Source: Flavobacteriales bacterium (lineage in GTDB: Bacteria > Bacteroidota > Bacteroidia > CAIKAF01). Taken from it: 64,000 nt of DNA. The position numbers were made by a program, and so were the translations under genes. The notes under the pieces are model-generated. The model was not told where the DNA came from. It made no database searches and saw only the letters and a program-made list of their open reading frames with translations. The DNA is taken from assembly GCA_018401695.1 (NCBI GenBank), contig JAGYKD010000003.1:417476-481475 (forward strand). The letters are read 5' to 3'. Positions 1 through 64,000 of this stretch are shown piece after piece; position 1 is the first letter of the stretch; each line of letters starts with the position of its first letter.

Positions 1-264
1 CTGATTTTTAACGGGAGCACCAACCACCATAGCTATTTGGTTGGAGGTTTGCGCAGCAAGTTTCTCAAGGGCCAGGTTGACTTCTTGGAAAATAGCATCC
101 CAAAGCAATAAATCCTGGGGAGGATACCCGGTGAGCATGAGTTCGGGAAAAACGACCAAATCGACGCCGGCGTCCTTAGCTTTTTGGAATGCGTTAAGGC
201 AGATTTGGGTGTTGCCCTTAATATCTCCCAATACCGTATTGGTTTGCACCAAAGCAATGTTCAT
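1..264 (-). CDS. nadE: NAD+ synthase, N-terminal nitrilase/glutaminase part (partial, runs off window start)
   Basis: Reverse-strand translation from ATG at 264: MNIALVQTNTVLGDIKGNTQICLNAFQKAKDAGVDLVVFPELMLTGYPPQDLLL..., typical glutamine-dependent NAD synthase N-terminus; the listed 33..257 ORF is a different frame. Confidence 0.85.
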   Translation of the reverse strand, partial: MNIALVQTNTVLGDIKGNTQICLNAFQKAKDAGVDLVVFPELMLTGYPPQDLLLWDAIFQEVNLALEKLAAQTSNQIAMVVGAPVKNQ

Positions 265-284
265 AGTACAAAGGTAGTATTTGC

Positions 285-1184
285 TTAACGACGGTTGACC
301 AGGTAGACCCCTGAAAGGATAATGGCCATACCGACTAAGGTTTGCCAAATTAAGGATTCGCCCATCCACACGCCCCAAAGAATAGCGAAGGCAGGTATGA
401 GGTAAGTAACCGAAGCGGCAAAGAGCACGGTGGTATGCCGAATAAGAAAGTTAAATACCAGCACGGCTAATGCTGTTCCCACCGTTCCCAACAGGGCCAC
501 GTAAATCAGTGCTTTTTGGTGTAAAGGACTGTGCAGGCAAGGGTTAAGCGTTCCGTCGATAAGGAGCCAAAAGGCGGAAGGCAGCCCCACCAAAAAGAGT
601 GCGATTCCGGTTACCGTTAGGGCGGAAAGGCCTTGAAGTTTAGATTTTATGATGTTGGTGGAAAAGCCATAGCAAATGGCCCCCAGCAGAGGTAGAGCGG
701 CAAAGACCCATTGGTTTCCATTTACGGATAAGCCCTTTTGGGAAAGGATAAGAAACACCGTTCCAACCAAACCAATACCAATACCTATAGCTCCAAATTT
801 GGAGACCTTAAGACCAAAGAAAAGTAGACCAGCCAACAGGGTAAAAATAGGAGCCGTAGAATTAATGATTCCGGCAAGCGAGGAGTCGATGCGGGTAATT
901 CCTGCGGCAAAGAGCAAGGCTGGGATACCGCTTCCTACCAAACCGGTGAGCGAAAGCCAAATCCAAGCCGTTTTGGGTACTTTATGGAGTTTGGGCAAAA
1001 TGAAAGGCAACAAAGTGAACCCGGCAAAGGCCAGGCGTAGTCGGGCCAGCTCCAGAGGGTTAAAGGCCTCCAGTCCCTTTTTCATGAGCACAAAAGAGGA
1101 ACCCCAAGTAATTCCCAAAACGGCAAGCACAAAAAATTGCCACCCTTTTTTCGAAAGATCAAACACGGCGCAAAGGTGCAGCAA
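285..1184 (-). CDS. EamA/DMT family transporter
   Basis: ORF 299 aa with about 10 hydrophobic segments and two EamA-like halves. Confidence 0.85.
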   Translation of the reverse strand: MLHLCAVFDLSKKGWQFFVLAVLGITWGSSFVLMKKGLEAFNPLELARLRLAFAGFTLLPFILPKLHKVPKTAWIWLSLTGLVGSGIPALLFAAGITRIDSSLAGIINSTAPIFTLLAGLLFFGLKVSKFGAIGIGIGLVGTVFLILSQKGLSVNGNQWVFAALPLLGAICYGFSTNIIKSKLQGLSALTVTGIALFLVGLPSAFWLLIDGTLNPCLHSPLHQKALIYVALLGTVGTALAVLVFNFLIRHTTVLFAASVTYLIPAFAILWGVWMGESLIWQTLVGMAIILSGVYLVNRR

Positions 1185-1233
1185 AAAATCATGCCACGGA
1201 TGTTAAAAATGCAGCATGAACCCTACCGAAAAA

Positions 1234-2487
1234 TTAATTTTTTGAGGGTATTTCTGTGGCTAGGCTAACCAAATGGCCAAGTACTTCAAGCGCCTTTTCC
1301 ATATCTTGCACCGAGCAGTATTCGTGGATGCTGTGGATGGCCATTTCGCCGGTGAATATATTGGGGCAGGGAAGGCCCATAAAACTCAGCCTGCTGCCAT
1401 CGGTACCACCGCGAATGGGTTCTTCTACCGGCTCAAGACCTGCCTTACGGTATGCTTCCCTTGCCAATTCCATGATATGAGGATTCTTTTCCAGCGTTTC
1501 CCTCATGTTGCGGTACTGTTCTTTTTGTTGGTAATGGTACCGGCTTCCGGGGTGTTTTTGGCAGACTTTTTCGGCGGTTTGGCGAATTATTTCGGCCATT
1601 TCTTCCAGTTTTGGTGTTTCAAAGTCTCTTAAAATAAAGCGAATGGTAGCTTGCTCCATTCGGCCATCCAAACCTGCAGGGTGAATGAATCCTTCTCTAT
1701 TGCTGGTAGTTTCGGGCGATAAGCGGTCTTGAGGAAGTAAGGTTAGAAATTCTCCGGCAAGTTTAATGGCATTTAGCATTTTACCTTTAGCGTAGCCCGG
1801 GTGTGCTGCCTTGCCAAAAAAAGTAAGTTCTGCGGCGTCGGCGCAAAAGTTTTCGCCCTCCAAAGAGCCTCGTGGCCCTCCATCGAGGGTATAACCAAAA
1901 TCTGCGCCTAATTTTTCCATGTCGACTTTGTCCACGCCACGGCCGATTTCTTCGTCTACGGTAAATAAGATTCGAATGGGTCCGTGGGCTAGGTTAGGAT
2001 TGGCCATAAGTTGAGCGGCGAGTTCCATAATGATGGCAACACCGGCTTTGTCGTCGGCACCTAACAGGGTATTGCCGGAAGCGGTAATAATGTCTTCCCC
2101 AATTTTTTGTTTTAAGTAGGGGTGTTTTTCGGGGTCCAGGGGATTGCCCGGTGCGTCCGGTAGTTCCATGGCTTTTCCATTCCACTGTTTGTGGAGTATG
2201 GGTTTAACATGAGTTCCTGAGCAATCCGGTGCGGTATCTACATGGGCACAAAAGCAAAGGGTTGGAACCTTATGGTTCACATTGGATGGAATGGTGGCAT
2301 AGACATAGCCAAAGCCGTCCATTTCGGCATCTTCGATACCAAGCGCTAAGAGTTGTTCTACCAAAAGCCGTCCCAAATCTTTTTGTTTTTCGGAAGAGGG
2401 GCAGCTTTCGGAGTTTGGGTCGGCTTGGGTATCGATTTGTGCGTATTGCATCAGCCTTTCGGCTAAGGAATGATTGTTAAACCACAT
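1234..2487 (-). CDS. pepT: Peptidase T (tripeptide aminopeptidase)
   Basis: MWFNNHSLAERLMQYAQIDTQADPNSESCPSSEKQ...; HVDTAPD, TLLGADDKAGVAII, FTVDEEIGRG motifs; ORF extended upstream, internal Met 51 is the likely start. Confidence 0.92.
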   Translation of the reverse strand: MWFNNHSLAERLMQYAQIDTQADPNSESCPSSEKQKDLGRLLVEQLLALGIEDAEMDGFGYVYATIPSNVNHKVPTLCFCAHVDTAPDCSGTHVKPILHKQWNGKAMELPDAPGNPLDPEKHPYLKQKIGEDIITASGNTLLGADDKAGVAIIMELAAQLMANPNLAHGPIRILFTVDEEIGRGVDKVDMEKLGADFGYTLDGGPRGSLEGENFCADAAELTFFGKAAHPGYAKGKMLNAIKLAGEFLTLLPQDRLSPETTSNREGFIHPAGLDGRMEQATIRFILRDFETPKLEEMAEIIRQTAEKVCQKHPGSRYHYQQKEQYRNMRETLEKNPHIMELAREAYRKAGLEPVEEPIRGGTDGSRLSFMGLPCPNIFTGEMAIHSIHEYCSVQDMEKALEVLGHLVSLATEIPSKN

Positions 2488-2539
2488 GGCAAAAGGAATA
2501 AAAAATGAAGCGGAACAAAGATAGGGGATGGGAAAGGAG

Positions 2540-3967
2540 CTACCAACCCGGATGCACCAGTAGCCTCGGTTCGCAGTAATCTTGCATGGCGTAGCGTACT
2601 CCTTCTCTTCCCAAACCGGAGTCTTTAACACCACCATAGGGCATATGGTCGAGTCGAAGCGTAGGGGTTCTATTGATGAGCAAACCGCCCACCTCTAAGT
2701 TTTGAAATGCTTCTTGAACTTCGCTGTTGCGTGAAGTGAACAGCCCTGCTTGTAGTCCATAGCGTCCTTCATTTACAAGATGGAGCGCTTCTTGTAAATC
2801 GTGGTAAGGTTCAATACACACCGCAGGTCCGAACAGTTCTTCTGCCCTTACCTGCATTTGAGCTTGGGTTCCAGAAAGAATGGTAGGCCCATGAAATGTT
2901 CCCTGTTGCTGGCCATGTAATAAGGCTTCAGCTCCTTGGTTTAGCGCTTCTTGAATCCATTCAGACACCCGTTTGGCATTGGATTCATCGATCATGCAGG
3001 AAAAATTGGTGTTTGGAGACTCCGGAGGCCCAACGTTTAGTCTTTTAGCTTCTCGTACTAATGCTTCTGCGGTTTCATCAAAGCGGCTATGATGCACAAA
3101 AATGCGTTGCGTATGTATGCAGATTTGGCCTGCATAAGCAAAGCAACTTTTGGTGAGTTGGCCAATGAAGTCATTTAAAGGGGGAGCGTGTTCGCTAATT
3201 ATAAGTGCTGCATTTCCCCCAAGTTCCATAATGGATTTCTTTTTGCCGGCTGCCTGTTTTAGTTTCCAGCCTACTTTGTCTGAACCGGTAAAACTAAGGG
3301 TGGCAATATTGGGATGGGTCACTAGAAGATTACCGGCCTCCCGGCTGGCGGGTAGTATGGAAACAGCTCCTTGAGGTAAACCACCCACCTCTTGGAACAA
3401 TTCGGCCAGCATAAGGGTAGCTAAGGGAGTGGAAGATGCAGGCTTAAGAACGATAGGTGCACCACAAGCAATCGCCGGAGCCAGTTTGTGCACAGCAAGA
3501 TTTAAAGGGAAATTGAAAGGGGATATACCTGCGACCAGGCCGGAGGGAACCCAACGGGTTCTACCCGATAAACCTTCACCTGAGGCAGTCCAATCCAGGC
3601 GCATGTATTCGCCTGAGAATCGACGCGCTTCTTCTGAGGCAATTAAGAAAGTTTCGGAGGCACGCAATACTTCGCCAAGCGCATCTTGATAAGGCTTTGC
3701 AGCTTCTCTGGCCAGGCTTAAGGCAAAGCGGTCGGCCTGGCTTTTTAGTTTTTGGGCTACTTCACGCAAAAAATCAGCACGTTTGTAGGCCGGCCAATGC
3801 AAAAGCACCTTTTGAGCTTCCAATCCCCTTTGGATGGCTAGTTCAATTAAGGATGCATCGGCCAAATGAACCCTTGCTAATTCAGTTCCGTCCCAGGGTG
3901 CATGAACCGGCAGCGTTTGGTTGGATTGAATCCATTGACCTGCAAAAAACATGGGGTATTCCTTCAT
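2540..3967 (-). CDS. Aldehyde dehydrogenase family protein
   Basis: SFTGSDKVGWKLKQAAGKKKSIMELGGNAALII, GQICIHTQRIFVH, ELFGPAVCIEPY. Confidence 0.9.
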   Translation of the reverse strand: MKEYPMFFAGQWIQSNQTLPVHAPWDGTELARVHLADASLIELAIQRGLEAQKVLLHWPAYKRADFLREVAQKLKSQADRFALSLAREAAKPYQDALGEVLRASETFLIASEEARRFSGEYMRLDWTASGEGLSGRTRWVPSGLVAGISPFNFPLNLAVHKLAPAIACGAPIVLKPASSTPLATLMLAELFQEVGGLPQGAVSILPASREAGNLLVTHPNIATLSFTGSDKVGWKLKQAAGKKKSIMELGGNAALIISEHAPPLNDFIGQLTKSCFAYAGQICIHTQRIFVHHSRFDETAEALVREAKRLNVGPPESPNTNFSCMIDESNAKRVSEWIQEALNQGAEALLHGQQQGTFHGPTILSGTQAQMQVRAEELFGPAVCIEPYHDLQEALHLVNEGRYGLQAGLFTSRNSEVQEAFQNLEVGGLLINRTPTLRLDHMPYGGVKDSGLGREGVRYAMQDYCEPRLLVHPGW

Positions 3968-4074
3968 GGAAAAAGCAATTTGAGTAAAATGAGCGTTTCG
4001 GAAAGGTAAGAAAGAATAAACCAAAGGACATTAGGTACTCAAGCGCAATTTTAGGCCATGTTTTGGCCAATAAG

Positions 4075-4108
4075 AAAACAACAGACCCAAAACATAGGCC
4101 TGTTGTTT
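4075..4108 (-). terminator. Possible Rho-independent terminator after the 4215..4616 gene
   Basis: aacaacag...cctgttgtt stem followed (minus strand) by a T-rich tract. Confidence 0.45.
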
Positions 4109-4214
4109 AGAAGCTAATCCTTGCGTTATATGGATTTCCAGGCGGTTGAGCGTTGCCTAATGTTCCTTAAATTGTGATTTTAAAAAACGCAAGGATTGTA
4201 TTGGCTAGAGCAGG

Positions 4215-4616
4215 TTAATTTCGTTGAACAACCCGCACTATATGGCAAAGCGTATATCCTTGCCCCGGATCCAGTGGAGTTCCACAGACCTTAAAATCAA
4301 TATAGGCAGGGTCATTGGGGGTGGGTTTAAAGTTAACCCTGTCGCAACCTACTTGGCAATTGAGGCGGTCGTTGAAGGTTCCGGGAACTTGAGGCTCTAC
4401 CGATACCCAAGTTATTGTGCCTTCATCCAAGCCTTTAATGTAAAGCGTTACGGGATGTGCTGAGGCTTCAAAGACATGAAGGATTGAAGATTCTGCTTTC
4501 ATCGGGGCAGAAGGGTGCTGCATGTTGCCGGCCGTAAGGCCGTTTTGCGCGTCCAGCGTATGGGCAGGAGCGATAGCGAACATGAACAGCGTGAGTGGGA
4601 GGTGCACGCATTTCAT
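4215..4616 (-). CDS. Hypothetical secreted protein
   Basis: ORF 133 aa with N-terminal signal-like segment. Confidence 0.55.
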   Translation of the reverse strand: MKCVHLPLTLFMFAIAPAHTLDAQNGLTAGNMQHPSAPMKAESSILHVFEASAHPVTLYIKGLDEGTITWVSVEPQVPGTFNDRLNCQVGCDRVNFKPTPNDPAYIDFKVCGTPLDPGQGYTLCHIVRVVQRN

Positions 4617-4724
4617 GGTGAGGAAGTTTTGTTAAATTAAAGATAGGGTAAGGGTCATTAATAAACAAAATGCCGGGAATAATTTTTAGTTAGCAAACAA
4701 ATACATGAAAAAGACCGAAGGTTG

Positions 4725-4732
4725 TACCTTTG
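4725..4732 (+). promoter_or_regulatory. Bacteroidota -7-like element TACCTTTG 5 nt upstream of ctaA ATG (4738)
   Basis: gtTACCTTTGaatccATG; matches the TAnnTTTG consensus. Confidence 0.5.
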
Positions 4733-4737
4733 AATCC

Positions 4738-5766
4738 ATGACGTATACGACATCGGAGGGTAGGCGTGCCGTAAGCACTTGGTTGCTTGTGGGAATGGTT
4801 ATGGTGTTTGTTATGGTGGCTATTGGAGGTTTAACTCGACTAACGGAGTCGGGTTTAAGCATTACTACATGGGATCCTATTATGGGGGCTGTTCCTCCCA
4901 TGAATGCAGCCGATTGGGCGGAGGTGTTTGAAAAATATAAAACTACACCGGAATACAAACATAAGAACTCGGGTATGAGTCTTTCCGAGTTTCAATATAT
5001 TTTTTGGTGGGAGTGGATACACCGGCAATGGGGGCGCTTTATAGGATTAGTGTTTGTGATTCCCTTTCTTTATTTTCTTAAGAAAAAGTATCTCCGCAAA
5101 AAAGGAGTTTCCCGATTGTTGGTTATTCTGGGATTAGGGGCATTGCAGGCTTTTCTGGGTTGGTATATGGTGGCCAGTGGTTTGGTAGAAGAACCTAGAG
5201 TAAGCCATTACCGCTTGGCCTTGCATTTATGCACGGCATTCTTAACCATTTCGCTCACCTGGTGGTTGTGGTTGGATATCCGTTACGATACCAAAATTCC
5301 TCCGGTGAATGCTCATCCCGGATTTAGGTCTAAGGTTTTGATTTTCTTGGGCTTACTAGGTTTGCAAATCGTATATGGAGCCTTTACGGCAGGAAAAGAT
5401 GCCGGACATGCTTCGGCCCACTGGCCTCAATGGACTTCGGATTCTTGGATGCCCATGGCTTCGGGTTTTGAATTAAGAGCGCTATGGAATGACCCCGCTT
5501 GGATTCAATTTACGCACCGCTGGGTTGCGGTGTTGGTTGTGGGCTATTTGGTGTACTTGGCCTTAAGTTCTAGAAAACTTACGTTTAGTAGAAGGCAAAC
5601 CGAAGGTTTACGCTACATGCTTGGATTTGTGGCCCTGCAATTTGCGTTAGGTGTGCTTACCCTTTGGACAGAGGTTCAAGTAGCCCTTGCTTTATTTCAT
5701 CAATTGGGGGCCTTAATGTTGTTGTTGGCTAGCCTTTACTTTTGGCACCGTTTAAGAGCGGCTTAG
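4738..5766 (+). CDS. ctaA: Heme A synthase (COX15/CtaA family)
   Basis: GGLTRLTESGLSITTWDPIMGAVPP, EYIHRxWGR-like EWIHRQWGRFIG; start chosen downstream of the TACCTTTG element. Confidence 0.93.
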   Translation: MTYTTSEGRRAVSTWLLVGMVMVFVMVAIGGLTRLTESGLSITTWDPIMGAVPPMNAADWAEVFEKYKTTPEYKHKNSGMSLSEFQYIFWWEWIHRQWGRFIGLVFVIPFLYFLKKKYLRKKGVSRLLVILGLGALQAFLGWYMVASGLVEEPRVSHYRLALHLCTAFLTISLTWWLWLDIRYDTKIPPVNAHPGFRSKVLIFLGLLGLQIVYGAFTAGKDAGHASAHWPQWTSDSWMPMASGFELRALWNDPAWIQFTHRWVAVLVVGYLVYLALSSRKLTFSRRQTEGLRYMLGFVALQFALGVLTLWTEVQVALALFHQLGALMLLLASLYFWHRLRAA

Positions 5767-7568
5767 TACACCAATAATTTTTGAACTGTTTTAACTTCTT
5801 TTTGCCTAGCTATTATTTGGTAGAGTCCCGGATTCCAGTGCTCAGAATTGAAAAAGAGTTGGGTGTTGCCGGGAGAATAACTTTTGGAATCGGAGCTCCA
5901 AACGATTCTTCCAAGCATATCTTGAATTACAATTTCCAAAGGTTCGGCTGAGCTTATTTGAACAGGAAGCACGGTAAGGCCGGAGGAAGGATTTGGAAAA
6001 ACCGGTTGAACAAAAGGGTTGCCTTGGATTTTTTCTTGTTGCATGCTACCAAAAACCGTGAATTCCCAGCGCCCTTGAGGAGCAGTCATAGGCCTCATCT
6101 GGCTTTTTCCGGAAATTGCATTGGCGGCTATATAGTAAAAGACTTTACTACCACCGGGTAGGGACGGGATATTTGCTTCCCAAATTTCGGTAGAACCGGA
6201 CCGCAACTGCATAGGTAGCACTTGAAATGCTTGGGTAGTGTCGGTAGTCCAGAAAACGGTGGCATTAGCAATTCCTGAGCGATGCAAAATTTCTGCTTCC
6301 ACCAAGAAGGGGCCATTGGTCCAGCTATCTTCCAAGGGCAAATGCGAAATGTAGAGTGGGTCGTTTACTCCCACGGAATGGGTAATGCAATGGATGGCAC
6401 CTCCTTGTCGAATGATTTGCTGATCGAGGTTGCTGTTCTGGCTATTATCGTCGCAATCTATGCCAATAACTCTATAGCCTGGGAGGTTTTCTCTTAAAAT
6501 TCGTAATGCTGTGGTGTCGTATTCTTCTCTATAGGTAGGCACTAAAAGCGTTTTGTTTATAAAAACGGCATTGCTGTAGGTTCTGTAATAGCCTCCATTG
6601 TCGGGGTATAAGCCGGAGGTACTGGGGGGCATAGGAATACGTATTACTTTAAAAGGAGTGCCCCATTTGGTTTGATAATTGCTGAGTAGGTATTGAAGGT
6701 TGGCTTCGATTTGAGGACCATCAGCCACCCCTTGAGGGTATTGGCCTACAATAAGGGTTTGTTCGTCGAGTAATTTCATGTGCATGTCGATGTGGTGAAT
6801 ACCATCGAAAGGCAGATTGGTCATTTTGCAGTAATTGGACATACCCATAAAGGCATCTATGGTTTGATCTACTTCGGCCTCTGATTTTCCGGGGCTGTAA
6901 TAGGGGTTGCCCGGTTCATTTTCGTCGAGTACCAATTCGGAGGAGAAGAAATTTCCGCTGCCGTCGCTCATGAAATTGCCTCCGGTATGCACCAACTGGT
7001 TTGGTGCGGAATAGGTTTGGAATAGAGGAATGCCCAATGCTTGGCTATAGTGTTCGGGAATGGCATCGTCGTTGGGCCTTGGACGGTTGTAAATCCAATC
7101 TACCAAAATAAGGTCACCAACTTTGTCGCGGTACACAGAATTGGCGGCATAATCGCGAATCCAAATGGAGTTGAAAGGAACTTCCAGAAACTTAAGGTTT
7201 GCGCTGAGGGGTACATTAAAGGCTTGTAAATTGCTTTTTACGGCATTGGAATCGGAGCAATGGATGATTACCATGGTTTCTTCTTGAGCGTAGCGCACAA
7301 TTTCACGATGAATGGCCGGAAACGCCGTCCAGGTGATAACCAAAGCTTGAATTTCTTCCCATTCGGCCATGGTTCTTAATGAGCCACCCGGAGGAGTAGT
7401 TATTCCGTTTCGGTTGACCATTTGCTGTTGGATATAGGCCGGCATGGCTTCTTTTTCGCCGGGAGCAAAGCCTTTGGGTAATGGAGGGTTTGATTGGCCT
7501 TTAAGGCTTGCTTGGGAAATAAGCATTTGAAGAACAAGGAGAGGCAAAACCAAAGAAGAACGATGCAT
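5763..7568 (-). CDS. Secreted agmatine deiminase / peptidylarginine deiminase family protein with C-terminal T9SS type A sorting domain
   Basis: Signal peptide; WEEIQALVITWTAFP; HTGGNFMSDG; GGAIHCITHSVG; C-term PVFPNPSSGLTVLPVQ...GLYQIIARQKEVKTVQKLLVY. Confidence 0.88.
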   Translation of the reverse strand: MHRSSLVLPLLVLQMLISQASLKGQSNPPLPKGFAPGEKEAMPAYIQQQMVNRNGITTPPGGSLRTMAEWEEIQALVITWTAFPAIHREIVRYAQEETMVIIHCSDSNAVKSNLQAFNVPLSANLKFLEVPFNSIWIRDYAANSVYRDKVGDLILVDWIYNRPRPNDDAIPEHYSQALGIPLFQTYSAPNQLVHTGGNFMSDGSGNFFSSELVLDENEPGNPYYSPGKSEAEVDQTIDAFMGMSNYCKMTNLPFDGIHHIDMHMKLLDEQTLIVGQYPQGVADGPQIEANLQYLLSNYQTKWGTPFKVIRIPMPPSTSGLYPDNGGYYRTYSNAVFINKTLLVPTYREEYDTTALRILRENLPGYRVIGIDCDDNSQNSNLDQQIIRQGGAIHCITHSVGVNDPLYISHLPLEDSWTNGPFLVEAEILHRSGIANATVFWTTDTTQAFQVLPMQLRSGSTEIWEANIPSLPGGSKVFYYIAANAISGKSQMRPMTAPQGRWEFTVFGSMQQEKIQGNPFVQPVFPNPSSGLTVLPVQISSAEPLEIVIQDMLGRIVWSSDSKSYSPGNTQLFFNSEHWNPGLYQIIARQKEVKTVQKLLVY

Positions 7569-7613
7569 ACGTTAAGTTAATGTTTTCGGCTTGTGAAAAT
7601 ACAAAAATTTTCT

Positions 7614-7757
7614 GCCAGGGAGCGAGCCGACTAGCCTTTGGTGGCAAGTGCGGCCCTGCCGGGGCGAGGAAGTGGCGCGCAGCAAACTCCCGCAGCCCCT
7701 TGGCAGGGCCAGTGCTTGACGCCAAAGCTAGTGGGGAGCGCCCGGTGCCTGCATGCC
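7614..7757 (+). repeat. GC-rich structured intergenic element, copy E1 (core-forward)
   Basis: gccaggga left end; nested stems actagcctttgg/ccaaagctagt and ggccctgcc/ggcagggcc; core GGGGCGAGGAAGTGGCGCGCAGCAAACTCCCGCAGCCCC. Confidence 0.75.
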
Positions 7758-7838
7758 AAAAAGAATACCAAAAAAGAAAAAAGATTTAGGCATGCAGGCA
7801 GGCAGCCAAAACCTTACTTTTGCCAAAAGCAACAAAGG

Positions 7839-9521
7839 ATGCAGCAGCTCATAGAATGTGTACCCAATTTTTCGGAAGGTAGGAATCCGGCCGTGTTGGA
7901 TGCCTTAGCGGAGGAAATAAGGCGTGTTGAAGGCGTTCGCCTATTGGACGTGGATCCGGGAGAGGCCACCAACCGCACCGTATTCACCTTTGTAGGTGCT
8001 CCTGAACCCGTAGTAGAGGCGGCCTTTAGAGCCATTAAAAAGGCCATGGCACTCATAGACATGCGCAAGCACAGTGGTGCGCATCCAAGAATGGGGGCTA
8101 CCGACGTATGTCCTTTGATTCCGGTTCGAGGTATAAGTATGGAAGAGACCGTGGCTTGGGCCCATCGCTTAGCCAAACGTGTTGGTGAAGAGCTCGGGTT
8201 GCCGGTGTATTGCTATGAACAAGCCGCTCAGGTGCCGGAGCGAAGCAATTTGGCAACGGTAAGAGCCGGTGAATACGAAGGTTTGGAAAAAAAGCTTAAA
8301 CAGTCCCAATGGGCTCCTGATTATGGACCCGCTGCGTTTCATGCCGGTGCCGGCGCTACAGCTATAGGCGCTCGAAATTTCTTGGTGGCCTATAATGTAA
8401 ATTTAAATACCACCTCGGTGCGCCGCGCCAATTCGGTAGCTTTTGATGTGCGCGAAAAGGGCCGAGTGAAGCGGGAAGGAAATCCCATTACCGGGCAGAC
8501 TGTTTTGGATGCTGAGGGGAACCAAGTTTGGGAGCCCGGAATGCTCAAAAGTGTTAAGGCCATTGGTTGGTATATTGAAGAGTATGGCCTGGCTCAAATT
8601 TCGATGAACCTAACCGACATTAGCACTACCAAAGTACATGAAGCCTTTGATGCGGTTTGTGCTTCTGCGGAGCGTCGTGGGCTTCGGGTTACGGGTTCTG
8701 AGTTGGTGGGCTTGATTCCCAAGCAAGCCCTACTTGATGCCGGTCTACACTATCTAAAAAAGCAAGGGCGATCTACAGGTTTACCGGAACGAGAAATCAT
8801 TCGGATTGCTGTAAAAAGCTTGGGGTTGGACGAATTAAAACCTTTTGATCCGGACAAGAAAGTAATTGAATATTTACTTGAAGATCCTAATCAAAAACGA
8901 CTGATAAGCAAGACGGTAGAGTCTTTTGCATTTGAGACAGCCTCGGAGTCTCCGGCACCGGGTGGGGGTTCAGTTGCTGCCTTGGCCGGGGCTTTGGGAG
9001 CTTCCTTGGGTACTATGGTAGCTAACTTAAGCGCGCACAAAAGAGGGTGGGACGATAGAATTGAATTTTTTAGTGGCTGGGCGGAGCGTGGACAGGCGCT
9101 AAGTGAAAAGCTACTTGGCTTGGTGGACGAAGACACGCGTGCCTTTGAGGCTATAATGGATGCCTTTTCTATGCCAAAGCAAAGCGAATGGGAGACCAAA
9201 ACGCGCAAACAGGCTATTGAAGCAGCTACGGTTCAGGCCATGCGCATTCCCATGGAAGTAATGCAAAGTTGTTTGGAAGGCTTAGAGTCGGCTGAGGCCA
9301 TGATAGAGGAGGGGATGGCTTCCAGTTTGTCCGATGCAGTCGTAGGGGTATGGATGCTACGGGCGGGGCTTCAAGGGGCCTATTTAAACGTGAAAATCAA
9401 CGGCAAGGGCATGGAGTCTAATGCAGAAGCACAAACTCTGTTGGAGGAGTGCAAAGCTTTGGAAGCAACTATGGAAATAAAAGCCCGGGAACTTTTGGAA
9501 AGGGTAGGCAAAAAGCTTTGA
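7839..9521 (+). CDS. ftcD: Glutamate formimidoyltransferase / formimidoyltetrahydrofolate cyclodeaminase (fused)
   Basis: MQQLIECVPNFSEGRNPAVLDALAEEI...; C-terminal FTCD_C TVESFAFETASESPAPGGGSVAALAGALGASL. Confidence 0.95.
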   Translation: MQQLIECVPNFSEGRNPAVLDALAEEIRRVEGVRLLDVDPGEATNRTVFTFVGAPEPVVEAAFRAIKKAMALIDMRKHSGAHPRMGATDVCPLIPVRGISMEETVAWAHRLAKRVGEELGLPVYCYEQAAQVPERSNLATVRAGEYEGLEKKLKQSQWAPDYGPAAFHAGAGATAIGARNFLVAYNVNLNTTSVRRANSVAFDVREKGRVKREGNPITGQTVLDAEGNQVWEPGMLKSVKAIGWYIEEYGLAQISMNLTDISTTKVHEAFDAVCASAERRGLRVTGSELVGLIPKQALLDAGLHYLKKQGRSTGLPEREIIRIAVKSLGLDELKPFDPDKKVIEYLLEDPNQKRLISKTVESFAFETASESPAPGGGSVAALAGALGASLGTMVANLSAHKRGWDDRIEFFSGWAERGQALSEKLLGLVDEDTRAFEAIMDAFSMPKQSEWETKTRKQAIEAATVQAMRIPMEVMQSCLEGLESAEAMIEEGMASSLSDAVVGVWMLRAGLQGAYLNVKINGKGMESNAEAQTLLEECKALEATMEIKARELLERVGKKL

Positions 9522-9571
9522 GGCCGTTGCGACCTTTTGTAATTTGCCCAAGGCTTTTAGCTGTGGGTTAA

Positions 9572-11812
9572 ATGAAATGCATTTGGCGTTTTTTTCCGGT
9601 TCAACTGTTGCTGATTCACTTTCGGCAAAATGCCCTATTGATCTTTTTTTGGTTGGTGCTATGGGGCATTGTTTCCGGTAGTTTTGGGGACTCATATGGA
9701 CTGTTTTACTTATTCTTGTTTCCGGAGTACTTAAACGAAGTTAGCGGATGGTCTTACGGTATTTTGGGTTTTTCCTTTGGAGGCTTTATCATGTCTTTTC
9801 AGATATCAAGCTATATAATTCATGCCCGTCGATTTCCTTTTTTGGCCACTTTAGGACGTCCCTTTCTTAAGTATTGCATCAATAATGCCCTAATTCCCCT
9901 AGGCTTTACTCTATATTATTTGGTCAAGACTTCCCACTTTTTGAGGGAGAATGAGGCCCAGGATTGGGTAGATATTATATGGTGGCTCATGGCTTTTTTA
10001 GCGGGAACAGCCCTATTTATAGGCATTACTTTAGGCTATTTTTTCACCTTTAATAAGGATTTGGCCCGGTTGTTTGGGGTCGATGCCGAAAGTCGTAAAT
10101 CAAGACATGCCATACGGCCTGTTAGAATACAACTCGATCCGGTATTGCGCAGAGCAAAACCACTTTCTTTTGGAACATGGAGGGTACAAAGCTATTTAAG
10201 AAGTCCTTTTAGAATTGCTTTAGCCAGACCTGCCGACCACTACCAACAAGAAATGCTTTGGCAGGTGTTCCGCCAGAACCATATAAATGGGGCCGTGTTT
10301 GAGGTAATTGTTTTTGTGTCCTTGTTGGTTTTGGGTTGGTTTAGAGAAATACCGGTGTTTCAAATACCGGCAGGTGCTTGTTTTTTGCTCTTGTTCACCA
10401 TGTTGCTTATGCTGGCCAGCTCGGTGCATTTTCTTCTGAAACACTGGTCAACCTTGTTTTTTATTCTGGTCTTTGTGGGCTTACATTTCTTAAGTAAGAA
10501 CAATGCGCTCACCATAGATTCTTTGGCTTATGGGTTAAATTATACAGCGCCTGTTCGATACCATCCCGACTCCATACAAGCCAAATTAATGCGCGAAAAA
10601 CCCTTCCGGAAGGATTTGGCCAATCAAAGGGTGATTTTGGACAATTGGAGGGGTAAAATTCGAAAATCTTACCGGGCTTGGCAAAAGCCCAAAGCGGTAT
10701 TTGTGCAGTGCAGCGGTGGCGGAATGAAAGCGGCTTACTGGAGCTTTTTATGTCTTCAGGCGGCAGACAGTTTGACCGGGGGGAAATTTATGGACCATAC
10801 CGTGTTGCTTACAGGTTCTTCGGGCGGCATGATTGGTTCTTCTTTTTACCGCGAATTGTACTTGAGGCATGGACAAGGCATGGAGGACAGCCTGACTAAT
10901 CCCAAATACTTGGATTGGCTGGGCAGTGATTTACTCAACCCTGTAGCTACCACCATTGCACTAAACGATCTGTTGTTGCGGCTCCAATATTTTGAATGGG
11001 AAGGCAATATCTATCCAAAAGATAGAGGCTATGCTTTTGAGCAAAGTTTAAGCAAAAATTTAAAAGGGTATTTGGATAAACGACTTATAGATTATGCGGC
11101 TCTAGAGGCCTCCGGTGTCATTCCTCAACTGATTTTTTCGCCCACCATATTAAACGATGGCCGGAGATTAATCATTGGCACCCAACCTTTGTCGTTTTTT
11201 TCATTGCCCATTCGGCAAGGGGCCGACCCCTACCGTCCGGCATTGGACAATGTAGAGTTTAGAAGCTTGTTTCGGGAACAAGGGGCTGACAGTTTGTTCT
11301 TTATGTCGGCTTTGCGCATGAATGCAAGTTTTCCCTACATTCTGCCTTCGGTGAGTTTGCCTTCTCGACCCCGTATGGAAATCAGCGATGCAGGATTGCG
11401 CGACAATTACGGAGGGCAAACCTGTTTGGCATACCTATTTCAGTTGAGGCAATGGTTTGCCAAAAACACCAGCGGAGTAATTCTGCTCCGTATTCACGAC
11501 AGCCGAAGCAATGCCTACGATGCCGACTTTAATCCGGGGCTATTTGACCACCTTTTTTCTCCGGTAGGTGGGGTAGTAAATAATGTTACTTCGGTGCACC
11601 TGCAAGAACAAGAACAAATGATTATGCAGGCCAAAGCATGGTACAAAGGAAGTCTGGATGTGGTCGATTTTAGGCTTGCCGATGTGCTGCCCGACAAAAT
11701 TTCCATGAGTCTCCATTTGACCGAAAGGGAAAAACGCACCATGGAAGAAGCCTTAAAGCACCCAAAAGTTAGAGAAAATTTGAGCCGACTCAGAAATCTC
11801 CTAGGCAATTAA
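9572..11812 (+). CDS. Multi-TM protein with patatin-like phospholipase domain
   Basis: AVFVQCSGGGMKAAYW (oxyanion), LLTGSSGGMIG (GxSxG), SDAGLRDNYGG (Asp motif); several N-terminal TM segments. Confidence 0.82.
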   Translation: MKCIWRFFPVQLLLIHFRQNALLIFFWLVLWGIVSGSFGDSYGLFYLFLFPEYLNEVSGWSYGILGFSFGGFIMSFQISSYIIHARRFPFLATLGRPFLKYCINNALIPLGFTLYYLVKTSHFLRENEAQDWVDIIWWLMAFLAGTALFIGITLGYFFTFNKDLARLFGVDAESRKSRHAIRPVRIQLDPVLRRAKPLSFGTWRVQSYLRSPFRIALARPADHYQQEMLWQVFRQNHINGAVFEVIVFVSLLVLGWFREIPVFQIPAGACFLLLFTMLLMLASSVHFLLKHWSTLFFILVFVGLHFLSKNNALTIDSLAYGLNYTAPVRYHPDSIQAKLMREKPFRKDLANQRVILDNWRGKIRKSYRAWQKPKAVFVQCSGGGMKAAYWSFLCLQAADSLTGGKFMDHTVLLTGSSGGMIGSSFYRELYLRHGQGMEDSLTNPKYLDWLGSDLLNPVATTIALNDLLLRLQYFEWEGNIYPKDRGYAFEQSLSKNLKGYLDKRLIDYAALEASGVIPQLIFSPTILNDGRRLIIGTQPLSFFSLPIRQGADPYRPALDNVEFRSLFREQGADSLFFMSALRMNASFPYILPSVSLPSRPRMEISDAGLRDNYGGQTCLAYLFQLRQWFAKNTSGVILLRIHDSRSNAYDADFNPGLFDHLFSPVGGVVNNVTSVHLQEQEQMIMQAKAWYKGSLDVVDFRLADVLPDKISMSLHLTEREKRTMEEALKHPKVRENLSRLRNLLGN

Positions 11813-13788
11813 AAGTCCAGCAAGGATTGAATGCTTTGCTTAAGCCGAATTTTAGGAAGGAAATTTTGCTCCAATGCACCGGCAAAAGGTACAGGGGTAT
11901 CCAAAGAAGCCAATCGCTTCACCGGGGCATCAAGCCATGCAAAAGCCTTTTCGGAAATGAGTGCCGCAATTTCTGCCCCAAAGCCGCCCGTTAAGGTGTC
12001 CTCATAAAGTACCAAAGCACGGGTACACTTCCTCACAGCTTCCAATATAGCCGTTTCGTCTAAGGGTATCAGAGTGCGTAAATCAATGATCTCTATCGTG
12101 TTTTCCGGAAAATCCTCGGCGGCATCCAAGGCCCAATGCACGCCCATGCCATAGGTAATAATGGCCAATTTATCTCCCTTTAAACGCGAAATGGCCTTGC
12201 CGGGCTCTACATTATAATAGCCCTCTGCTACTTCGGAGGAAACCGAACGATAAAGCGCTTTGTGTTCAAAAAACATAACAGGGTTTGGATCCTCAAAGGC
12301 TGTGAGTAGGAGCCCTTTGGCATCTTCCGGAAAGGCCGGATAATAAACCTTTAAGCCCGGTGTGTGGCAAAACCAGCTTTCGTTGGATTGGCTATGGAAT
12401 GGTCCGGCTCCCACTCCTGCGCCCGTAGGCATGCGCACTACCACATCGGCGTTCTGTCCCCAGCGGTAATGAATTTTGGCTAAATTATTCACCACTTGAT
12501 TAAAGCCCGAAGTCACAAAGTCGGCAAACTGCATCTCCACCATAGCTTTCATGCCTTGGATGGAAAGGCCCAGCGCGGTACCAAAAATAGCCGATTCGCA
12601 CAGGGGTGTATTGCGAATGCGTGCTTCTCCAAACTGTTCCAAAAAACCCTCCGTGGCCTTAAAAACACCCCCGTAAGTGGCAATGTCTTGGCCCATAAAC
12701 ACCAAGTTGGGGTGTGCCTTTAATGCTTCTTCCAAACCTTCTTTTATGGCATCTACAAATCGAAGCTCCCTGCTGCGGGCAGCTTCGGGACTTTTGCGGC
12801 TAAAATAAAAGGGAGCATACACCTCCGAAAGTTCGCTTTGGGTATTGGCAAGCACCTCGGGCTCATCAAATACTTTTTTAACTCCTGTATTTATCTCTTG
12901 TTTTAGCGCTTTTTCGATTTGGTCTAAGGCCTCAGGATCCGCAAGATTCTCTTGCAATAACCAATTTCTGTAGTTGTCTACCGGATCTTTCTCTTTCCAT
13001 GCGTCAAAAAGCGCTTGGGGTACATATTTGGTGCCCGAAGCTTCCTCGTGACCACGCATGCGAAAGGTGATGCATTCAAGCAAAACAGGCCTTGGGTTTT
13101 CTTTTAAAGAAGCGGACAACTCCAAAACGGTATGGTATACTTCAAGCAAATTGTTGCCGTCAATAACCCTAGACTCCATTCCATAGCCTATAGCTCTGTC
13201 CGCCAATTTTTCACATCGGTATTGCTCATTGCTGGGAGTAGATAGCCCGTATCCATTGGATTCGATGCAAAAAATCACGGGCAAATCCCAAACGGAAGCC
13301 ACATTTAGTGCTTCATGAAAATCTCCTTCCGAAGTTCCTCCGTCGCCCGTAATTACAAAACAAACTTGCTTCTCTTTTTTGAGCTTATGGGCCAGGCCAA
13401 TGCCATCGGCAATGGCCAATTGAGGCCCCAAGTGAGAAATCATGCCTACCAAACGGTAGTCTTGTGTGCCAAAGTGAAACGATCGTTCACGGCCTTTACT
13501 AAAGCCGTTTAATTTGCCCTGCCATTGGCTAAATAAGCGCTCAAAGGATACCCCGCGCGCAGTAAACATCCCCAAATTCCGATGCATCGGCAATAGATAA
13601 GCTTCTTGGTCTAAAGCCATGGCCGCACCCACAGAAATCGCCTCTTGCCCAATGCCCGAAAACCACTTCGAAATACGGCCTTGCCGAAGCAATACCAACA
13701 TCTTTTCTTCAATCATCCGAGGGCGGACAAGCGCTTCATACAATTCCAATAACTCTGCCTTGCTTAAGCCACCGCGTTCAAATTTCAT
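11809..13788 (-). CDS. 2-oxo acid (branched-chain/pyruvate-type) dehydrogenase E1, fused alpha and beta subunits
   Basis: GDGGTSEGDFHEALNVASVWDLPVIFCIESNGYGLSTP (TPP motif) and C-terminal transketolase beta part (MEMQFADFVTSGFNQ...). Confidence 0.92.
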   Translation of the reverse strand: MKFERGGLSKAELLELYEALVRPRMIEEKMLVLLRQGRISKWFSGIGQEAISVGAAMALDQEAYLLPMHRNLGMFTARGVSFERLFSQWQGKLNGFSKGRERSFHFGTQDYRLVGMISHLGPQLAIADGIGLAHKLKKEKQVCFVITGDGGTSEGDFHEALNVASVWDLPVIFCIESNGYGLSTPSNEQYRCEKLADRAIGYGMESRVIDGNNLLEVYHTVLELSASLKENPRPVLLECITFRMRGHEEASGTKYVPQALFDAWKEKDPVDNYRNWLLQENLADPEALDQIEKALKQEINTGVKKVFDEPEVLANTQSELSEVYAPFYFSRKSPEAARSRELRFVDAIKEGLEEALKAHPNLVFMGQDIATYGGVFKATEGFLEQFGEARIRNTPLCESAIFGTALGLSIQGMKAMVEMQFADFVTSGFNQVVNNLAKIHYRWGQNADVVVRMPTGAGVGAGPFHSQSNESWFCHTPGLKVYYPAFPEDAKGLLLTAFEDPNPVMFFEHKALYRSVSSEVAEGYYNVEPGKAISRLKGDKLAIITYGMGVHWALDAAEDFPENTIEIIDLRTLIPLDETAILEAVRKCTRALVLYEDTLTGGFGAEIAALISEKAFAWLDAPVKRLASLDTPVPFAGALEQNFLPKIRLKQSIQSLLDF

Positions 13789-14025
13789 GGACCTAATTTT
13801 GTGGCTAAAGTACGCAAAGCCCTTTTCAAAATTAGACCAAAGCATTGCTCCGGTAGGCAAGTAGAGTCCCATATGGGGAAGAGTGTAGGCCCAAAACATC
13901 TTCCCATGGCCTCCAGTATCCGCCTTTTTTGCCTTTGAACTATTGAATGTCAGTCTTTTTTAACTCCTATTTGGTCTCCCTTCAAAAAATCCATTAAATT
14001 TGCATCGAAGCTTAACCCAAGTCTT

Positions 14026-14544
14026 ATGCGATTGAAGCGTTTTACCCCCCTCGGTCTGTTGTTGTTGTTTGCAGCCGGCATTTCTATGCAGAGCTGCACC
14101 CGTGAGGGTTGCACCGACTTCCGTTCCGATAATTTCGATCCGTATGCCGATAAAGACGACGGATCCTGTGCACCTATAGAAACTACCCGCAAATTCTTTG
14201 GAACCTTCATGAACACAGAGCGTTGCGATTCAAACACAGCATTTGTCTCCTACATTGCCTTTGGTTCCGGTGAGAAATTTGAATACAGCTTAACCGTCGA
14301 CCACTATTTGGGCAACGAGGATGCGCTCGATTTGGGAAGAAAAATACTCAACGCAGAGGTACAGCGCAACGAGGTCGAAATCCTGCCCCAACAAATGGAT
14401 ACCCTCACCACCATCTGGTACATGGGCAAAGGCGTACTTCGTAACCGCGATTTGATTTTGGATTACCAAATCGTAGATTCCTCCATCACCGACTCCACCA
14501 TGATGATTATCAAATCTTGCCAAATCCTGGGAACCAAGATTTGA
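14026..14544 (+). CDS. Hypothetical lipoprotein
   Basis: Lipobox-like FAAGISMQSCTREGC. Confidence 0.65.
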   Translation: MRLKRFTPLGLLLLFAAGISMQSCTREGCTDFRSDNFDPYADKDDGSCAPIETTRKFFGTFMNTERCDSNTAFVSYIAFGSGEKFEYSLTVDHYLGNEDALDLGRKILNAEVQRNEVEILPQQMDTLTTIWYMGKGVLRNRDLILDYQIVDSSITDSTMMIIKSCQILGTKI

Positions 14545-14563
14545 TTATAAAGCAATAATCCAT

Positions 14564-14594
14564 AAAAAAACCCGGCCTTTGGTCGGGTTTTTTG
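14564..14594 (+). terminator. Rho-independent terminator
   Basis: aaaaaaacccggcctttggtcgggttttttg directly after the 14544 stop. Confidence 0.9.
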
Positions 14595-14600
14595 TTTTTT

Positions 14601-14738
14601 GGGGCGCCTTTTCCTGCCTTCCCTCCTACGCTTCGGCCAAAGAACACTCAGGGCTAAGCAGTACGGGGGCTGCAGCCTCCGCCTGCCAAGCCCTGTGTGC
14701 CCTTTGGCCTGCAGGGTATCCGTTCAGTCAGGGGCGCT
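14601..14738 (-). repeat. GC-rich structured intergenic element, copy E2 (core on minus)
   Basis: T-run then ggggcgcc; internal cagggctaag and ggcctgcaggg palindromes; ends cgttcagtcaggggcgc. Confidence 0.55.
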
Positions 14739-14778
14739 TAAGCTCCGATAATAAGCCTTTGTCAATTCCTAAGCTTGC

Positions 14779-15993
14779 CTAAAAAAACCGAATGCCACCG
14801 GTAATTCCCGGCCACCATGCCCACACCCAATCGTTTACGCTGCCATAGGCAGTTCTAAACGTTGGAGCTAAAACAGTGCCTTTTCCATCTCCCGAACCTA
14901 AATTGTAGCGGTCCGAAACCAAAAAATTAAACGATGGACCTACAAACAAAGCAAACCGCTTCCCAAAACTTAAACCTGCTTTAAGTTTTAATTGGTGCAC
15001 CAAAGTTTGATTTCCTCTACCCGAGGACCATACTTCATTTATGTTTAACCAGCTAATCACTTGCTCCACATCGGTGTAGAACCGCTTACTATGTTCCGAA
15101 TGCCAGCCAAAACCCCATCCTAGGCCCCAATAGGGATCTGCCTGGAATGGATTGCTTCCCACCTGCACCACCGAATAGCCTTTCCGACCTCCGCTTTTCC
15201 AAAGCAATGCCGCCGGAAATAGCTCTCCAGACTCCAATTCAACATGATTGTAGCCTCCTTTTACAATATTAATAAGTCCTAAAGTGGTATTGCTCGCCGT
15301 TCCGGAATAGTTAAAAACACCAATTTGGGTTTCGGCACCCAGCATGCCCCAGTTAATCAATCCCATTTGCCAGCCAAAAGAACGGCCTGCCACGTTTGCT
15401 CCGGTGCTCCACTGTATTCCCCGATGCTCCCCTGATACAAAATTGCCAATTAAGGACACTTGCACTCCATAGCCTTTTCCATATACTGTATTGGCTCCCA
15501 GCGCCCATTGCATACCGTAAAAGGCCCCGCCGTAGTGATTCCAAATATGGCTCAATTGGGCTCCTCTAAAGCTTTCGCCTCGCCCATAATTTAAAATCCA
15601 TGAAAATTGAAAGCCATCCATGCTGCCCAAATGCTTGCTCCAAGCGCCGGAAAACTGAACTCCTCGATTAAACCCACGGGTATGGTTGGCCAATAAACCA
15701 AACTGCATACCCTGTTGTCCTCCGGCATTAATGCTGTTCCAAAAACCCAACTGAAGGCCTTGAACCGCTGCCGCATGCGTTTGTACAAACCCTAATTCAA
15801 AGCCTTGAATTCCTTGATGCTTCCCATAAATCAAGTTTAAAGAAACATGATGTGGCCCCTTGGGCGTTCGTGGTGCCTGCAAAGGGTGAATAAATGCAAT
15901 AGAAGGTTTGAATCCTTTGCTCTCCTGAGCTTTCGCTACAGGGAAGTGGGCCAGTATGAATAAGGATACAAGAAAAAGCTCAGGAAATTTCAA
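14779..15993 (-). CDS. Surface repeat protein (LA_2272-like G-x-Q-x-G repeat) of unknown function
   Basis: Repeated GVQFSG / GMQFGL / GLQLGFWN motifs; signal peptide. Confidence 0.6.
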   Translation of the reverse strand: MKFPELFLVSLFILAHFPVAKAQESKGFKPSIAFIHPLQAPRTPKGPHHVSLNLIYGKHQGIQGFELGFVQTHAAAVQGLQLGFWNSINAGGQQGMQFGLLANHTRGFNRGVQFSGAWSKHLGSMDGFQFSWILNYGRGESFRGAQLSHIWNHYGGAFYGMQWALGANTVYGKGYGVQVSLIGNFVSGEHRGIQWSTGANVAGRSFGWQMGLINWGMLGAETQIGVFNYSGTASNTTLGLINIVKGGYNHVELESGELFPAALLWKSGGRKGYSVVQVGSNPFQADPYWGLGWGFGWHSEHSKRFYTDVEQVISWLNINEVWSSGRGNQTLVHQLKLKAGLSFGKRFALFVGPSFNFLVSDRYNLGSGDGKGTVLAPTFRTAYGSVNDWVWAWWPGITGGIRFF

Positions 15994-16132
15994 GGGTTTA
16001 TGGAAATTTTTGTTTGCAACACATACCTAGCTTGCCGGTGAAGGGCGTTTACGAATTTGGAATTTTTTCAATAGCTCAAGCAAGAAATAAGACCAGCATA
16101 AACTCCTCCAAAGGTTTTTTTACATTAATAAG

Positions 16133-16321
16133 CTGTTGACGCGTTGTATTTTCTAGGTTTTGGAATGCCTATTAGGGCGTTGGTGCGAATTAAGGCGCGG
16201 ACAAATCAAAAGTCCGCAGTTTACTAATTGTAAATGAGAACCTTGAGATTTGAACGCAAGGCCAACCTACACATTCCCCTCAGGGCAGGATCGCCGCTAG
16301 AATAGCAAGGTGTCAACAGTC
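16133..16321 (+). mobile_element. MITE-like element, copy A
   Basis: Terminal inverted repeats CTGTTGACGCGTTG / CAAGGTGTCAACAG; internal sequence shared with copies at 23074 and 30529. Confidence 0.75.
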
Positions 16322-16698
16322 TTGTTAAATATACATTGTATTTGCTCCTTTTGCGCCGGAATAGGTGTTAAAATATCTTGAACCTCTAAGGGTTTTTAGT
16401 TCCTTGCTTAGGCTTCTTGGAGCATTTCTAATGGACAAGGTTGGTAGCTCAAGGTAACCGCTGAGGGGCATGTATCCATGGCCACACTTTTTTGCTTAGT
16501 CCCCAGGCGAATGGACGCTGCTTTTGAAGGAAGGAAAAATCCAAAGTTTCCCATGAAAATAAGGCAGGAAATAGCCCAAAACAGCGTTTTATTTTTTCAG
16601 AAATGACATCTTAGGCATTGTTCTTGCAAAAGATAAAGTTAAGGAAACGCCTAAAGCTTATGGATATGAGGCGGGAAAGCTGTATTTTTAACCTTGAT

Positions 16699-17580
16699 AT
16701 GCAATTCAAAATTGTTTTGTTGGGCTTTTTTGCGGTCTTTATCTCAGACGCAATGGCCCAAAATCCGGTACGGGTTGGTGTTTATGGGGGTATAAACCTT
16801 ACCAACGTTTTGTCCACAGAGGCTCATTCGGTCCTGGAGCCAACGCCTGTTGGCCCCGAACGCGAAGGCAAGGAATATATCGAGTGGTTTAATTCAGAAC
16901 AAATGGGGTTTCAAGCCGGTCTAATGGGCTTGATCCCTATCACCGACCAGATTTCGGTTGTGCCTATGTTGCTGTATATGCAGCACCATTTTCGCTACGA
17001 TGTAAGCCAGCGCTTTATCGATACCTTAAATCCGGACCCTTTAGTCTATGACCAAAGGTTTCGCCACCAGCTTAGATATTTGCAAATTCCTGTCATGTTG
17101 CGTTGGGATATTTTGCCCAACCGTTTTAGTCCCTTTGTGCAAGCGGGTGCCTATGCCGGATTTTTAATAGATGGCCAAAAGAGTTTGGACGAACGACTTT
17201 TACCCGAAAGCCAATTGCCCCAAGACAATAACGAAGGCTTTGTACGCGCTCAATCCGGCCCGGGCGACGATGCGCTTCAATCCTTCGATGCCGGAATGCT
17301 GGGTGGACTTGGAGTCCGTTGGCGCGGAAATATTTTGGAAGTAGGCCTAATGGTGAATCTGCGCTGGGAACTTACGGCTCCGGTGTTGGATTCGCGAAGG
17401 TATGCCAACGCCGACGGTTGGGCTAGCTCCGCCATGGATGTATATGATGCGTTTTCTATGCAGCATCTGGAAGCAGGTTTGTATTTGCTGGTAACCCCGG
17501 GAGGTGGCGGACAAGCTGCCGGTAATTGGGCCAATTGCAGCTTTGGAAGCAATACAAAAAAACGCCGTAGAAGAAATTGA
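16699..17580 (+). CDS. Outer membrane beta-barrel (porin family / PorT-like) protein
   Basis: Signal peptide, VGVYGGINLTNVL, barrel-like alternation. Confidence 0.65.
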   Translation: MQFKIVLLGFFAVFISDAMAQNPVRVGVYGGINLTNVLSTEAHSVLEPTPVGPEREGKEYIEWFNSEQMGFQAGLMGLIPITDQISVVPMLLYMQHHFRYDVSQRFIDTLNPDPLVYDQRFRHQLRYLQIPVMLRWDILPNRFSPFVQAGAYAGFLIDGQKSLDERLLPESQLPQDNNEGFVRAQSGPGDDALQSFDAGMLGGLGVRWRGNILEVGLMVNLRWELTAPVLDSRRYANADGWASSAMDVYDAFSMQHLEAGLYLLVTPGGGGQAAGNWANCSFGSNTKKRRRRN

Positions 17581-18755
17581 AGTTTATGAGAAGGTTTCTA
17601 GTTTTTGGAATACTACTAACGCTTTTGGGCTCCTGCTCCGATGATTTCGAAGAGGGAGACTCCTTCTTTCACGTCTTTAACGACGATGTCGCTCAAGCCA
17701 AATATATGCCCGAATCGGTCGCAATTACCGGCTCCGGCTATATGATGTTATCGGCCAAAGGGGAATGGACCCCCCATATGGTTTGGATGGATGCCGCAGG
17801 AAATTTGAACGGTTCCTGGGAAGCTCCTCAAGGTATTATACACCCGGCTTCGGGTATAGTGAGCTTGGGCGGCGTACCGCATTTTGTGTGTATGGATCAG
17901 GTGACCCTGCAACCCATTCTTTTTGCTGCACCCTCCGCAGGACAAGTGGTGGAGGTAAGTCGTTTGAGTGGAGGCCAATACCCGCTTTGTTTTGGCGCTG
18001 GTGCCGACGGCAATCCTTTCCTTGTTGCCTATGAGCGGCAATCCAGAAGAACCATGTTCTACCAAATGAATGCTTCCGGGGCAGTTACGGGAATTAAAGG
18101 GTTCAATAATCTTCAGGAGATTGACGATTTGGTATTGGCCCATATCAAACGCCAACAGGTGTATCCCTTTTTTGCGGGAGCTTTGCCCGGTGGAGGTTAT
18201 TATTTCAATGGCTTAGTAAACTACAGCTATTCGTTCCTGCTTATTGACCAGGCATTGAACCAACAAGCGTTGTATCAAGGCACCCAGTACAAAGGAGGAG
18301 TGGCAGCCGCACTTCCCCTGGGGGAGGGCTGGGCCATCCATCGATTTCTAAACAACGACATGTATTTTGATTATCCGGTCCCTGTGGCTCCTTCCGGCAT
18401 ATTTACTGCACAAAATTTAGGGGGAGGACTTAGGTTTCAGTGGATGCCCGGTACGCCGGTGCGTTTTAAATCCCATAGTTTGGACGGAAAAAATTATTTA
18501 TTGGTCGGTTACACCGGAACAGACGCTCAAATGCACTTGAGTGTTGTGTCCTCCTCAGGCCAAGAACTCGGGACTTTTGATTTGGGACAAGGTGCTCCGG
18601 CGCGCTTAGCCGACCTGGCCATTGACCAGGATGGTGGCGTGGTTTTGTGTGGCAGTTTTTCGGTAGCTGGACAGTTTGTCCGCCCAGGCTTGTTTAAACT
18701 GGACTATAATGAACTGCGGCTTTTGGCAGGTTTGGAAGAAGAAGAAGGGTCTTGA
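17577..18755 (+). CDS. Hypothetical lipoprotein
   Basis: LTLLGSCSDDFEEGDSF lipobox; overlaps upstream gene by 4 nt. Confidence 0.6.
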   Translation: MKFMRRFLVFGILLTLLGSCSDDFEEGDSFFHVFNDDVAQAKYMPESVAITGSGYMMLSAKGEWTPHMVWMDAAGNLNGSWEAPQGIIHPASGIVSLGGVPHFVCMDQVTLQPILFAAPSAGQVVEVSRLSGGQYPLCFGAGADGNPFLVAYERQSRRTMFYQMNASGAVTGIKGFNNLQEIDDLVLAHIKRQQVYPFFAGALPGGGYYFNGLVNYSYSFLLIDQALNQQALYQGTQYKGGVAAALPLGEGWAIHRFLNNDMYFDYPVPVAPSGIFTAQNLGGGLRFQWMPGTPVRFKSHSLDGKNYLLVGYTGTDAQMHLSVVSSSGQELGTFDLGQGAPARLADLAIDQDGGVVLCGSFSVAGQFVRPGLFKLDYNELRLLAGLEEEEGS

Positions 18756-18814
18756 TTCAACCTATGGTTTAATATTTCTCGGAGGAGCCGGTTTTAAAGG
18801 ATACGATATCCCCT

Positions 18815-18960
18815 CCGCCAGGGATTGCAGCGGTAGCCCACAGCTGCTCAACTTGGGGACAAGTGGCTGAGGCGGGCGGAGCTTTAGCGAGCTACGCCGA
18901 AACCCTTGACCCCTGGTTTGGCAGCGAGGACTATAAGCGGAAAGCCCGTTAGGCGGCCAA
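18815..18960 (+). repeat. GC-rich structured intergenic element, copy E3 (core-forward)
   Basis: gccagggattgcagcggtagccc...ggcggagctttagcgagctacgccgaaaccc...cccgttaggcggccAAAAAAAA. Confidence 0.7.
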
Positions 18961-18989
18961 AAAAAATCCTACCGCATCGAAAATAAAAT

Positions 18990-19796
18990 TTAGACCGGGT
19001 GCTTCGGCCTAAAAAAGGGGGCTGCATCCTTCAAAACGGATTCTAATGTATCCAAAGCAATCATGTTGGGGCCATCGCTCCAAGCCTTGTCGGGATTGGG
19101 ATGCGTTTCCAGGAATAAACCGTCTACGCCTACGGCAAAGGCAGCCCGCAGCAAGTAGGGAATCATGGTGCGGTTGCCGCCGGTTTTACCATTGGCAGCA
19201 CCGGGTTGCTGCACGCTGTGGGTGGCGTCGAAAATGACCGGGGCAAGGGCCCGCATAATGGGCAAATTTCGAAAATCTACCACCAGATCGCGGTAGCCAA
19301 AACTAGTGCCCCGTTCGGTCAACCAAACCCTGTCTTTGGGTAAGTCTCCAGTTTTTTGGATGGCAAATTGCATGTCTTCGGCAGCCATAAACTGGCCTTT
19401 TTTGATGTTCACGTACTTTCCACTGGCTCCTGCCGCAGCCAATAAATCGGTTTGTCGGCACAAGAATGCCGGAATTTGCAAAACATCCACCACTTGAGCA
19501 ACCTCAGGCACTTGTTGACTTTCGTGTACATCGGTTAGGATGGCCAAGCCGTATTTGCTGCGTATGTCCTCCAGCCAGCCAAGGGCTTTATCCCTTCCGG
19601 GGCCACGTTGGCTTCCGCCTGAAGTGCGGTTGGCTTTATCAAACGAGCTTTTGAAAATCACCGGCCAGGCCAGGGATTCTTCGATAGATTTAAGCGCTGC
19701 GGCTGTGGTGTCCAAAAGGTCGTAGGATTCGGCTACGCAAGGGCCTGCAATCAATAAGGGTCTTTCCGGAGAAAACCAGGGCTGTTTAGTAGACAT
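18990..19796 (-). CDS. kdsA: 3-deoxy-8-phosphooctulonate synthase
   Basis: LLIAGPCVAES, FKSSFDKANRTS, GTSFGYRDLVVDFRNLPIMR, DATHSVQQPG. Confidence 0.96.
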   Translation of the reverse strand: MSTKQPWFSPERPLLIAGPCVAESYDLLDTTAAALKSIEESLAWPVIFKSSFDKANRTSGGSQRGPGRDKALGWLEDIRSKYGLAILTDVHESQQVPEVAQVVDVLQIPAFLCRQTDLLAAAGASGKYVNIKKGQFMAAEDMQFAIQKTGDLPKDRVWLTERGTSFGYRDLVVDFRNLPIMRALAPVIFDATHSVQQPGAANGKTGGNRTMIPYLLRAAFAVGVDGLFLETHPNPDKAWSDGPNMIALDTLESVLKDAAPFFRPKHPV

Positions 19797-20748
19797 CGTG
19801 CAATCGTATTATGCCCAACCATTGTTGGTCTTGCATTACCGGCAATACCGAAATGGGAGAGGGGCGGTTTTCCATCAATTCTAAGGCTTGACTTAGCCGT
19901 GCATTTGGAGCAATTGTAACCGGGTTTTTGTTCATTAAGTCCTTGGCCTTTAAATGGTCTACTCCATCGTTTTGGAGCAATGCCCGACGGATATCGCCAT
20001 CGGTAATGATGCCCAACAGGTTTTGATGCTGATATACTACGGCGGCGCCTAAGGGTTTTTCGGTCATGGCTAAAATCACCTCCCTAAAGCCCTCTTCCGG
20101 CAGGACTAGCGCAACTTTGGGTGGAATGTGCATTACGTCTGATACCTTTAGGTGAAGTTTGCGCCCCAACTGTCCGCCCGGATGGATTTTGGCAAAGGCT
20201 GTGGCGTCAAATTTTCTATGGTCGGCCATAGCATACAACAAGCATTCTCCGCATACTTGGGCTACCAAAGTGCTGGTGGAGGGCGAAAGGTTGCTTACAT
20301 CGGCTTCGCGCGACACTCTGCAGTCCAATATCCATTGGGCATGATGGGCCAGCACGCCTTGTTTGCTCCCCAAAAGCGCCAGCATAGGAAAGCTTAAAAA
20401 GTGGGCGGACTCCAATAAGGCTTGCCATTCCAGTCCGTTGCCGCTGTTGGAAATAGCCACCAACACATCGCCTTGCTGCAGCATGCCCAAATCGCCATGC
20501 AAGGCCTCGGCAGGTGACAAAAATGCAGCCGAAAGACCCAAGCCGTGGGCTGTGGCGGTCAACTTCCTGGCTACATAACCCGATTTTCCCGTGCCGCAAA
20601 ATACCAGGCGCCGGGCCTCTGTACAAGCTTCTAATACTTTAGTCCAGTCTGCTTCCCAGCGGTTTTCCAAGCCTTCCAAAGCATTTCGATATATGTTTAG
20701 TCGATCTCTTAGGGACATCTGCGCTGCTGCCATACTGCGAAGATACAA
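19786..20748 (-). CDS. kdsD: KpsF/GutQ family arabinose-5-phosphate isomerase (SIS + CBS)
   Basis: CGTGKSGYVARKLTATAHGLG, HGDLGMLQQGDVLVAISNSG, two CBS domains; overlaps kdsA by 11 nt. Confidence 0.93.
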   Translation of the reverse strand: MYLRSMAAAQMSLRDRLNIYRNALEGLENRWEADWTKVLEACTEARRLVFCGTGKSGYVARKLTATAHGLGLSAAFLSPAEALHGDLGMLQQGDVLVAISNSGNGLEWQALLESAHFLSFPMLALLGSKQGVLAHHAQWILDCRVSREADVSNLSPSTSTLVAQVCGECLLYAMADHRKFDATAFAKIHPGGQLGRKLHLKVSDVMHIPPKVALVLPEEGFREVILAMTEKPLGAAVVYQHQNLLGIITDGDIRRALLQNDGVDHLKAKDLMNKNPVTIAPNARLSQALELMENRPSPISVLPVMQDQQWLGIIRLHDVY

Positions 20749-20834
20749 TCCTTAAACCGTTCCAACTTTGCCATTTTGTCAGTTTTGTCCGCGATGGTAC
20801 GGGCTTTGCTATCTTTTCTCCAAATTTTAGGAAT

Positions 20835-22664
20835 ATGAGTGCTACGGAAACCCAAAAAAAGCAAGGGAAAATTCAGGTGCAAACCGACAATATCTTTCCC
20901 ATTATTAAGAAATTTCTGTATTCAGACAATGAAATTTTCCTAAGAGAACTGGTGTCCAATGCGGTAGATGCCATTCAAAAAATTAAAGTGCTAAGCTCCG
21001 CCGGAGAATTTAAAGGCGAAATTGGCGATGCTAAAGTTTCGGTAAGCATAGATAAAGAAGCCAAAACGCTCACCATTTCCGACCATGGGGTGGGCATGAC
21101 CTCCGAGGAAATCGAAAAGTACCTTAATCAAGTGGCCTTTTCAGGGGCAAGGGAATTTCTGGAAAAATACAAAGGCGTAGAAGACAAGCAAACCATTATT
21201 GGGCACTTTGGCCTAGGCTTTTATTCGGCCTTTATGGTTTCGGAACAGGTGGAGGTCATAAGTAAATCCTGGCAAGAGCCCGATAAAGCCCACCGTTGGA
21301 TATGTGACGGCAGCCCGGAATACAGCCTGGAACCTGCGGAACGCAGCGAACGGGGTACCGATATTGTGCTGCACATCAGCGAAGAAAACAAAGAATTCCT
21401 CGAAAACGAACGCATAAAGCATATTCTGGAAAAATATGGCCGCTTTTTGCCCGTGCCCGTGTTTTTTGAAGATGCGCAAATCAATACCACCGACCCCGCA
21501 TGGACCAAAGCACCTGCCGACCTAAGCCAGGAAGATTACGCCAATTTCTACAAAGAGCTTTATCCCGGCAGCTACGAAGAACCCCTCTTTCACATCCACC
21601 TCAATGTAGATTACCCCTTCAACCTTACCGGAATTCTCTATTTCCCCAGAATTACAGACTCTTTTGACCTCCAAAAGAAAAAAATCAGCCTGTATTCCAA
21701 CCAAGTGTTCATTACCGATGCGGTGGAGGGTGTGGTGCCTGAATTTTTGACCATGCTCCATGGAGTGCTGGATTCACCGGACATTCCCCTAAACGTTAGC
21801 CGCTCTTATTTGCAAGCCGATAGCAATGTGCGCAAAATCAGCGGACACATTACCAAAAAGGTGGCCGATAAACTCGAATCCTGGTTCAAAGACGACCGCG
21901 AAGGCTTTGAGTCCAAATGGGAGGACATTAAGCTCTTTGTGCAATACGGAACCGTTACCGAAACCAAGTTTGCCGACCGTTCGGCTTCGTTTAGTCTCAT
22001 CAAAAACACCGAGGATGTCTTTAAGCCTTTAGAAGATTGGAAAGAAGAGCTCAAAGACATGCAAACCGATAAAGACGGACAATTGGTGATGCTGTACTCG
22101 GCGCAACCCGAGGTGGATCACGCCTTTATTGAACGCGCCAAAGAACGCGGTTACACCGTTTTTCATATGCATTCGCCTATTGAGGCACATTATATCGGCT
22201 ACCTGGAAAGCAAGCACGAAAAACTGCGTTTTGTACGCGTAGATTCTGACTCTCCCGAAAAGCTTATCGATAAAGGAATTGAGGTGCCTGCCAAGCTCAA
22301 TGAGGAGGAACAAAAGCAGATTGCTGAGCTGTTTGAACAAGCCAAAGGCGAAACGACTCAACTTACAGTAAAATTGGAAAACCTCAGCGAAAACGATCCG
22401 CCGGTAGTGATTACCGAGCCGGAATTTATGCGCCGCATGCAAGAAATGCAGCAGCCCGGCAGCCGCAACGAGGCTTTCCGCATGCATACGGCAGTCATAA
22501 ACGGCAACCATCCGCTTATGAAACGACTTTTGCTTCAAGCCGAAGAAGGTAGGCAAAAGGAAGTGGCCCAGCAAGCGCTTGACTTGGCCCTGCTCAGCAA
22601 AGGGCTGTTGAAAGGAGAGGCCATGACCCGATTCATGCAACGCTCGGTGGACTTACTGCATTGA
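20835..22664 (+). CDS. htpG: Molecular chaperone HtpG
   Basis: [51 protein letters not shown]. Confidence 0.97.
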
Positions 22665-22903
22665 GCGCCCTGAAGCAAGGACTGCGGAAAGTACTCATCT
22701 TTCCATTGGTGCTGTTGGTGCGCCTGTATCAAGGCATTCTATCGCCCTGGCTGCCCAACAGCTGCCGCTTCCAACCCACCTGCAGCCAGTACATGATTGA
22801 AGCCCTGCAAAAACACGGCCCCATCAAAGGCTTGTGGCTAGGCATCCGTCGCATTGGACGCTGCCACCCTTGGGGCGGTTCGGGCCACGATCCGGTTCCT
22901 TGA
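22661..22903 (+). CDS. yidD: Membrane protein insertion efficiency factor YidD
   Basis: [32 protein letters not shown]. Confidence 0.93.
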
Positions 22904-22925
22904 TTTATGAAAATAATAGGGTTGA

Positions 22926-23260
22926 GGGCGCCTGCCCCCTACATGTTTCCGGACTTTCTTAGGATGGTCACCGGGGGCACCGGGCCTTCCCTCCAAGTCC
23001 TCACCCACAAGCCAAGCAAGGCAAAGGATGCGGTGGCTCCATATAATTCCGCCTCCTCGCCCAAGCCTTGAGACTGTTGACGCGTTGCTATTCTGGCGGC
23101 GACTTGGCGTTGCGTCCAAATCTCAAAGTCCTCATTTACAATTAGTAAACTCCGGCTTTTCGATTTGTACGCGCCTTAATTCGCCTTGAAAACACAACGC
23201 GTCAACAGCCTCACCTTGCTAAGCTTGTGGGTTCCGGGCTTTCCGTTCGGTCCCTGGCGC
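22926..23260 (-). repeat. GC-rich structured intergenic element, copy E4 (core on minus), interrupted by MITE copy B
   Basis: gggcgcc left boundary; half-stems acccacaagccaagcaagg (23003-23021) and ccttgctaagcttgtgggt (23214-23232) lie on either side of the MITE; ggtccctggcgc right end. Confidence 0.7.
23074..23208 (-). mobile_element. MITE-like element, copy B (inverted), inserted in element E4
   Basis: Perfect 14-bp TIR CTGTTGACGCGTTG ... CAACGCGTCAACAG. Confidence 0.85.
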
Positions 23261-23270
23261 AGAGAAGATC

Positions 23271-24587
23271 CTACACCAATTTTTCCATCAGCGCATGCTT
23301 CCAACGGGGAAAACTGTCTACTAAGGCGGAGTTTTTGTGGCTATGGTGTAAGGCAAAGAATACCAAGTCTGAATCGATTAAACCTTCGTTAAATGCCCGT
23401 TTGTAGGGCTCTCGTTTCATGATTCTAAGTTTGCTCAGAATGGCTTCTATGCGCGCATATTGTTGCGGAATGGAAGAAGTCTCTTTTTCGAAGCTCCACA
23501 GATAGGTCGCATGCGAATCCAGCAGTTCCCAAGCAAAATGGTGCTGGCTTTGGCCTTCAATAAAAAACAAAAATCCAAAATCGGGATGTTGGGTGAACTT
23601 TAGAGGCAAAGAGGGGCTTTGCAGTCCAGCCAAATATTGAATGTTGCGTTTGTTTCGGACATCTTTGGCATTCAGAAGATCGTTCATCAAGTCTTCGGGG
23701 TTTTGCCCAAAGACATTTCCTCCGGATGCTTCTTCTTGGTTTTTATCAAAAAAATCTTCCGCACTAAACAAAGACTTGTCGGGGGGCGTCAACAAGGTCT
23801 TTTTGGTAAAACCCAAACTGCGCTGAAACTTTACCGTTTCGATTAGGGCTCCATCGATGCGGTCCAGGGTTTCTGATGTAGCGGTTTGGCTAAGGATTTG
23901 GTTGTCTAAAGAAACCCTAATTAGGATATCTATTTCTACATTTTTGGTTTTTAAGGCTTTGGCGAACCAAGGTTTGATATAATCAAATTCCGGCAAGAGG
24001 TGTGGATTTTGGATTTCAAATGCCAAGCTTTTACGGAGTTGGGGTATATGCTTTTTAAAGCTTACCGAACCTAAACCAAAGCATAATGCCTCCAATTTTT
24101 TCGAAAAGCGGAGTGCTATCCGGTGCCCCTCTTTATCTTCGGAACTCTGTTCTTGAGTTTCTAAATGGTTTTCAGGAAAAGTACCCGGAAAACCCGTTTG
24201 TGTTTCGGTTTCCGGTTCAGAGAAACCACGGATGATGGGGTTCTTTTTAAGTGCAAGTTTTTTGAATCCAAAGACTTGTTCTTGAAGCGGTTCCCAGTCC
24301 AAATAGGCAAAATGGAGGCTTTGAATTTCCTTTTTTGGCACTTGATTTAGGAAGGTATCTATGAGGTCTGTATTGTAGTCTAAAACTTCAACTCTAAGTA
24401 GGTTTCTTGTGGGGTCAAAGGCCATTTGTTTCAATAGCCAGTAGGTTGGTTTGGAGTGGAACGACAGGGCCTCGGCAGGAATATTGGTTTGGACGAATGG
24501 AATGCGCAACCTAGGGTTGAGCTGTACGCCCATGCTGGAAACGGCGATAACAAAGGAATTTTTAGTTTGCCCTGCATCGTGGTTCAT
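23271..24587 (-). CDS. Hypothetical protein
   Basis: Long uninterrupted 438-aa ORF, no recognised motif. Confidence 0.6.
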   Translation of the reverse strand: MNHDAGQTKNSFVIAVSSMGVQLNPRLRIPFVQTNIPAEALSFHSKPTYWLLKQMAFDPTRNLLRVEVLDYNTDLIDTFLNQVPKKEIQSLHFAYLDWEPLQEQVFGFKKLALKKNPIIRGFSEPETETQTGFPGTFPENHLETQEQSSEDKEGHRIALRFSKKLEALCFGLGSVSFKKHIPQLRKSLAFEIQNPHLLPEFDYIKPWFAKALKTKNVEIDILIRVSLDNQILSQTATSETLDRIDGALIETVKFQRSLGFTKKTLLTPPDKSLFSAEDFFDKNQEEASGGNVFGQNPEDLMNDLLNAKDVRNKRNIQYLAGLQSPSLPLKFTQHPDFGFLFFIEGQSQHHFAWELLDSHATYLWSFEKETSSIPQQYARIEAILSKLRIMKREPYKRAFNEGLIDSDLVFFALHHSHKNSALVDSFPRWKHALMEKLV

Positions 24588-24655
24588 GCCTTAAAATTAG
24601 CAAAAGCGGAATGCAAATTTTTGTTGAATAGGAAATTGACCCACGGAGGAGGATT

Positions 24656-24804
24656 TCCCGCCCTGATGGAGCCAACCAGCCCGGTGATGCCATTGCTTAG
24701 TGCTTGTGAGGAGCGAGGATGTGGCGCGCCTGCAAACACCCGGAGCCCCACAAGCACAAGCCATGGTAAGCCGGATGGTGGGGACAGCAGGATTAGCGGG
24801 CCAA
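24656..24804 (+). repeat. GC-rich structured intergenic element, copy E5 (core-forward)
   Basis: 149 bp with 1 mismatch to 27058-27206; stem gtgcttgtg/cacaagcac; core GGAGCGAGGATGTGGCGCGCCTGCAAACACCCGGAGCCCC. Confidence 0.9.
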
Positions 24805-25015
24805 ATATACCCCTTGTTTAGCCACCGTATTATTTTCGGTCAAACATCTCAAAATGATCGATACCCAAGAATCTTAATCCTAATGCAGCATCTGTGAGGT
24901 TTGAACATAAAAAAATGCGTGTAAGCCAAGGCCAACACGCATTTTAATTGACAAACTTGAACCTTTAGTATGGAATATTAAATTACAGGTAATTTATTTT
25001 GCGTGTTAACTATAC

Positions 25016-26989
25016 TTAAAGTTGATAGGATGCAATGGCTGTTGCCGAAGTTTTTCGGAACACCCTATTGGTAATTTCATCTACTGCATACTGGGGCTCC
25101 TTGTCTTTGCCTAAGCCAATTTCAGCTTCTGTTTCCCCCGTATTTTTGTTGACTTTAACCAGGGCAAATTCTTTTCCGTTGTCAGCAAGTACCAGCATAA
25201 AGTCGCGGCTTTGGGTGGTGGACTTTGCCCTGGCCCTTGCTTGTTCAATGGATTTTTTGGCAAAATTCTGGGCTTGGTCGCCGATGCTTTCGTATACCTG
25301 TCCCAAACCTTGAACCAAGGCTCCACCAACGGCATCCTCTTCGCTAACTTTTGGAGCCGAAGACTTTAACACGCCGGCAGCATAGTAGGCATTGGCGCTT
25401 ATGTAAGCGGCTCTTGCGGCTTGTGCATAAAGTAAAGCTTGCTTCCAACCGCTTTCCCTTGGGGCTTTAAAATACTTGTGGAAAGTCAGAGTTCCGGTTT
25501 TGCTTATCAGCGCCAGGTTTTGATCGGAGGTGAGCAAATACCCGTTTTCACGTACTTCAATACGGGTTGGGGATTCTTTTTCTTCGAATTTTATCCCTGC
25601 TGCAAAAAGGGTTTCGGCTTGCGCATTTTGCAAATTAACCTTGGTTAGGGTGCCTTTTTTAGGGTCGGCAACCAGTAAATGTGTACCGTCCAATGCAGTT
25701 AGGTCGGGGGTGGTGGAGAGGCTTTTTTCCAGCAATAATTCGCCGGTAGCCGGGTTGAGAATGTTCATTTCCTCGGTGGTAACAAAGGCAAAATGCTCGC
25801 CGGCAGGCATAAGTTTTACCACTTCTCCACCAACTTTGAGGGGTTTTTCAAAGGTCAGCACCCCGGCTTGAGGGTCTAGGAAGTTGAGAAAGGTATTGTT
25901 TTTGGTGCCGGAAATCAGCAAAATTCCCTTTGGGGTAATAAAGGCATCGTAGACTCCCCCCTTAAGATTGATTCCCTTCCCTTTTTTGCCCCATTTGCCT
26001 TCTCCGGTGCTTAAATCGAAAGCATTGATGTTGGTTCTGTTTCCATCATCGGGAAGTACCAACACATCGTCGTTATGAAAGAGCACCACGCCAAACTTTC
26101 CCTTCATTTCAATGGGCTGTTTCCAAATTCTCTTTCCGGAGGACAGTTTAAATGCAGTGTAGTTATTGGTATAGGTAATGGTGGTTTTACCGTCGCTGGT
26201 GGTTTGTTTATTTTCTACCTCAGAGCCAATAATAAAAAGGTCTTTTTCGGGTTGTTCGTAATAGCGGAGATTAAAGGTTATGTTGGCTGCCATTTGTTCG
26301 GCCATAGCTCCAAGAGCTGCACCCAGTGCACCACCTCCGGTTAGGGCGTCTGCAGATTCCGAGGTGGTTTCTTTCCACACAATTTTTCCGCTTTGGTTTT
26401 GCAATCTGTATACATGAAACAAGGTTACCAAAAGCATTTCGTCTTTGTTGAACTCGTTGGCAGTAATGATTTTGCCAAACTTCTCTTCTAAAGTCCAACG
26501 CACTTGTCCGGTAGATAAATCCACCAGCATGAGGGCTTGTTTGTCTTTTCCTTTATTTCCGGCGACGAGCAAAGAGTTGCTTAGGTACATCAATTGATGA
26601 AAACTCAGCTCTTCGAGGCCTTGTTTGGCGGTGCTAAAGCGCACTTCTCCCGTAAAGGGATCTAGGAACTGAACGTTATTGTTTTGTTGAATCATCAATA
26701 AGCTGGAACCGGGAATTTCAGTTATTTGGTCGCTTTTGAGACCGGATAAGCCTTCATTTTCCCACATTTTTTTTCCGTCTTGTTGGTTATAGGCAGCAAG
26801 AGCACCGTCGCTACCCACCAACCAAGAACCGGAGGCGGTAACTGTTTGAAAATTTATTGACCCCGAAGATTCGATAGTATAGCTGGGGTTCAATTGGGCA
26901 TGTGCCGATGGAAAAACCGTGTAAAAGAATAAGACCGTTGAAATGGTAACTAGTTTCATAGATGAATGAAATTTACAGAGAATGGTCAA
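25016..26989 (-). CDS. PQQ-binding-like beta-propeller repeat protein (secreted)
   Basis: Signal peptide; repeated DGKKMWENEG / TGQVRWTLEEKFG / SSGKRIWKQPIE blade motifs. Confidence 0.75.
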   Translation of the reverse strand: MTILCKFHSSMKLVTISTVLFFYTVFPSAHAQLNPSYTIESSGSINFQTVTASGSWLVGSDGALAAYNQQDGKKMWENEGLSGLKSDQITEIPGSSLLMIQQNNNVQFLDPFTGEVRFSTAKQGLEELSFHQLMYLSNSLLVAGNKGKDKQALMLVDLSTGQVRWTLEEKFGKIITANEFNKDEMLLVTLFHVYRLQNQSGKIVWKETTSESADALTGGGALGAALGAMAEQMAANITFNLRYYEQPEKDLFIIGSEVENKQTTSDGKTTITYTNNYTAFKLSSGKRIWKQPIEMKGKFGVVLFHNDDVLVLPDDGNRTNINAFDLSTGEGKWGKKGKGINLKGGVYDAFITPKGILLISGTKNNTFLNFLDPQAGVLTFEKPLKVGGEVVKLMPAGEHFAFVTTEEMNILNPATGELLLEKSLSTTPDLTALDGTHLLVADPKKGTLTKVNLQNAQAETLFAAGIKFEEKESPTRIEVRENGYLLTSDQNLALISKTGTLTFHKYFKAPRESGWKQALLYAQAARAAYISANAYYAAGVLKSSAPKVSEEDAVGGALVQGLGQVYESIGDQAQNFAKKSIEQARARAKSTTQSRDFMLVLADNGKEFALVKVNKNTGETEAEIGLGKDKEPQYAVDEITNRVFRKTSATAIASYQL

Positions 26990-27057
26990 AGTTCATGCCA
27001 AATAACACTCCATACTGGGGGGTAACATAAATAAAATATAAGCGAAGCATATTATGC

Positions 27058-27206
27058 TCCCGCCCTGATGGAGCCAACCAGCCCGGTGATGCCATTGCTT
27101 AGTGCTTGTGAGGAGCGAGGATGTGGCGCGCCAGCAAACACCCGGAGCCCCACAAGCACAAGCCATGGTAAGCCGGATGGTGGGGACAGCAGGATTAGCG
27201 GGCCAA
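27058..27206 (+). repeat. GC-rich structured intergenic element, copy E5' (core-forward)
   Basis: Near-identical direct copy of 24656-24804; its right end encodes the last codons and stop of the 27195 ORF. Confidence 0.9.
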
Positions 27207-28403
27207 AAAAATCAGGATAAAGGTTAAAGCAAGGCCTGCCAAAATGGCGAAAATATAGGCCGTGCGCAATTTGTTTTGCAGCTTTTGGTGTTGGCTTTCA
27301 TGCTGCCTTTGCTGCTGCCGGATGGATTGGGACAGCTGTTCTTTTTCCTGCAAAAAATGCTGTTGCCTTTGCTCCATATCGCGCAGCAGCTGAGTGATTT
27401 GTTCGCCTTGGCGGCGCGCTTCGAGCTGCCATTTTTCGCTGAGTTCTTTTTGCTCTTTGTTTTGTTGGTGCAGCAGGAGCTGTTGCTTTTCCATGCTTTG
27501 GAGCTGGCCCTGGAAGTGCTGCATGACCTCCTGGCGGATTTTGGCTTTGGAGTGCTCGCGTTGTTCGTGGTAGCGTTCAAAGCACTGGGCCAAAAACTGA
27601 CCAAAAGCGGTGGGGGTATTGAAGGCTTGGTGGGCAATTTTTTTGAGAAAAAGTCGGTCGGTAGCGTGTCCGAGGGCAGTGACCCAGGGGCTTTTGAGGT
27701 TTAGGGCATGTTCGGCCAGTTCGGGGTCGTTAAAAATTTCGAGGCCTTCGCCGCCGCCGCGCACCAGGGCAATGAGGTTGGGGGCATTGGCATCGGCTTC
27801 ACGCAACGATTGAAAAAGCACATTTTTTTGGTGGAAGGCGGTACGCCTGAGGTCCCATTGGAAGTGGTCTGCGGCTGCACCTGCGGCTTCTTTCATTTCT
27901 TGTTCTACAATGCTTCCGGAGGGCATGAGGCAGCAAATGGTAGGGTTTTCGCCTTGGGTCCAGGCGGTACGGAGCACTTCTTCGATCATGACCGGGGGCT
28001 GTTGAAGGCGCTTTTCCCACAGTTCCTGGCGGCGGATTTCGTCGGGGTCTTGGTTTTCGGGAGCGTTTTGCTGCAACAAATCACGGGCGATGAACTGTAG
28101 GGTAAAATATCCGTTGGCATTTATTTTGCGCTGAAGCATTCCGCGCAGTTGCACCTGCATGCCGTCGTGCAGATTGGTTTTTAGTTGGCGGGGCACGAGT
28201 AAGTTGACTCTCGCTTGTGCTTTTTCGTCGCGGATGCGGTCGTAGTAGTAGGCACCATACAGTTGACCGTTACCGGCTTCAAAGATTCCGGAGAGTTGAA
28301 GCGGTTCGGTTTCTATTTTTACTTGAAGCGCCTGTTGGTAGGCCAGCAGCAGTTCTGCGGGATTCCAACAGACCTCAAGGGTTTGAGGCTGGGTGAGGGA
28401 CAT
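27195..28403 (-). CDS. xseA: Exodeoxyribonuclease VII large subunit-like protein with C-terminal coiled coil and TM helix
   Basis: OB-fold N-term LSGIFEAGNGQLYGAYYYD; NLIALVRGGGEGLEIFNDPELAEHALNLKSPWVTALGHATDRLFLKKIAHQAFNTPTAFG; C-term AYIFAILAGLALTFILIFLAR. Confidence 0.75.
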   Translation of the reverse strand: MSLTQPQTLEVCWNPAELLLAYQQALQVKIETEPLQLSGIFEAGNGQLYGAYYYDRIRDEKAQARVNLLVPRQLKTNLHDGMQVQLRGMLQRKINANGYFTLQFIARDLLQQNAPENQDPDEIRRQELWEKRLQQPPVMIEEVLRTAWTQGENPTICCLMPSGSIVEQEMKEAAGAAADHFQWDLRRTAFHQKNVLFQSLREADANAPNLIALVRGGGEGLEIFNDPELAEHALNLKSPWVTALGHATDRLFLKKIAHQAFNTPTAFGQFLAQCFERYHEQREHSKAKIRQEVMQHFQGQLQSMEKQQLLLHQQNKEQKELSEKWQLEARRQGEQITQLLRDMEQRQQHFLQEKEQLSQSIRQQQRQHESQHQKLQNKLRTAYIFAILAGLALTFILIFLAR

Positions 28404-28550
28404 GCCTAAAATTAAGGCTTTGTTCTGTTTTTTTGTTTTGCCTTGGGAGTTTGTTTTTCACAGGCACCGGTTTACATCTGCCCTGTAAATTTATTAAGGA
28501 TGGATGGCAGGGGGAGACAGGGAGACGAGGAGCCGGGGAGGGCGGGGAGA

Positions 28551-28618
28551 CGGAGGGAGACGGAGGGAGACGGAGGGAGACGGAGGGAGACGGAGGGAGA
28601 CGGAGGGAGACGGAGGGC
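28551..28618. repeat. 10-bp tandem repeat (cggagggaga)n
   Basis: Six exact units plus a partial one. Confidence 0.95.
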
Positions 28619-28642
28619 ACTCCGTCTTTACCTCATCCCTAA

Positions 28643-28738
28643 GAGACGGGAGGCATCCCGTCTTTACGTTATGGAGAGACGGGAGGCATCCCGTCTTTAC
28701 CTTATGGAGAGACGGGAGGCATCCCGTCTTTACCTTAT
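28643..28738 (+). repeat. 33-bp tandem hairpin repeat AGACGGGAGGCATCCCGTCTTTACsTTATGGAG (about 3 units)
   Basis: Units at 28644, 28677, 28710; each a perfect AGACGGG-AGGCAT-CCCGTCT hairpin. Confidence 0.95.
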
Positions 28739-28764
28739 CATTACATCAGCTCCCAAGGTCTTCC

Positions 28765-28772
28765 TACCTTTG
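28765..28772 (+). promoter_or_regulatory. -7-like element TACCTTTG 4 nt upstream of mnmE ATG
   Basis: TACCTTTGtcctATG. Confidence 0.5.
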
Positions 28773-28776
28773 TCCT

Positions 28777-30156
28777 ATGCACGATTTTTTGCACCAAGAC
28801 ACCATAGTAGCTCTTGCCACTCCCCCCGGAAGCAGTGCCATTGGCCTGTTGAGGATTTCCGGTGCTGCGGCCTTTGACCTGGCCGGGGCCTTTTTTTTGC
28901 CATTAGGTGCGGAAAGCCCCCAAATACCCAACAAACCCCGCAAAGCCCAGTTTGGGCGCTGGATGGACGGAGCAGAAGCTTTGGATGAAGTACTCTTAAC
29001 CACTTTTCCCTCGCCGCATTCCTTTACCGGGGAAGATGTGGTAGAAATCGCCTTTCATGGTTCGCCTTACATCCTTTCCAGAGCCATTCAACAGCTTAGT
29101 GAAGCCGGATGTCGCCCTGCCTTGGCCGGAGAATTTACGCGCCGTGCCTTTGTACGAGGCAAAATGGACCTGACCCAAGCGGAGGCCATTGCCGATTTGA
29201 TTGCCTCTGAATCGGAGGCATCGGCCAAGTTGGCTATGCAACATGTAAAAGGCCATTTTTCGTCCAGAGTAAAGGCCATGCGCGATCAATTGATTGAATT
29301 TGCATCACTGCTGGAATTGGAACTTGATTTTTCCGAAGAAGATGTAGCCTTTGCCGATAGAAACCAACTGAAAAGCCTTTTGGATGCGCTAAAAGCGCAA
29401 ATTGAAGGCCTGTTGAGCAGTTATCAAATGGGAAATGCCATAAAGCACGGCATACCGGTGGCCATTGTAGGTCCTCCAAATGCCGGTAAGAGCACCCTGT
29501 TGAATGCTTTGTTGGAAGACGAGCGCGCCCTGGTAACCGAAATTCCGGGAACCACCCGAGATACCATTGAAGACGATGTGATTATAGAGGGATTAAAATT
29601 TCGATTTATTGATACCGCAGGACTAAGGGAGACCGAGGATAGGGTAGAGCAGTTGGGGATTGAACGGAGCCATCAATCCATTCAAAAAGCCGAATTGGTG
29701 ATTCGTTTGGCCGATGCCCAGCAAGAAACCAACGATGCAGTCGCTGCAGAGGTGGAGACTTGGGCACTAAATACAGGAAAAAGTGTCGAAGATTTTTTGG
29801 TGGTTTGGAATAAAGCCGATTTGGTGCCGGAGCTTAGGACAAGTGAAAAATTGTGGTTGGTTGCTCCGGAAAGCTTGGGCCTGGATCCATTAAAACGCGC
29901 CCTTTTGCAACGGATAAAGGACAAAGGCTACCAATCCGGTGCCTTATACATTACCCAGGCCAGGCACAAAGACGTGTTGACCAAATCGTTGGAAGGTCTA
30001 AAACGTGTATCGGAAGGATTGGAAAGTGGTTTGACCAGCGATTTGGTAGCCTTGGATTTGCGCTATGTATTGCACAGCCTTGGGGAGTTGACGGGGGACA
30101 TCAGCAATGAAGAGGTATTAGGGGCCATTTTTTCGAAGTTTTGCATTGGGAAGTGA
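28777..30156 (+). CDS. mnmE: tRNA uridine-5-carboxymethylaminomethyl(34) synthesis GTPase MnmE
   Basis: MHDFLHQDTIVALATPPGSSAIGLLRISG; GPPNAGKSTLLNAL; ends FSKFCIGK; the ORF's N-terminal 91 aa extension is repeat-encoded and spurious. Confidence 0.97.
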   Translation: MHDFLHQDTIVALATPPGSSAIGLLRISGAAAFDLAGAFFLPLGAESPQIPNKPRKAQFGRWMDGAEALDEVLLTTFPSPHSFTGEDVVEIAFHGSPYILSRAIQQLSEAGCRPALAGEFTRRAFVRGKMDLTQAEAIADLIASESEASAKLAMQHVKGHFSSRVKAMRDQLIEFASLLELELDFSEEDVAFADRNQLKSLLDALKAQIEGLLSSYQMGNAIKHGIPVAIVGPPNAGKSTLLNALLEDERALVTEIPGTTRDTIEDDVIIEGLKFRFIDTAGLRETEDRVEQLGIERSHQSIQKAELVIRLADAQQETNDAVAAEVETWALNTGKSVEDFLVVWNKADLVPELRTSEKLWLVAPESLGLDPLKRALLQRIKDKGYQSGALYITQARHKDVLTKSLEGLKRVSEGLESGLTSDLVALDLRYVLHSLGELTGDISNEEVLGAIFSKFCIGK

Positions 30157-30182
30157 GTGAGATAGCAAATCTTTGATTTGCG

Positions 30183-30419
30183 TTATCGAACGCATCCCGA
30201 GTGTAACCTCGGGATATTTTGTCGGTTAGATGGTTTTATAGAGATTCACAAGGCGATTGCCTTATCGAACGCATCCCGAGTGTAACCTCGGGATATTTTG
30301 TCGGTTAGATGGTTTTATAGAGATTCACAAGGCGATTGCCTTATCGAACGCATCCCGAGTGTAACCTCAAGATTTCTTGTCGTTTAGAGGGTTGTATGGA
30401 GATTCAAAGGGTTCTTGCG
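30183..30419 (+). repeat. 79-bp tandem repeat, about 3 units (third degenerate)
   Basis: ttatcgaacgcatcccgagtgtaacctcgggatattttgtcggttagatggttttatagagattcacaaggcgattgcc at 30183, 30262, 30341. Confidence 0.95.
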
Positions 30420-30528
30420 TGACCGAACCCATCCTGGGTCAAAGATGCGGAATCAAAGATCTTGGCCATAAGCTTCAGTACCCAGCCACGGTATGCATCC
30501 TTGGGATAGTTAAATTTATGGGATGCGG

Positions 30529-30663
30529 CTGTTGATACGTTGTATTTTTAAGGCGAATTAAGGCGCGCCCAAATCGAAAGGCCGGAGTTTACTATTTATA
30601 AATGATGACCTTGAGATTGGGGCGTAACGTAAGGTCGCCGCCAGAATAGCAGCGCGTCAAAAG
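30529..30663 (+). mobile_element. MITE-like element, copy C
   Basis: CTGTTGATACGTTGTATTTTTAAGGCGAATTAAGGCGCG...GCGCGTCAAAAG, homologous to copies A and B. Confidence 0.75.
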
Positions 30664-30780
30664 TCTCCTATTGTGCTTCTACCACAATACTATAGGCCTG
30701 TTTTTACTTCTTAAGTATGATAAAACCCCCATTTTGAATCAATGAAAAGACATCCTCTATTCCCATCTATTGAAAATTGA

Positions 30781-30893
30781 AAGGCTATATCCTTACCTTA
30801 TGAACTTTTTGTCAGGTTACAGCCTGACTTTTAATTTGCTTATGTCAGGGTATAACCTTACTTTTGAATCCGTAATGTCAGGCTATACCCTTA
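30781..30893 (+). promoter_or_regulatory. Phased palindromic operator array upstream of mobile mystery protein A
   Basis: AGGCTATATCCT, AGGTTACAGCCT, AGGGTATAACCT, AGGCTATACCCT starting at 30781, 30813, 30846, 30879 (32/33/33 bp). Confidence 0.75.
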
Positions 30894-30897
30894 CGAT

Positions 30898-31356
30898 ATG
30901 AACAAGAAAAGGCTACAAATAGAACAATTGGAGAATAAATTGAGCGGATTTAATGCAGCTCAAAAAGTGGTTGCTCCTCCAACAGGATGGCTAAAAGCTG
31001 TAAGAGTTTCATTAGGAATGTCACTACAGCAATTGGCCAATAAACTCTCCATCACCAAGCAAAGTGTCCAGGAAATAGAGCTGCGTGAAAAGGAAGGAAC
31101 CATAACACTTAAAAGCCTACGTGAAACGGCCAATGCCTTAGATATGCAATTGGTTTACGGATTGGTGCCCAAAGATGGAAGCATTGAGAAACTCATTGAC
31201 CGAAAGGCCAGGGAATTGGCTACCCGCATTGTCTCCAGAACTTCTAATACCATGAAATTAGAAGATCAGCAAAACACGCAGCAACGGCTCAAAAAAGCCA
31301 TCGAAGAGAGGACTGCTGTAATCAAAAATGAGCTACCAAAGATGCTATGGGATTAG
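30898..31356 (+). CDS. Mobile mystery protein A (HTH/XRE-type regulator)
   Basis: TGWLKAVRVSLGMSLQQLANKLSITKQSVQEIELREKEGTITLKSLRETANALDMQLVYGLVPKDGSIEKLIDRKARELA, as remembered for TIGR02612. Confidence 0.88.
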   Translation: MNKKRLQIEQLENKLSGFNAAQKVVAPPTGWLKAVRVSLGMSLQQLANKLSITKQSVQEIELREKEGTITLKSLRETANALDMQLVYGLVPKDGSIEKLIDRKARELATRIVSRTSNTMKLEDQQNTQQRLKKAIEERTAVIKNELPKMLWD

Positions 31357-31412
31357 AGCTTGACTACATGGATGGCCAAACGCCTATTGATGAAGATGAA
31401 AAACTAGGCTGA
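31347..31412 (+). pseudogene. Truncated mobile mystery protein B (Fic family) N-terminus
   Basis: ATG overlapping the mmpA stop encodes MGLELDYMDGQTPIDEDEKLG then TGA; resembles the usual start of mobile mystery protein B. Confidence 0.7.
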
Positions 31413-31417
31413 AAAAG

Positions 31418-31630
31418 CTACACCAAAGAAAAAACCCCGAGAATCAAACTTAAGACCAAACTTATCACGATGATCCAAATAATAGTGTTGGTATTCCTCC
31501 TAGTTTTCTCCGCCGCCTCATACGTCAGCCAATTCGTATAAAGCATTTCCATCTGTAAGTCCTTTTCTATGTAATCCTGCCTTTGGGATTCAAAATCTAT
31601 GCGCTTTTGTGTTTTTTGGATGTTTGACAT
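31418..31630 (-). CDS. Small single-TM protein
   Basis: 70-aa ORF with charged N-term and TM NTIIWIIVISLVLSLILGVFSLV. Confidence 0.5.
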   Translation of the reverse strand: MSNIQKTQKRIDFESQRQDYIEKDLQMEMLYTNWLTYEAAEKTRRNTNTIIWIIVISLVLSLILGVFSLV

Positions 31631-31933
31631 GATACTAAATTGATTTATACCTCTTAAATATAGTAAAATTCAGATTTGAGTCAAAAAAGGCCTCCCCTTG
31701 CCAAGTGTATCGGGGGAATTAGGGTATACCTTTACTTCTTAGATAATTTAGCTATGTTTTAAACCTATTTGCTAAACCTACTTCCTTGACCTCCAAACCA
31801 AAACCATTATTTAAATTTTAATAACGCCCTCTTACCATCCCAAACCTTAGCTTTGCATGGTATTTTACATTTTTTAATGACTGCTCCTGAACTTCATGTA
31901 CCTACAAAGGTTGTAGTAGATAAATTCATCCGA

Positions 31934-34315
31934 ATGTCGTTTAAACCTACGTGGATTATCCTGTTCTTTTTTCTATGCGCTTTTCAAGCATTTGCCCAAA
32001 AAAATTCCAAAGCTACACTCAGCGGTTACATTCGCGATGCTTCTAGCGGTGAAGCGCTCCTGGGAGCCACTGTAATTGTAAAAAATACCACCACCGGTGC
32101 CGTAGCCAATAATTTTGGCTTTTATTCCCTTACCCTGGATAAAGGAACCTACGTTATAGAATGCAAATTCATCGGCTTCAATAGCCAAATTGATACCATC
32201 AACCTACAATCCGACATCAGCCAAAATTTTGAACTTGGAACCGGCGTTATTACCACCGCGGAATACACCGTAACCGACGATCTCTCCAAGCAGAATACAG
32301 AAAGCACCCGCATGAGCACCATTGAGCTTAATATGGAAGAGGTGCGCAAAATGCCGGTGATTTTTGGTGAGGTAGACGTGCTGAAAACCATTCAACTCCT
32401 TCCCGGCGTGGCCGGCGCTGCCGAAGGTACTTCCGGTTTTTATGTCCGAGGCGGGGGACCCGACCAAAACTTGATTTTGCTCGATAACGCTACCGTTTAC
32501 AACGCTTCACACCTGTTTGGTTTCTTTTCGGTTTTCAATTCCGACGCCATTCGGAACGTAGAATTGGTTAAAGGCGGCATGCCCGCACGCTACGGTGGTC
32601 GCCTTTCCTCCGTGCTCGATATTTCCATGAAAGAAGGCAATATGCGGGAGTGGCACGGTCAAGGAGGAATCGGCCTCATCGCCAGCCGTATGTCCGTTGA
32701 AGGCCCCATCGTTAAAGACAAACTCTCGGTGCTGGCTTCCGCCCGACGCACCTACATCGACCTGCTTTTGCTTCCTTTCTCCGGCGAAGGAAGCGACTTG
32801 GAAGGCAATTCGTACTTTTTTTACGACCTCAATGGTAAAATCCAGTGGAAAATAGGGGAGAAGGACCGGCTTTACCTCAGCGGCTATTACGGAGAAGATG
32901 TTTTTGCCTTTCAATCCCCCTCAGGCGATCTAGGCATCGATATCCCTTGGGGTAACGGTATCGCCAGCCTGCGCTGGAACCACCAATTCAGCTCTAAATT
33001 GTTCCTCAATACCACCGCTACTTTTTCCGACTACACCTTTAAAACCGCTGCCGAGGACGAGGACTTTTCTTTTGAACTCCGTTCCGGAATCCGAGATTAC
33101 AGCCTCAAAACCGACTTTAGCTGGATTCCAAACCCCAAACATACCCTCCGTTTTGGCACCGAAATGATTTTTCATGAGTTCACTCCCAGCACAGCACAAG
33201 CCACTTTAGAAGACAACGCCATTGGCGTCCCTTCGGCACAAACCCTATATGCCCACGACTGGATGCTCTATGCCGAGGACGATTGGGACATCAGCACCCG
33301 CTGGAAACTCAACTACGGGTTTAGGCTTTCCTACTTCCAGCATACCGGCCCTTTTGACCGCTACGTAAAAGGTCCGGATGGGCTCAATACCGACACCATT
33401 TCCTACGAAACTTTCGACAATATTCAAGACTATTACCGGGCAGAACCGCGCTTGGCCCTGCGCTTTAGAATCAACGAAAACTCTTCCCTCAAAGGGGCCT
33501 TTACCGTAAACTACCAAAACCTGCACCTGGCCAATTTGGCCACCGTAAGTCTGCCTACCGATATTTGGCTTCCTTCCACCGAAATCATTCCGCCCCAAGA
33601 GTCCTTGCAGTGGAACATAGGCTACTTCCGAAATTTCTTGAACGATAAAATCGAAACCTCGGTGGAGTTGTACTACAAACACATGAACAACCTCATTGAG
33701 TACCGCGACAACAGCAGCTTCGGCGATATCATAAACGACAACCCCGACAACATCCTTTCCATTGGCAAAGGCCGAAGCTGGGGAATGGAACTGTTTATCA
33801 AAAAATCCATAGGCCGCCTCACCGGTTGGATCGGCTACACCCTCGCCTGGACACAACGCTTCGACTTCCCCAAAGACGAGGTAAGCTACGACGGCGATTT
33901 CTTTTATCCGCGCTACGACCGCCGCCACGACGTAAGCATCACCGCCACCTACGAAATCAACGACAAATGGACGGTCTCCGGAATTTTTGTGTTCTCCAGC
34001 GGCAATGTGTTGGCGGTTCCTTCCGAATTCTATTTCCTTGGCAACGATATCGTGCCCTTTTTTACCGATCGCGACAATTACCGCATGATGCCCTACCACC
34101 GCATGGACCTCTCGGCAACCTACCAGGTGCACAAAAACGACAAATGGGAATCCAGCCTCAACATCAGCATTTACAACGTATACAGCAGGCTAAACCCCTT
34201 CTTTATTTTCTTTGACGCCCAAAACAACGAAGAAACCGAAACCCTGCAATTTCAAGGCAAGCAGGTGTCTTTGTTCCCCATCATCCCTGCCGTAACCTGG
34301 AATTTTTCGTTTTAA
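31934..34315 (+). CDS. TonB-dependent receptor with carboxypeptidase-like regulatory domain
   Basis: ATLSGYIRDASSGEALLGATVIVKNT; plug LLPGVAGAAEGTSGFYVRGGGPDQNLILLDNATVYNASHLFGFFSVFN. Confidence 0.92.
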   Translation: MSFKPTWIILFFFLCAFQAFAQKNSKATLSGYIRDASSGEALLGATVIVKNTTTGAVANNFGFYSLTLDKGTYVIECKFIGFNSQIDTINLQSDISQNFELGTGVITTAEYTVTDDLSKQNTESTRMSTIELNMEEVRKMPVIFGEVDVLKTIQLLPGVAGAAEGTSGFYVRGGGPDQNLILLDNATVYNASHLFGFFSVFNSDAIRNVELVKGGMPARYGGRLSSVLDISMKEGNMREWHGQGGIGLIASRMSVEGPIVKDKLSVLASARRTYIDLLLLPFSGEGSDLEGNSYFFYDLNGKIQWKIGEKDRLYLSGYYGEDVFAFQSPSGDLGIDIPWGNGIASLRWNHQFSSKLFLNTTATFSDYTFKTAAEDEDFSFELRSGIRDYSLKTDFSWIPNPKHTLRFGTEMIFHEFTPSTAQATLEDNAIGVPSAQTLYAHDWMLYAEDDWDISTRWKLNYGFRLSYFQHTGPFDRYVKGPDGLNTDTISYETFDNIQDYYRAEPRLALRFRINENSSLKGAFTVNYQNLHLANLATVSLPTDIWLPSTEIIPPQESLQWNIGYFRNFLNDKIETSVELYYKHMNNLIEYRDNSSFGDIINDNPDNILSIGKGRSWGMELFIKKSIGRLTGWIGYTLAWTQRFDFPKDEVSYDGDFFYPRYDRRHDVSITATYEINDKWTVSGIFVFSSGNVLAVPSEFYFLGNDIVPFFTDRDNYRMMPYHRMDLSATYQVHKNDKWESSLNISIYNVYSRLNPFFIFFDAQNNEETETLQFQGKQVSLFPIIPAVTWNFSF

Positions 34316-34352
34316 TGATGATTTGCCGGCCCCAACATATTTTTTCTTTTTT

Positions 34353-34525
34353 GGGGGCCTGCCCGTCCTTAGGGCCGGGCACCGGGCCTTCGGTCGCAGC
34401 CGGCTTGCACCGCCTCCGCCATGGCAATCGCCGTGCCGGAGTTTGCCCTTTGGGCTCCACTGCGGCACGGCGGCCATGGCTGGAGCGCTGCTTCGCCGGG
34501 CTGACTACCCTCAGTCCCTGGCCCG
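34353..34525 (-). repeat. GC-rich structured intergenic element, copy E7 (core on minus)
   Basis: T-run then gggggcctgcccg; long palindrome ccatggcaatcgccgtgccgg...ccggcacggcggccatgg-like; ends cagtccctggcccg. Confidence 0.65.
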
Positions 34526-34565
34526 TTGCCCATAGCACATTCCTCCCAACAATCCCTGAACCCTT

Positions 34566-35438
34566 ATGAAAAATCTTGCGCTACTTAGCCTTTTGCTCTC
34601 CTTTGCTGTGGTTTCCTGCGAAACAGACATCGACCTTTCCGTTCCGGTAAATGAGGTAGGCCTGGTGATCGATGCCTCCATCGAACAGGGCCAATTTGCC
34701 AAAGTTTCCCTAACAGAAACCTATCCATATACCCAGGTAATTTCCCTCGACAGCTTACTCAACTTAGTGGTAGACTCCGCCACCGTCATTCTTAGCGATG
34801 GTCTTTTTACCGATACCCTGGAGTTTACCATAGACCCCAACAGTTTCCCGCCCGTGTATTATAGAGGCACCAATCCCGCACTTATGGGACAAGTAGGGCG
34901 TACCTACTTTCTTACCGTCATTGCAGGCCAAGATACCGCCACTGCTTCTACTACTATTCCCGAAGTAGTGGCTCTGGACAGCCTGGCTTTTGAACCCGAT
35001 GGCGACGAGCCGGAATTTGGCCGTATTCGCGTTTGGTTTCGCGACCCTCCGGTACCCGGCAACCATTACCGGGTTTTTGCGCGTACTCAGGCCTTTCCTG
35101 ACTTTGCACCGCTTAGGCGCAGCGTCTTTGAAGACCGCATCGTAAACGGCGACTCCATTTTCTTCGATATCTCCAAACCCGATCCTTTGCCTTTCTTTTT
35201 GGTATCCGATACCCTCGACTTCGACGAACGTCGCCGTTACACCGGTGGAGATACCGTGGATATTAAGTTTTGCAGCATCTCACGCGATAGCTACAATTTT
35301 ATCAGAACCTATGAAGCGGCTTCCGGTAGTTTTGAAAATCCATTCTCTGCACCCACCTTTGTAAAAGGCAATGTAAATGGAGCTATAGGAGGTTTTGTAG
35401 GCTATGGTGCCAGTTATCACACATATATCGTTCCTTGA
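34566..35438 (+). CDS. DUF4249 family lipoprotein
   Basis: SFAVVSCETDIDLSVPVNEVGLVIDASI; located after a TonB receptor. Confidence 0.78.
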   Translation: MKNLALLSLLLSFAVVSCETDIDLSVPVNEVGLVIDASIEQGQFAKVSLTETYPYTQVISLDSLLNLVVDSATVILSDGLFTDTLEFTIDPNSFPPVYYRGTNPALMGQVGRTYFLTVIAGQDTATASTTIPEVVALDSLAFEPDGDEPEFGRIRVWFRDPPVPGNHYRVFARTQAFPDFAPLRRSVFEDRIVNGDSIFFDISKPDPLPFFLVSDTLDFDERRRYTGGDTVDIKFCSISRDSYNFIRTYEAASGSFENPFSAPTFVKGNVNGAIGGFVGYGASYHTYIVP

Positions 35439-35482
35439 GTCGTACCTTTGCCCTATACTTAGAGAGTTCATATTTTTAGGCC

Positions 35483-36448
35483 ATGAGTGAAGAAAAAGAA
35501 ATTATCCCCTGTTTAATTTTAGGTTCCGGCCCGGCCGGTTATACGGCCGCTATCTATGCAGCACGCGCCGGTCTAAATCCGGTTATGATTACCGGTGCAG
35601 AACCCGGAGGTCAACTCATGATCACCAACGATGTGGAGAATTACCCGGGCTATCCCGACGGCATCATGGGGCCACAAATGATGGAAGATTTTAAAAAGCA
35701 AGCCGAACGCTTCGGAACCGAGGTGCGTTTTGGAATGGGAACCGCGGTTGATTTTTCCCAACGCCCCTTCAAAATAGAAGTAGACGGCACCAAAACGGTA
35801 TATGCCGAAACCCTCATTATTTCTACAGGTGCTTCTGCCAAATGGTTAGGGCTTGAAAGCGAGCAAAGACTCAACGGAAAAGGGGTTTCAGCTTGTGCGG
35901 TATGCGACGGCTTTTTTTACCGGAATCAAGAAGTAGCCATTGTAGGTGGTGGAGACACTGCTTGTGAAGAAGCTACCTATCTCTCAAAGATTTGCAGCAG
36001 AGTGCACATGTTTGTGCGTAGCGACCAAATGCGCGCCAGCCAAATCATGCAAGATAGGGTGCTGAAAAATTCAAAAATTCAGGTGTATTGGAATACCGAA
36101 ACCGATGAAATTTTAGGGGATGATGTGGTAGAAGGAGTCCGTATAAAGAACCGTATTTCCGAAGAAACCGAAGAAATTCCGGTGACCGGCTTTTTTGTGG
36201 CCATTGGCCACAAACCCAATACCGATATCTTTAAAGGAAAATTGGCCATGGACGAGGCCGGCTATTTAATGACCAAAGCCGACAGCACCGCCACCGAGAT
36301 TCCAGGTGTTTTTGCTGCCGGCGATGTGCAAGACGCCATTTACAGGCAAGCCGTTACTGCGGCCGGAACCGGTTGTATGGCTGCCCTGGAGGCGGAACGC
36401 TTCTTGGCTGCTCAGGAAGCACACGCTGAGGCCGAGACGAAGGCCTGA
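35483..36448 (+). CDS. trxB: Thioredoxin-disulfide reductase
   Basis: GSGPAGYTAAIYAARAGLNPVMITG, CAVCDGFFYRNQEVAIVGGGDTA. Confidence 0.95.
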   Translation: MSEEKEIIPCLILGSGPAGYTAAIYAARAGLNPVMITGAEPGGQLMITNDVENYPGYPDGIMGPQMMEDFKKQAERFGTEVRFGMGTAVDFSQRPFKIEVDGTKTVYAETLIISTGASAKWLGLESEQRLNGKGVSACAVCDGFFYRNQEVAIVGGGDTACEEATYLSKICSRVHMFVRSDQMRASQIMQDRVLKNSKIQVYWNTETDEILGDDVVEGVRIKNRISEETEEIPVTGFFVAIGHKPNTDIFKGKLAMDEAGYLMTKADSTATEIPGVFAAGDVQDAIYRQAVTAAGTGCMAALEAERFLAAQEAHAEAETKA

Positions 36449-37121
36449 TCTTACCTAGTTGCATGGATACGTTAATTCCTAAATGAAAGGGCAAGCTTTG
36501 TAAATCCCAAGCATGGCGTTGGGTATTCCCTTCAAAGTCCCCATCCTGTTGGGTGTAGCTGTATTCCAAGCCTAAAATTTCGCCCCGCAACCAAAAACGC
36601 GTACCTAAAGGAATCCAAAGTTCGGCGCTTAATTGAATGCCTAAGTGTTGACTTGGCCCTTCCCATCGGTGCATCAATTGAGATTGCCACCAGTGTTGCT
36701 CTTCTTGGTGTCCAAACCCCCAACTAAAGCGGCACAAACCCACCAATTTTATTTTTCGGATTTGAGGATTGGGGGTATAGCCCAAAACCAGTCCGGCGCC
36801 GTATTGATGCATCTTGCCTTCGCTACGGCTTTGTTGTTGATTGCTGGAATGCCCTCCAAAGCTTCCATGCACATGTGCCCCCATCCAAAGGCTTTTTTGT
36901 TGGAACAACACTTCTGCATGCAAACTGCCGCTGTGTTCGGATAAGGCATTCCCCTCGGTTCTTTTAAAGCCTACCGAAGGGCCAATCAAGCATTGGCTGC
37001 AAACAATAGATGGCAAAGCCGCCAAAAAAAACAAGGATAATGAATAAGGATAAATAACCCGCATGGCATTGCATTTGCGGGTGGGGTAGGGTAAAATTAA
37101 GAAAAAAGCAACGCTTTGCAA
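36354..37121 (-). CDS. Hypothetical secreted/outer membrane protein; C-terminus overlaps trxB by 95 bp
   Basis: ORF 255 aa with signal-like sequence. Confidence 0.55.
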   Translation of the reverse strand: MQSVAFFLILPYPTRKCNAMRVIYPYSLSLFFLAALPSIVCSQCLIGPSVGFKRTEGNALSEHSGSLHAEVLFQQKSLWMGAHVHGSFGGHSSNQQQSRSEGKMHQYGAGLVLGYTPNPQIRKIKLVGLCRFSWGFGHQEEQHWWQSQLMHRWEGPSQHLGIQLSAELWIPLGTRFWLRGEILGLEYSYTQQDGDFEGNTQRHAWDLQSLPFHLGINVSMQLGKIRPSSRPQRVLPEQPRSVPPPGQPYNRFRPQ

Positions 37122-37132
37122 AGCACAAAACT

Positions 37133-37140
37133 TACCTTTG
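37133..37140 (+). promoter_or_regulatory. -7-like element TACCTTTG 4 nt upstream of ATG 37145
   Basis: TACCTTTGtcctATG, identical to the mnmE arrangement. Confidence 0.5.
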
Positions 37141-37144
37141 TCCT

Positions 37145-37663
37145 ATGCCTAAGCGATGGATTGTTGCCTTACTTGCTCCTGTATTTTTTCTGGGGACTTG
37201 GGCTTTTGCCGTGCAAAAGGAGCCAAGCATGCGCATTGGATTGCTCACGGATTTTGCTTTGCCCTACGATTTGGAGCCGGCCTCCATTGGCAAGGAGCAA
37301 GTAGACTTATTGGCATTACTTACCCCCGACAGTTGCCAACTGGTACTTAATAAATACGCCAAAGGAAAAGATGTTCAGCTGTTGGTTTCTTTGCCCTTTA
37401 TGACTTCTGATTTTGACATTGAATCGGCTTTGATGACCAAAGAACAGCATGTGAGAAAAAGGGTCGATCGATGGCATCAACACCAAATCCCTTCCTTTTT
37501 TTACCAAGAACAAGGATACACCGTTTTTAGAATCCTTTTCATGGAACATCAATCCAATATGAGGGTTTGTATTGATTTGGTGGCTCGGTCAGAGCAAGCA
37601 AGTCCATTGGAAGCAAGCTTTATCCAGGAAGACCATTTTGTATTAACGCGTTTAAAAGATTGA
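37145..37663 (+). CDS. Hypothetical protein
   Basis: ORF 172 aa with signal/TM N-terminus. Confidence 0.6.
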   Translation: MPKRWIVALLAPVFFLGTWAFAVQKEPSMRIGLLTDFALPYDLEPASIGKEQVDLLALLTPDSCQLVLNKYAKGKDVQLLVSLPFMTSDFDIESALMTKEQHVRKRVDRWHQHQIPSFFYQEQGYTVFRILFMEHQSNMRVCIDLVARSEQASPLEASFIQEDHFVLTRLKD

Positions 37664-37666
37664 TGG

Positions 37667-38233
37667 ATGCATAAAATAGCTAAGGCTTTAGCCCTTGGGG
37701 GCGTATTAATTATAGCTCTAAGTTTAAGTCAATGCCGCATGGGCATGGGTGGTGCCCGAGGCGGGTCAAAAGGGCTTCCCTCTCCCAAATACTACCTTTC
37801 CCTGGTAAAGGAACAAGGCTATATGCTTTTTTGGAAGCCCCAAAAATTCAAGTTTAAGGGCGAAAAGGTTGCTATGGACTACACCTTGTTTGTGGATCAA
37901 AATTACGTACTAACCAACCAGGATTCCATAGATATTCGGTTTACCTATAAAACCAAAGAAAGACCGAACACGGAGCTTTTGCCTTCCATAGGGCTCAGTC
38001 AGTTTGGCGATAGTCTGCTGTTTGGAAATTTTAAAACTGTTTTTCTAAAGCCAAATAAAAAGAGCTGGGAGTGGAGGCTCGAAGCTAAAATTTCGAAGGA
38101 AGCCTTTCTGCAAAGCTATTTACCCAAAAAGGACCGATGGTTTTTGCATTTGGGAGATTTATCCCTAATGGAGACCACAAAACATTATAAAGTGCGCGGA
38201 CTTATGCAGCAAATGCACGACCGCCCATTCTAG
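37667..38233 (+). CDS. Hypothetical lipoprotein
   Basis: LIIALSLSQCRMG lipobox-like. Confidence 0.6.
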   Translation: MHKIAKALALGGVLIIALSLSQCRMGMGGARGGSKGLPSPKYYLSLVKEQGYMLFWKPQKFKFKGEKVAMDYTLFVDQNYVLTNQDSIDIRFTYKTKERPNTELLPSIGLSQFGDSLLFGNFKTVFLKPNKKSWEWRLEAKISKEAFLQSYLPKKDRWFLHLGDLSLMETTKHYKVRGLMQQMHDRPF

Positions 38234-38340
38234 ATTACATGGGAGTATTTGCGTATTTCACAATCAAATGTGTATTAGTTTATTAAAAAATGTTGGTGGT
38301 TATTTGAATTCCTATTATACTTGCCATAAATCTTAACGTT

Positions 38341-38628
38341 ATGAAAAAGATCAACAAACTAATGATGGCTGCCGTAGTTGCCGGCGGAATGATGCTTTCT
38401 TCTTGTTCAATCACCATGCCGGTGAATGCTACTTCTAACCCTGTGGGTAACAAAGTAGGTATGTCTTCCGGTAGCTGTATCTTCGGATACCTTTGCTTTG
38501 GTGTAGATGCTTCTATCCAAACTGCAGCTGCTAACGGTGGTATTTCTAAAATCTCTACAGTAGACATGAAGATGAAAAATCTTTTGGGTATTGTAGTTAC
38601 TTACGAAACCATTGTAACCGGAGAATAA
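38341..38628 (+). CDS. TRL-like family lipoprotein
   Basis: MMLSSCSITMPVNATSNPVGNKVGMSSGSCIFGYLCFGVDASIQTAAANGGISKISTVDMKM. Confidence 0.75.
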   Translation: MKKINKLMMAAVVAGGMMLSSCSITMPVNATSNPVGNKVGMSSGSCIFGYLCFGVDASIQTAAANGGISKISTVDMKMKNLLGIVVTYETIVTGE

Positions 38629-38650
38629 TTCGCTCCAACATTTTTTTAAA

Positions 38651-38685
38651 AGCTGCCTTTCTTTGGAAGGGCAGTTTTTTTTTGT
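38651..38685 (+). terminator. Rho-independent terminator
   Basis: aaagctgcctttctttggaagggcagttttttttt. Confidence 0.85.
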
Positions 38686-38695
38686 TCAAAAATCT

Positions 38696-38843
38696 GCGCC
38701 CCCGATGGAAGCAGGTAGCCCACAGGGTGCAGAGGCTTGGGCTTAGGAGCTGCGGGCGCGTGGAGCTTTGCGGAACGCCGACCACAGCCCTTAAGCCCGC
38801 CTTTGCAACCGAGGACTACCGCAGACAGCGGGAATTGGCGCCC
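38696..38843 (+). repeat. GC-rich structured intergenic element, copy E6 (core-forward)
   Basis: gcgcccccgatggaagcaggtagccc...GCGCGTGGAGCTTTGCGGAACGCCGACCACAGCCC...gcgggaattggcgccc. Confidence 0.7.
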
Positions 38844-38846
38844 TAA

Positions 38847-39335
38847 TCACCCTTTCTTTCTGCTCCATCCAAAGCCCAGAACCAACCCGCTAAGCAATAC
38901 ACAAATTCCTATGCCCCAAGGCATCCAGCCTAAGTTTTTTTGTCGCTGCTCCCAATAGTTTTGGCGACGGTTTTCCAAGTCCAAGGGGCCCGAAACGATG
39001 TGCCAGGGCCATAGGTTTCCTTGCTCTTTGCCCATGTGGCAGCCACAAAATTGCGGCTGATTTCTAAGTGCCCCGGCCAAGCTGTCGGCGTCTGCGCCTC
39101 GGTATTGCAGCCGACCCTCCGTGCTTGAGATTTGAAGGTACAGGGCATCTTTGTTTTGAAAAACCCCGGTGGCTTCTTTTACCCGCACTTTTTCGATGTC
39201 AATCCAGTTTAGGCATAGGCATTTCTCCTGTGCCTGGTCTTGGTGCAATACCTGTTTGCTCAGCCAGTATAAGCCACCAAGGCTTAGGGTGGCAAACAAA
39301 GCAGCCATCAACAAGGATTTAAATCGAATCTTCAT
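38847..39335 (-). CDS. Hypothetical membrane protein (N- and C-terminal TM)
   Basis: MKIRFKSLLMAALFATLSLGG... C-term ICVLLSGLVLGFGWSRKKG. Confidence 0.6.
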   Translation of the reverse strand: MKIRFKSLLMAALFATLSLGGLYWLSKQVLHQDQAQEKCLCLNWIDIEKVRVKEATGVFQNKDALYLQISSTEGRLQYRGADADSLAGALRNQPQFCGCHMGKEQGNLWPWHIVSGPLDLENRRQNYWEQRQKNLGWMPWGIGICVLLSGLVLGFGWSRKKG

Positions 39336-39717
39336 CGGGTTTGAATTCATCCAAATCGCGGCGTTCTTTTTTGGTGGGTCTTCCGGTGCCGCTTTGCCTT
39401 TCGCCTTGCCGGAGCACTTTGCCACCGGACAAAACCGCTGTTTGTGGTGGCGTTAAATCTACCCGATAGGCATTCAGTTGTTTGGCCGGCAGTCGTTGCT
39501 TGGGAATTTCCAGTATTCGAAATTGAAACACAAAGGGCGATTTTGAAAAACTGATTTCATCGCCGGGCAATACCACCTTCGATGCTTTTTGGGTTTTGCC
39601 TTGCATTTTTACGCGGCCTCCCTGGCAAGCTTCGGCGGCTTGGGTGCGTGTTTTGGTGTAGCGCAGCATCCAAAGCAGTTTGTCTATTCTTACTCCGTTC
39701 ATGAGATCATGGACCAA
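39319..39717 (-). CDS. RNA-binding S4 domain protein (HslR-like)
   Basis: VRIDKLLWMLRYTKTRTQAAEACQGGRVKMQGKTQKASKVVLPGDEI. Confidence 0.85.
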   Translation of the reverse strand: MVHDLMNGVRIDKLLWMLRYTKTRTQAAEACQGGRVKMQGKTQKASKVVLPGDEISFSKSPFVFQFRILEIPKQRLPAKQLNAYRVDLTPPQTAVLSGGKVLRQGERQSGTGRPTKKERRDLDEFKPDEDSI

Positions 39718-41801
39718 TCGTTGCGTGATTCTTCGCGAACCTGAAGGTAGCGTTTAAGTCCTTGGTGTTTTTCCAGGGAAAGTTCCGGGTCCTGGCCCAG
39801 CAAAGCCTCGGCTTCTGCACGGGCGTGGTGCATGATTAATCGGTCTTCGGCCAAATCGGCAATTTTAAATTTCAAATCACCGCTTTGTCTGGTGCCTTCA
39901 ATCTCTCCCGGGCCCCGCAGTTCCAAATCTTTTTCAGCGATTTTGAATCCATCGTTGGTTTCGCACATGATGCGCATGCGGGCCTTGCCTTCTTCGCTGA
40001 GTTTTGGTCCCGTTAGTAAAATGCACCAGGATTGATCGGCACCTCTGCCTACGCGCCCCCTCAATTGGTGCAATTGACTAAGGCCAAAGCGTTCGGCACT
40101 TTCAATTACCATAAGCGTGGCGTTGGGTACGTTTACGCCCACCTCAATTACGGTAGTAGCCACCAACACCTTCACTTCCCCTTTTACAAAGCGCCGCATA
40201 ACGTCTTCTTTCTCGGCCGGTTTCATTTGTCCGTGCAACAAATCGGCCGGTACTTCGGGCATGGCTTTTTTGAGCCGTTCGAACCCTTCCAAAAGGTCTC
40301 TAAAGTCCAGGGATTCGCTTCCCTCAATGAGTGGGTACACCAAATAGGCCTGCCGGCCTTCCTGAATTTGTCCTTTAAGGAAATTATAGGCTTCCAGTCG
40401 GTAGGCCTCGTGGCGGTGCACGGTGCGCACAGGTTTTCTGCCCGGCGGCAGTTCGTTAATGATGGAAACGTCCAAATCGCCGTACCGGGTCATGGCCAAA
40501 GTTCTGGGTATGGGGGTTGCGGTCATTACCAACACGTGGGGAGGGAGCGGGGTGCTTTTGTTCCACAAACGCGCCCTTTGGGCAACCCCAAAACGATGCT
40601 GCTCGTCAATAACCGCCAGGCCCAATTGCTTAAACTGCACCACATCTTCCAACACAGCATGGGTGCCCACCAAAATGGGCAAGCTACCGTCGCGGAGGGC
40701 TTGGTGCAATACTTTTCGGGCAGCCGTTTTGGTTGATCCGGTGAGCAAACCCACCTTTAAACCCATGGGGTTCAGTAATTCTTGTATGCTTTGCGCATGT
40801 TGCTGGGCTAAAATTTCGGTGGGTGCCAAAAGCACCGACTGAAATCCATTGTCTAAAGCCAACAACATGGAAAAAACGGCCACCACGGTTTTTCCGGAGC
40901 CTACGTCCCCTTGAAGTAATCGGTTCATTTGACTTCCGGAACCTAAATCATAGCGAATTTCTTTTATCACCTGCTCTTGGGCGCCCGTAAGGCTGAAGGG
41001 AAGATGATGCTTGTAAAAATCGAGAAAAGCTCCACCTACTTTTTCGAAGGGAAAGCCTTTTTGCTGGGCTTTGCGCAGATCGCGTTTACGCAACAGACGC
41101 ATTTGGGCCATAAACAGCTCTTCGAATTTGAGTCTAAGCCGTGCTTTTTGCATGCTCGGTTCATCGGGCGGAAAATGCACTTGCCGAAGGGCAGTATTAC
41201 GGTCCGGCAAATCCAGCCTTTGCAAAAGGTCATGGGGAAGGTTTTCTGCAATTTTTACAGGAAACTGCTCCCAAACCTGGCGCACAAACTTGCCAATTTG
41301 CATGGGACCTAGTCCCGATTTTCGGCTTTTTTCGGTGCTAGGGTACACCGGTTCCAATCCTCGATTTACCGGCGTTCCATCAGAAAAAAGTTCAAATTCC
41401 GGATGCGATACTTGAACCATTCCCTGAAAGAGGGTGGGTTTGCCAAAAAATAAATACACCTTGCCCGGCACCAAACGTCCTACCAACCAATCCGTTTTTC
41501 CGAACCAAATTAAGGCAGCACTGCCGCTTTTGTCTTGAATGTGTGCCACGAATCGCTGCCGAGATTTGGTGGTCCCCAAGGTTTCTGCACTCAATACAAC
41601 GCCTAAGAATTGAACGTTGTGGGTTTTTTGGGCCAATTCCGATAAAGGAGTCAGTTTGGTTCGGTCTTCGTAACGAAAGGGAAAGTGAGTAACGAGGTCT
41701 GCGTAGGTAGCAATGCCCAACTCCTCTTTAAACACGACGGCCTTTCTGGGGCCCGCTCCTTTCAAAAAAGCCACCGATGTATCCAGTACGCTGCTGCCCA
41801 A
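39699..41801 (-). CDS. recG: ATP-dependent DNA helicase RecG
   Basis: RLLQGDVGSGKTVVA, DEQHRFGV, VMTATPIPRTLAMT, QLRGRVGRG. Confidence 0.96.
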   Translation of the reverse strand: MGSSVLDTSVAFLKGAGPRKAVVFKEELGIATYADLVTHFPFRYEDRTKLTPLSELAQKTHNVQFLGVVLSAETLGTTKSRQRFVAHIQDKSGSAALIWFGKTDWLVGRLVPGKVYLFFGKPTLFQGMVQVSHPEFELFSDGTPVNRGLEPVYPSTEKSRKSGLGPMQIGKFVRQVWEQFPVKIAENLPHDLLQRLDLPDRNTALRQVHFPPDEPSMQKARLRLKFEELFMAQMRLLRKRDLRKAQQKGFPFEKVGGAFLDFYKHHLPFSLTGAQEQVIKEIRYDLGSGSQMNRLLQGDVGSGKTVVAVFSMLLALDNGFQSVLLAPTEILAQQHAQSIQELLNPMGLKVGLLTGSTKTAARKVLHQALRDGSLPILVGTHAVLEDVVQFKQLGLAVIDEQHRFGVAQRARLWNKSTPLPPHVLVMTATPIPRTLAMTRYGDLDVSIINELPPGRKPVRTVHRHEAYRLEAYNFLKGQIQEGRQAYLVYPLIEGSESLDFRDLLEGFERLKKAMPEVPADLLHGQMKPAEKEDVMRRFVKGEVKVLVATTVIEVGVNVPNATLMVIESAERFGLSQLHQLRGRVGRGADQSWCILLTGPKLSEEGKARMRIMCETNDGFKIAEKDLELRGPGEIEGTRQSGDLKFKIADLAEDRLIMHHARAEAEALLGQDPELSLEKHQGLKRYLQVREESRNDWSMIS

Positions 41802-41900
41802 TGTTGTGCTTTCCTACAAAAATACAAAACATAATGGGAGCGTTTAAAGGCTTAAGCTACCTTTGAAATACCAATGGGTCTTCTGTAACGTTTAGATAGT

Positions 41901-42707
41901 ATGCGCTTGTGTTTTTACTTTTTGTGCTTGCTTTTTTTGGCTCCCATGTCCAGAGCGCAGCAAGCGTTTTGGACCTTGTATTTTGAAACTGCTTCGGCCC
42001 AAAGCCCGGTTGATGGACTCCCTCAGGCCTTGCACCCGGACAGCATGAAAGGCAATTTAATCGTGGTGGGATATACCGACCCTGCCGGGAATGCGGCTTC
42101 TAATATCGCTCTTGGTCTGGCTCGGGCTAAGTTTTTAAAAGCCCAATTATTGGCGTTGGGTTGGCCTTCGGAACGTATTCAAGTAGAAAGTAGGGGAGAG
42201 CAGCATGAGTTTTGGGCCCTGACTTATCCTTTGCAACGCAAGGCCGAAGTGGTATTTGTGCCCATGGCTACGACTTCTCCTAAACCCGGATGCCGTGCCC
42301 ATTTTTCAGGAGCTATTTTGGGTAATCGGGTGGTAGAAGGACATATTTCCCAAATTTATGACCTCAATGACCCCGCCGGAGAAATGGTAGGCGCCGGACG
42401 CTACCCGGACAATACGCAAGCCTTTCCCAAGGCTGTAGCTACAACCTTTGATGCCATAGCGGTAGATAAGGGAACTTCGGTAATTTTATATGCCGAACCT
42501 AATTTTGGCGGGACTCCTGTAGCCGAACTTAAAGGGCCTGCCGTTTTGGTCAATACCATTTGGTTTGGCGATCAACGCTACCTGAACAGCGGACTGGCGC
42601 CGGACAGCCTGTTGGATGCACTTTTCCCGGCCGAAGTACGCCGTTTCTCTTCAGAGAACATGCACCTTTGGTCTCATGGGTCCGTTATGGTGCAGTGCAA
42701 GGACTAA
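41901..42707 (+). CDS. Secreted protein with OmpA-like region and beta/gamma-crystallin-like segment
   Basis: GYTDPAGNAASNIALGLARAKFLKAQLLALGWPSERIQVESRGE; VILYAEPNFGGTPVAELKGPA. Confidence 0.6.
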   Translation: MRLCFYFLCLLFLAPMSRAQQAFWTLYFETASAQSPVDGLPQALHPDSMKGNLIVVGYTDPAGNAASNIALGLARAKFLKAQLLALGWPSERIQVESRGEQHEFWALTYPLQRKAEVVFVPMATTSPKPGCRAHFSGAILGNRVVEGHISQIYDLNDPAGEMVGAGRYPDNTQAFPKAVATTFDAIAVDKGTSVILYAEPNFGGTPVAELKGPAVLVNTIWFGDQRYLNSGLAPDSLLDALFPAEVRRFSSENMHLWSHGSVMVQCKD

Positions 42708-42715
42708 ACTCCGAT

Positions 42716-43687
42716 TTACCAACCCAGCAACCAGGCAAAAATCAAAGGAGCTACAATGGTGGCATCCGATTCCACAATGAATTTCGGGGTGTGGATGTCC
42801 AACTTTCCCCAGGTAATTTTTTCGTTGGGTACGGCACCACTGTATGATCCATAACTAGTGGTGGAGTCCGAAATTTGACAGAAATAACTCCAGAACGGCA
42901 CATCGGTCCATTCCAAATCCTGGTACATCATAGGCACTACGCAAATGGGGAAATCACCGGCTATGCCGCCCCCAATTTGAAAGAACCCCACGCCTTTGCC
43001 GCTTGAGTTGTTCCTGTACCAATCGGCCAACCAAGTCATGTACTCAATTCCGGATTTCACCAAGGAGGGTTCTAAGATTCCTTTTATGCAATAGCTGGCA
43101 AAAATATTACCCATGGTGGAGTCCTCCCAGCCCGGGACTACCATAGGTAGATTCCTTTGGGCTGCGGCGAGCATCCAACTGTTTTTGGGGTCGATTTCAT
43201 AATGCTCCTCCAATACACCGCTGAGCAGCATTTGGTACATATACTCATGGGGGAAATAGCGCTTCCCCTCGGCCGCAGCCTTTTTCCACAAGGCTTCCAT
43301 GTGTTTTTGCAAGCGGCGAAAAGCTTCTTCTTCGGGAATGCAGGTGTCGGTTACCCTATTAAAGCCCTTTTCCAATAGCTCCCATTCGTCTTTTGGACTT
43401 AAATCGCGGTAATGAGGCACCCTTTTGTAATGGCTATGGGCCACCAAATTCATAATGTCTTCCTCTAAATTGGCACCCGTACAAGAAATGATATCCACTT
43501 TGCCCTGGCGAATCATTTCGGCCAGTGAAAGCCCCAATTCAGCCGTGCTCATGGCTCCGGCTAGGGTAACCATCATTTTGCCTCCTTCAGTTAGGTGGGT
43601 TTCGTAGCCTTTGGCGGCATCCATCATGGCGGCCGCATTAAAGTGCCGATAATGATGCGCCATAAATTGAGAAACAGGTCCTTTCAT
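42716..43687 (-). CDS. Deoxyhypusine synthase family protein
   Basis: MKGPVSQFMAHHYRHFNAAAMMDAAKGYETHLTEGGKMMVTLAGAMSTAELGLSLAEMIRQGKVDIISCTGANLEED. Confidence 0.92.
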   Translation of the reverse strand: MKGPVSQFMAHHYRHFNAAAMMDAAKGYETHLTEGGKMMVTLAGAMSTAELGLSLAEMIRQGKVDIISCTGANLEEDIMNLVAHSHYKRVPHYRDLSPKDEWELLEKGFNRVTDTCIPEEEAFRRLQKHMEALWKKAAAEGKRYFPHEYMYQMLLSGVLEEHYEIDPKNSWMLAAAQRNLPMVVPGWEDSTMGNIFASYCIKGILEPSLVKSGIEYMTWLADWYRNNSSGKGVGFFQIGGGIAGDFPICVVPMMYQDLEWTDVPFWSYFCQISDSTTSYGSYSGAVPNEKITWGKLDIHTPKFIVESDATIVAPLIFAWLLGW

Positions 43688-43697
43688 GTTAATTTTT

Positions 43698-44705
43698 TTA
43701 AGATGCGTGCACTGCGGCACATAATTGAAACAACATTCGGGCGCCCACATTGGCGTCCCATTCGGTGGAGCCAGGAACTACCTCAACCAAGTCAAAGCCA
43801 ATGACTTTGCGGCCGCTTTCTACCACCATCTGTACCAAGCGGCAAGCCTGATAAAAACTTAAGCCTCCCGGTACCGGGGTGCCGGTACTGGGACATAGCG
43901 CAGGATCTAAGCCATCGATATCTACACTTATGTATACCTCTTTGCCCAATGGCTTCAAAAGGGAGGCTACCCAAGCTTCAAAACCTTTGCCTTCCAATAG
44001 ATGCGCTTGCATGTGGGCATCGGTATGCAGGTATACTTTGGCATGTTCTCTTGCCAATTCGGCCTCTTCCTGACACAGGTCTCTGATGCCTACTTGCACC
44101 AAGGCATCTATGGCCGGAACTTGGGCCAAGGCATTGTACATGATGGAGGCATGGCTGTAAGTAAAACCCTCGTAGGCCCTCCTGAGGTCGGCATGGGCGT
44201 CAATTTGGAGTATAGAAAAGGATGCATATTTTTCTCCTAAGGCCTGGTAATAACCCAAAGGAGTGCTGTGGTCACCACCCACCAAGCCCAATCGTTTCCC
44301 CTGACGCAAATGAGCCATGCAGGCAGCCTTAACGGCGGCGTTCATGGATGCGCAGGCTTCATTGATTTGTTCTATTTCTGTAGAGGAGTTTTTCTCTCCT
44401 TCCCATAGTTCTCCCAATATCTTTTCCACCATATTCCGGGTGGCCAGGTTGCTCTCCTCCAATCCTTCAGGAGCTGAAAGCAAGGCTGTTTTGTATTTCC
44501 ATATTTCCGGCAACCAATCCGAATAAAGATCTACTTGTTTGGATGCATTCAGAATGGCTTCCGGCCCCCGCTCCGCTCCATTTCCATAGGAAACGGTTGC
44601 CGCCCATGGCACCGGCAATAAGACCAAAGGACTCTCATTTGCCGACCAAGGCAATCCAAAAATTCCACTATCCTCCGTCGCCGGGCCGTTCCAATCAAAT
44701 TCCAT
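43698..44705 (-). CDS. Arginase/agmatinase family protein
   Basis: VGGDHSTPLG, QIDAHADLR, SVDIDGLDPALCPSTGTPVPGG. Confidence 0.9.
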   Translation of the reverse strand: MEFDWNGPATEDSGIFGLPWSANESPLVLLPVPWAATVSYGNGAERGPEAILNASKQVDLYSDWLPEIWKYKTALLSAPEGLEESNLATRNMVEKILGELWEGEKNSSTEIEQINEACASMNAAVKAACMAHLRQGKRLGLVGGDHSTPLGYYQALGEKYASFSILQIDAHADLRRAYEGFTYSHASIMYNALAQVPAIDALVQVGIRDLCQEEAELAREHAKVYLHTDAHMQAHLLEGKGFEAWVASLLKPLGKEVYISVDIDGLDPALCPSTGTPVPGGLSFYQACRLVQMVVESGRKVIGFDLVEVVPGSTEWDANVGARMLFQLCAAVHAS

Positions 44706-44782
44706 ACATGCAAAAATGGCAGTACAAAGATGCGTTAAAGTGAAAAATTGTCAGCCAAAATGCAAATAAGATTTAAGAAAAA

Positions 44783-44795
44783 TGACACTATGTCA
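44783..44795 (+). promoter_or_regulatory. Inverted repeat TGACACTATGTCA upstream of hsp20
   Basis: TGACA-ctA-TGTCA between the divergent agmatinase and hsp20 genes. Confidence 0.35.
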
Positions 44796-44855
44796 CTTAT
44801 ATTCAGATGGTTGGCTTTTTGCAGAGCATGTGCCAAAACAAAAGATATGTATCCT

Positions 44856-45275
44856 ATGAAATCTAGCACACACAGCCCCCTAAATTTTGATCAATTGTTT
44901 GAGGAGCTACTGAGCCCTAGGCGCATCCATACCAAGAACGCCATAGTGCGCCCTGCAGCCCGCATTTTGGAAACCCCGGCAGGATTTGAAATTGAATTGT
45001 TGGCCCCCGGTTTCAGCAAAGCAGAGTTGAGTATGACCTTACATGGGGATCAACTTGTGGTCAAAGGGCAAAACAAGCCGGGAACTAGAGAGACCGAAAC
45101 AAAGACCTGGTTGAGTGAATTTCAATTTTCGGATTTTGAACGAAGCTTTCAGCTGCCTGAAACTGTTGATGTGGAGCACATTGAGGCGGAAGTAAAGGAA
45201 GGGATTCTTTGCATTAAGCTGCCTAAAAAGCCGGAATTGCAAGCGCCACAGCCCAAGCAAATATCTATAAACTAA
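44856..45275 (+). CDS. Hsp20/alpha-crystallin family small heat shock protein
   Basis: ARILETPAGFEIELLAPGFSKAELSMTLHGDQLVVKG. Confidence 0.92.
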   Translation: MKSSTHSPLNFDQLFEELLSPRRIHTKNAIVRPAARILETPAGFEIELLAPGFSKAELSMTLHGDQLVVKGQNKPGTRETETKTWLSEFQFSDFERSFQLPETVDVEHIEAEVKEGILCIKLPKKPELQAPQPKQISIN

Positions 45276-45308
45276 AGGTTTAGACTAATTCTAAAACGAT
45301 GTCACGAG

Positions 45309-45338
45309 CCGTCTCTTTTGGAGACGGTTTTTTTTGGC
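45309..45338 (+). terminator. Rho-independent terminator
   Basis: gccgtctcttttggagacggttttttttgg. Confidence 0.9.
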
Positions 45339-45370
45339 CCCGGTTCCAATCAAAAACTACTAAACTAACC

Positions 45371-45505
45371 GGCCCTTGCTCCGGTCGTTTGCTTTGGCTG
45401 TAGGGCATCCACAGGCTTGCGGGGTCCTCCCGAAAATCGGTAGGCCTCCTCAGCCGGCGGCTGCACCTCAGCCAAAACAAACGGCCCTACGTGGGGCCGG
45501 GGGGC
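45371..45505 (-). repeat. GC-rich structured intergenic element, copy E8 (core on minus)
   Basis: Long stem cgtttgctttggctg...cagccaaaacaaacg; reverse core GAGGAGGCCTACCGATTTTCGGGAGGACCCCGCA. Confidence 0.6.
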
Positions 45506-45538
45506 TATACTTTGGCATTAGTTGTTCCAAAAAAGCCA

Positions 45539-45568
45539 AAAAAAAAGCTGCCCAGGGGCAGCCTTTCT
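45539..45568 (-). terminator. Rho-independent terminator for HU gene
   Basis: Minus-strand aggctgcccctgggcagctttttttttgg. Confidence 0.85.
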
Positions 45569-45582
45569 AAGTAAAGATTGTA

Positions 45583-45855
45583 TTACTTTACGGAATCAGA
45601 TAGCTCTGCGCCTGGCTTGAATTTTACCACGTTTTTCGCAGAAATTTTGATTTCCTTGCCGGTTTGGGGGTTACGTCCGGTGCGGGCAGCGCGGGAAGAA
45701 ACACTCCAAGAGCCAAAACCTACCAAAGCTACACGGTCACCTTTTTTCAAGGTATCGGTAGTGGTTTCGATAAAGGCATCTAAAGCTTTTTTGCTGTCGG
45801 CTTTAGAAAGACCGGAATTGTTTGCGATCGCTTCGATCAATTCAGCTTTGTTCAT
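45583..45855 (-). CDS. HU family DNA-binding protein
   Basis: MNKAELIEAIANNSGLSKADSKKALDAFIETTTDTLKKGDRVALVGFGSWSVSSRAARTGRNPQTGKEI. Confidence 0.96.
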   Translation of the reverse strand: MNKAELIEAIANNSGLSKADSKKALDAFIETTTDTLKKGDRVALVGFGSWSVSSRAARTGRNPQTGKEIKISAKNVVKFKPGAELSDSVK

Positions 45856-46072
45856 GATGTAAAGATTTAGTGTGTAATGAACAGGTATTTGAAATACGTT
45901 AAGCAAATTTATACGCCTGAATGAGGAATGCAAGTCAAAGCCCTTGAAAACAGGGGCTTTTGTTAATAAAACAGCCTTTTTGTTGATAAGTGCCTCCATT
46001 TTCGCCTCCTTTAGCCGCTTATAATGACCCATTTAGAAGGTGAAACGGGGATTTTAGGCTCCAAATAAGGCC

Positions 46073-47035
46073 TTAGTGGGTAGATTTTTGCCAACGAACA
46101 GGCCGATTTCTTAGGCCGCGCAAAAAATCTGAGGCCGACATGGCTTTTTTTCCGGGGGCTTGCACTTGGGCCAGGCGCAGCACTCCATCCTTAAAACCTA
46201 GAAAAAGTTCCTCATGCGCTATGCCAATGCTTCCGGGCAGCACTTTTGGAAGGTCTACCAATTCAGCGGCGTGCACCTTTAGTTCCAAAAGGCTCTCGTC
46301 GTCCATGCATAATTGCAACCTAGTACCGGGGAACGGATAGAAAGCGCGGATGAAGCGTTCGGCTTCATTTGCCGAGAATTCGGGAGATAAGCACCCCTGT
46401 GCTTTCTCCAATTTTGGGGCTTCCGAAGGATTTCTGTGAGGAAGTTTTGCCAATTCGGACTGGGAAGTAGCCTTAAACTTTCCGGATTCCAATAAATCAA
46501 GGGTTTCGAGCAAAAGCTTGGGTCCTAAATGCATCATTTGGGCATAAAGGCTGCCACCGGTTTCCGATCCGTTTAAGGCCATTTCCTTTTGGAGCAGCAC
46601 ATCTCCGGTATCAATGGCATGGGCCAAACGGAAGGTACTCAGGCCGGTTTTTTCGGCACCTTGGGCAATGGCCCATTGAATGGGTGCTGCTCCTCGAAAG
46701 GCCGGAAGAAGGGACGCGTGCAGATTAACGGTGCCCATTCTTGGCGCCGACCAAATCTTTTCCGGGAGCATTCTAAAGGCCACCACCACATTCAAATCTA
46801 AGCCGAGTCCATGAAAGAAATCCACAAATTCCAGCGATTTTAGATTGGTGGGCTGGTGCACGGGAAGTCCCAGTTCCAGTGCCTTTTGTTTGACCGGCGA
46901 AGCTTGAGGGCTACGACCTCTGCCGGCAGGTTTGTCGGGTGCAGTAATAACCGCAGCAATGCTATGATGGCTTTGGTGCAGGGCTTCTAAGCAGGGAACG
47001 GCAAAGTCGGGGGTTCCCATGTAGGATACAGTCAT
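46073..47035 (-). CDS. fmt: Methionyl-tRNA formyltransferase
   Basis: YMGTPDFAVPCLEAL, NLHASLLPAFRGAAPIQWAI. Confidence 0.96.
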   Translation of the reverse strand: MTVSYMGTPDFAVPCLEALHQSHHSIAAVITAPDKPAGRGRSPQASPVKQKALELGLPVHQPTNLKSLEFVDFFHGLGLDLNVVVAFRMLPEKIWSAPRMGTVNLHASLLPAFRGAAPIQWAIAQGAEKTGLSTFRLAHAIDTGDVLLQKEMALNGSETGGSLYAQMMHLGPKLLLETLDLLESGKFKATSQSELAKLPHRNPSEAPKLEKAQGCLSPEFSANEAERFIRAFYPFPGTRLQLCMDDESLLELKVHAAELVDLPKVLPGSIGIAHEELFLGFKDGVLRLAQVQAPGKKAMSASDFLRGLRNRPVRWQKSTH

Positions 47036-47131
47036 TTATTTGATAGAATTAAGATATTTTTTTATAGAATTTGGTTATTTAGACCTTGGACGTTTGCTAA
47101 ATTTATGTCCTGTTAAGTTCATTACTTCATT

Positions 47132-50119
47132 ATGCCAAAGTTAATACCAACTGTTCTTTTCTCCATTTATGGATTTTTGGGTTGCCTTTTAGCTCAAAAC
47201 CCCGCCTGTTATTCCAATGCCTCCATGGAGGGGAATTCCCAGGCCCATGTTGTACCCGCTCCATGGCAAGCCTGTTATGGTTCGCCCGATACCCAGCCCG
47301 GGCAATGGGGCATTAATTTGCCTGCTTCTAATGGAAATACCTACGTAAGTTTTTTGCACGCAGGAAATAGTGCAAATGGGTATAAAGAGGGTATGACCCA
47401 ATTGCTCAACCCTTGTTTGGTAGCCGGAAATACCTATACCATTTCGGTAGACTTGGCCCACAGCCCCATTTACAATACTGCCGGTCCCGGGAATTGCCCC
47501 TCTAGTTTTGCCATGTATGCAGGAAGCTCACCTTGCGCTATTGCAGAAACCTTGTATACTTCAGGACCCATAACCCATACCGGTTGGCAAACCTATAACA
47601 TTACATTTACCCCAACCCAGAACTATTGTTATATATCCTTCGCTCCTTACCATACCGGCAATTGCAGCGGTTACATCAATATATTGATCGACAATTTTAG
47701 TTGTGTGCAAAATGCCTTGGTTTCTACTGCCGCAACGGACGAATCTTGTCCCGGAGCCTGCGACGGAATGGTAGTAGCCACCACCAATCAAGGAACACCG
47801 CCCTTTAGTTTTTCTTGGAGTCCCGGTGGTTCAACCAACGATACCATTCAAAATCTTTGTCCGGGAACATATACGGTAACCGTTACGGATGCCAATGGTA
47901 CTCAGGCTACTTCTTCTGCAACGGTGGGTTCTCCTCCGGCAATCAACTTGTCTGTTTCAGGGCAAAATATTTCGTGCAACGGAGGCAACAACGGCAGTGT
48001 TTCGGCTAGTGCAAGTGGTGGTTCGGGGCCTTTGTCCTACCTGTGGTCTCCTGGCGGAAGCACTTCTTCTTCTGTAAACAACTTGCCTGCAGGAACCTAT
48101 GTGGTAACCGTTACCGATACCAACAACTGTTCTTTGCAAGACAGCATAACGCTCACGGAGCCAAGCCCTCTTGCGGCATCAATTAATGTTACCACTCCTT
48201 TGTGTCCCGGCACAACATCTGCTGCATTAAGTGCTTCCGGATCCGGCGGAACTCCGGGTTATCAGTATGCTTGGTCCAACAATCAAACCGGACCAAACCT
48301 AAACAATATTGGACAAGGATTTTATCTGGTTACGGTAACGGATGCAAATGGATGTACCGCTCAAGACAGCATTACCTTAAACCCTCCTACGCCCATCCAA
48401 ATTTCAGGTCCTCAAGTGCAAGACGTTTCCTGCTATGGTGCAGCAGATGGTGCATTGAGTTTTAATGTGGCAGGAGGTACAGGAAATCTTAATTATGCTT
48501 GGACAAACACCGGAAGTACTTCATCGCAGGCGTCAAATTTAGGCCCTGGGAATTACACCATGGTTGTTACCGATGCCAACGGCTGTGTGGACTCTGCTCA
48601 AGGTGCCATTTGGGAGCCTCCGGTACTTAACGCTTCCATAACCACTACCCAAAACGTTTCCTGTTTTAATGCGGCAGATGGCCAGGCTACCGCAGATGCG
48701 TTGGGTGGAGTAGGCCCCTATACCTTTGCATGGGCAAATAACCAAACCGGCTCCAACAGTACCGGGTATGGACCCGGAAATTTCTGGGTGGTCGCCACCG
48801 ACCAGAACGGCTGCATCGATAGTGCCTATTTTAGCATTACCGAGCCTACCCAATTGACCTTGCAGCTCACCACTTCCGTGGACAGCATCTGTGACGGACA
48901 AAACTTTAATGCCAATGCAGCTGCCGGTGGTGGAACGGCTCCCTATCAGTACCTTTGGAGTCCTGCCGCGGGAATCAATGCGCAGGCTATTTTTACGGCG
49001 GTTGAAGGTCCAATGAACATAACTTCTACCGTTACCGATGCCAACGGGTGTTTAATCAACCAATCCACAGTGGTTCGTGTGGGAAGTAATCCACAAGCGG
49101 GGCTTGTATACCAACCGGTGTGCTTAGGCAATCCTATTCAATTGACGAGTCAGGCAACCAACAGCACCGGGTCCATCGTTATGGAAGAGATTGATCCTGG
49201 TGATGGTTCAGGTAGCCAAAGCGCAAGTCAAATTTCTCATACCTATAGTGCTATTGGTCCATGGAACACTAGACATGTTGTACAGACAGAATTTGGTTGC
49301 GTAGATACTGTGCAACAACCCGTATTGCTGTTCGATGTCCCTCAAGCCACCTTTTCCGTAAATCCCGATGAGGGCTGTGCTCCTTTGTGTCCTCAGTTTA
49401 CCGACAACTCCACGGTGCAAAACGCTACCATTGCCGATTGGAATTGGACGTCCAATGGAATGAACTTTGCCAATACGGCTAATCCAAGCCATTGTTTTGA
49501 AAACCCGGGCAGTTATCAGGTGGGACTCGAGGTTACCTCTTCGGATGGTTGCACCGCTGTGGCTCCCAATACACACCAATTAACGGTGCATCCAAATCCA
49601 GTGGCTGCCTTTAGTTACGATCCTGCTGTAGCCACCATGGACAACCCTTTGGTTACTTATGAAAACCAGTCCGACCTTGGAACCAGCTTTTTATGGACCT
49701 TTTTTGATGGGTCTACCCAAACTGGAGAAATAGCTACATATAATTATTTAGATACAGGTCAGTATTGTGTTAATCTCCAAGTAACCACAGAACATGGGTG
49801 TATAGACGATGTGGAACAATGCAGTCCGGTGCGTTTGAATGTGAATTTTCATGTACCGAACACCTTTACTCCCAACATCGACGGTCTAAATGAACGATTC
49901 CGTGTGTATGGAACCGGTATTGAAGAGGGGGAAATGTGGATTTTTGACCGCTGGGGAGTGCAGCTATTCTACACCAAAGACATTGAGAAAGGCTGGGATG
50001 GCCGAAATCAAAGAGAGCCTAAGGGAGTAGCCCAAGGGGTGTATGTGTACAAAATTGATTTGTTGGACAGTTTTGGAGAGCTGCACACCTTAGTGGGTAA
50101 GGTAAATTTGTTGAGGTAG
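47132..50119 (+). CDS. Large secreted SprB-repeat/PKD-domain protein with T9SS type B (gliding motility) C-terminal domain
   Basis: Repeated SCNGGNNGSVSASASGGSGPLSYLWSPGGSTSSSVNNLPAGTYVVTVTDTNNC; C-term PNTFTPNIDGLNERFRVYG...IFDRWGVQLFY. Confidence 0.9.
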   Translation: MPKLIPTVLFSIYGFLGCLLAQNPACYSNASMEGNSQAHVVPAPWQACYGSPDTQPGQWGINLPASNGNTYVSFLHAGNSANGYKEGMTQLLNPCLVAGNTYTISVDLAHSPIYNTAGPGNCPSSFAMYAGSSPCAIAETLYTSGPITHTGWQTYNITFTPTQNYCYISFAPYHTGNCSGYINILIDNFSCVQNALVSTAATDESCPGACDGMVVATTNQGTPPFSFSWSPGGSTNDTIQNLCPGTYTVTVTDANGTQATSSATVGSPPAINLSVSGQNISCNGGNNGSVSASASGGSGPLSYLWSPGGSTSSSVNNLPAGTYVVTVTDTNNCSLQDSITLTEPSPLAASINVTTPLCPGTTSAALSASGSGGTPGYQYAWSNNQTGPNLNNIGQGFYLVTVTDANGCTAQDSITLNPPTPIQISGPQVQDVSCYGAADGALSFNVAGGTGNLNYAWTNTGSTSSQASNLGPGNYTMVVTDANGCVDSAQGAIWEPPVLNASITTTQNVSCFNAADGQATADALGGVGPYTFAWANNQTGSNSTGYGPGNFWVVATDQNGCIDSAYFSITEPTQLTLQLTTSVDSICDGQNFNANAAAGGGTAPYQYLWSPAAGINAQAIFTAVEGPMNITSTVTDANGCLINQSTVVRVGSNPQAGLVYQPVCLGNPIQLTSQATNSTGSIVMEEIDPGDGSGSQSASQISHTYSAIGPWNTRHVVQTEFGCVDTVQQPVLLFDVPQATFSVNPDEGCAPLCPQFTDNSTVQNATIADWNWTSNGMNFANTANPSHCFENPGSYQVGLEVTSSDGCTAVAPNTHQLTVHPNPVAAFSYDPAVATMDNPLVTYENQSDLGTSFLWTFFDGSTQTGEIATYNYLDTGQYCVNLQVTTEHGCIDDVEQCSPVRLNVNFHVPNTFTPNIDGLNERFRVYGTGIEEGEMWIFDRWGVQLFYTKDIEKGWDGRNQREPKGVAQGVYVYKIDLLDSFGELHTLVGKVNLLR

Positions 50120-50131
50120 GAATTGCCTTTC

Positions 50132-50155
50132 ACATGCCTTGCCTTTATATCTCAT
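50132..50155 (+). repeat. 24-bp direct repeat, left copy (overlaps stop of AbiEii-like gene)
   Basis: acatgccttgcctttatatctcat; 23/24 identical to 52173-52196. Confidence 0.85.
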
Positions 50156-50984
50156 GCGTTATTCCTTTTTGAAATGCACCGAGTAAGGCAAATGCATACT
50201 CCATTTCCTTATCCAGTTTTCTTGCCCAATCTTTGGCTATGGCGGATTTGGAAGCATCTTCTAAGTTGTTTCCCAGCACCTTCAACACCCTTGCTGATAT
50301 GGCTTCGGATTTTTTCAAATACAGTCTGGAATTTCGTCCTAACACTTCTGCTGCAATCAGTAATTGATCAAATGGGTCTTTATCCAGTGTGTCGTAATGT
50401 AATTCTATGATTTCATCCCATTTCAAATCATAATAGTGTTGGATGATTCTAAGGATATCGGAAAGATCATTCTCTCGTTCCTCCGGACGATCGCTCCATG
50501 CAATCAGTTTTAATATGACCATTCCCGGTAAAGGTGGAATATCTGCCACTTTTTCTTCTATTTTCACTTGTACAGCCTCTTCCATTACTTCTTTAAAACC
50601 CAACACATGCAAATCTGTGTACCGTTGGTTGAAATTATCCGTAAAGTTTTCTTCTATTTCCCCAAAGGGAAGTAGATCAATGGCCACTTTGAACTGCTCT
50701 GAATAAAATGTCCATGGTGCTGCCACTTTTTTAAAGCCTCTTGCATTTAGTGCATCAGTGATTTTGTCATATTCTTTTAAACTTGAAATCATTACCGCAA
50801 AATCAATATCCTTGGTGCCTCTATTCGGCTTAATTCCTTCCTTTAGCAATTCTAGGGCAATGGCGCTCACTCCAATCAGGTAATAAGGAATCTTAAATTC
50901 CTGCATGACCTCATCAATACAATCAAAAGTTTCTTTGAAGTAAGGTATGGCTAGCTCTTTATAGGTTTGGTTCAATATGCTCAT
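50145..50984 (-). CDS. Nucleotidyltransferase, AbiEii/AbiGii-toxin-like
   Basis: YYLIGVSAIALELLKEGIKPNRGTKDIDFAVM (NTase core), downstream partner of an AbiEi-like gene with overlapping reading frames. Confidence 0.72.
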   Translation of the reverse strand: MSILNQTYKELAIPYFKETFDCIDEVMQEFKIPYYLIGVSAIALELLKEGIKPNRGTKDIDFAVMISSLKEYDKITDALNARGFKKVAAPWTFYSEQFKVAIDLLPFGEIEENFTDNFNQRYTDLHVLGFKEVMEEAVQVKIEEKVADIPPLPGMVILKLIAWSDRPEERENDLSDILRIIQHYYDLKWDEIIELHYDTLDKDPFDQLLIAAEVLGRNSRLYLKKSEAISARVLKVLGNNLEDASKSAIAKDWARKLDKEMEYAFALLGAFQKGITHEI

Positions 50985-51927
50985 GGTAAATTTTTTGGGC
51001 TGTTTCTTTATTTCGCTTGCCTCCTTCCAACATCAAATCAGCATAAACTATGATTGGTGGTGCAGTTTTGCTTTCATTTTCTTTCCAAAACATTTCCAAT
51101 ACTTCAAGCTCGCCATTTTTATCCGGCATCAGTTTGTAATCTTTAATGAGTTCCATTCGGCTTTCTTTGGTATATATCAAAAACTTTTCCGGACGCAAAT
51201 GATGGGTCAGTATATCTGCTGCTGGTTCTCCGCCCCAAAGGGTTTTTTGGTTTTTAAACTGAATTTCCTGCCAATTGGCTTTTAGTCTATATCTTTCTTT
51301 CACCAACTTTGGTCGCAAAATGGTAGCATAATCGGCTATCCACCTTTCAAAGAGGGCTTTTCTGTTATCCCACACCAAGGTTTTGTTGTTTAGTGGTATC
51401 AAATAGCCGGTTTCTTTGAGCCCATCCATCACTTGCGGAATATTTCCCAAGGCAACATTGGTCAATTCTGCTAATTCGCGTTGGGGTAGGTGAATAGCTT
51501 CTTTGTGCTGCAATAGAAAGAACAAGACTTTTAAACCCGTTTTGGTGAATGCCCTGTTTCCCTTATTTTTTTCTACCTCTATTGGTTTTTGGGTATCAAC
51601 AAACAAAAACAGCCCGTCTTTTTTTAAATAGATGTTTCCATTGACCTCCAAATAGGGTATGCCTTTCTGACGGAGTTCTTCTTTAATTTTTGGAAATATG
51701 CGTTTAGCAATCAACAAATAATTGACATTGTTTTCAAAGTAATTTTCTATTCGCGGTAATTGATGTGTTCTTAATTCTTGTTTTATCTCTACCGCAAAGG
51801 CATAGGTAATACCATTAAAGGTAAATTTCAATTCACCATCTAAAGGTTTTTTATCCTTAAAAACAGCTTGAATACCGGTGGTTTGCTTTAGCGCTTCAAG
51901 GGCTAAATGTACAATTTCATGTTTCAT
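50959..51927 (-). CDS. AbiEi-like type IV antitoxin / winged-HTH regulator
   Basis: 322-aa ORF with central HTH LPQRELAELTNVALGNIPQVMDGLKETGYLI; operon with NTase; KESRMELIKDYKLMPD. Confidence 0.75.
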   Translation of the reverse strand: MKHEIVHLALEALKQTTGIQAVFKDKKPLDGELKFTFNGITYAFAVEIKQELRTHQLPRIENYFENNVNYLLIAKRIFPKIKEELRQKGIPYLEVNGNIYLKKDGLFLFVDTQKPIEVEKNKGNRAFTKTGLKVLFFLLQHKEAIHLPQRELAELTNVALGNIPQVMDGLKETGYLIPLNNKTLVWDNRKALFERWIADYATILRPKLVKERYRLKANWQEIQFKNQKTLWGGEPAADILTHHLRPEKFLIYTKESRMELIKDYKLMPDKNGELEVLEMFWKENESKTAPPIIVYADLMLEGGKRNKETAQKIYHEHIEPNL

Positions 51928-51958
51928 CTTCTATTGAATGTGTTCATAAATATAAGGC

Positions 51959-51991
51959 GTTCACGTTACGTGAACAAGAAAAAACGTGAAC
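51959..51991 (-). promoter_or_regulatory. Palindromic operator GTTCACGTTACGTGAAC plus half-site ACGTGAAC upstream of AbiEi-like gene
   Basis: Perfect 8-1-8 palindrome at 51959-51975; extra half-site 51984-51991; gene ATG at 51927. Confidence 0.65.
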
Positions 51992-52172
51992 ATTTCATTC
52001 TTAAGCACAATTTCTGTCAGGTATTTTTAAATGCTTTAGCCACATTATCGATATCGGTAGGTATTCCGATAGCCATTAACCAGTCATAGGTGGCATGTAT
52101 GATAGTCTAAGTGCCGCAACCAGCTTGATAGCAGTACCATCATTGGTGGTACATCCATTCCAGTTCAGCAAT

Positions 52173-52196
52173 ACATGCCTTGCCTTTATACCTCAT
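52173..52196 (+). repeat. 24-bp direct repeat, right copy (overlaps hipA stop)
   Basis: acatgccttgcctttatacctcat. Confidence 0.85.
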
Positions 52197-53500
52197 TTTT
52201 TCAGGTTTAAAAGGGTCTTGGCTATTTCATCACGCAAGCTTGGTTTCACTTTTGCCTCATCTGCAAATTTGCTCCATTGATTGACTGTGTTGTTAATCTC
52301 GTCAACAATCTCCGATGCTTTTTTGCACCGTATAGATTTGCCAATAACCAACAAATCTGCTCTAGTTATTTCCTTTCTCTTGCCGTTAATGCTCAAGGCA
52401 TGCTGACTCACCCATTCGCTTCCGGGTCTGTATGCATGACAAATATCGTATGCCGGTGCCAGTTCCCATTGGCCTCCTTGCCTGAGCAAAAAAGAAAAAT
52501 TCTTGGTATGGTCGTCACAATTCCGGGCAATCACATTAAAAACCATTCTTCTAAACATCTGCTCTGCATCGGCATAAGTCAATTTCAAGCCTCGCATACA
52601 CTGAAAGAGTTGCTCATAACTAAAACTGTTGACCAGGTTATAGTCAAAGTGCTTCATAGCACAAAAAGTTTGTATATGATGCTTCACTGCACCGCCTTCC
52701 CGATCAAAACGCTTGGTCATAAAATGAGCTCTGCCGTTCTCCTCCAACAAGCGTGAGGGCATTATGTTAATGCCGCATGCCATTGCCATATGGTAGTAGG
52801 CCATTTCTACCCTGCCGTATCCATGACTGCTACCCAACTGCACATCACTTAGCCCATCGAGTTTAATAAGCCAGTGTTCGAATCCCTTTGGTGCTTTGGT
52901 TTGCCCGGATTTTACCTCTCCGGTTTTTTCATTCCAGGCAATAAGGGCTTTTGGACGAGCACCACCGGCAGATGTACCAATCTTCAAAATTTCCCATACG
53001 GCTTGTTCTTCGTCTTTGTTGAGATTGGTGGCAAAGGCTTCCCTTTGGTCGAGCATCTTTTGTGCTGTAGCTACCAAGCTGTCGATTTCAACCGAAAATG
53101 TTCTTTGGCTTTCTTTCAAAACCGTCGGCTGAAATTCCAGGGCACCCATGCCTCGAGTGCCAATGAAGCAAAGCATTTCAACCGGATTCATGCCGTCCTG
53201 TGGCCTACCTTGTTGTGCCAGCCAAAGATTGATGAGTTGGTTTCCGTATTTGTCGGGTAAGGCATCGGCCAACAAACCAGGTAACCCTTTGAAGGTATCG
53301 TATGCTGAATTTTTATCCTTGCGTAGTTCGGGGAATGAAAATTTATTCCGGTTATCAAAAACAGGCATTTTAAGTGGAGCCAAATCCCAGCCTAATGTCT
53401 TGAATTTGGGATCGTATTCAAAAGAAGCAAAACCGCTATCGGAGTCCCATGCTACGGCACCTACTAATTTCCCCCATATTTTTACCTCGGCTACTTGCAT
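52193..53500 (-). CDS. hipA: HipA family type II toxin serine/threonine kinase
   Basis: GARPKALIAWNEKTGEVKSGQTKAPKGFEHWLIKLDG; FDREGGAVKHHIQTFCAMKHFDYN; NVIARNCDDHTKNFSFLLR. Confidence 0.93.
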   Translation of the reverse strand: MQVAEVKIWGKLVGAVAWDSDSGFASFEYDPKFKTLGWDLAPLKMPVFDNRNKFSFPELRKDKNSAYDTFKGLPGLLADALPDKYGNQLINLWLAQQGRPQDGMNPVEMLCFIGTRGMGALEFQPTVLKESQRTFSVEIDSLVATAQKMLDQREAFATNLNKDEEQAVWEILKIGTSAGGARPKALIAWNEKTGEVKSGQTKAPKGFEHWLIKLDGLSDVQLGSSHGYGRVEMAYYHMAMACGINIMPSRLLEENGRAHFMTKRFDREGGAVKHHIQTFCAMKHFDYNLVNSFSYEQLFQCMRGLKLTYADAEQMFRRMVFNVIARNCDDHTKNFSFLLRQGGQWELAPAYDICHAYRPGSEWVSQHALSINGKRKEITRADLLVIGKSIRCKKASEIVDEINNTVNQWSKFADEAKVKPSLRDEIAKTLLNLKK

Positions 53501-53503
53501 GGC

Positions 53504-53860
53504 TTACCAACTTGAATCTGTGCTGTTATCCTCTTCGTTCTTTGATTTACCCCTGGCCCGTTGGCGCTTTTCTTTTTGTAATTTGGCCAATGCCAAGGGA
53601 CTTATCGTTTCCCTGACTTCAAAAGCACCCAGCACGGATAGTTGATCCAAAACCCTTAATACCTGAATGAGCGTGGCTACCGTTACGGTTTTACCGCGTT
53701 CAAGTAAGCTAAAGGTAGATCGACTGATACCGGCTGCGGTTGCCAAGGCATCCTGCGTTTTATTTTGCTCCATGCGATGGTGCTTCACAAATGTACCAAT
53801 GTATTCGGCCAAGGCTTTATCGCTCATGAAAGGCCATTCTTTGAATGATTTATCGGTCAT
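53504..53860 (-). CDS. hipB: HipB-like XRE-family antitoxin/transcriptional regulator
   Basis: IGTFVKHHRMEQNKTQDALATAAGISRSTFSLLERGKTVTVATLIQVLRVLDQL. Confidence 0.88.
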   Translation of the reverse strand: MTDKSFKEWPFMSDKALAEYIGTFVKHHRMEQNKTQDALATAAGISRSTFSLLERGKTVTVATLIQVLRVLDQLSVLGAFEVRETISPLALAKLQKEKRQRARGKSKNEEDNSTDSSW

Positions 53861-54298
53861 AAAGTGGCTTTTTTGGTCTTAGTGAATCAATTATCATACA
53901 AAGGTAGTATTAATCCTTGAGTTAGTATAATAGTGAATCTTATATCATTTATTAAAGCCTATTAAGACACTTAACGAATGGTAAATCATTCATTAAAATC
54001 TAAAACTCGCCATATCAAAAAATTGCAACAGCGCTTCATCCTCCATGAGCAGGTGGTTGAGGTTGCGGTCGCCAATGGGCAGGTTGGTTTTGAAATCGTT
54101 GTCCCAAATCCTTTTTCCAAACCCGACAGGGGGTAGATCATTGCTAGGATTAAAGGGTAGGGATGCTTTTGGTTGGAATGGGACGGTTCAAACCTTTGCT
54201 GTAGAGATTTTCATTTTTTCAATGCATTGAAAATCAGTTGAATGTCATTTTTCATGTAGAGATTTTTTTCCAAAAAATAGAACCCCTTTCGGAGCTTA

Positions 54299-54445
54299 AG
54301 CGCCCCGGCGCAGGCCAATTAGCCTGCCGAAGTGGGGTGCTCAGCCGCCGCACGGCCAAAAGCGACCACAGGAAGCTCCTTGGACGGGCTTGGCGGCGTA
54401 GCTAGCCCACAAGGCAGCTAATGGCCGGAGACGGATTAGGCGCCC
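54299..54445 (+). repeat. GC-rich structured intergenic element, copy E9 (core-forward, divergent)
   Basis: gcgccccggcgcagg left; GCGACCACAGGAAGCTCC core; gccggagacggattaggcgccc right end. Confidence 0.6.
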
Positions 54446-54452
54446 AAATCCT

Positions 54453-55322
54453 TCAATTCCCCTTCTTTACCTCAAACAATTCCAATTTGTACACAACATT
54501 TTCCATGGGGGGAATGTATAAATCCGGGTTGCCTTCCTCGCCCCAGGCAAAGGTGTAGGGTACCACCACCATGGCTGTTTCCCCGCTGCGCATGCCTTTG
54601 AGACCTTCGTGAAAGCCCAGAGGAAAGCCGCTGCTGCCCATGCGCATCCAAACGGGTGATTCGGTGCCCCAAATGCCATCCAAGGGTTTGCCGGAAAAGT
54701 CCAACAACAGGTACTTTACCAATACGCTGTCGCCATAGCGTGGGCTTTGCCCCTCCGAAACAAAGGTCTCTTTTATAACGAATGGCTCCATTGGGACGTT
54801 TTCTACATCAGGCCGGTAGAGCTGCACGTACATTTTAAAGGCATCTACCGCTTCGCTTTGCCTCTGGCGTTTGTCTTGCTGTTCTTTTTCGGCATAGCCT
54901 TCGGCATTCAGTACCTCGCGCATGCGAAACCTGAGGCGCACCAAACTGTCCGTGGTTAATCCATCGACCCTTAAATTTTTGAAAAAGGGATTCTTTTTGA
55001 AATGCGCATATTCCCACTGGAAAGAGCCACTGTCGCCCACCGAAATATGTTTTAAGGGGTGCACCAAATCGTAAGGATCCGTGGTGGGACGCATGAGCAC
55101 CTCCAAGGAAAAACCGCCGGTAGGAGCCAAAATGGAATCTTGGCTGTTGCATAGCCAGGCGTCCATCACCATATATTTGGCCTCGTCCCCTTCGGGTCCT
55201 CCATCCAAATCTACATCCAAGGCGTAACCAAAGCCGTCGGCCACTTCGTCATACCCGCTCCAAGGACCACAGCTGCTCAACAGCAAGCCAACAGCTAAAA
55301 AAAACATGAAACTACGCTTCAT
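54453..55322 (-). CDS. FKBP-type peptidyl-prolyl isomerase (lipoprotein)
   Basis: LLLSSCGPWS; C-term GFPLGFHEGLKGMRSGETAMVVVPYTFAWGEEGNPDLYIPPMENVVYKLELFEV. Confidence 0.85.
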   Translation of the reverse strand: MKRSFMFFLAVGLLLSSCGPWSGYDEVADGFGYALDVDLDGGPEGDEAKYMVMDAWLCNSQDSILAPTGGFSLEVLMRPTTDPYDLVHPLKHISVGDSGSFQWEYAHFKKNPFFKNLRVDGLTTDSLVRLRFRMREVLNAEGYAEKEQQDKRQRQSEAVDAFKMYVQLYRPDVENVPMEPFVIKETFVSEGQSPRYGDSVLVKYLLLDFSGKPLDGIWGTESPVWMRMGSSGFPLGFHEGLKGMRSGETAMVVVPYTFAWGEEGNPDLYIPPMENVVYKLELFEVKKGN

Positions 55323-55852
55323 GGCAAAATTTCAATTAAAGTAATGTCGTACCAAACGGGGTTGTAGGGGGGGATTTTGTTTCGGTCGCCCACCAATCCA
55401 AAGGCTCGGTGAGAGGGCATAAACAAATAGGCGCGGCCTCCCTCGGGAATGTATTTGATGCCTTCGTGGATGCCGCTTTCTACTTCGTCGTAATCTACCC
55501 GAAACAACTCGAAACCTTGATTTTCTTTGGAGGCATAACAAAGAGTGCCGTCCAATAGTCGGACTTCGTAATCTATACGCACCATTTGTCCGCTCTTTGG
55601 GGGATTCCCATGACCTTCCTTGAGCATTACAATGCGCAAGCCGGTGCCGGTTTCTTGGGGTTCCCAGCCTCGACGTTCAATAAAGCGGTCGATAAGCAAG
55701 TCCTCTTCTTTTAGAAAGCGTTTGTTTACCTGAACCAAGGCTTCTTCCAATTTTTCGCCTTGAAGCACCAAGGGTTCTTGGTTTTTTGGCGGGTCAGGAG
55801 AGCCGCAAGCGAGGCAAAAGGCCAGGAGTAGGGAGGCGGGGAGGAGTTTCAT
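55319..55852 (-). CDS. FKBP-type peptidyl-prolyl isomerase (lipoprotein)
   Basis: GQMVRIDYEVRLLDGTLCYASKENQGFELFRVDYDEVESGIHEGIKYIPEGGRAYLFMPSHRAFG. Confidence 0.85.
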   Translation of the reverse strand: MKLLPASLLLAFCLACGSPDPPKNQEPLVLQGEKLEEALVQVNKRFLKEEDLLIDRFIERRGWEPQETGTGLRIVMLKEGHGNPPKSGQMVRIDYEVRLLDGTLCYASKENQGFELFRVDYDEVESGIHEGIKYIPEGGRAYLFMPSHRAFGLVGDRNKIPPYNPVWYDITLIEILP

Positions 55853-56871
55853 GCGAATTGCTCAGAAATAATGGAAAGGAAAAATGCTTCGGCTTCTTCG
55901 GCCGTACCTTCATAACGTCCACCGGCTGCATTTTTGTGTCCTCCGCCCGAAAAAAAGCGTTCGGCCATTTGATTTACCACGCAATCGCCTTTGGAACGGA
56001 AACTGATGCGTGTTATGCCCGGATCTTTTTCTTGAAACAGCAGGCCCATTTTGTTTCCTTCAATGGACAGGGTGTAATTTACCAAGCCCTCGGTATCGCC
56101 GCTTTCAATCTTGTAATCCAATACATCTTTATGGTTAAGCACCATCCATGCCAAGGGCAAATCCGGATGCTGCTGCAAGCGGTCTTTTAGGGCAAATCCG
56201 GTAAGCTTTAGGCTTTGAAGGCTGTTGGTATCAAAAATTTGGGTGCTTAGTTCGGGGTAATTTACTCCGCTGTCCAGCAGCCGTGCTGCGGCTTGAAACG
56301 TTTCGGACCTCACGGCATGCTTAAATCCTCCGGTGTCCGTTAAGAGTCCACACATAAGAGCGGTGGCCATTTCCGTAGTTAGTTTTTCCTTATGCAGCAG
56401 CTCGCATACCAATTCACAGGTGCTGCTGGCCGAAATTCTATGCAAGCTTTTGTCGAAGGATTCCGGTTCGGGGTGGTGGTCAATCATCCAAACCGGTCCG
56501 GTCCTTTTTTGGAGCGCTTTGGCCGCCGATGCTCCCCCTCGGTCCCGGCGCGAATGGTCCAAAAGGACCACCAAATCAGCGCCCTCAATCATAGATTCCC
56601 AATGGGTGGGTTGGTATTCCAAAATGGCAAGCTCGGAGCTTTGCGGCAAAAAGGATAAATTTTTGGGGTAGGCGTCCGGGCAAAGCAGGTGCGCAGAAAG
56701 GCCTAAACTACGTAGCCAAAGCCCTAAGCCCAAGAGGCTGCCCAAGGCATCGCCATCGGGTCTTTGGTGGCAAAGCAATACAAGGGAAGTATTCTTCCCT
56801 AAGCTTTTAAAATCCTCTGCCTTAAGTGCGCTGTTCAATCCAATTGCTTTGTTTAATTTTGCGGCCATCAT
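55849..56871 (-). CDS. DHH/DHHA1 family phosphoesterase (NrnA-like)
   Basis: [39 protein letters not shown]-term [17 protein letters not shown]. Confidence 0.92.
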
Positions 56872-56905
56872 TGACCAAGGGTCGAAATTAACAAACAGAA
56901 AGGAC

Positions 56906-57328
56906 ATGAACGGAAACCGTACCTTTACCATGATTAAGCCCGATGCTGTAGGCAACGGTCATATTGGAAACATCCTTAAGGACATTCAGGACGCAGGATT
57001 CAAAATCATTGCCATGAAATTTACCCGTTTAAGCGAAGGGCAGGCCGGGAAGTTTTATGAAGTGCACAAAGAGCGTCCTTTCTATGGCGAATTGGTAAGC
57101 TACATGTCTTCCGGTCCCATAGTGGCTGCCATTTTGGAGAAAGACGAGGCTGTTGCTTCTTTTCGCACCCTAATTGGAGCCACCGATCCTACCAAGGCAG
57201 AGCCGGGAACCATCCGTGCCAAATATGCCGAGTCGATTGCCGCTAATGCCGTGCATGGCAGCGACAGCGATGAGAACGCCGCCATAGAGGGCAATTTTTT
57301 CTTTAGTGCTTTAGAGCAGGTGGGATGA
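56906..57328 (+). CDS. ndk: Nucleoside-diphosphate kinase
   Basis: [36 protein letters not shown]. Confidence 0.97.
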
Positions 57329-58014
57329 CACTCCCGGAGGAACTCCGGACAGCAGCATACCTGCAATTCTTGTATGCCCATATTTCTCCTCATAAAGCCT
57401 CGCTTTTTGAGGAGAAAGTGGCGCATAGAACACGGCATTTGTGTGTGGTGCTCGAAAACATTCATCAGTCCCACAACGCCAGTGCCGTGTTGCGCTCTTG
57501 CGATTGTTTTGGCGTTCAAGACGTGCATGTGATTGAGTCGGAACAGCAGTTCTCTACGGTCAACGAAATTTCCTTGGGCAGCAGCAGGTGGCTTAGTTTG
57601 CACCGTTACGACGGGACCAATGCTACCGCAGATGCCGCAGCCCGGTTGAAAGCAAAAGGTTACGCGCTTTGGGCTACTTCGCCGCACCAAAACGACCTTT
57701 GTTTGGAAGAGTTGCCTGTGGATCAGCCCATAGCCTTGTTGATGGGCACCGAAAAAGAAGGGCTCAGTGCGGAATCTTTAGCCCTGGCCGATGGCTACCT
57801 GCGCATTCCTATGGTGGGCTTTACCGAAAGCTTAAATATTTCCGTTGCTGCGGCCGTGAGCATGCATCATTTGGTTTGGAAGTTAAAACAAAGTCAAAAA
57901 GAATGGCAACTTTCAGCCCATGAACAACTTGAACTCAAGATTCAATGGGCCGAACAGGTCACCCGCAGAGCAAGTTTTATGAGGCAACGTTTCCTTGATT
58001 CCCTTAGGCAGTAA
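57325..58014 (+). CDS. SpoU/TrmH family tRNA/rRNA 2'-O-methyltransferase
   Basis: [61 protein letters not shown]. Confidence 0.93.
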
Positions 58015-58071
58015 ACTTTTTGAGAATTATGGCTTTGTTGCCGTTTCCTGTTTCCAGTTTTATTAGCAATT

Positions 58072-60327
58072 TTGCTCCCCATGTTTCAAATCAAATACGC
58101 CCGGCTTATAATTGCTTTGGTAGCGGTCCTAACCTTAGGAGCGGCCTGGCGTGCAAGTTTTGTGGGCTTTAATTACGATTTCGAAGCATTTTTCCCGGCA
58201 AGCGATCCGGAAACGCATTTTTTTCTGGAATTTAGAAAGCAGTTTGGTCCCGACAACGACTTTGTGTTGGTGGGCATTCAAAATAGGGAAGGAGTTTACA
58301 ACAGCGAATTTTTGCTCAAAGTCCGGGCCCTTAGCGATTCGCTTAAAACCATTAAATGGGTAGAGCGCATCAATGCGCCTACCAATGTTTCTACCTTTAT
58401 TCGAGACCCGCTTATGGGCTCGGCGCTGGAAATCCCTTATTTACACCCGGAAAAACCCGAGCTGCTGCCTTCGGACTCGGCCAGAATTTCCAAGGCCCCC
58501 GAACTTATGGGTTCTTTGTTCTCTAAGGATGGGAAGTCGGTGGCTTTGGTTATAGACCACACCCCCTACATTGGCGATACCGCTTGTCAACCCTTGAGCG
58601 CAGAAATCGAAGCCATCACCGCATCTTTTGGATTTGACGAGTACCATATTGCAGGCCGTTGCATTGGCCAATCCTATTATGTAGATATTATCAAGGGAGA
58701 ATTGGCCATGTTTTTAATCATTGCCTTCTTCCTTATTTTGCTGGTGCTTTTTGCCATTTTCCGAACTTTTTGGGGTGTAACGGTGCCGGTGCTTATGGTG
58801 GTGGTGGCGGTGCTTTGGACCGTAGCATTAATGGAGGTGACCGGCAAAGAAATGGACGTGTTGGCCAACATCATTCCCACCATTATTGTGGTGGTGGGGC
58901 TTTCGGTGGCCATCCATTTCATGACCAAGTTTTTGGACGTTCTCAAGCAAGGGAAAAATCACCAGGAATCGGTAAAATCAGCGCTCAAACAAGTGGGTTT
59001 GGCCAATGTATTTACTACGGCCACCACCATGACCGGCTTTGCCAGTTTGGCCACTTCGGGCATTATTCCCATCGATGATTTTGGGCTATATGCCGCTGCC
59101 GGCGTAGGCTTTTCTCTGCTTTTGTCCCTTACTTTTTTGCCGGCTTTACTCATTCTGGTGCACCCTTCGGCTTCCAAGGTCAAATCTCCCCAATGGTTTG
59201 GGCCATTAACCAAGATTTACGACTGGCTTTCGCTCCATCCTAAGTATATTTTTTCCTTTTTCTTGGTCTTGTTGGTGGCGGGAATTGCCGGAACCTTGCA
59301 GGTGCGCGAAAATACCTATCTGATGGAAGACTTGGCACAGAACAGCAAGCTGGCCAAGGATTTCAGGTTCTTTGCGCAGGAATTCAACGGTACCCGGCCC
59401 TTTGAATTGGCTTTAGAAGTAAAGGATACCTCACTCAGTGTCTTTGACGCCACGGTTTTGGAATCCATACAACACGTGGAGCACGCGGTAGACTCCATTT
59501 ACGGCATTCCCATGTTGTTTTCGCCGCTTTCCTTAGTGCGTGGAGCAAACCGGGCCTGGTCGGGGGACGATCCGGAGGCCTATGTGCTTCCCGAAAGCAA
59601 GGCTCGGTTAAGCCGCATTCAAAGAGATCTGCAACGCTTTAAACAAGACAGCCGTTTTCGGAAGTTGATTTCCGAAGACCAAAAAGAAGCCAGAATTCGA
59701 GGTATGCTGCCCGATTTAGGCTCTTCTAAGGCCTGGGAATTGCGTCAATCTTTTGAACAATGGTTAAGCGAGGCCAAGTTGCCTGCCAAGGTTCATTTTT
59801 CGCTTACGGGCACTGCCGAACTTATCGACAAAAACAACCGCAACCTGGCTTTGAACATTGCTCAAGGATTGGCGATTGCCTTTTTGCTCATCATGGGCAT
59901 CATCATGTATTTGTTTCGATCCATTAAGATGGTCCTTATTTCATTGATTCCCAACTTATTGCCTTTGATTCTGTTGGCCGGAATTATGGGTTGGACAGGC
60001 ATTAGCCTAAAAATCTCCACCGCCATATTGTTTACCATTGCTTTTGGAATTGCTGTGGACGATACCATCCATTTTTTGACCAGACTCAGGTTCGAGCAAA
60101 AAGCCGGATACAGCACCCAAGATGCTCTGCGTCAAGCCTTTTTGCATACCGGCAAACCCATACTCATCACCACCGGAATTTTATGCGCCGGCTTTTCCAT
60201 CCTGGGCGTTTCCAGTTTCATGGCCACCAAAATGATAGGCTTACTCACCTCCGTTGTACTGATATTTGCGGTGTTGGCCGATTTGGTATTATTGCCGGCC
60301 TTGTTCAAGGTGTTGAAAATCAAGTAG
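58072..60327 (+). CDS. MMPL/RND family transporter
   Basis: 12-TM RND topology; two large loops; GIAVDDTIHFLTRLRFE. Confidence 0.9.
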   Translation: MLPMFQIKYARLIIALVAVLTLGAAWRASFVGFNYDFEAFFPASDPETHFFLEFRKQFGPDNDFVLVGIQNREGVYNSEFLLKVRALSDSLKTIKWVERINAPTNVSTFIRDPLMGSALEIPYLHPEKPELLPSDSARISKAPELMGSLFSKDGKSVALVIDHTPYIGDTACQPLSAEIEAITASFGFDEYHIAGRCIGQSYYVDIIKGELAMFLIIAFFLILLVLFAIFRTFWGVTVPVLMVVVAVLWTVALMEVTGKEMDVLANIIPTIIVVVGLSVAIHFMTKFLDVLKQGKNHQESVKSALKQVGLANVFTTATTMTGFASLATSGIIPIDDFGLYAAAGVGFSLLLSLTFLPALLILVHPSASKVKSPQWFGPLTKIYDWLSLHPKYIFSFFLVLLVAGIAGTLQVRENTYLMEDLAQNSKLAKDFRFFAQEFNGTRPFELALEVKDTSLSVFDATVLESIQHVEHAVDSIYGIPMLFSPLSLVRGANRAWSGDDPEAYVLPESKARLSRIQRDLQRFKQDSRFRKLISEDQKEARIRGMLPDLGSSKAWELRQSFEQWLSEAKLPAKVHFSLTGTAELIDKNNRNLALNIAQGLAIAFLLIMGIIMYLFRSIKMVLISLIPNLLPLILLAGIMGWTGISLKISTAILFTIAFGIAVDDTIHFLTRLRFEQKAGYSTQDALRQAFLHTGKPILITTGILCAGFSILGVSSFMATKMIGLLTSVVLIFAVLADLVLLPALFKVLKIK

Positions 60328-60333
60328 TTTTTT

Positions 60334-60478
60334 GGGCTGCCGGCCGGGCCATCACCCTTCGGGCCTTTGGCAAGGCATGTCGTCCCTAGGGCTGTGGTGG
60401 TCCCGCAAAGCTACACCTCCTCGCCCAAGGGTCGTCATGCCTTGCTGTAGGCCGCTCCCGGGTTCTGTCCCTGGCAGG
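60334..60478 (-). repeat. GC-rich structured intergenic element, copy E10 (core on minus)
   Basis: TTTTTTgggctgccgg; stem gcaaggcatg/catgccttgc; reverse core TTGGGCGAGGAGGTGTAGCTTTGCGGGACCACCACAGCCC; ends ctgtccctggc. Confidence 0.8.
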
Positions 60479-60547
60479 AGATTGCGTTTCATGGGAAACA
60501 CCATGCACATTCAAGCATAATGTAGGTTTTTACTGGTGAATGATTAG

Positions 60548-60735
60548 GTAAAGACGGGATGCCTCCCGTCTCTCGATGATGAGTGATAAGGTAAAGACGG
60601 GATGCCTCCCGTCTCTCGGGATGCCTCCCGTCTCTCAGTGATGAGTGATAAGGTAAAGACGGGATGCCTCCGTCTCTCCATGCTGAGGTAAAGACGGGAT
60701 GCCTCCCGTCTCTCGGGATGCCTCCCGTCTCTGCA
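60548..60735 (-). repeat. Cluster of AGACGGGAGGCATCCCGTCTTTACC hairpin repeats (reverse orientation of the 28643 cluster)
   Basis: ggtaaagacgggatgcctcccgtctctc repeated with variable spacers. Confidence 0.95.
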
Positions 60736-61036
60736 AGGTCTTTGTGGTGCTATAGGTTTCACGCAAGGGCCTGAGGCAGCAAAGGGGGAGGCCGATTCGG
60801 TTTCTAGTAAAGGCTTTTTCTGCTATCCATTAAAGTGAAAATCAGCTCGCTATTTTGATTATTGATTGAAAATTACCAAATTGAGAAAAATTTGATTATG
60901 AAAACCTTCCCATCCATTGTTTTTAATCTTGAGTTTAGCTCTGCTTGAGTCCTTGGCTGCATAAAGTCCTCCCTTTAAAAACAGCCAAGGCATGGTCTTA
61001 TGCCAAGGAAAACTCATGGTCCATAATCCATAAAGC

Positions 61037-62555
61037 ATGTATCTAAAGTATTTTAAACGTTTTCAGGTCCTTATCCTTAAATCAACTGCTTTTATTTTGG
61101 GTGTTTGGAGTATGGCTAGCCCAAACATACCTGCCCAAACCTTTTTTCGAGACGAGGGTTTTATGACCCACTTGGCTTGGGAGTTGAATAATTCCACGGA
61201 TAGTATTTCTATAGTTTCTCAAATAAGTTTTCCTTGGGGCAACCAAATGATGCTGGCGGGAGGAATTGGGCAGCAATACGTAACCTTTGGATGGGGTGGC
61301 CCCCATACCGGCTCTACCTCATGGATGCTGTTTGATTTGGAGGGAAATTGGAATCCTGATTTTACATTGAATTCAGGGGGGGGTGAAACTAAGACTATTT
61401 GGTTCCTCCGGCGGTTTTATTTTTTCCTCCGGTTTTGGGTTTTCTCGTTTGGACTCTAAAGGGCAATTGGACACCGCATGGAAAAGCCACCTGCACAGTC
61501 AGTTTGCTTGTGGTATGCCGAGGGCCTTTGTAGATCCTGCCGATTCCATGATTTACATTGGGACTTTCAATTGCAATGCCGCCGGCTCGGTGGTATTGCC
61601 GAATTTCCATTATACCCGTCTTTATCCGGACGCCACCTGGGACAGCAGTTTTGTTGTGCCTATCGGTAAATACCCAAATTATCATTTATCCGCCGATTCT
61701 ATGGTTTATATTGGCGGGCAATTTGCCTACGTTCAAGGCAGACCTCAAGCGGGGATTGCGCGGCTTCGCCGCTCCGATGGGAGCCTGGATACCAGCTTTC
61801 GTTCCATTTTCTCGGATTCTATCATACGGGTTAAACCCGAGTATTTAGATGAAAGGGGGCGGCTATGGGTAAGTGGCTTTCTGCAATTGATGGGCGACAG
61901 CATTGTGTATGGGATGTTCCGCCTACTTCCGGACGGCCGCTTGGATTCCAGCTTCAACAATTTCAATAATGTGCGGGTGAAAACACCCGGGATTTTCGGC
62001 ACAAATGAAATTATGGACATTGAACGTATTCAACCCAATTTGTTTTTGATAGGAGGAGCTATAGATAGCTTTCAAAACAGCCTTAGGGGGGATTTGGTGG
62101 CGGTGGATTCCAACGGTTTTTTGCTGCCGGAGTATTTTCCGGAGCCTTGTATTGATAGTATTCGTGGAGGATCTCCAAACACCGGTAATCGTTCTTTTGT
62201 TGTCGACATTGCTAAAGGTCCTGATGGTATGGTGTATGTTGGAGGTAAGTTTTTGCAATATATGGGAGAGGACGTACCTCCGGTATTGCGTTTTAAATGG
62301 TCTCCGGCAGGATTGGAGGAAGAGGAACTCCCTTCCGATCCTTTGTATCCGAATCCCGTAAGCCGTGGAGGTGTTATGTACCATAGGTCTATAGAATCTC
62401 CACTAAAGATTTATTCCATGGATGGGCGTTTGCTTTTAGGTATAGCTCCTGAGGCATTGAAATCGGGCTTCAAAGTGCCCATGGATTGGTCTCCGGGCTT
62501 GTATTTTTGGCAAAGCGGCAAGGAAAGCGGGAAGTTGATGGTGAGGGATGAGTGA
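61037..62555 (+). pseudogene. Secreted beta-propeller/delta-60-like repeat protein with T9SS type A C-terminus, copy 1, split by a frameshift (ORFs 61037..61459 and 61383..62555)
   Basis: Two overlapping ORFs in different frames; second continues FGSSGGFIFSSGFGFSRLDSKGQLD and ends with LYPNPVSRGGVMYHRSIESPLKIYSMDGRLLLG...GKLMVRDE. Confidence 0.7.
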
Positions 62556-62582
62556 AAACTCATGGTCCAAAAACAATAGAGC

Positions 62583-64000
62583 ATGGATAAAGATTTTTAT
62601 AGAAGATTTAAAAACCTTGTTATCAAACCGGTCGCTTTGATTGTTATTGGGGGGAACATCTTTAGCCCCAATGCCCATGCCCAAGCCTTTTTTCGAGACG
62701 AGGGCTTTATGACGCACTTGGCTTGGGAGCTGAATGACACTTATGATAGCATTTCCAGGATTGCCCAAATCAGTTTTCCTTGGGGCAACCAAATGATGCT
62801 GGTGGGAGGTATTGGACAGCAATACGTAACCTTTGGTAGTCCCGGTTTTCCCAATCCTGGTTCGACTTCTTGGATGCTGTTTGATTTGGAGGGGAATTGG
62901 AATCCTGATTTTACATTGAATTCTGGCCATGGGGGAGTAAATCAGACGGATATATGGTTCCTCCGGCGGTTTTATTTTTTCCTCTGGTTTGGGGTTTTCT
63001 CGTTTGGACTCTAAGGGGCAATTGGACACCGTATGGAAGAATCACCTGCACAGTCAGTTTGCTTGTGGTATGCCTAGGGCCTTTGTAGATCCTGCCGATT
63101 CCATGATTTACATTGGTACCTTCAACTGCAATGCCGCTGGCTCGGTGGTGTTGCCGAACCAACACTATACCCGTCTTTATCCGGATGCCACCTGGGACAG
63201 CAGCTTTGTAGTGCCTATAGGGGGGATAGAGCCCTTAAGTCATCTGTCCGCAGACTCCATGATTTATATTGGGGGGAAGTTTTATACCGTACATGGACGG
63301 TCTCAACCAGGCATCGCGCGGCTTCGCCGCTCCGATGGGAGCCTGGATACCAGCTTTCGTTCCATTTTCTCCGATTCTATCATACGGGTTAAACCCGAGT
63401 ATTTAGATGAAAGAGGGCGGCTATGGGTAAGTGGCTTTCTGCAATTGATGGGCGATAGCATTGTGTATGGGATGTTCCGCCTGCTGCCGGACGGCCGCTT
63501 GGATTCCAGCTTCAACAATTTCAACAACGTACGGGTAAAAACACCGGGGATTTATGACACCGATTATATTGTAGATATTGAACGCATTCAACCCAATTTA
63601 TTTCTAGTGGGAGGGGGAATCGACATTTTTCAGAACAGCTTAAGGGGGGATTTGGTGGCGGTGGATTCCAACGGTTTTTTATTGCCCGAGTACTTTCCGG
63701 AGCCCGGAATAGATAGCTCTAGGGATTGGCATAATGGCGTGTGGGAATCCTCTCTATCCGAAGTGAATAGCATTGTGAAAGGTCCCGACGGCATGGTGTA
63801 TGTGGGAGGGACATTTTTGCAGTATATGGGCCAGGACGTACCTCCGGTATTGCGGTTTAAATGGTCTCCGGCAGGATTGGAGGAGGAGGAACTCCCTTCC
63901 GGTCCTTTGTATCCGAATCCCGTAAGCCGTGGAGGTGTTCTGTACCATAGGTCTATAGAATCTCCACTAAAGATTTATTCCATGGATGGGCGTTTGCTTT
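62583..64000 (+). pseudogene. Tandem paralog (copy 2) of the 61037 gene, split at the same place; runs off window end
   Basis: ORF 62583..63014 ends in the same out-of-frame peptide WFLRRFYFFLWFGVFSFGL; downstream frame encodes YGSSGGFIFSSGLGFSRLDSKGQLDTVW... Confidence 0.7.

Follow-up and report, generated by a model that had tools for sequence, protein, structure and literature searches.

The window considered here is a stretch of 64,000 nucleotides of a Flavobacteriales genome of 2.99 Mb, taken at its full length. It carries a gene for mobile mystery protein A (mmpA), an array of short inverted repeats in front of it and the remains of its partner gene mmpB behind it. The features are as follows, all on the + strand:

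30779..30796, operator O1, GAAAGGCTATATCCTTAC, at -119 from the ATG, one mismatch to GTMANNNTATANNNTKAC
30811..30828, operator O2, GTCAGGTTACAGCCTGAC, at -87 from the ATG, one mismatch to GTMANNNTATANNNTKAC
30835..30838, predicted -33 box TTTG of a Bacteroidota-type promoter, TTTG-N20-TACTTTTG
30844..30861, operator O3, GTCAGGGTATAACCTTAC, at -54 from the ATG, no mismatch to GTMANNNTATANNNTKAC
30859..30866, predicted -7 box TACTTTTG, which fits TAnnTTTG and overlaps the end of O3
30877..30894, operator O4, GTCAGGCTATACCCTTAC, at -21 from the ATG, no mismatch to GTMANNNTATANNNTKAC
30898..31356, mmpA, mobile mystery protein A, 152 aa, XRE-type helix-turn-helix (HTH), TIGR02612 profile match
31347..31412, mmpB stub (Fic family), whose ATG overlaps the stop of mmpA and opens a frame of 21 codons (MGLELDYMDGQTPIDEDEKLG) closed by a stop

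The natural unit of the array is an 18-bp inverted repeat, with consensus GTMAGGnTATAnCCTKAC. With starts at 30779, 30811, 30844 and 30877, the sites are stepped by 32, 33 and 33 bp and separated by spacers of 14-15 bp. A preliminary description of this DNA had picked out the core of these sites, AGGnTAYAnCCT. Four exact matches do exist on the + strand, at 30782, 30814, 30847 and 30880, with none other in the 64 kb, where 0.05 would be expected by chance (first-order Markov shuffle); the starts first given were one base low, and the spacing of 32/33/33 bp was correct. The array was said to end 5 nt before the ATG at 30898, when the last 12-mer in fact ends 6 nt before it, and the last 18-mer, O4, stops 3 nt before it. 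O2 had been taken for a perfect palindrome; this is true of its 6-bp arms, whereas two of its three central pairs are mismatched. When the complete 2.99-Mb genome was searched with the 18-bp pattern GTMAGGNTATANCCTKAC, allowing up to two mismatches, the matches were the four array sites and nothing else, leaving no regulon of further sites of the array type. A reversed control pattern also gave four matches genome-wide, so that a few chance matches are to be expected, and none fell outside the array. A half-operator-like sequence, AGGGTATACCTTTAC at 31721-31735, was considered as a fifth site and dropped: it lies outside the 18-bp consensus at up to two mismatches genome-wide, and one-mismatch matches of such a kind are within chance.

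With 10.5 bp to the turn, a step of 33 bp amounts to about 3.14 turns, and the outermost sites, 98 bp or 9.3 turns apart, are rotated by about one third of a turn. The original proposal that the sites lie along one face of DNA therefore holds approximately, in that adjacent dimers are nearly, not exactly, on one face, while the array winds slowly as the sites drift round the helix. This drift would vanish if the DNA were bent or had a twist close to 11 bp per turn.

The protein encoded by mmpA belongs to the TIGR02612 family (143.5 bits for a cut-off of 122.6, over residues 4-152) and carries an HTH_3 domain. In an AlphaFold2 model (57-sequence alignment, mean pLDDT 80) helices 43-50 and 54-66 are predicted to form the helix-turn-helix, with 54-66 as recognition helix; the model further shows one small beta hairpin and, towards the C terminus, two long helices (96-117 and 127-145). 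Structural matches to this model are HTH domains only (HigA2, restriction-modification controllers, HipB and DdrO), all with E >0.1, and comparison with solved structures by sequence gave HTH-level or chance similarity only. Phage records contained no match to mmpA. The mmpAB pair is common on rhizobial and agrobacterial plasmids, many of them conjugative, including pTiC58 (locus L115). In the open-access literature on mobile mystery proteins we found no description of an operator. The gene is intact in the window, with a dN/dS of 0.115 relative to its counterpart in locus L035, a value that is not proof of selection after the loss of mmpB. It lies directly 3' of mnmE on the same strand (28504-30898), as it does in four relatives of different genera (L036, L082, L110 and L102), the gaps between mnmE and mmpA in these loci and the window ranging from 196 to 741 bp. 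This suggests that the 3' end of mnmE is a recurrent insertion place for mmpA; the direct repeats looked for there around mmpAB included none resembling an attachment site. Short tandem repeats are found just upstream of mnmE (window ~28500-28620), with RRRETEGDGG repeated in one frame.

The partner gene did not survive in the window. The stub is 88% identical to residues 1-26 of the L035 frame (5 residues before its ATG included), and homology to L035 mmpB stops at about 31402; further pieces of mmpB were not found in the window, nor a TIGR02613 match over cut-off in the genome. The locus thus resembles the mobile mystery A/B pair (TIGR02612/TIGR02613) in that mmpA exceeds the curated cut-off and mmpB follows in relatives, and differs from it in that mmpB is deleted here, a stub alone standing directly downstream of mmpA. 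Among relatives with enough DNA, at least 114 have mmpB after mmpA, intact or recognisable (260 bits against TIGR02613 in L036), and in 87 loci the two genes overlap by 10 nt, from the mmpB start codon to the mmpA stop. Two others, L019 and L086, have apparently lost mmpB (a short remnant is left) and retained the operator array, as in the window. With mmpB reduced to a stub, the array would now control an orphan mmpA.

Canonical Fic enzymes have Asp or Glu at a position where MmpB has Asn, its motif H-x-F-x-N-G-N-G-R being present in nearly all of 114 relatives (e.g. L036, 4450-5046); MmpB may carry out a chemistry other than plain AMPylation. Most MmpA and MmpB sequences lack the Fic inhibition motif [ST]xxxE[GN], which is too rare among them to be meaningful. 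In the literature, the roles of antitoxin and toxin are assigned, by annotation only, to a TIGR02612 protein and the neighbouring Fic gene of a cas locus of Geobacter (PMC3936711), and mll2066 of Mesorhizobium loti, a 'mobile mystery protein b', appears with a value of 4.02 in a table of genes changed by heat shock (PMC3989490), possibly an instance of stress derepression of the mmpAB operon.

Relatives of mmpA were collected from Bacteroidota, other groups and plasmids, and their upstream regions scanned with GTMANNNTATANNNTKAC. Most loci have sites at about -21, -54 and -87 from the ATG (the last being the equivalent of O2), often also at -120. Chains of at least two sites at 32/33 bp were present in 101 of 124 loci, in a scan where this spacing was imposed. 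Without imposed spacing, site pairs were 33 bp apart in 90 loci and 32 bp apart in 22, each remaining spacing between 16 and 49 bp being seen in two loci at most, and 780 kb of flanking DNA did not contain, on either strand, a single triple at 32/33 bp. The periodicity is also visible when no motif is used: self-similarity of the 140 nt upstream of 108 non-redundant loci peaks at 33 bp with z = 34, and the 14 proteobacterial plasmid loci alone give the same peak with z = 10.2. The letters of the plasmid loci mostly differ. As judged by eye, sites read ATCAG...CTGAT in Rhizobiaceae, pTiC58 included, GTAT...GATAC in Vibrio (L122) and GCTCA... in sphingomonads (L116 and L121), all with the 33-bp step retained, which makes the phase more conserved than the sequence. 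Some Bacteroidota lineages use a 32-bp step instead, and 43 of the 230 array intervals measure 32 bp. Ten of the 101 array loci have just two sites, so a long array is not essential. The 23 loci that have no chain of the exact motif are mostly more divergent; several display other letters at 32-33 bp, and the starts of some divergent loci were assigned automatically, those of L007, L032 and L034 being probably wrong. The preliminary description had made the occurrence of the repeats upstream of other mmpA loci a test of its proposal, which survived: 101 of 124 loci have them, in the same 33-bp phase.

Direct 33-bp repeats beside the gene of a mobile element could be remnants of tandem duplication or of integration, such as iterons or attachment sites, with no regulatory meaning. 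We consider this scarcely credible. The 18-bp sites are kept and the spacers differ; the left and right arms of the sites undergo compensatory changes; the register to the ATG (-21/-54/-87) is strict in most of the 101 loci, and, as just noted, not all intervals are 33 bp long.

A promoter of the Bacteroidota type is predicted within the array. We take the TTTG at 30835 to be its -33 box. The -7 box fits TAnnTTTG, the promoter sequence of Bacteroidetes (PMC6414381). O3 fills the spacer, its last three bases (TAC) being the first three of the -7 box, and O4 is located just downstream of the transcription start, predicted at about 30870-30876, in the leader. Several inverted repeats thus overlap the predicted promoter of mmpA itself, the layout of multi-operator autoregulation, and with O3 between the two boxes and O4 past the start, occupancy should block the promoter. 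In 56 of the 101 array loci TAnnTTTG begins at operator base 16, mostly at the -54 site, where the final TTAC is nearly fixed (0.89, as against 0.49-0.73 at the other sites); 22 promoters containing TTTG are listed among the array loci. In L103, a locus labelled as Chlorobiaceae, the equivalent operator is seen by eye between TTGCAT and TACTAT, 17 bp apart. It might be argued that MmpA binds the array purely to activate, or in an architectural capacity such as plasmid/partition-like nucleoprotein assembly or mobility, with no self-repression: so many phased sites within 115 bp look like sites of assembly, and members of the family are often carried by plasmids and conjugative elements. Yet a -54 site placed within the promoter spacer, the end of which belongs to the -7 box, and a -21 site in the leader fit repression best, and no such array is found elsewhere in the genome. 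This alternative is, on balance, unlikely.

What binds the sites can be approached through their variation. The variable letters are more alike within a locus than between loci (0.75 versus 0.46 at operator position 5, 0.55 versus 0.36 at position 6), and the arms of the palindrome change together (matches of 0.75 at position 5 and 0.53 at position 6, versus 0.46 and 0.36 when shuffled), as expected if a symmetric dimer with a locus-specific preference reads the sites. MmpA columns were then compared with operator bases in 69 loci with less than 85% protein identity. Position 5 is best explained by residue 56, part of the helix predicted to do the recognition: a Ser there is paired with G (0.80), and Gly (0.82), Ala (0.92) and Asn (0.83) with A. 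Contrasts were also drawn between 34 disjoint pairs of nearest relatives, a simple stand-in for a test on a full tree, the pairs being picked from columns that lie outside the HTH. For position 5, residue 56 ranked above all others among the 119 testable columns (r = 0.65, family-wise permutation p = 0.012), Ser having been replaced repeatedly and independently by Gly, Ala or Asn together with a change from G to A in the operator. At position 6 the pooled test is led by residue 59 (Glu with G) and residue 47, the paired test by residue 56. No conclusion was drawn for positions 1, 3 and 7, where the leading columns are scattered.

Because the letters of the sites track the recognition helix of MmpA, MmpA itself is the likely binder of the array. 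A different, host-encoded regulator of mobile genes might occupy the sites instead, and it is true that binding by MmpA is deduced from sequence. We give this very little weight: the letters change with the MmpA recognition helix, are uniform inside a locus and differ between loci, and the phase is kept across phyla while the sequence changes. A host-encoded protein would not change in step with the mmpA allele, hence co-variation counts against it. The initial suggestion that the sites are operators for the HTH product of the gene they precede is thus supported both by the conserved 33-bp phase and by the co-variation of letters and recognition helix. That first description had overlooked the promoter lying among the sites, the remnant of mmpB and the conservation across phyla.

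Several known systems offer points of comparison. In hipBA of Escherichia coli, HipB binds four operators (TATCCN8GGATA) cooperatively (PMC3920265). As predicted for MmpA, the first of two genes in the operon encodes a small HTH protein of XRE/Cro type, which acts there on several inverted repeats at its own promoter, and HipB is among the structural matches to the MmpA model, with weak E-values and for the HTH part only. The partner, HipA, is however a kinase, not a Fic protein, and the operator is different; in the open-access literature we did not find a report of hipBA spacing conserved across phyla. In hipBST of Legionella, 18-nt operators at even distances, beginning 24 nt ahead of the start codon, overlap the promoter, are conserved genus-wide and are absent elsewhere in the genome (PMC10653801). 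The mmpA array shares the evenly spaced 18-nt sites on the promoter and their absence elsewhere in the genome, whereas hipBST has three sites with 53-bp gaps, a kinase-type toxin and conservation within one genus. The two palindromic boxes of NrdR have spacers of 15-16 bp, and binding needs an integer number of turns (PMC12051234). This is again about three turns centre to centre, the MmpA spacers being 14-15 bp, but NrdR, a Zn-ribbon/ATP-cone protein, represses genes of ribonucleotide reductase and uses two boxes where MmpA arrays have three to five. Finally, the two genes of the phd-doc operon encode a DNA-binding protein that regulates its own expression and a partner with the Fic fold (PMC3920265). 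The mmpAB pair likewise joins a DNA-binding protein to a Fic-family partner; it differs in that Phd is not an XRE HTH protein and that MmpB is about 200 aa long, with a full Fic-type motif region.

Taken together, the sites are very probably a dedicated MmpA operator array, filled by phased dimers for negative autoregulation, with mmpA an orphan in the present genome. An MmpA dimer would read each 18-bp inverted repeat via its XRE-type helix-turn-helix, successive dimers sitting 32-33 bp, about three helical turns, apart. Adjacent dimers would probably touch across the 14-15 bp spacers, or bend DNA cooperatively; it is the fixed phase that leads us to infer cooperativity. A filled array would shut the promoter of mmpA(-mmpB), making a negatively autoregulated HTH-Fic operon. 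What the sequence itself shows is the sites, their phase and conservation, their overlap with the predicted promoter, the co-variation of helix and operator and the loss of mmpB; binding and promoter repression by MmpA, like a putative antitoxin-like role towards MmpB, are deduced from these.

A family named for its lack of known function thereby gains a concrete, testable regulatory mechanism, and the array links it with control of a Fic enzyme in the manner of toxin-antitoxin systems. Spacing that is conserved over sequence separates the reading of DNA by the protein from the assembly of the dimers, and the pairing of residue 56 with position 5 is a first recognition rule, testable by single substitutions. 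Quite tentatively, MmpA might represent a widespread class of autoregulators, in which a geometry of three to four dimers in 33-bp phase, covering the DNA between about -120 and the ATG, is shared by Bacteroidota, loci assigned to Chlorobiota and proteobacteria, while operator letters diversify through substitutions in the recognition helix. Such a class would make up a natural library of orthogonal operator/repressor pairs, and orphans such as that of the window could silence incoming mmpAB elements of the same specificity.
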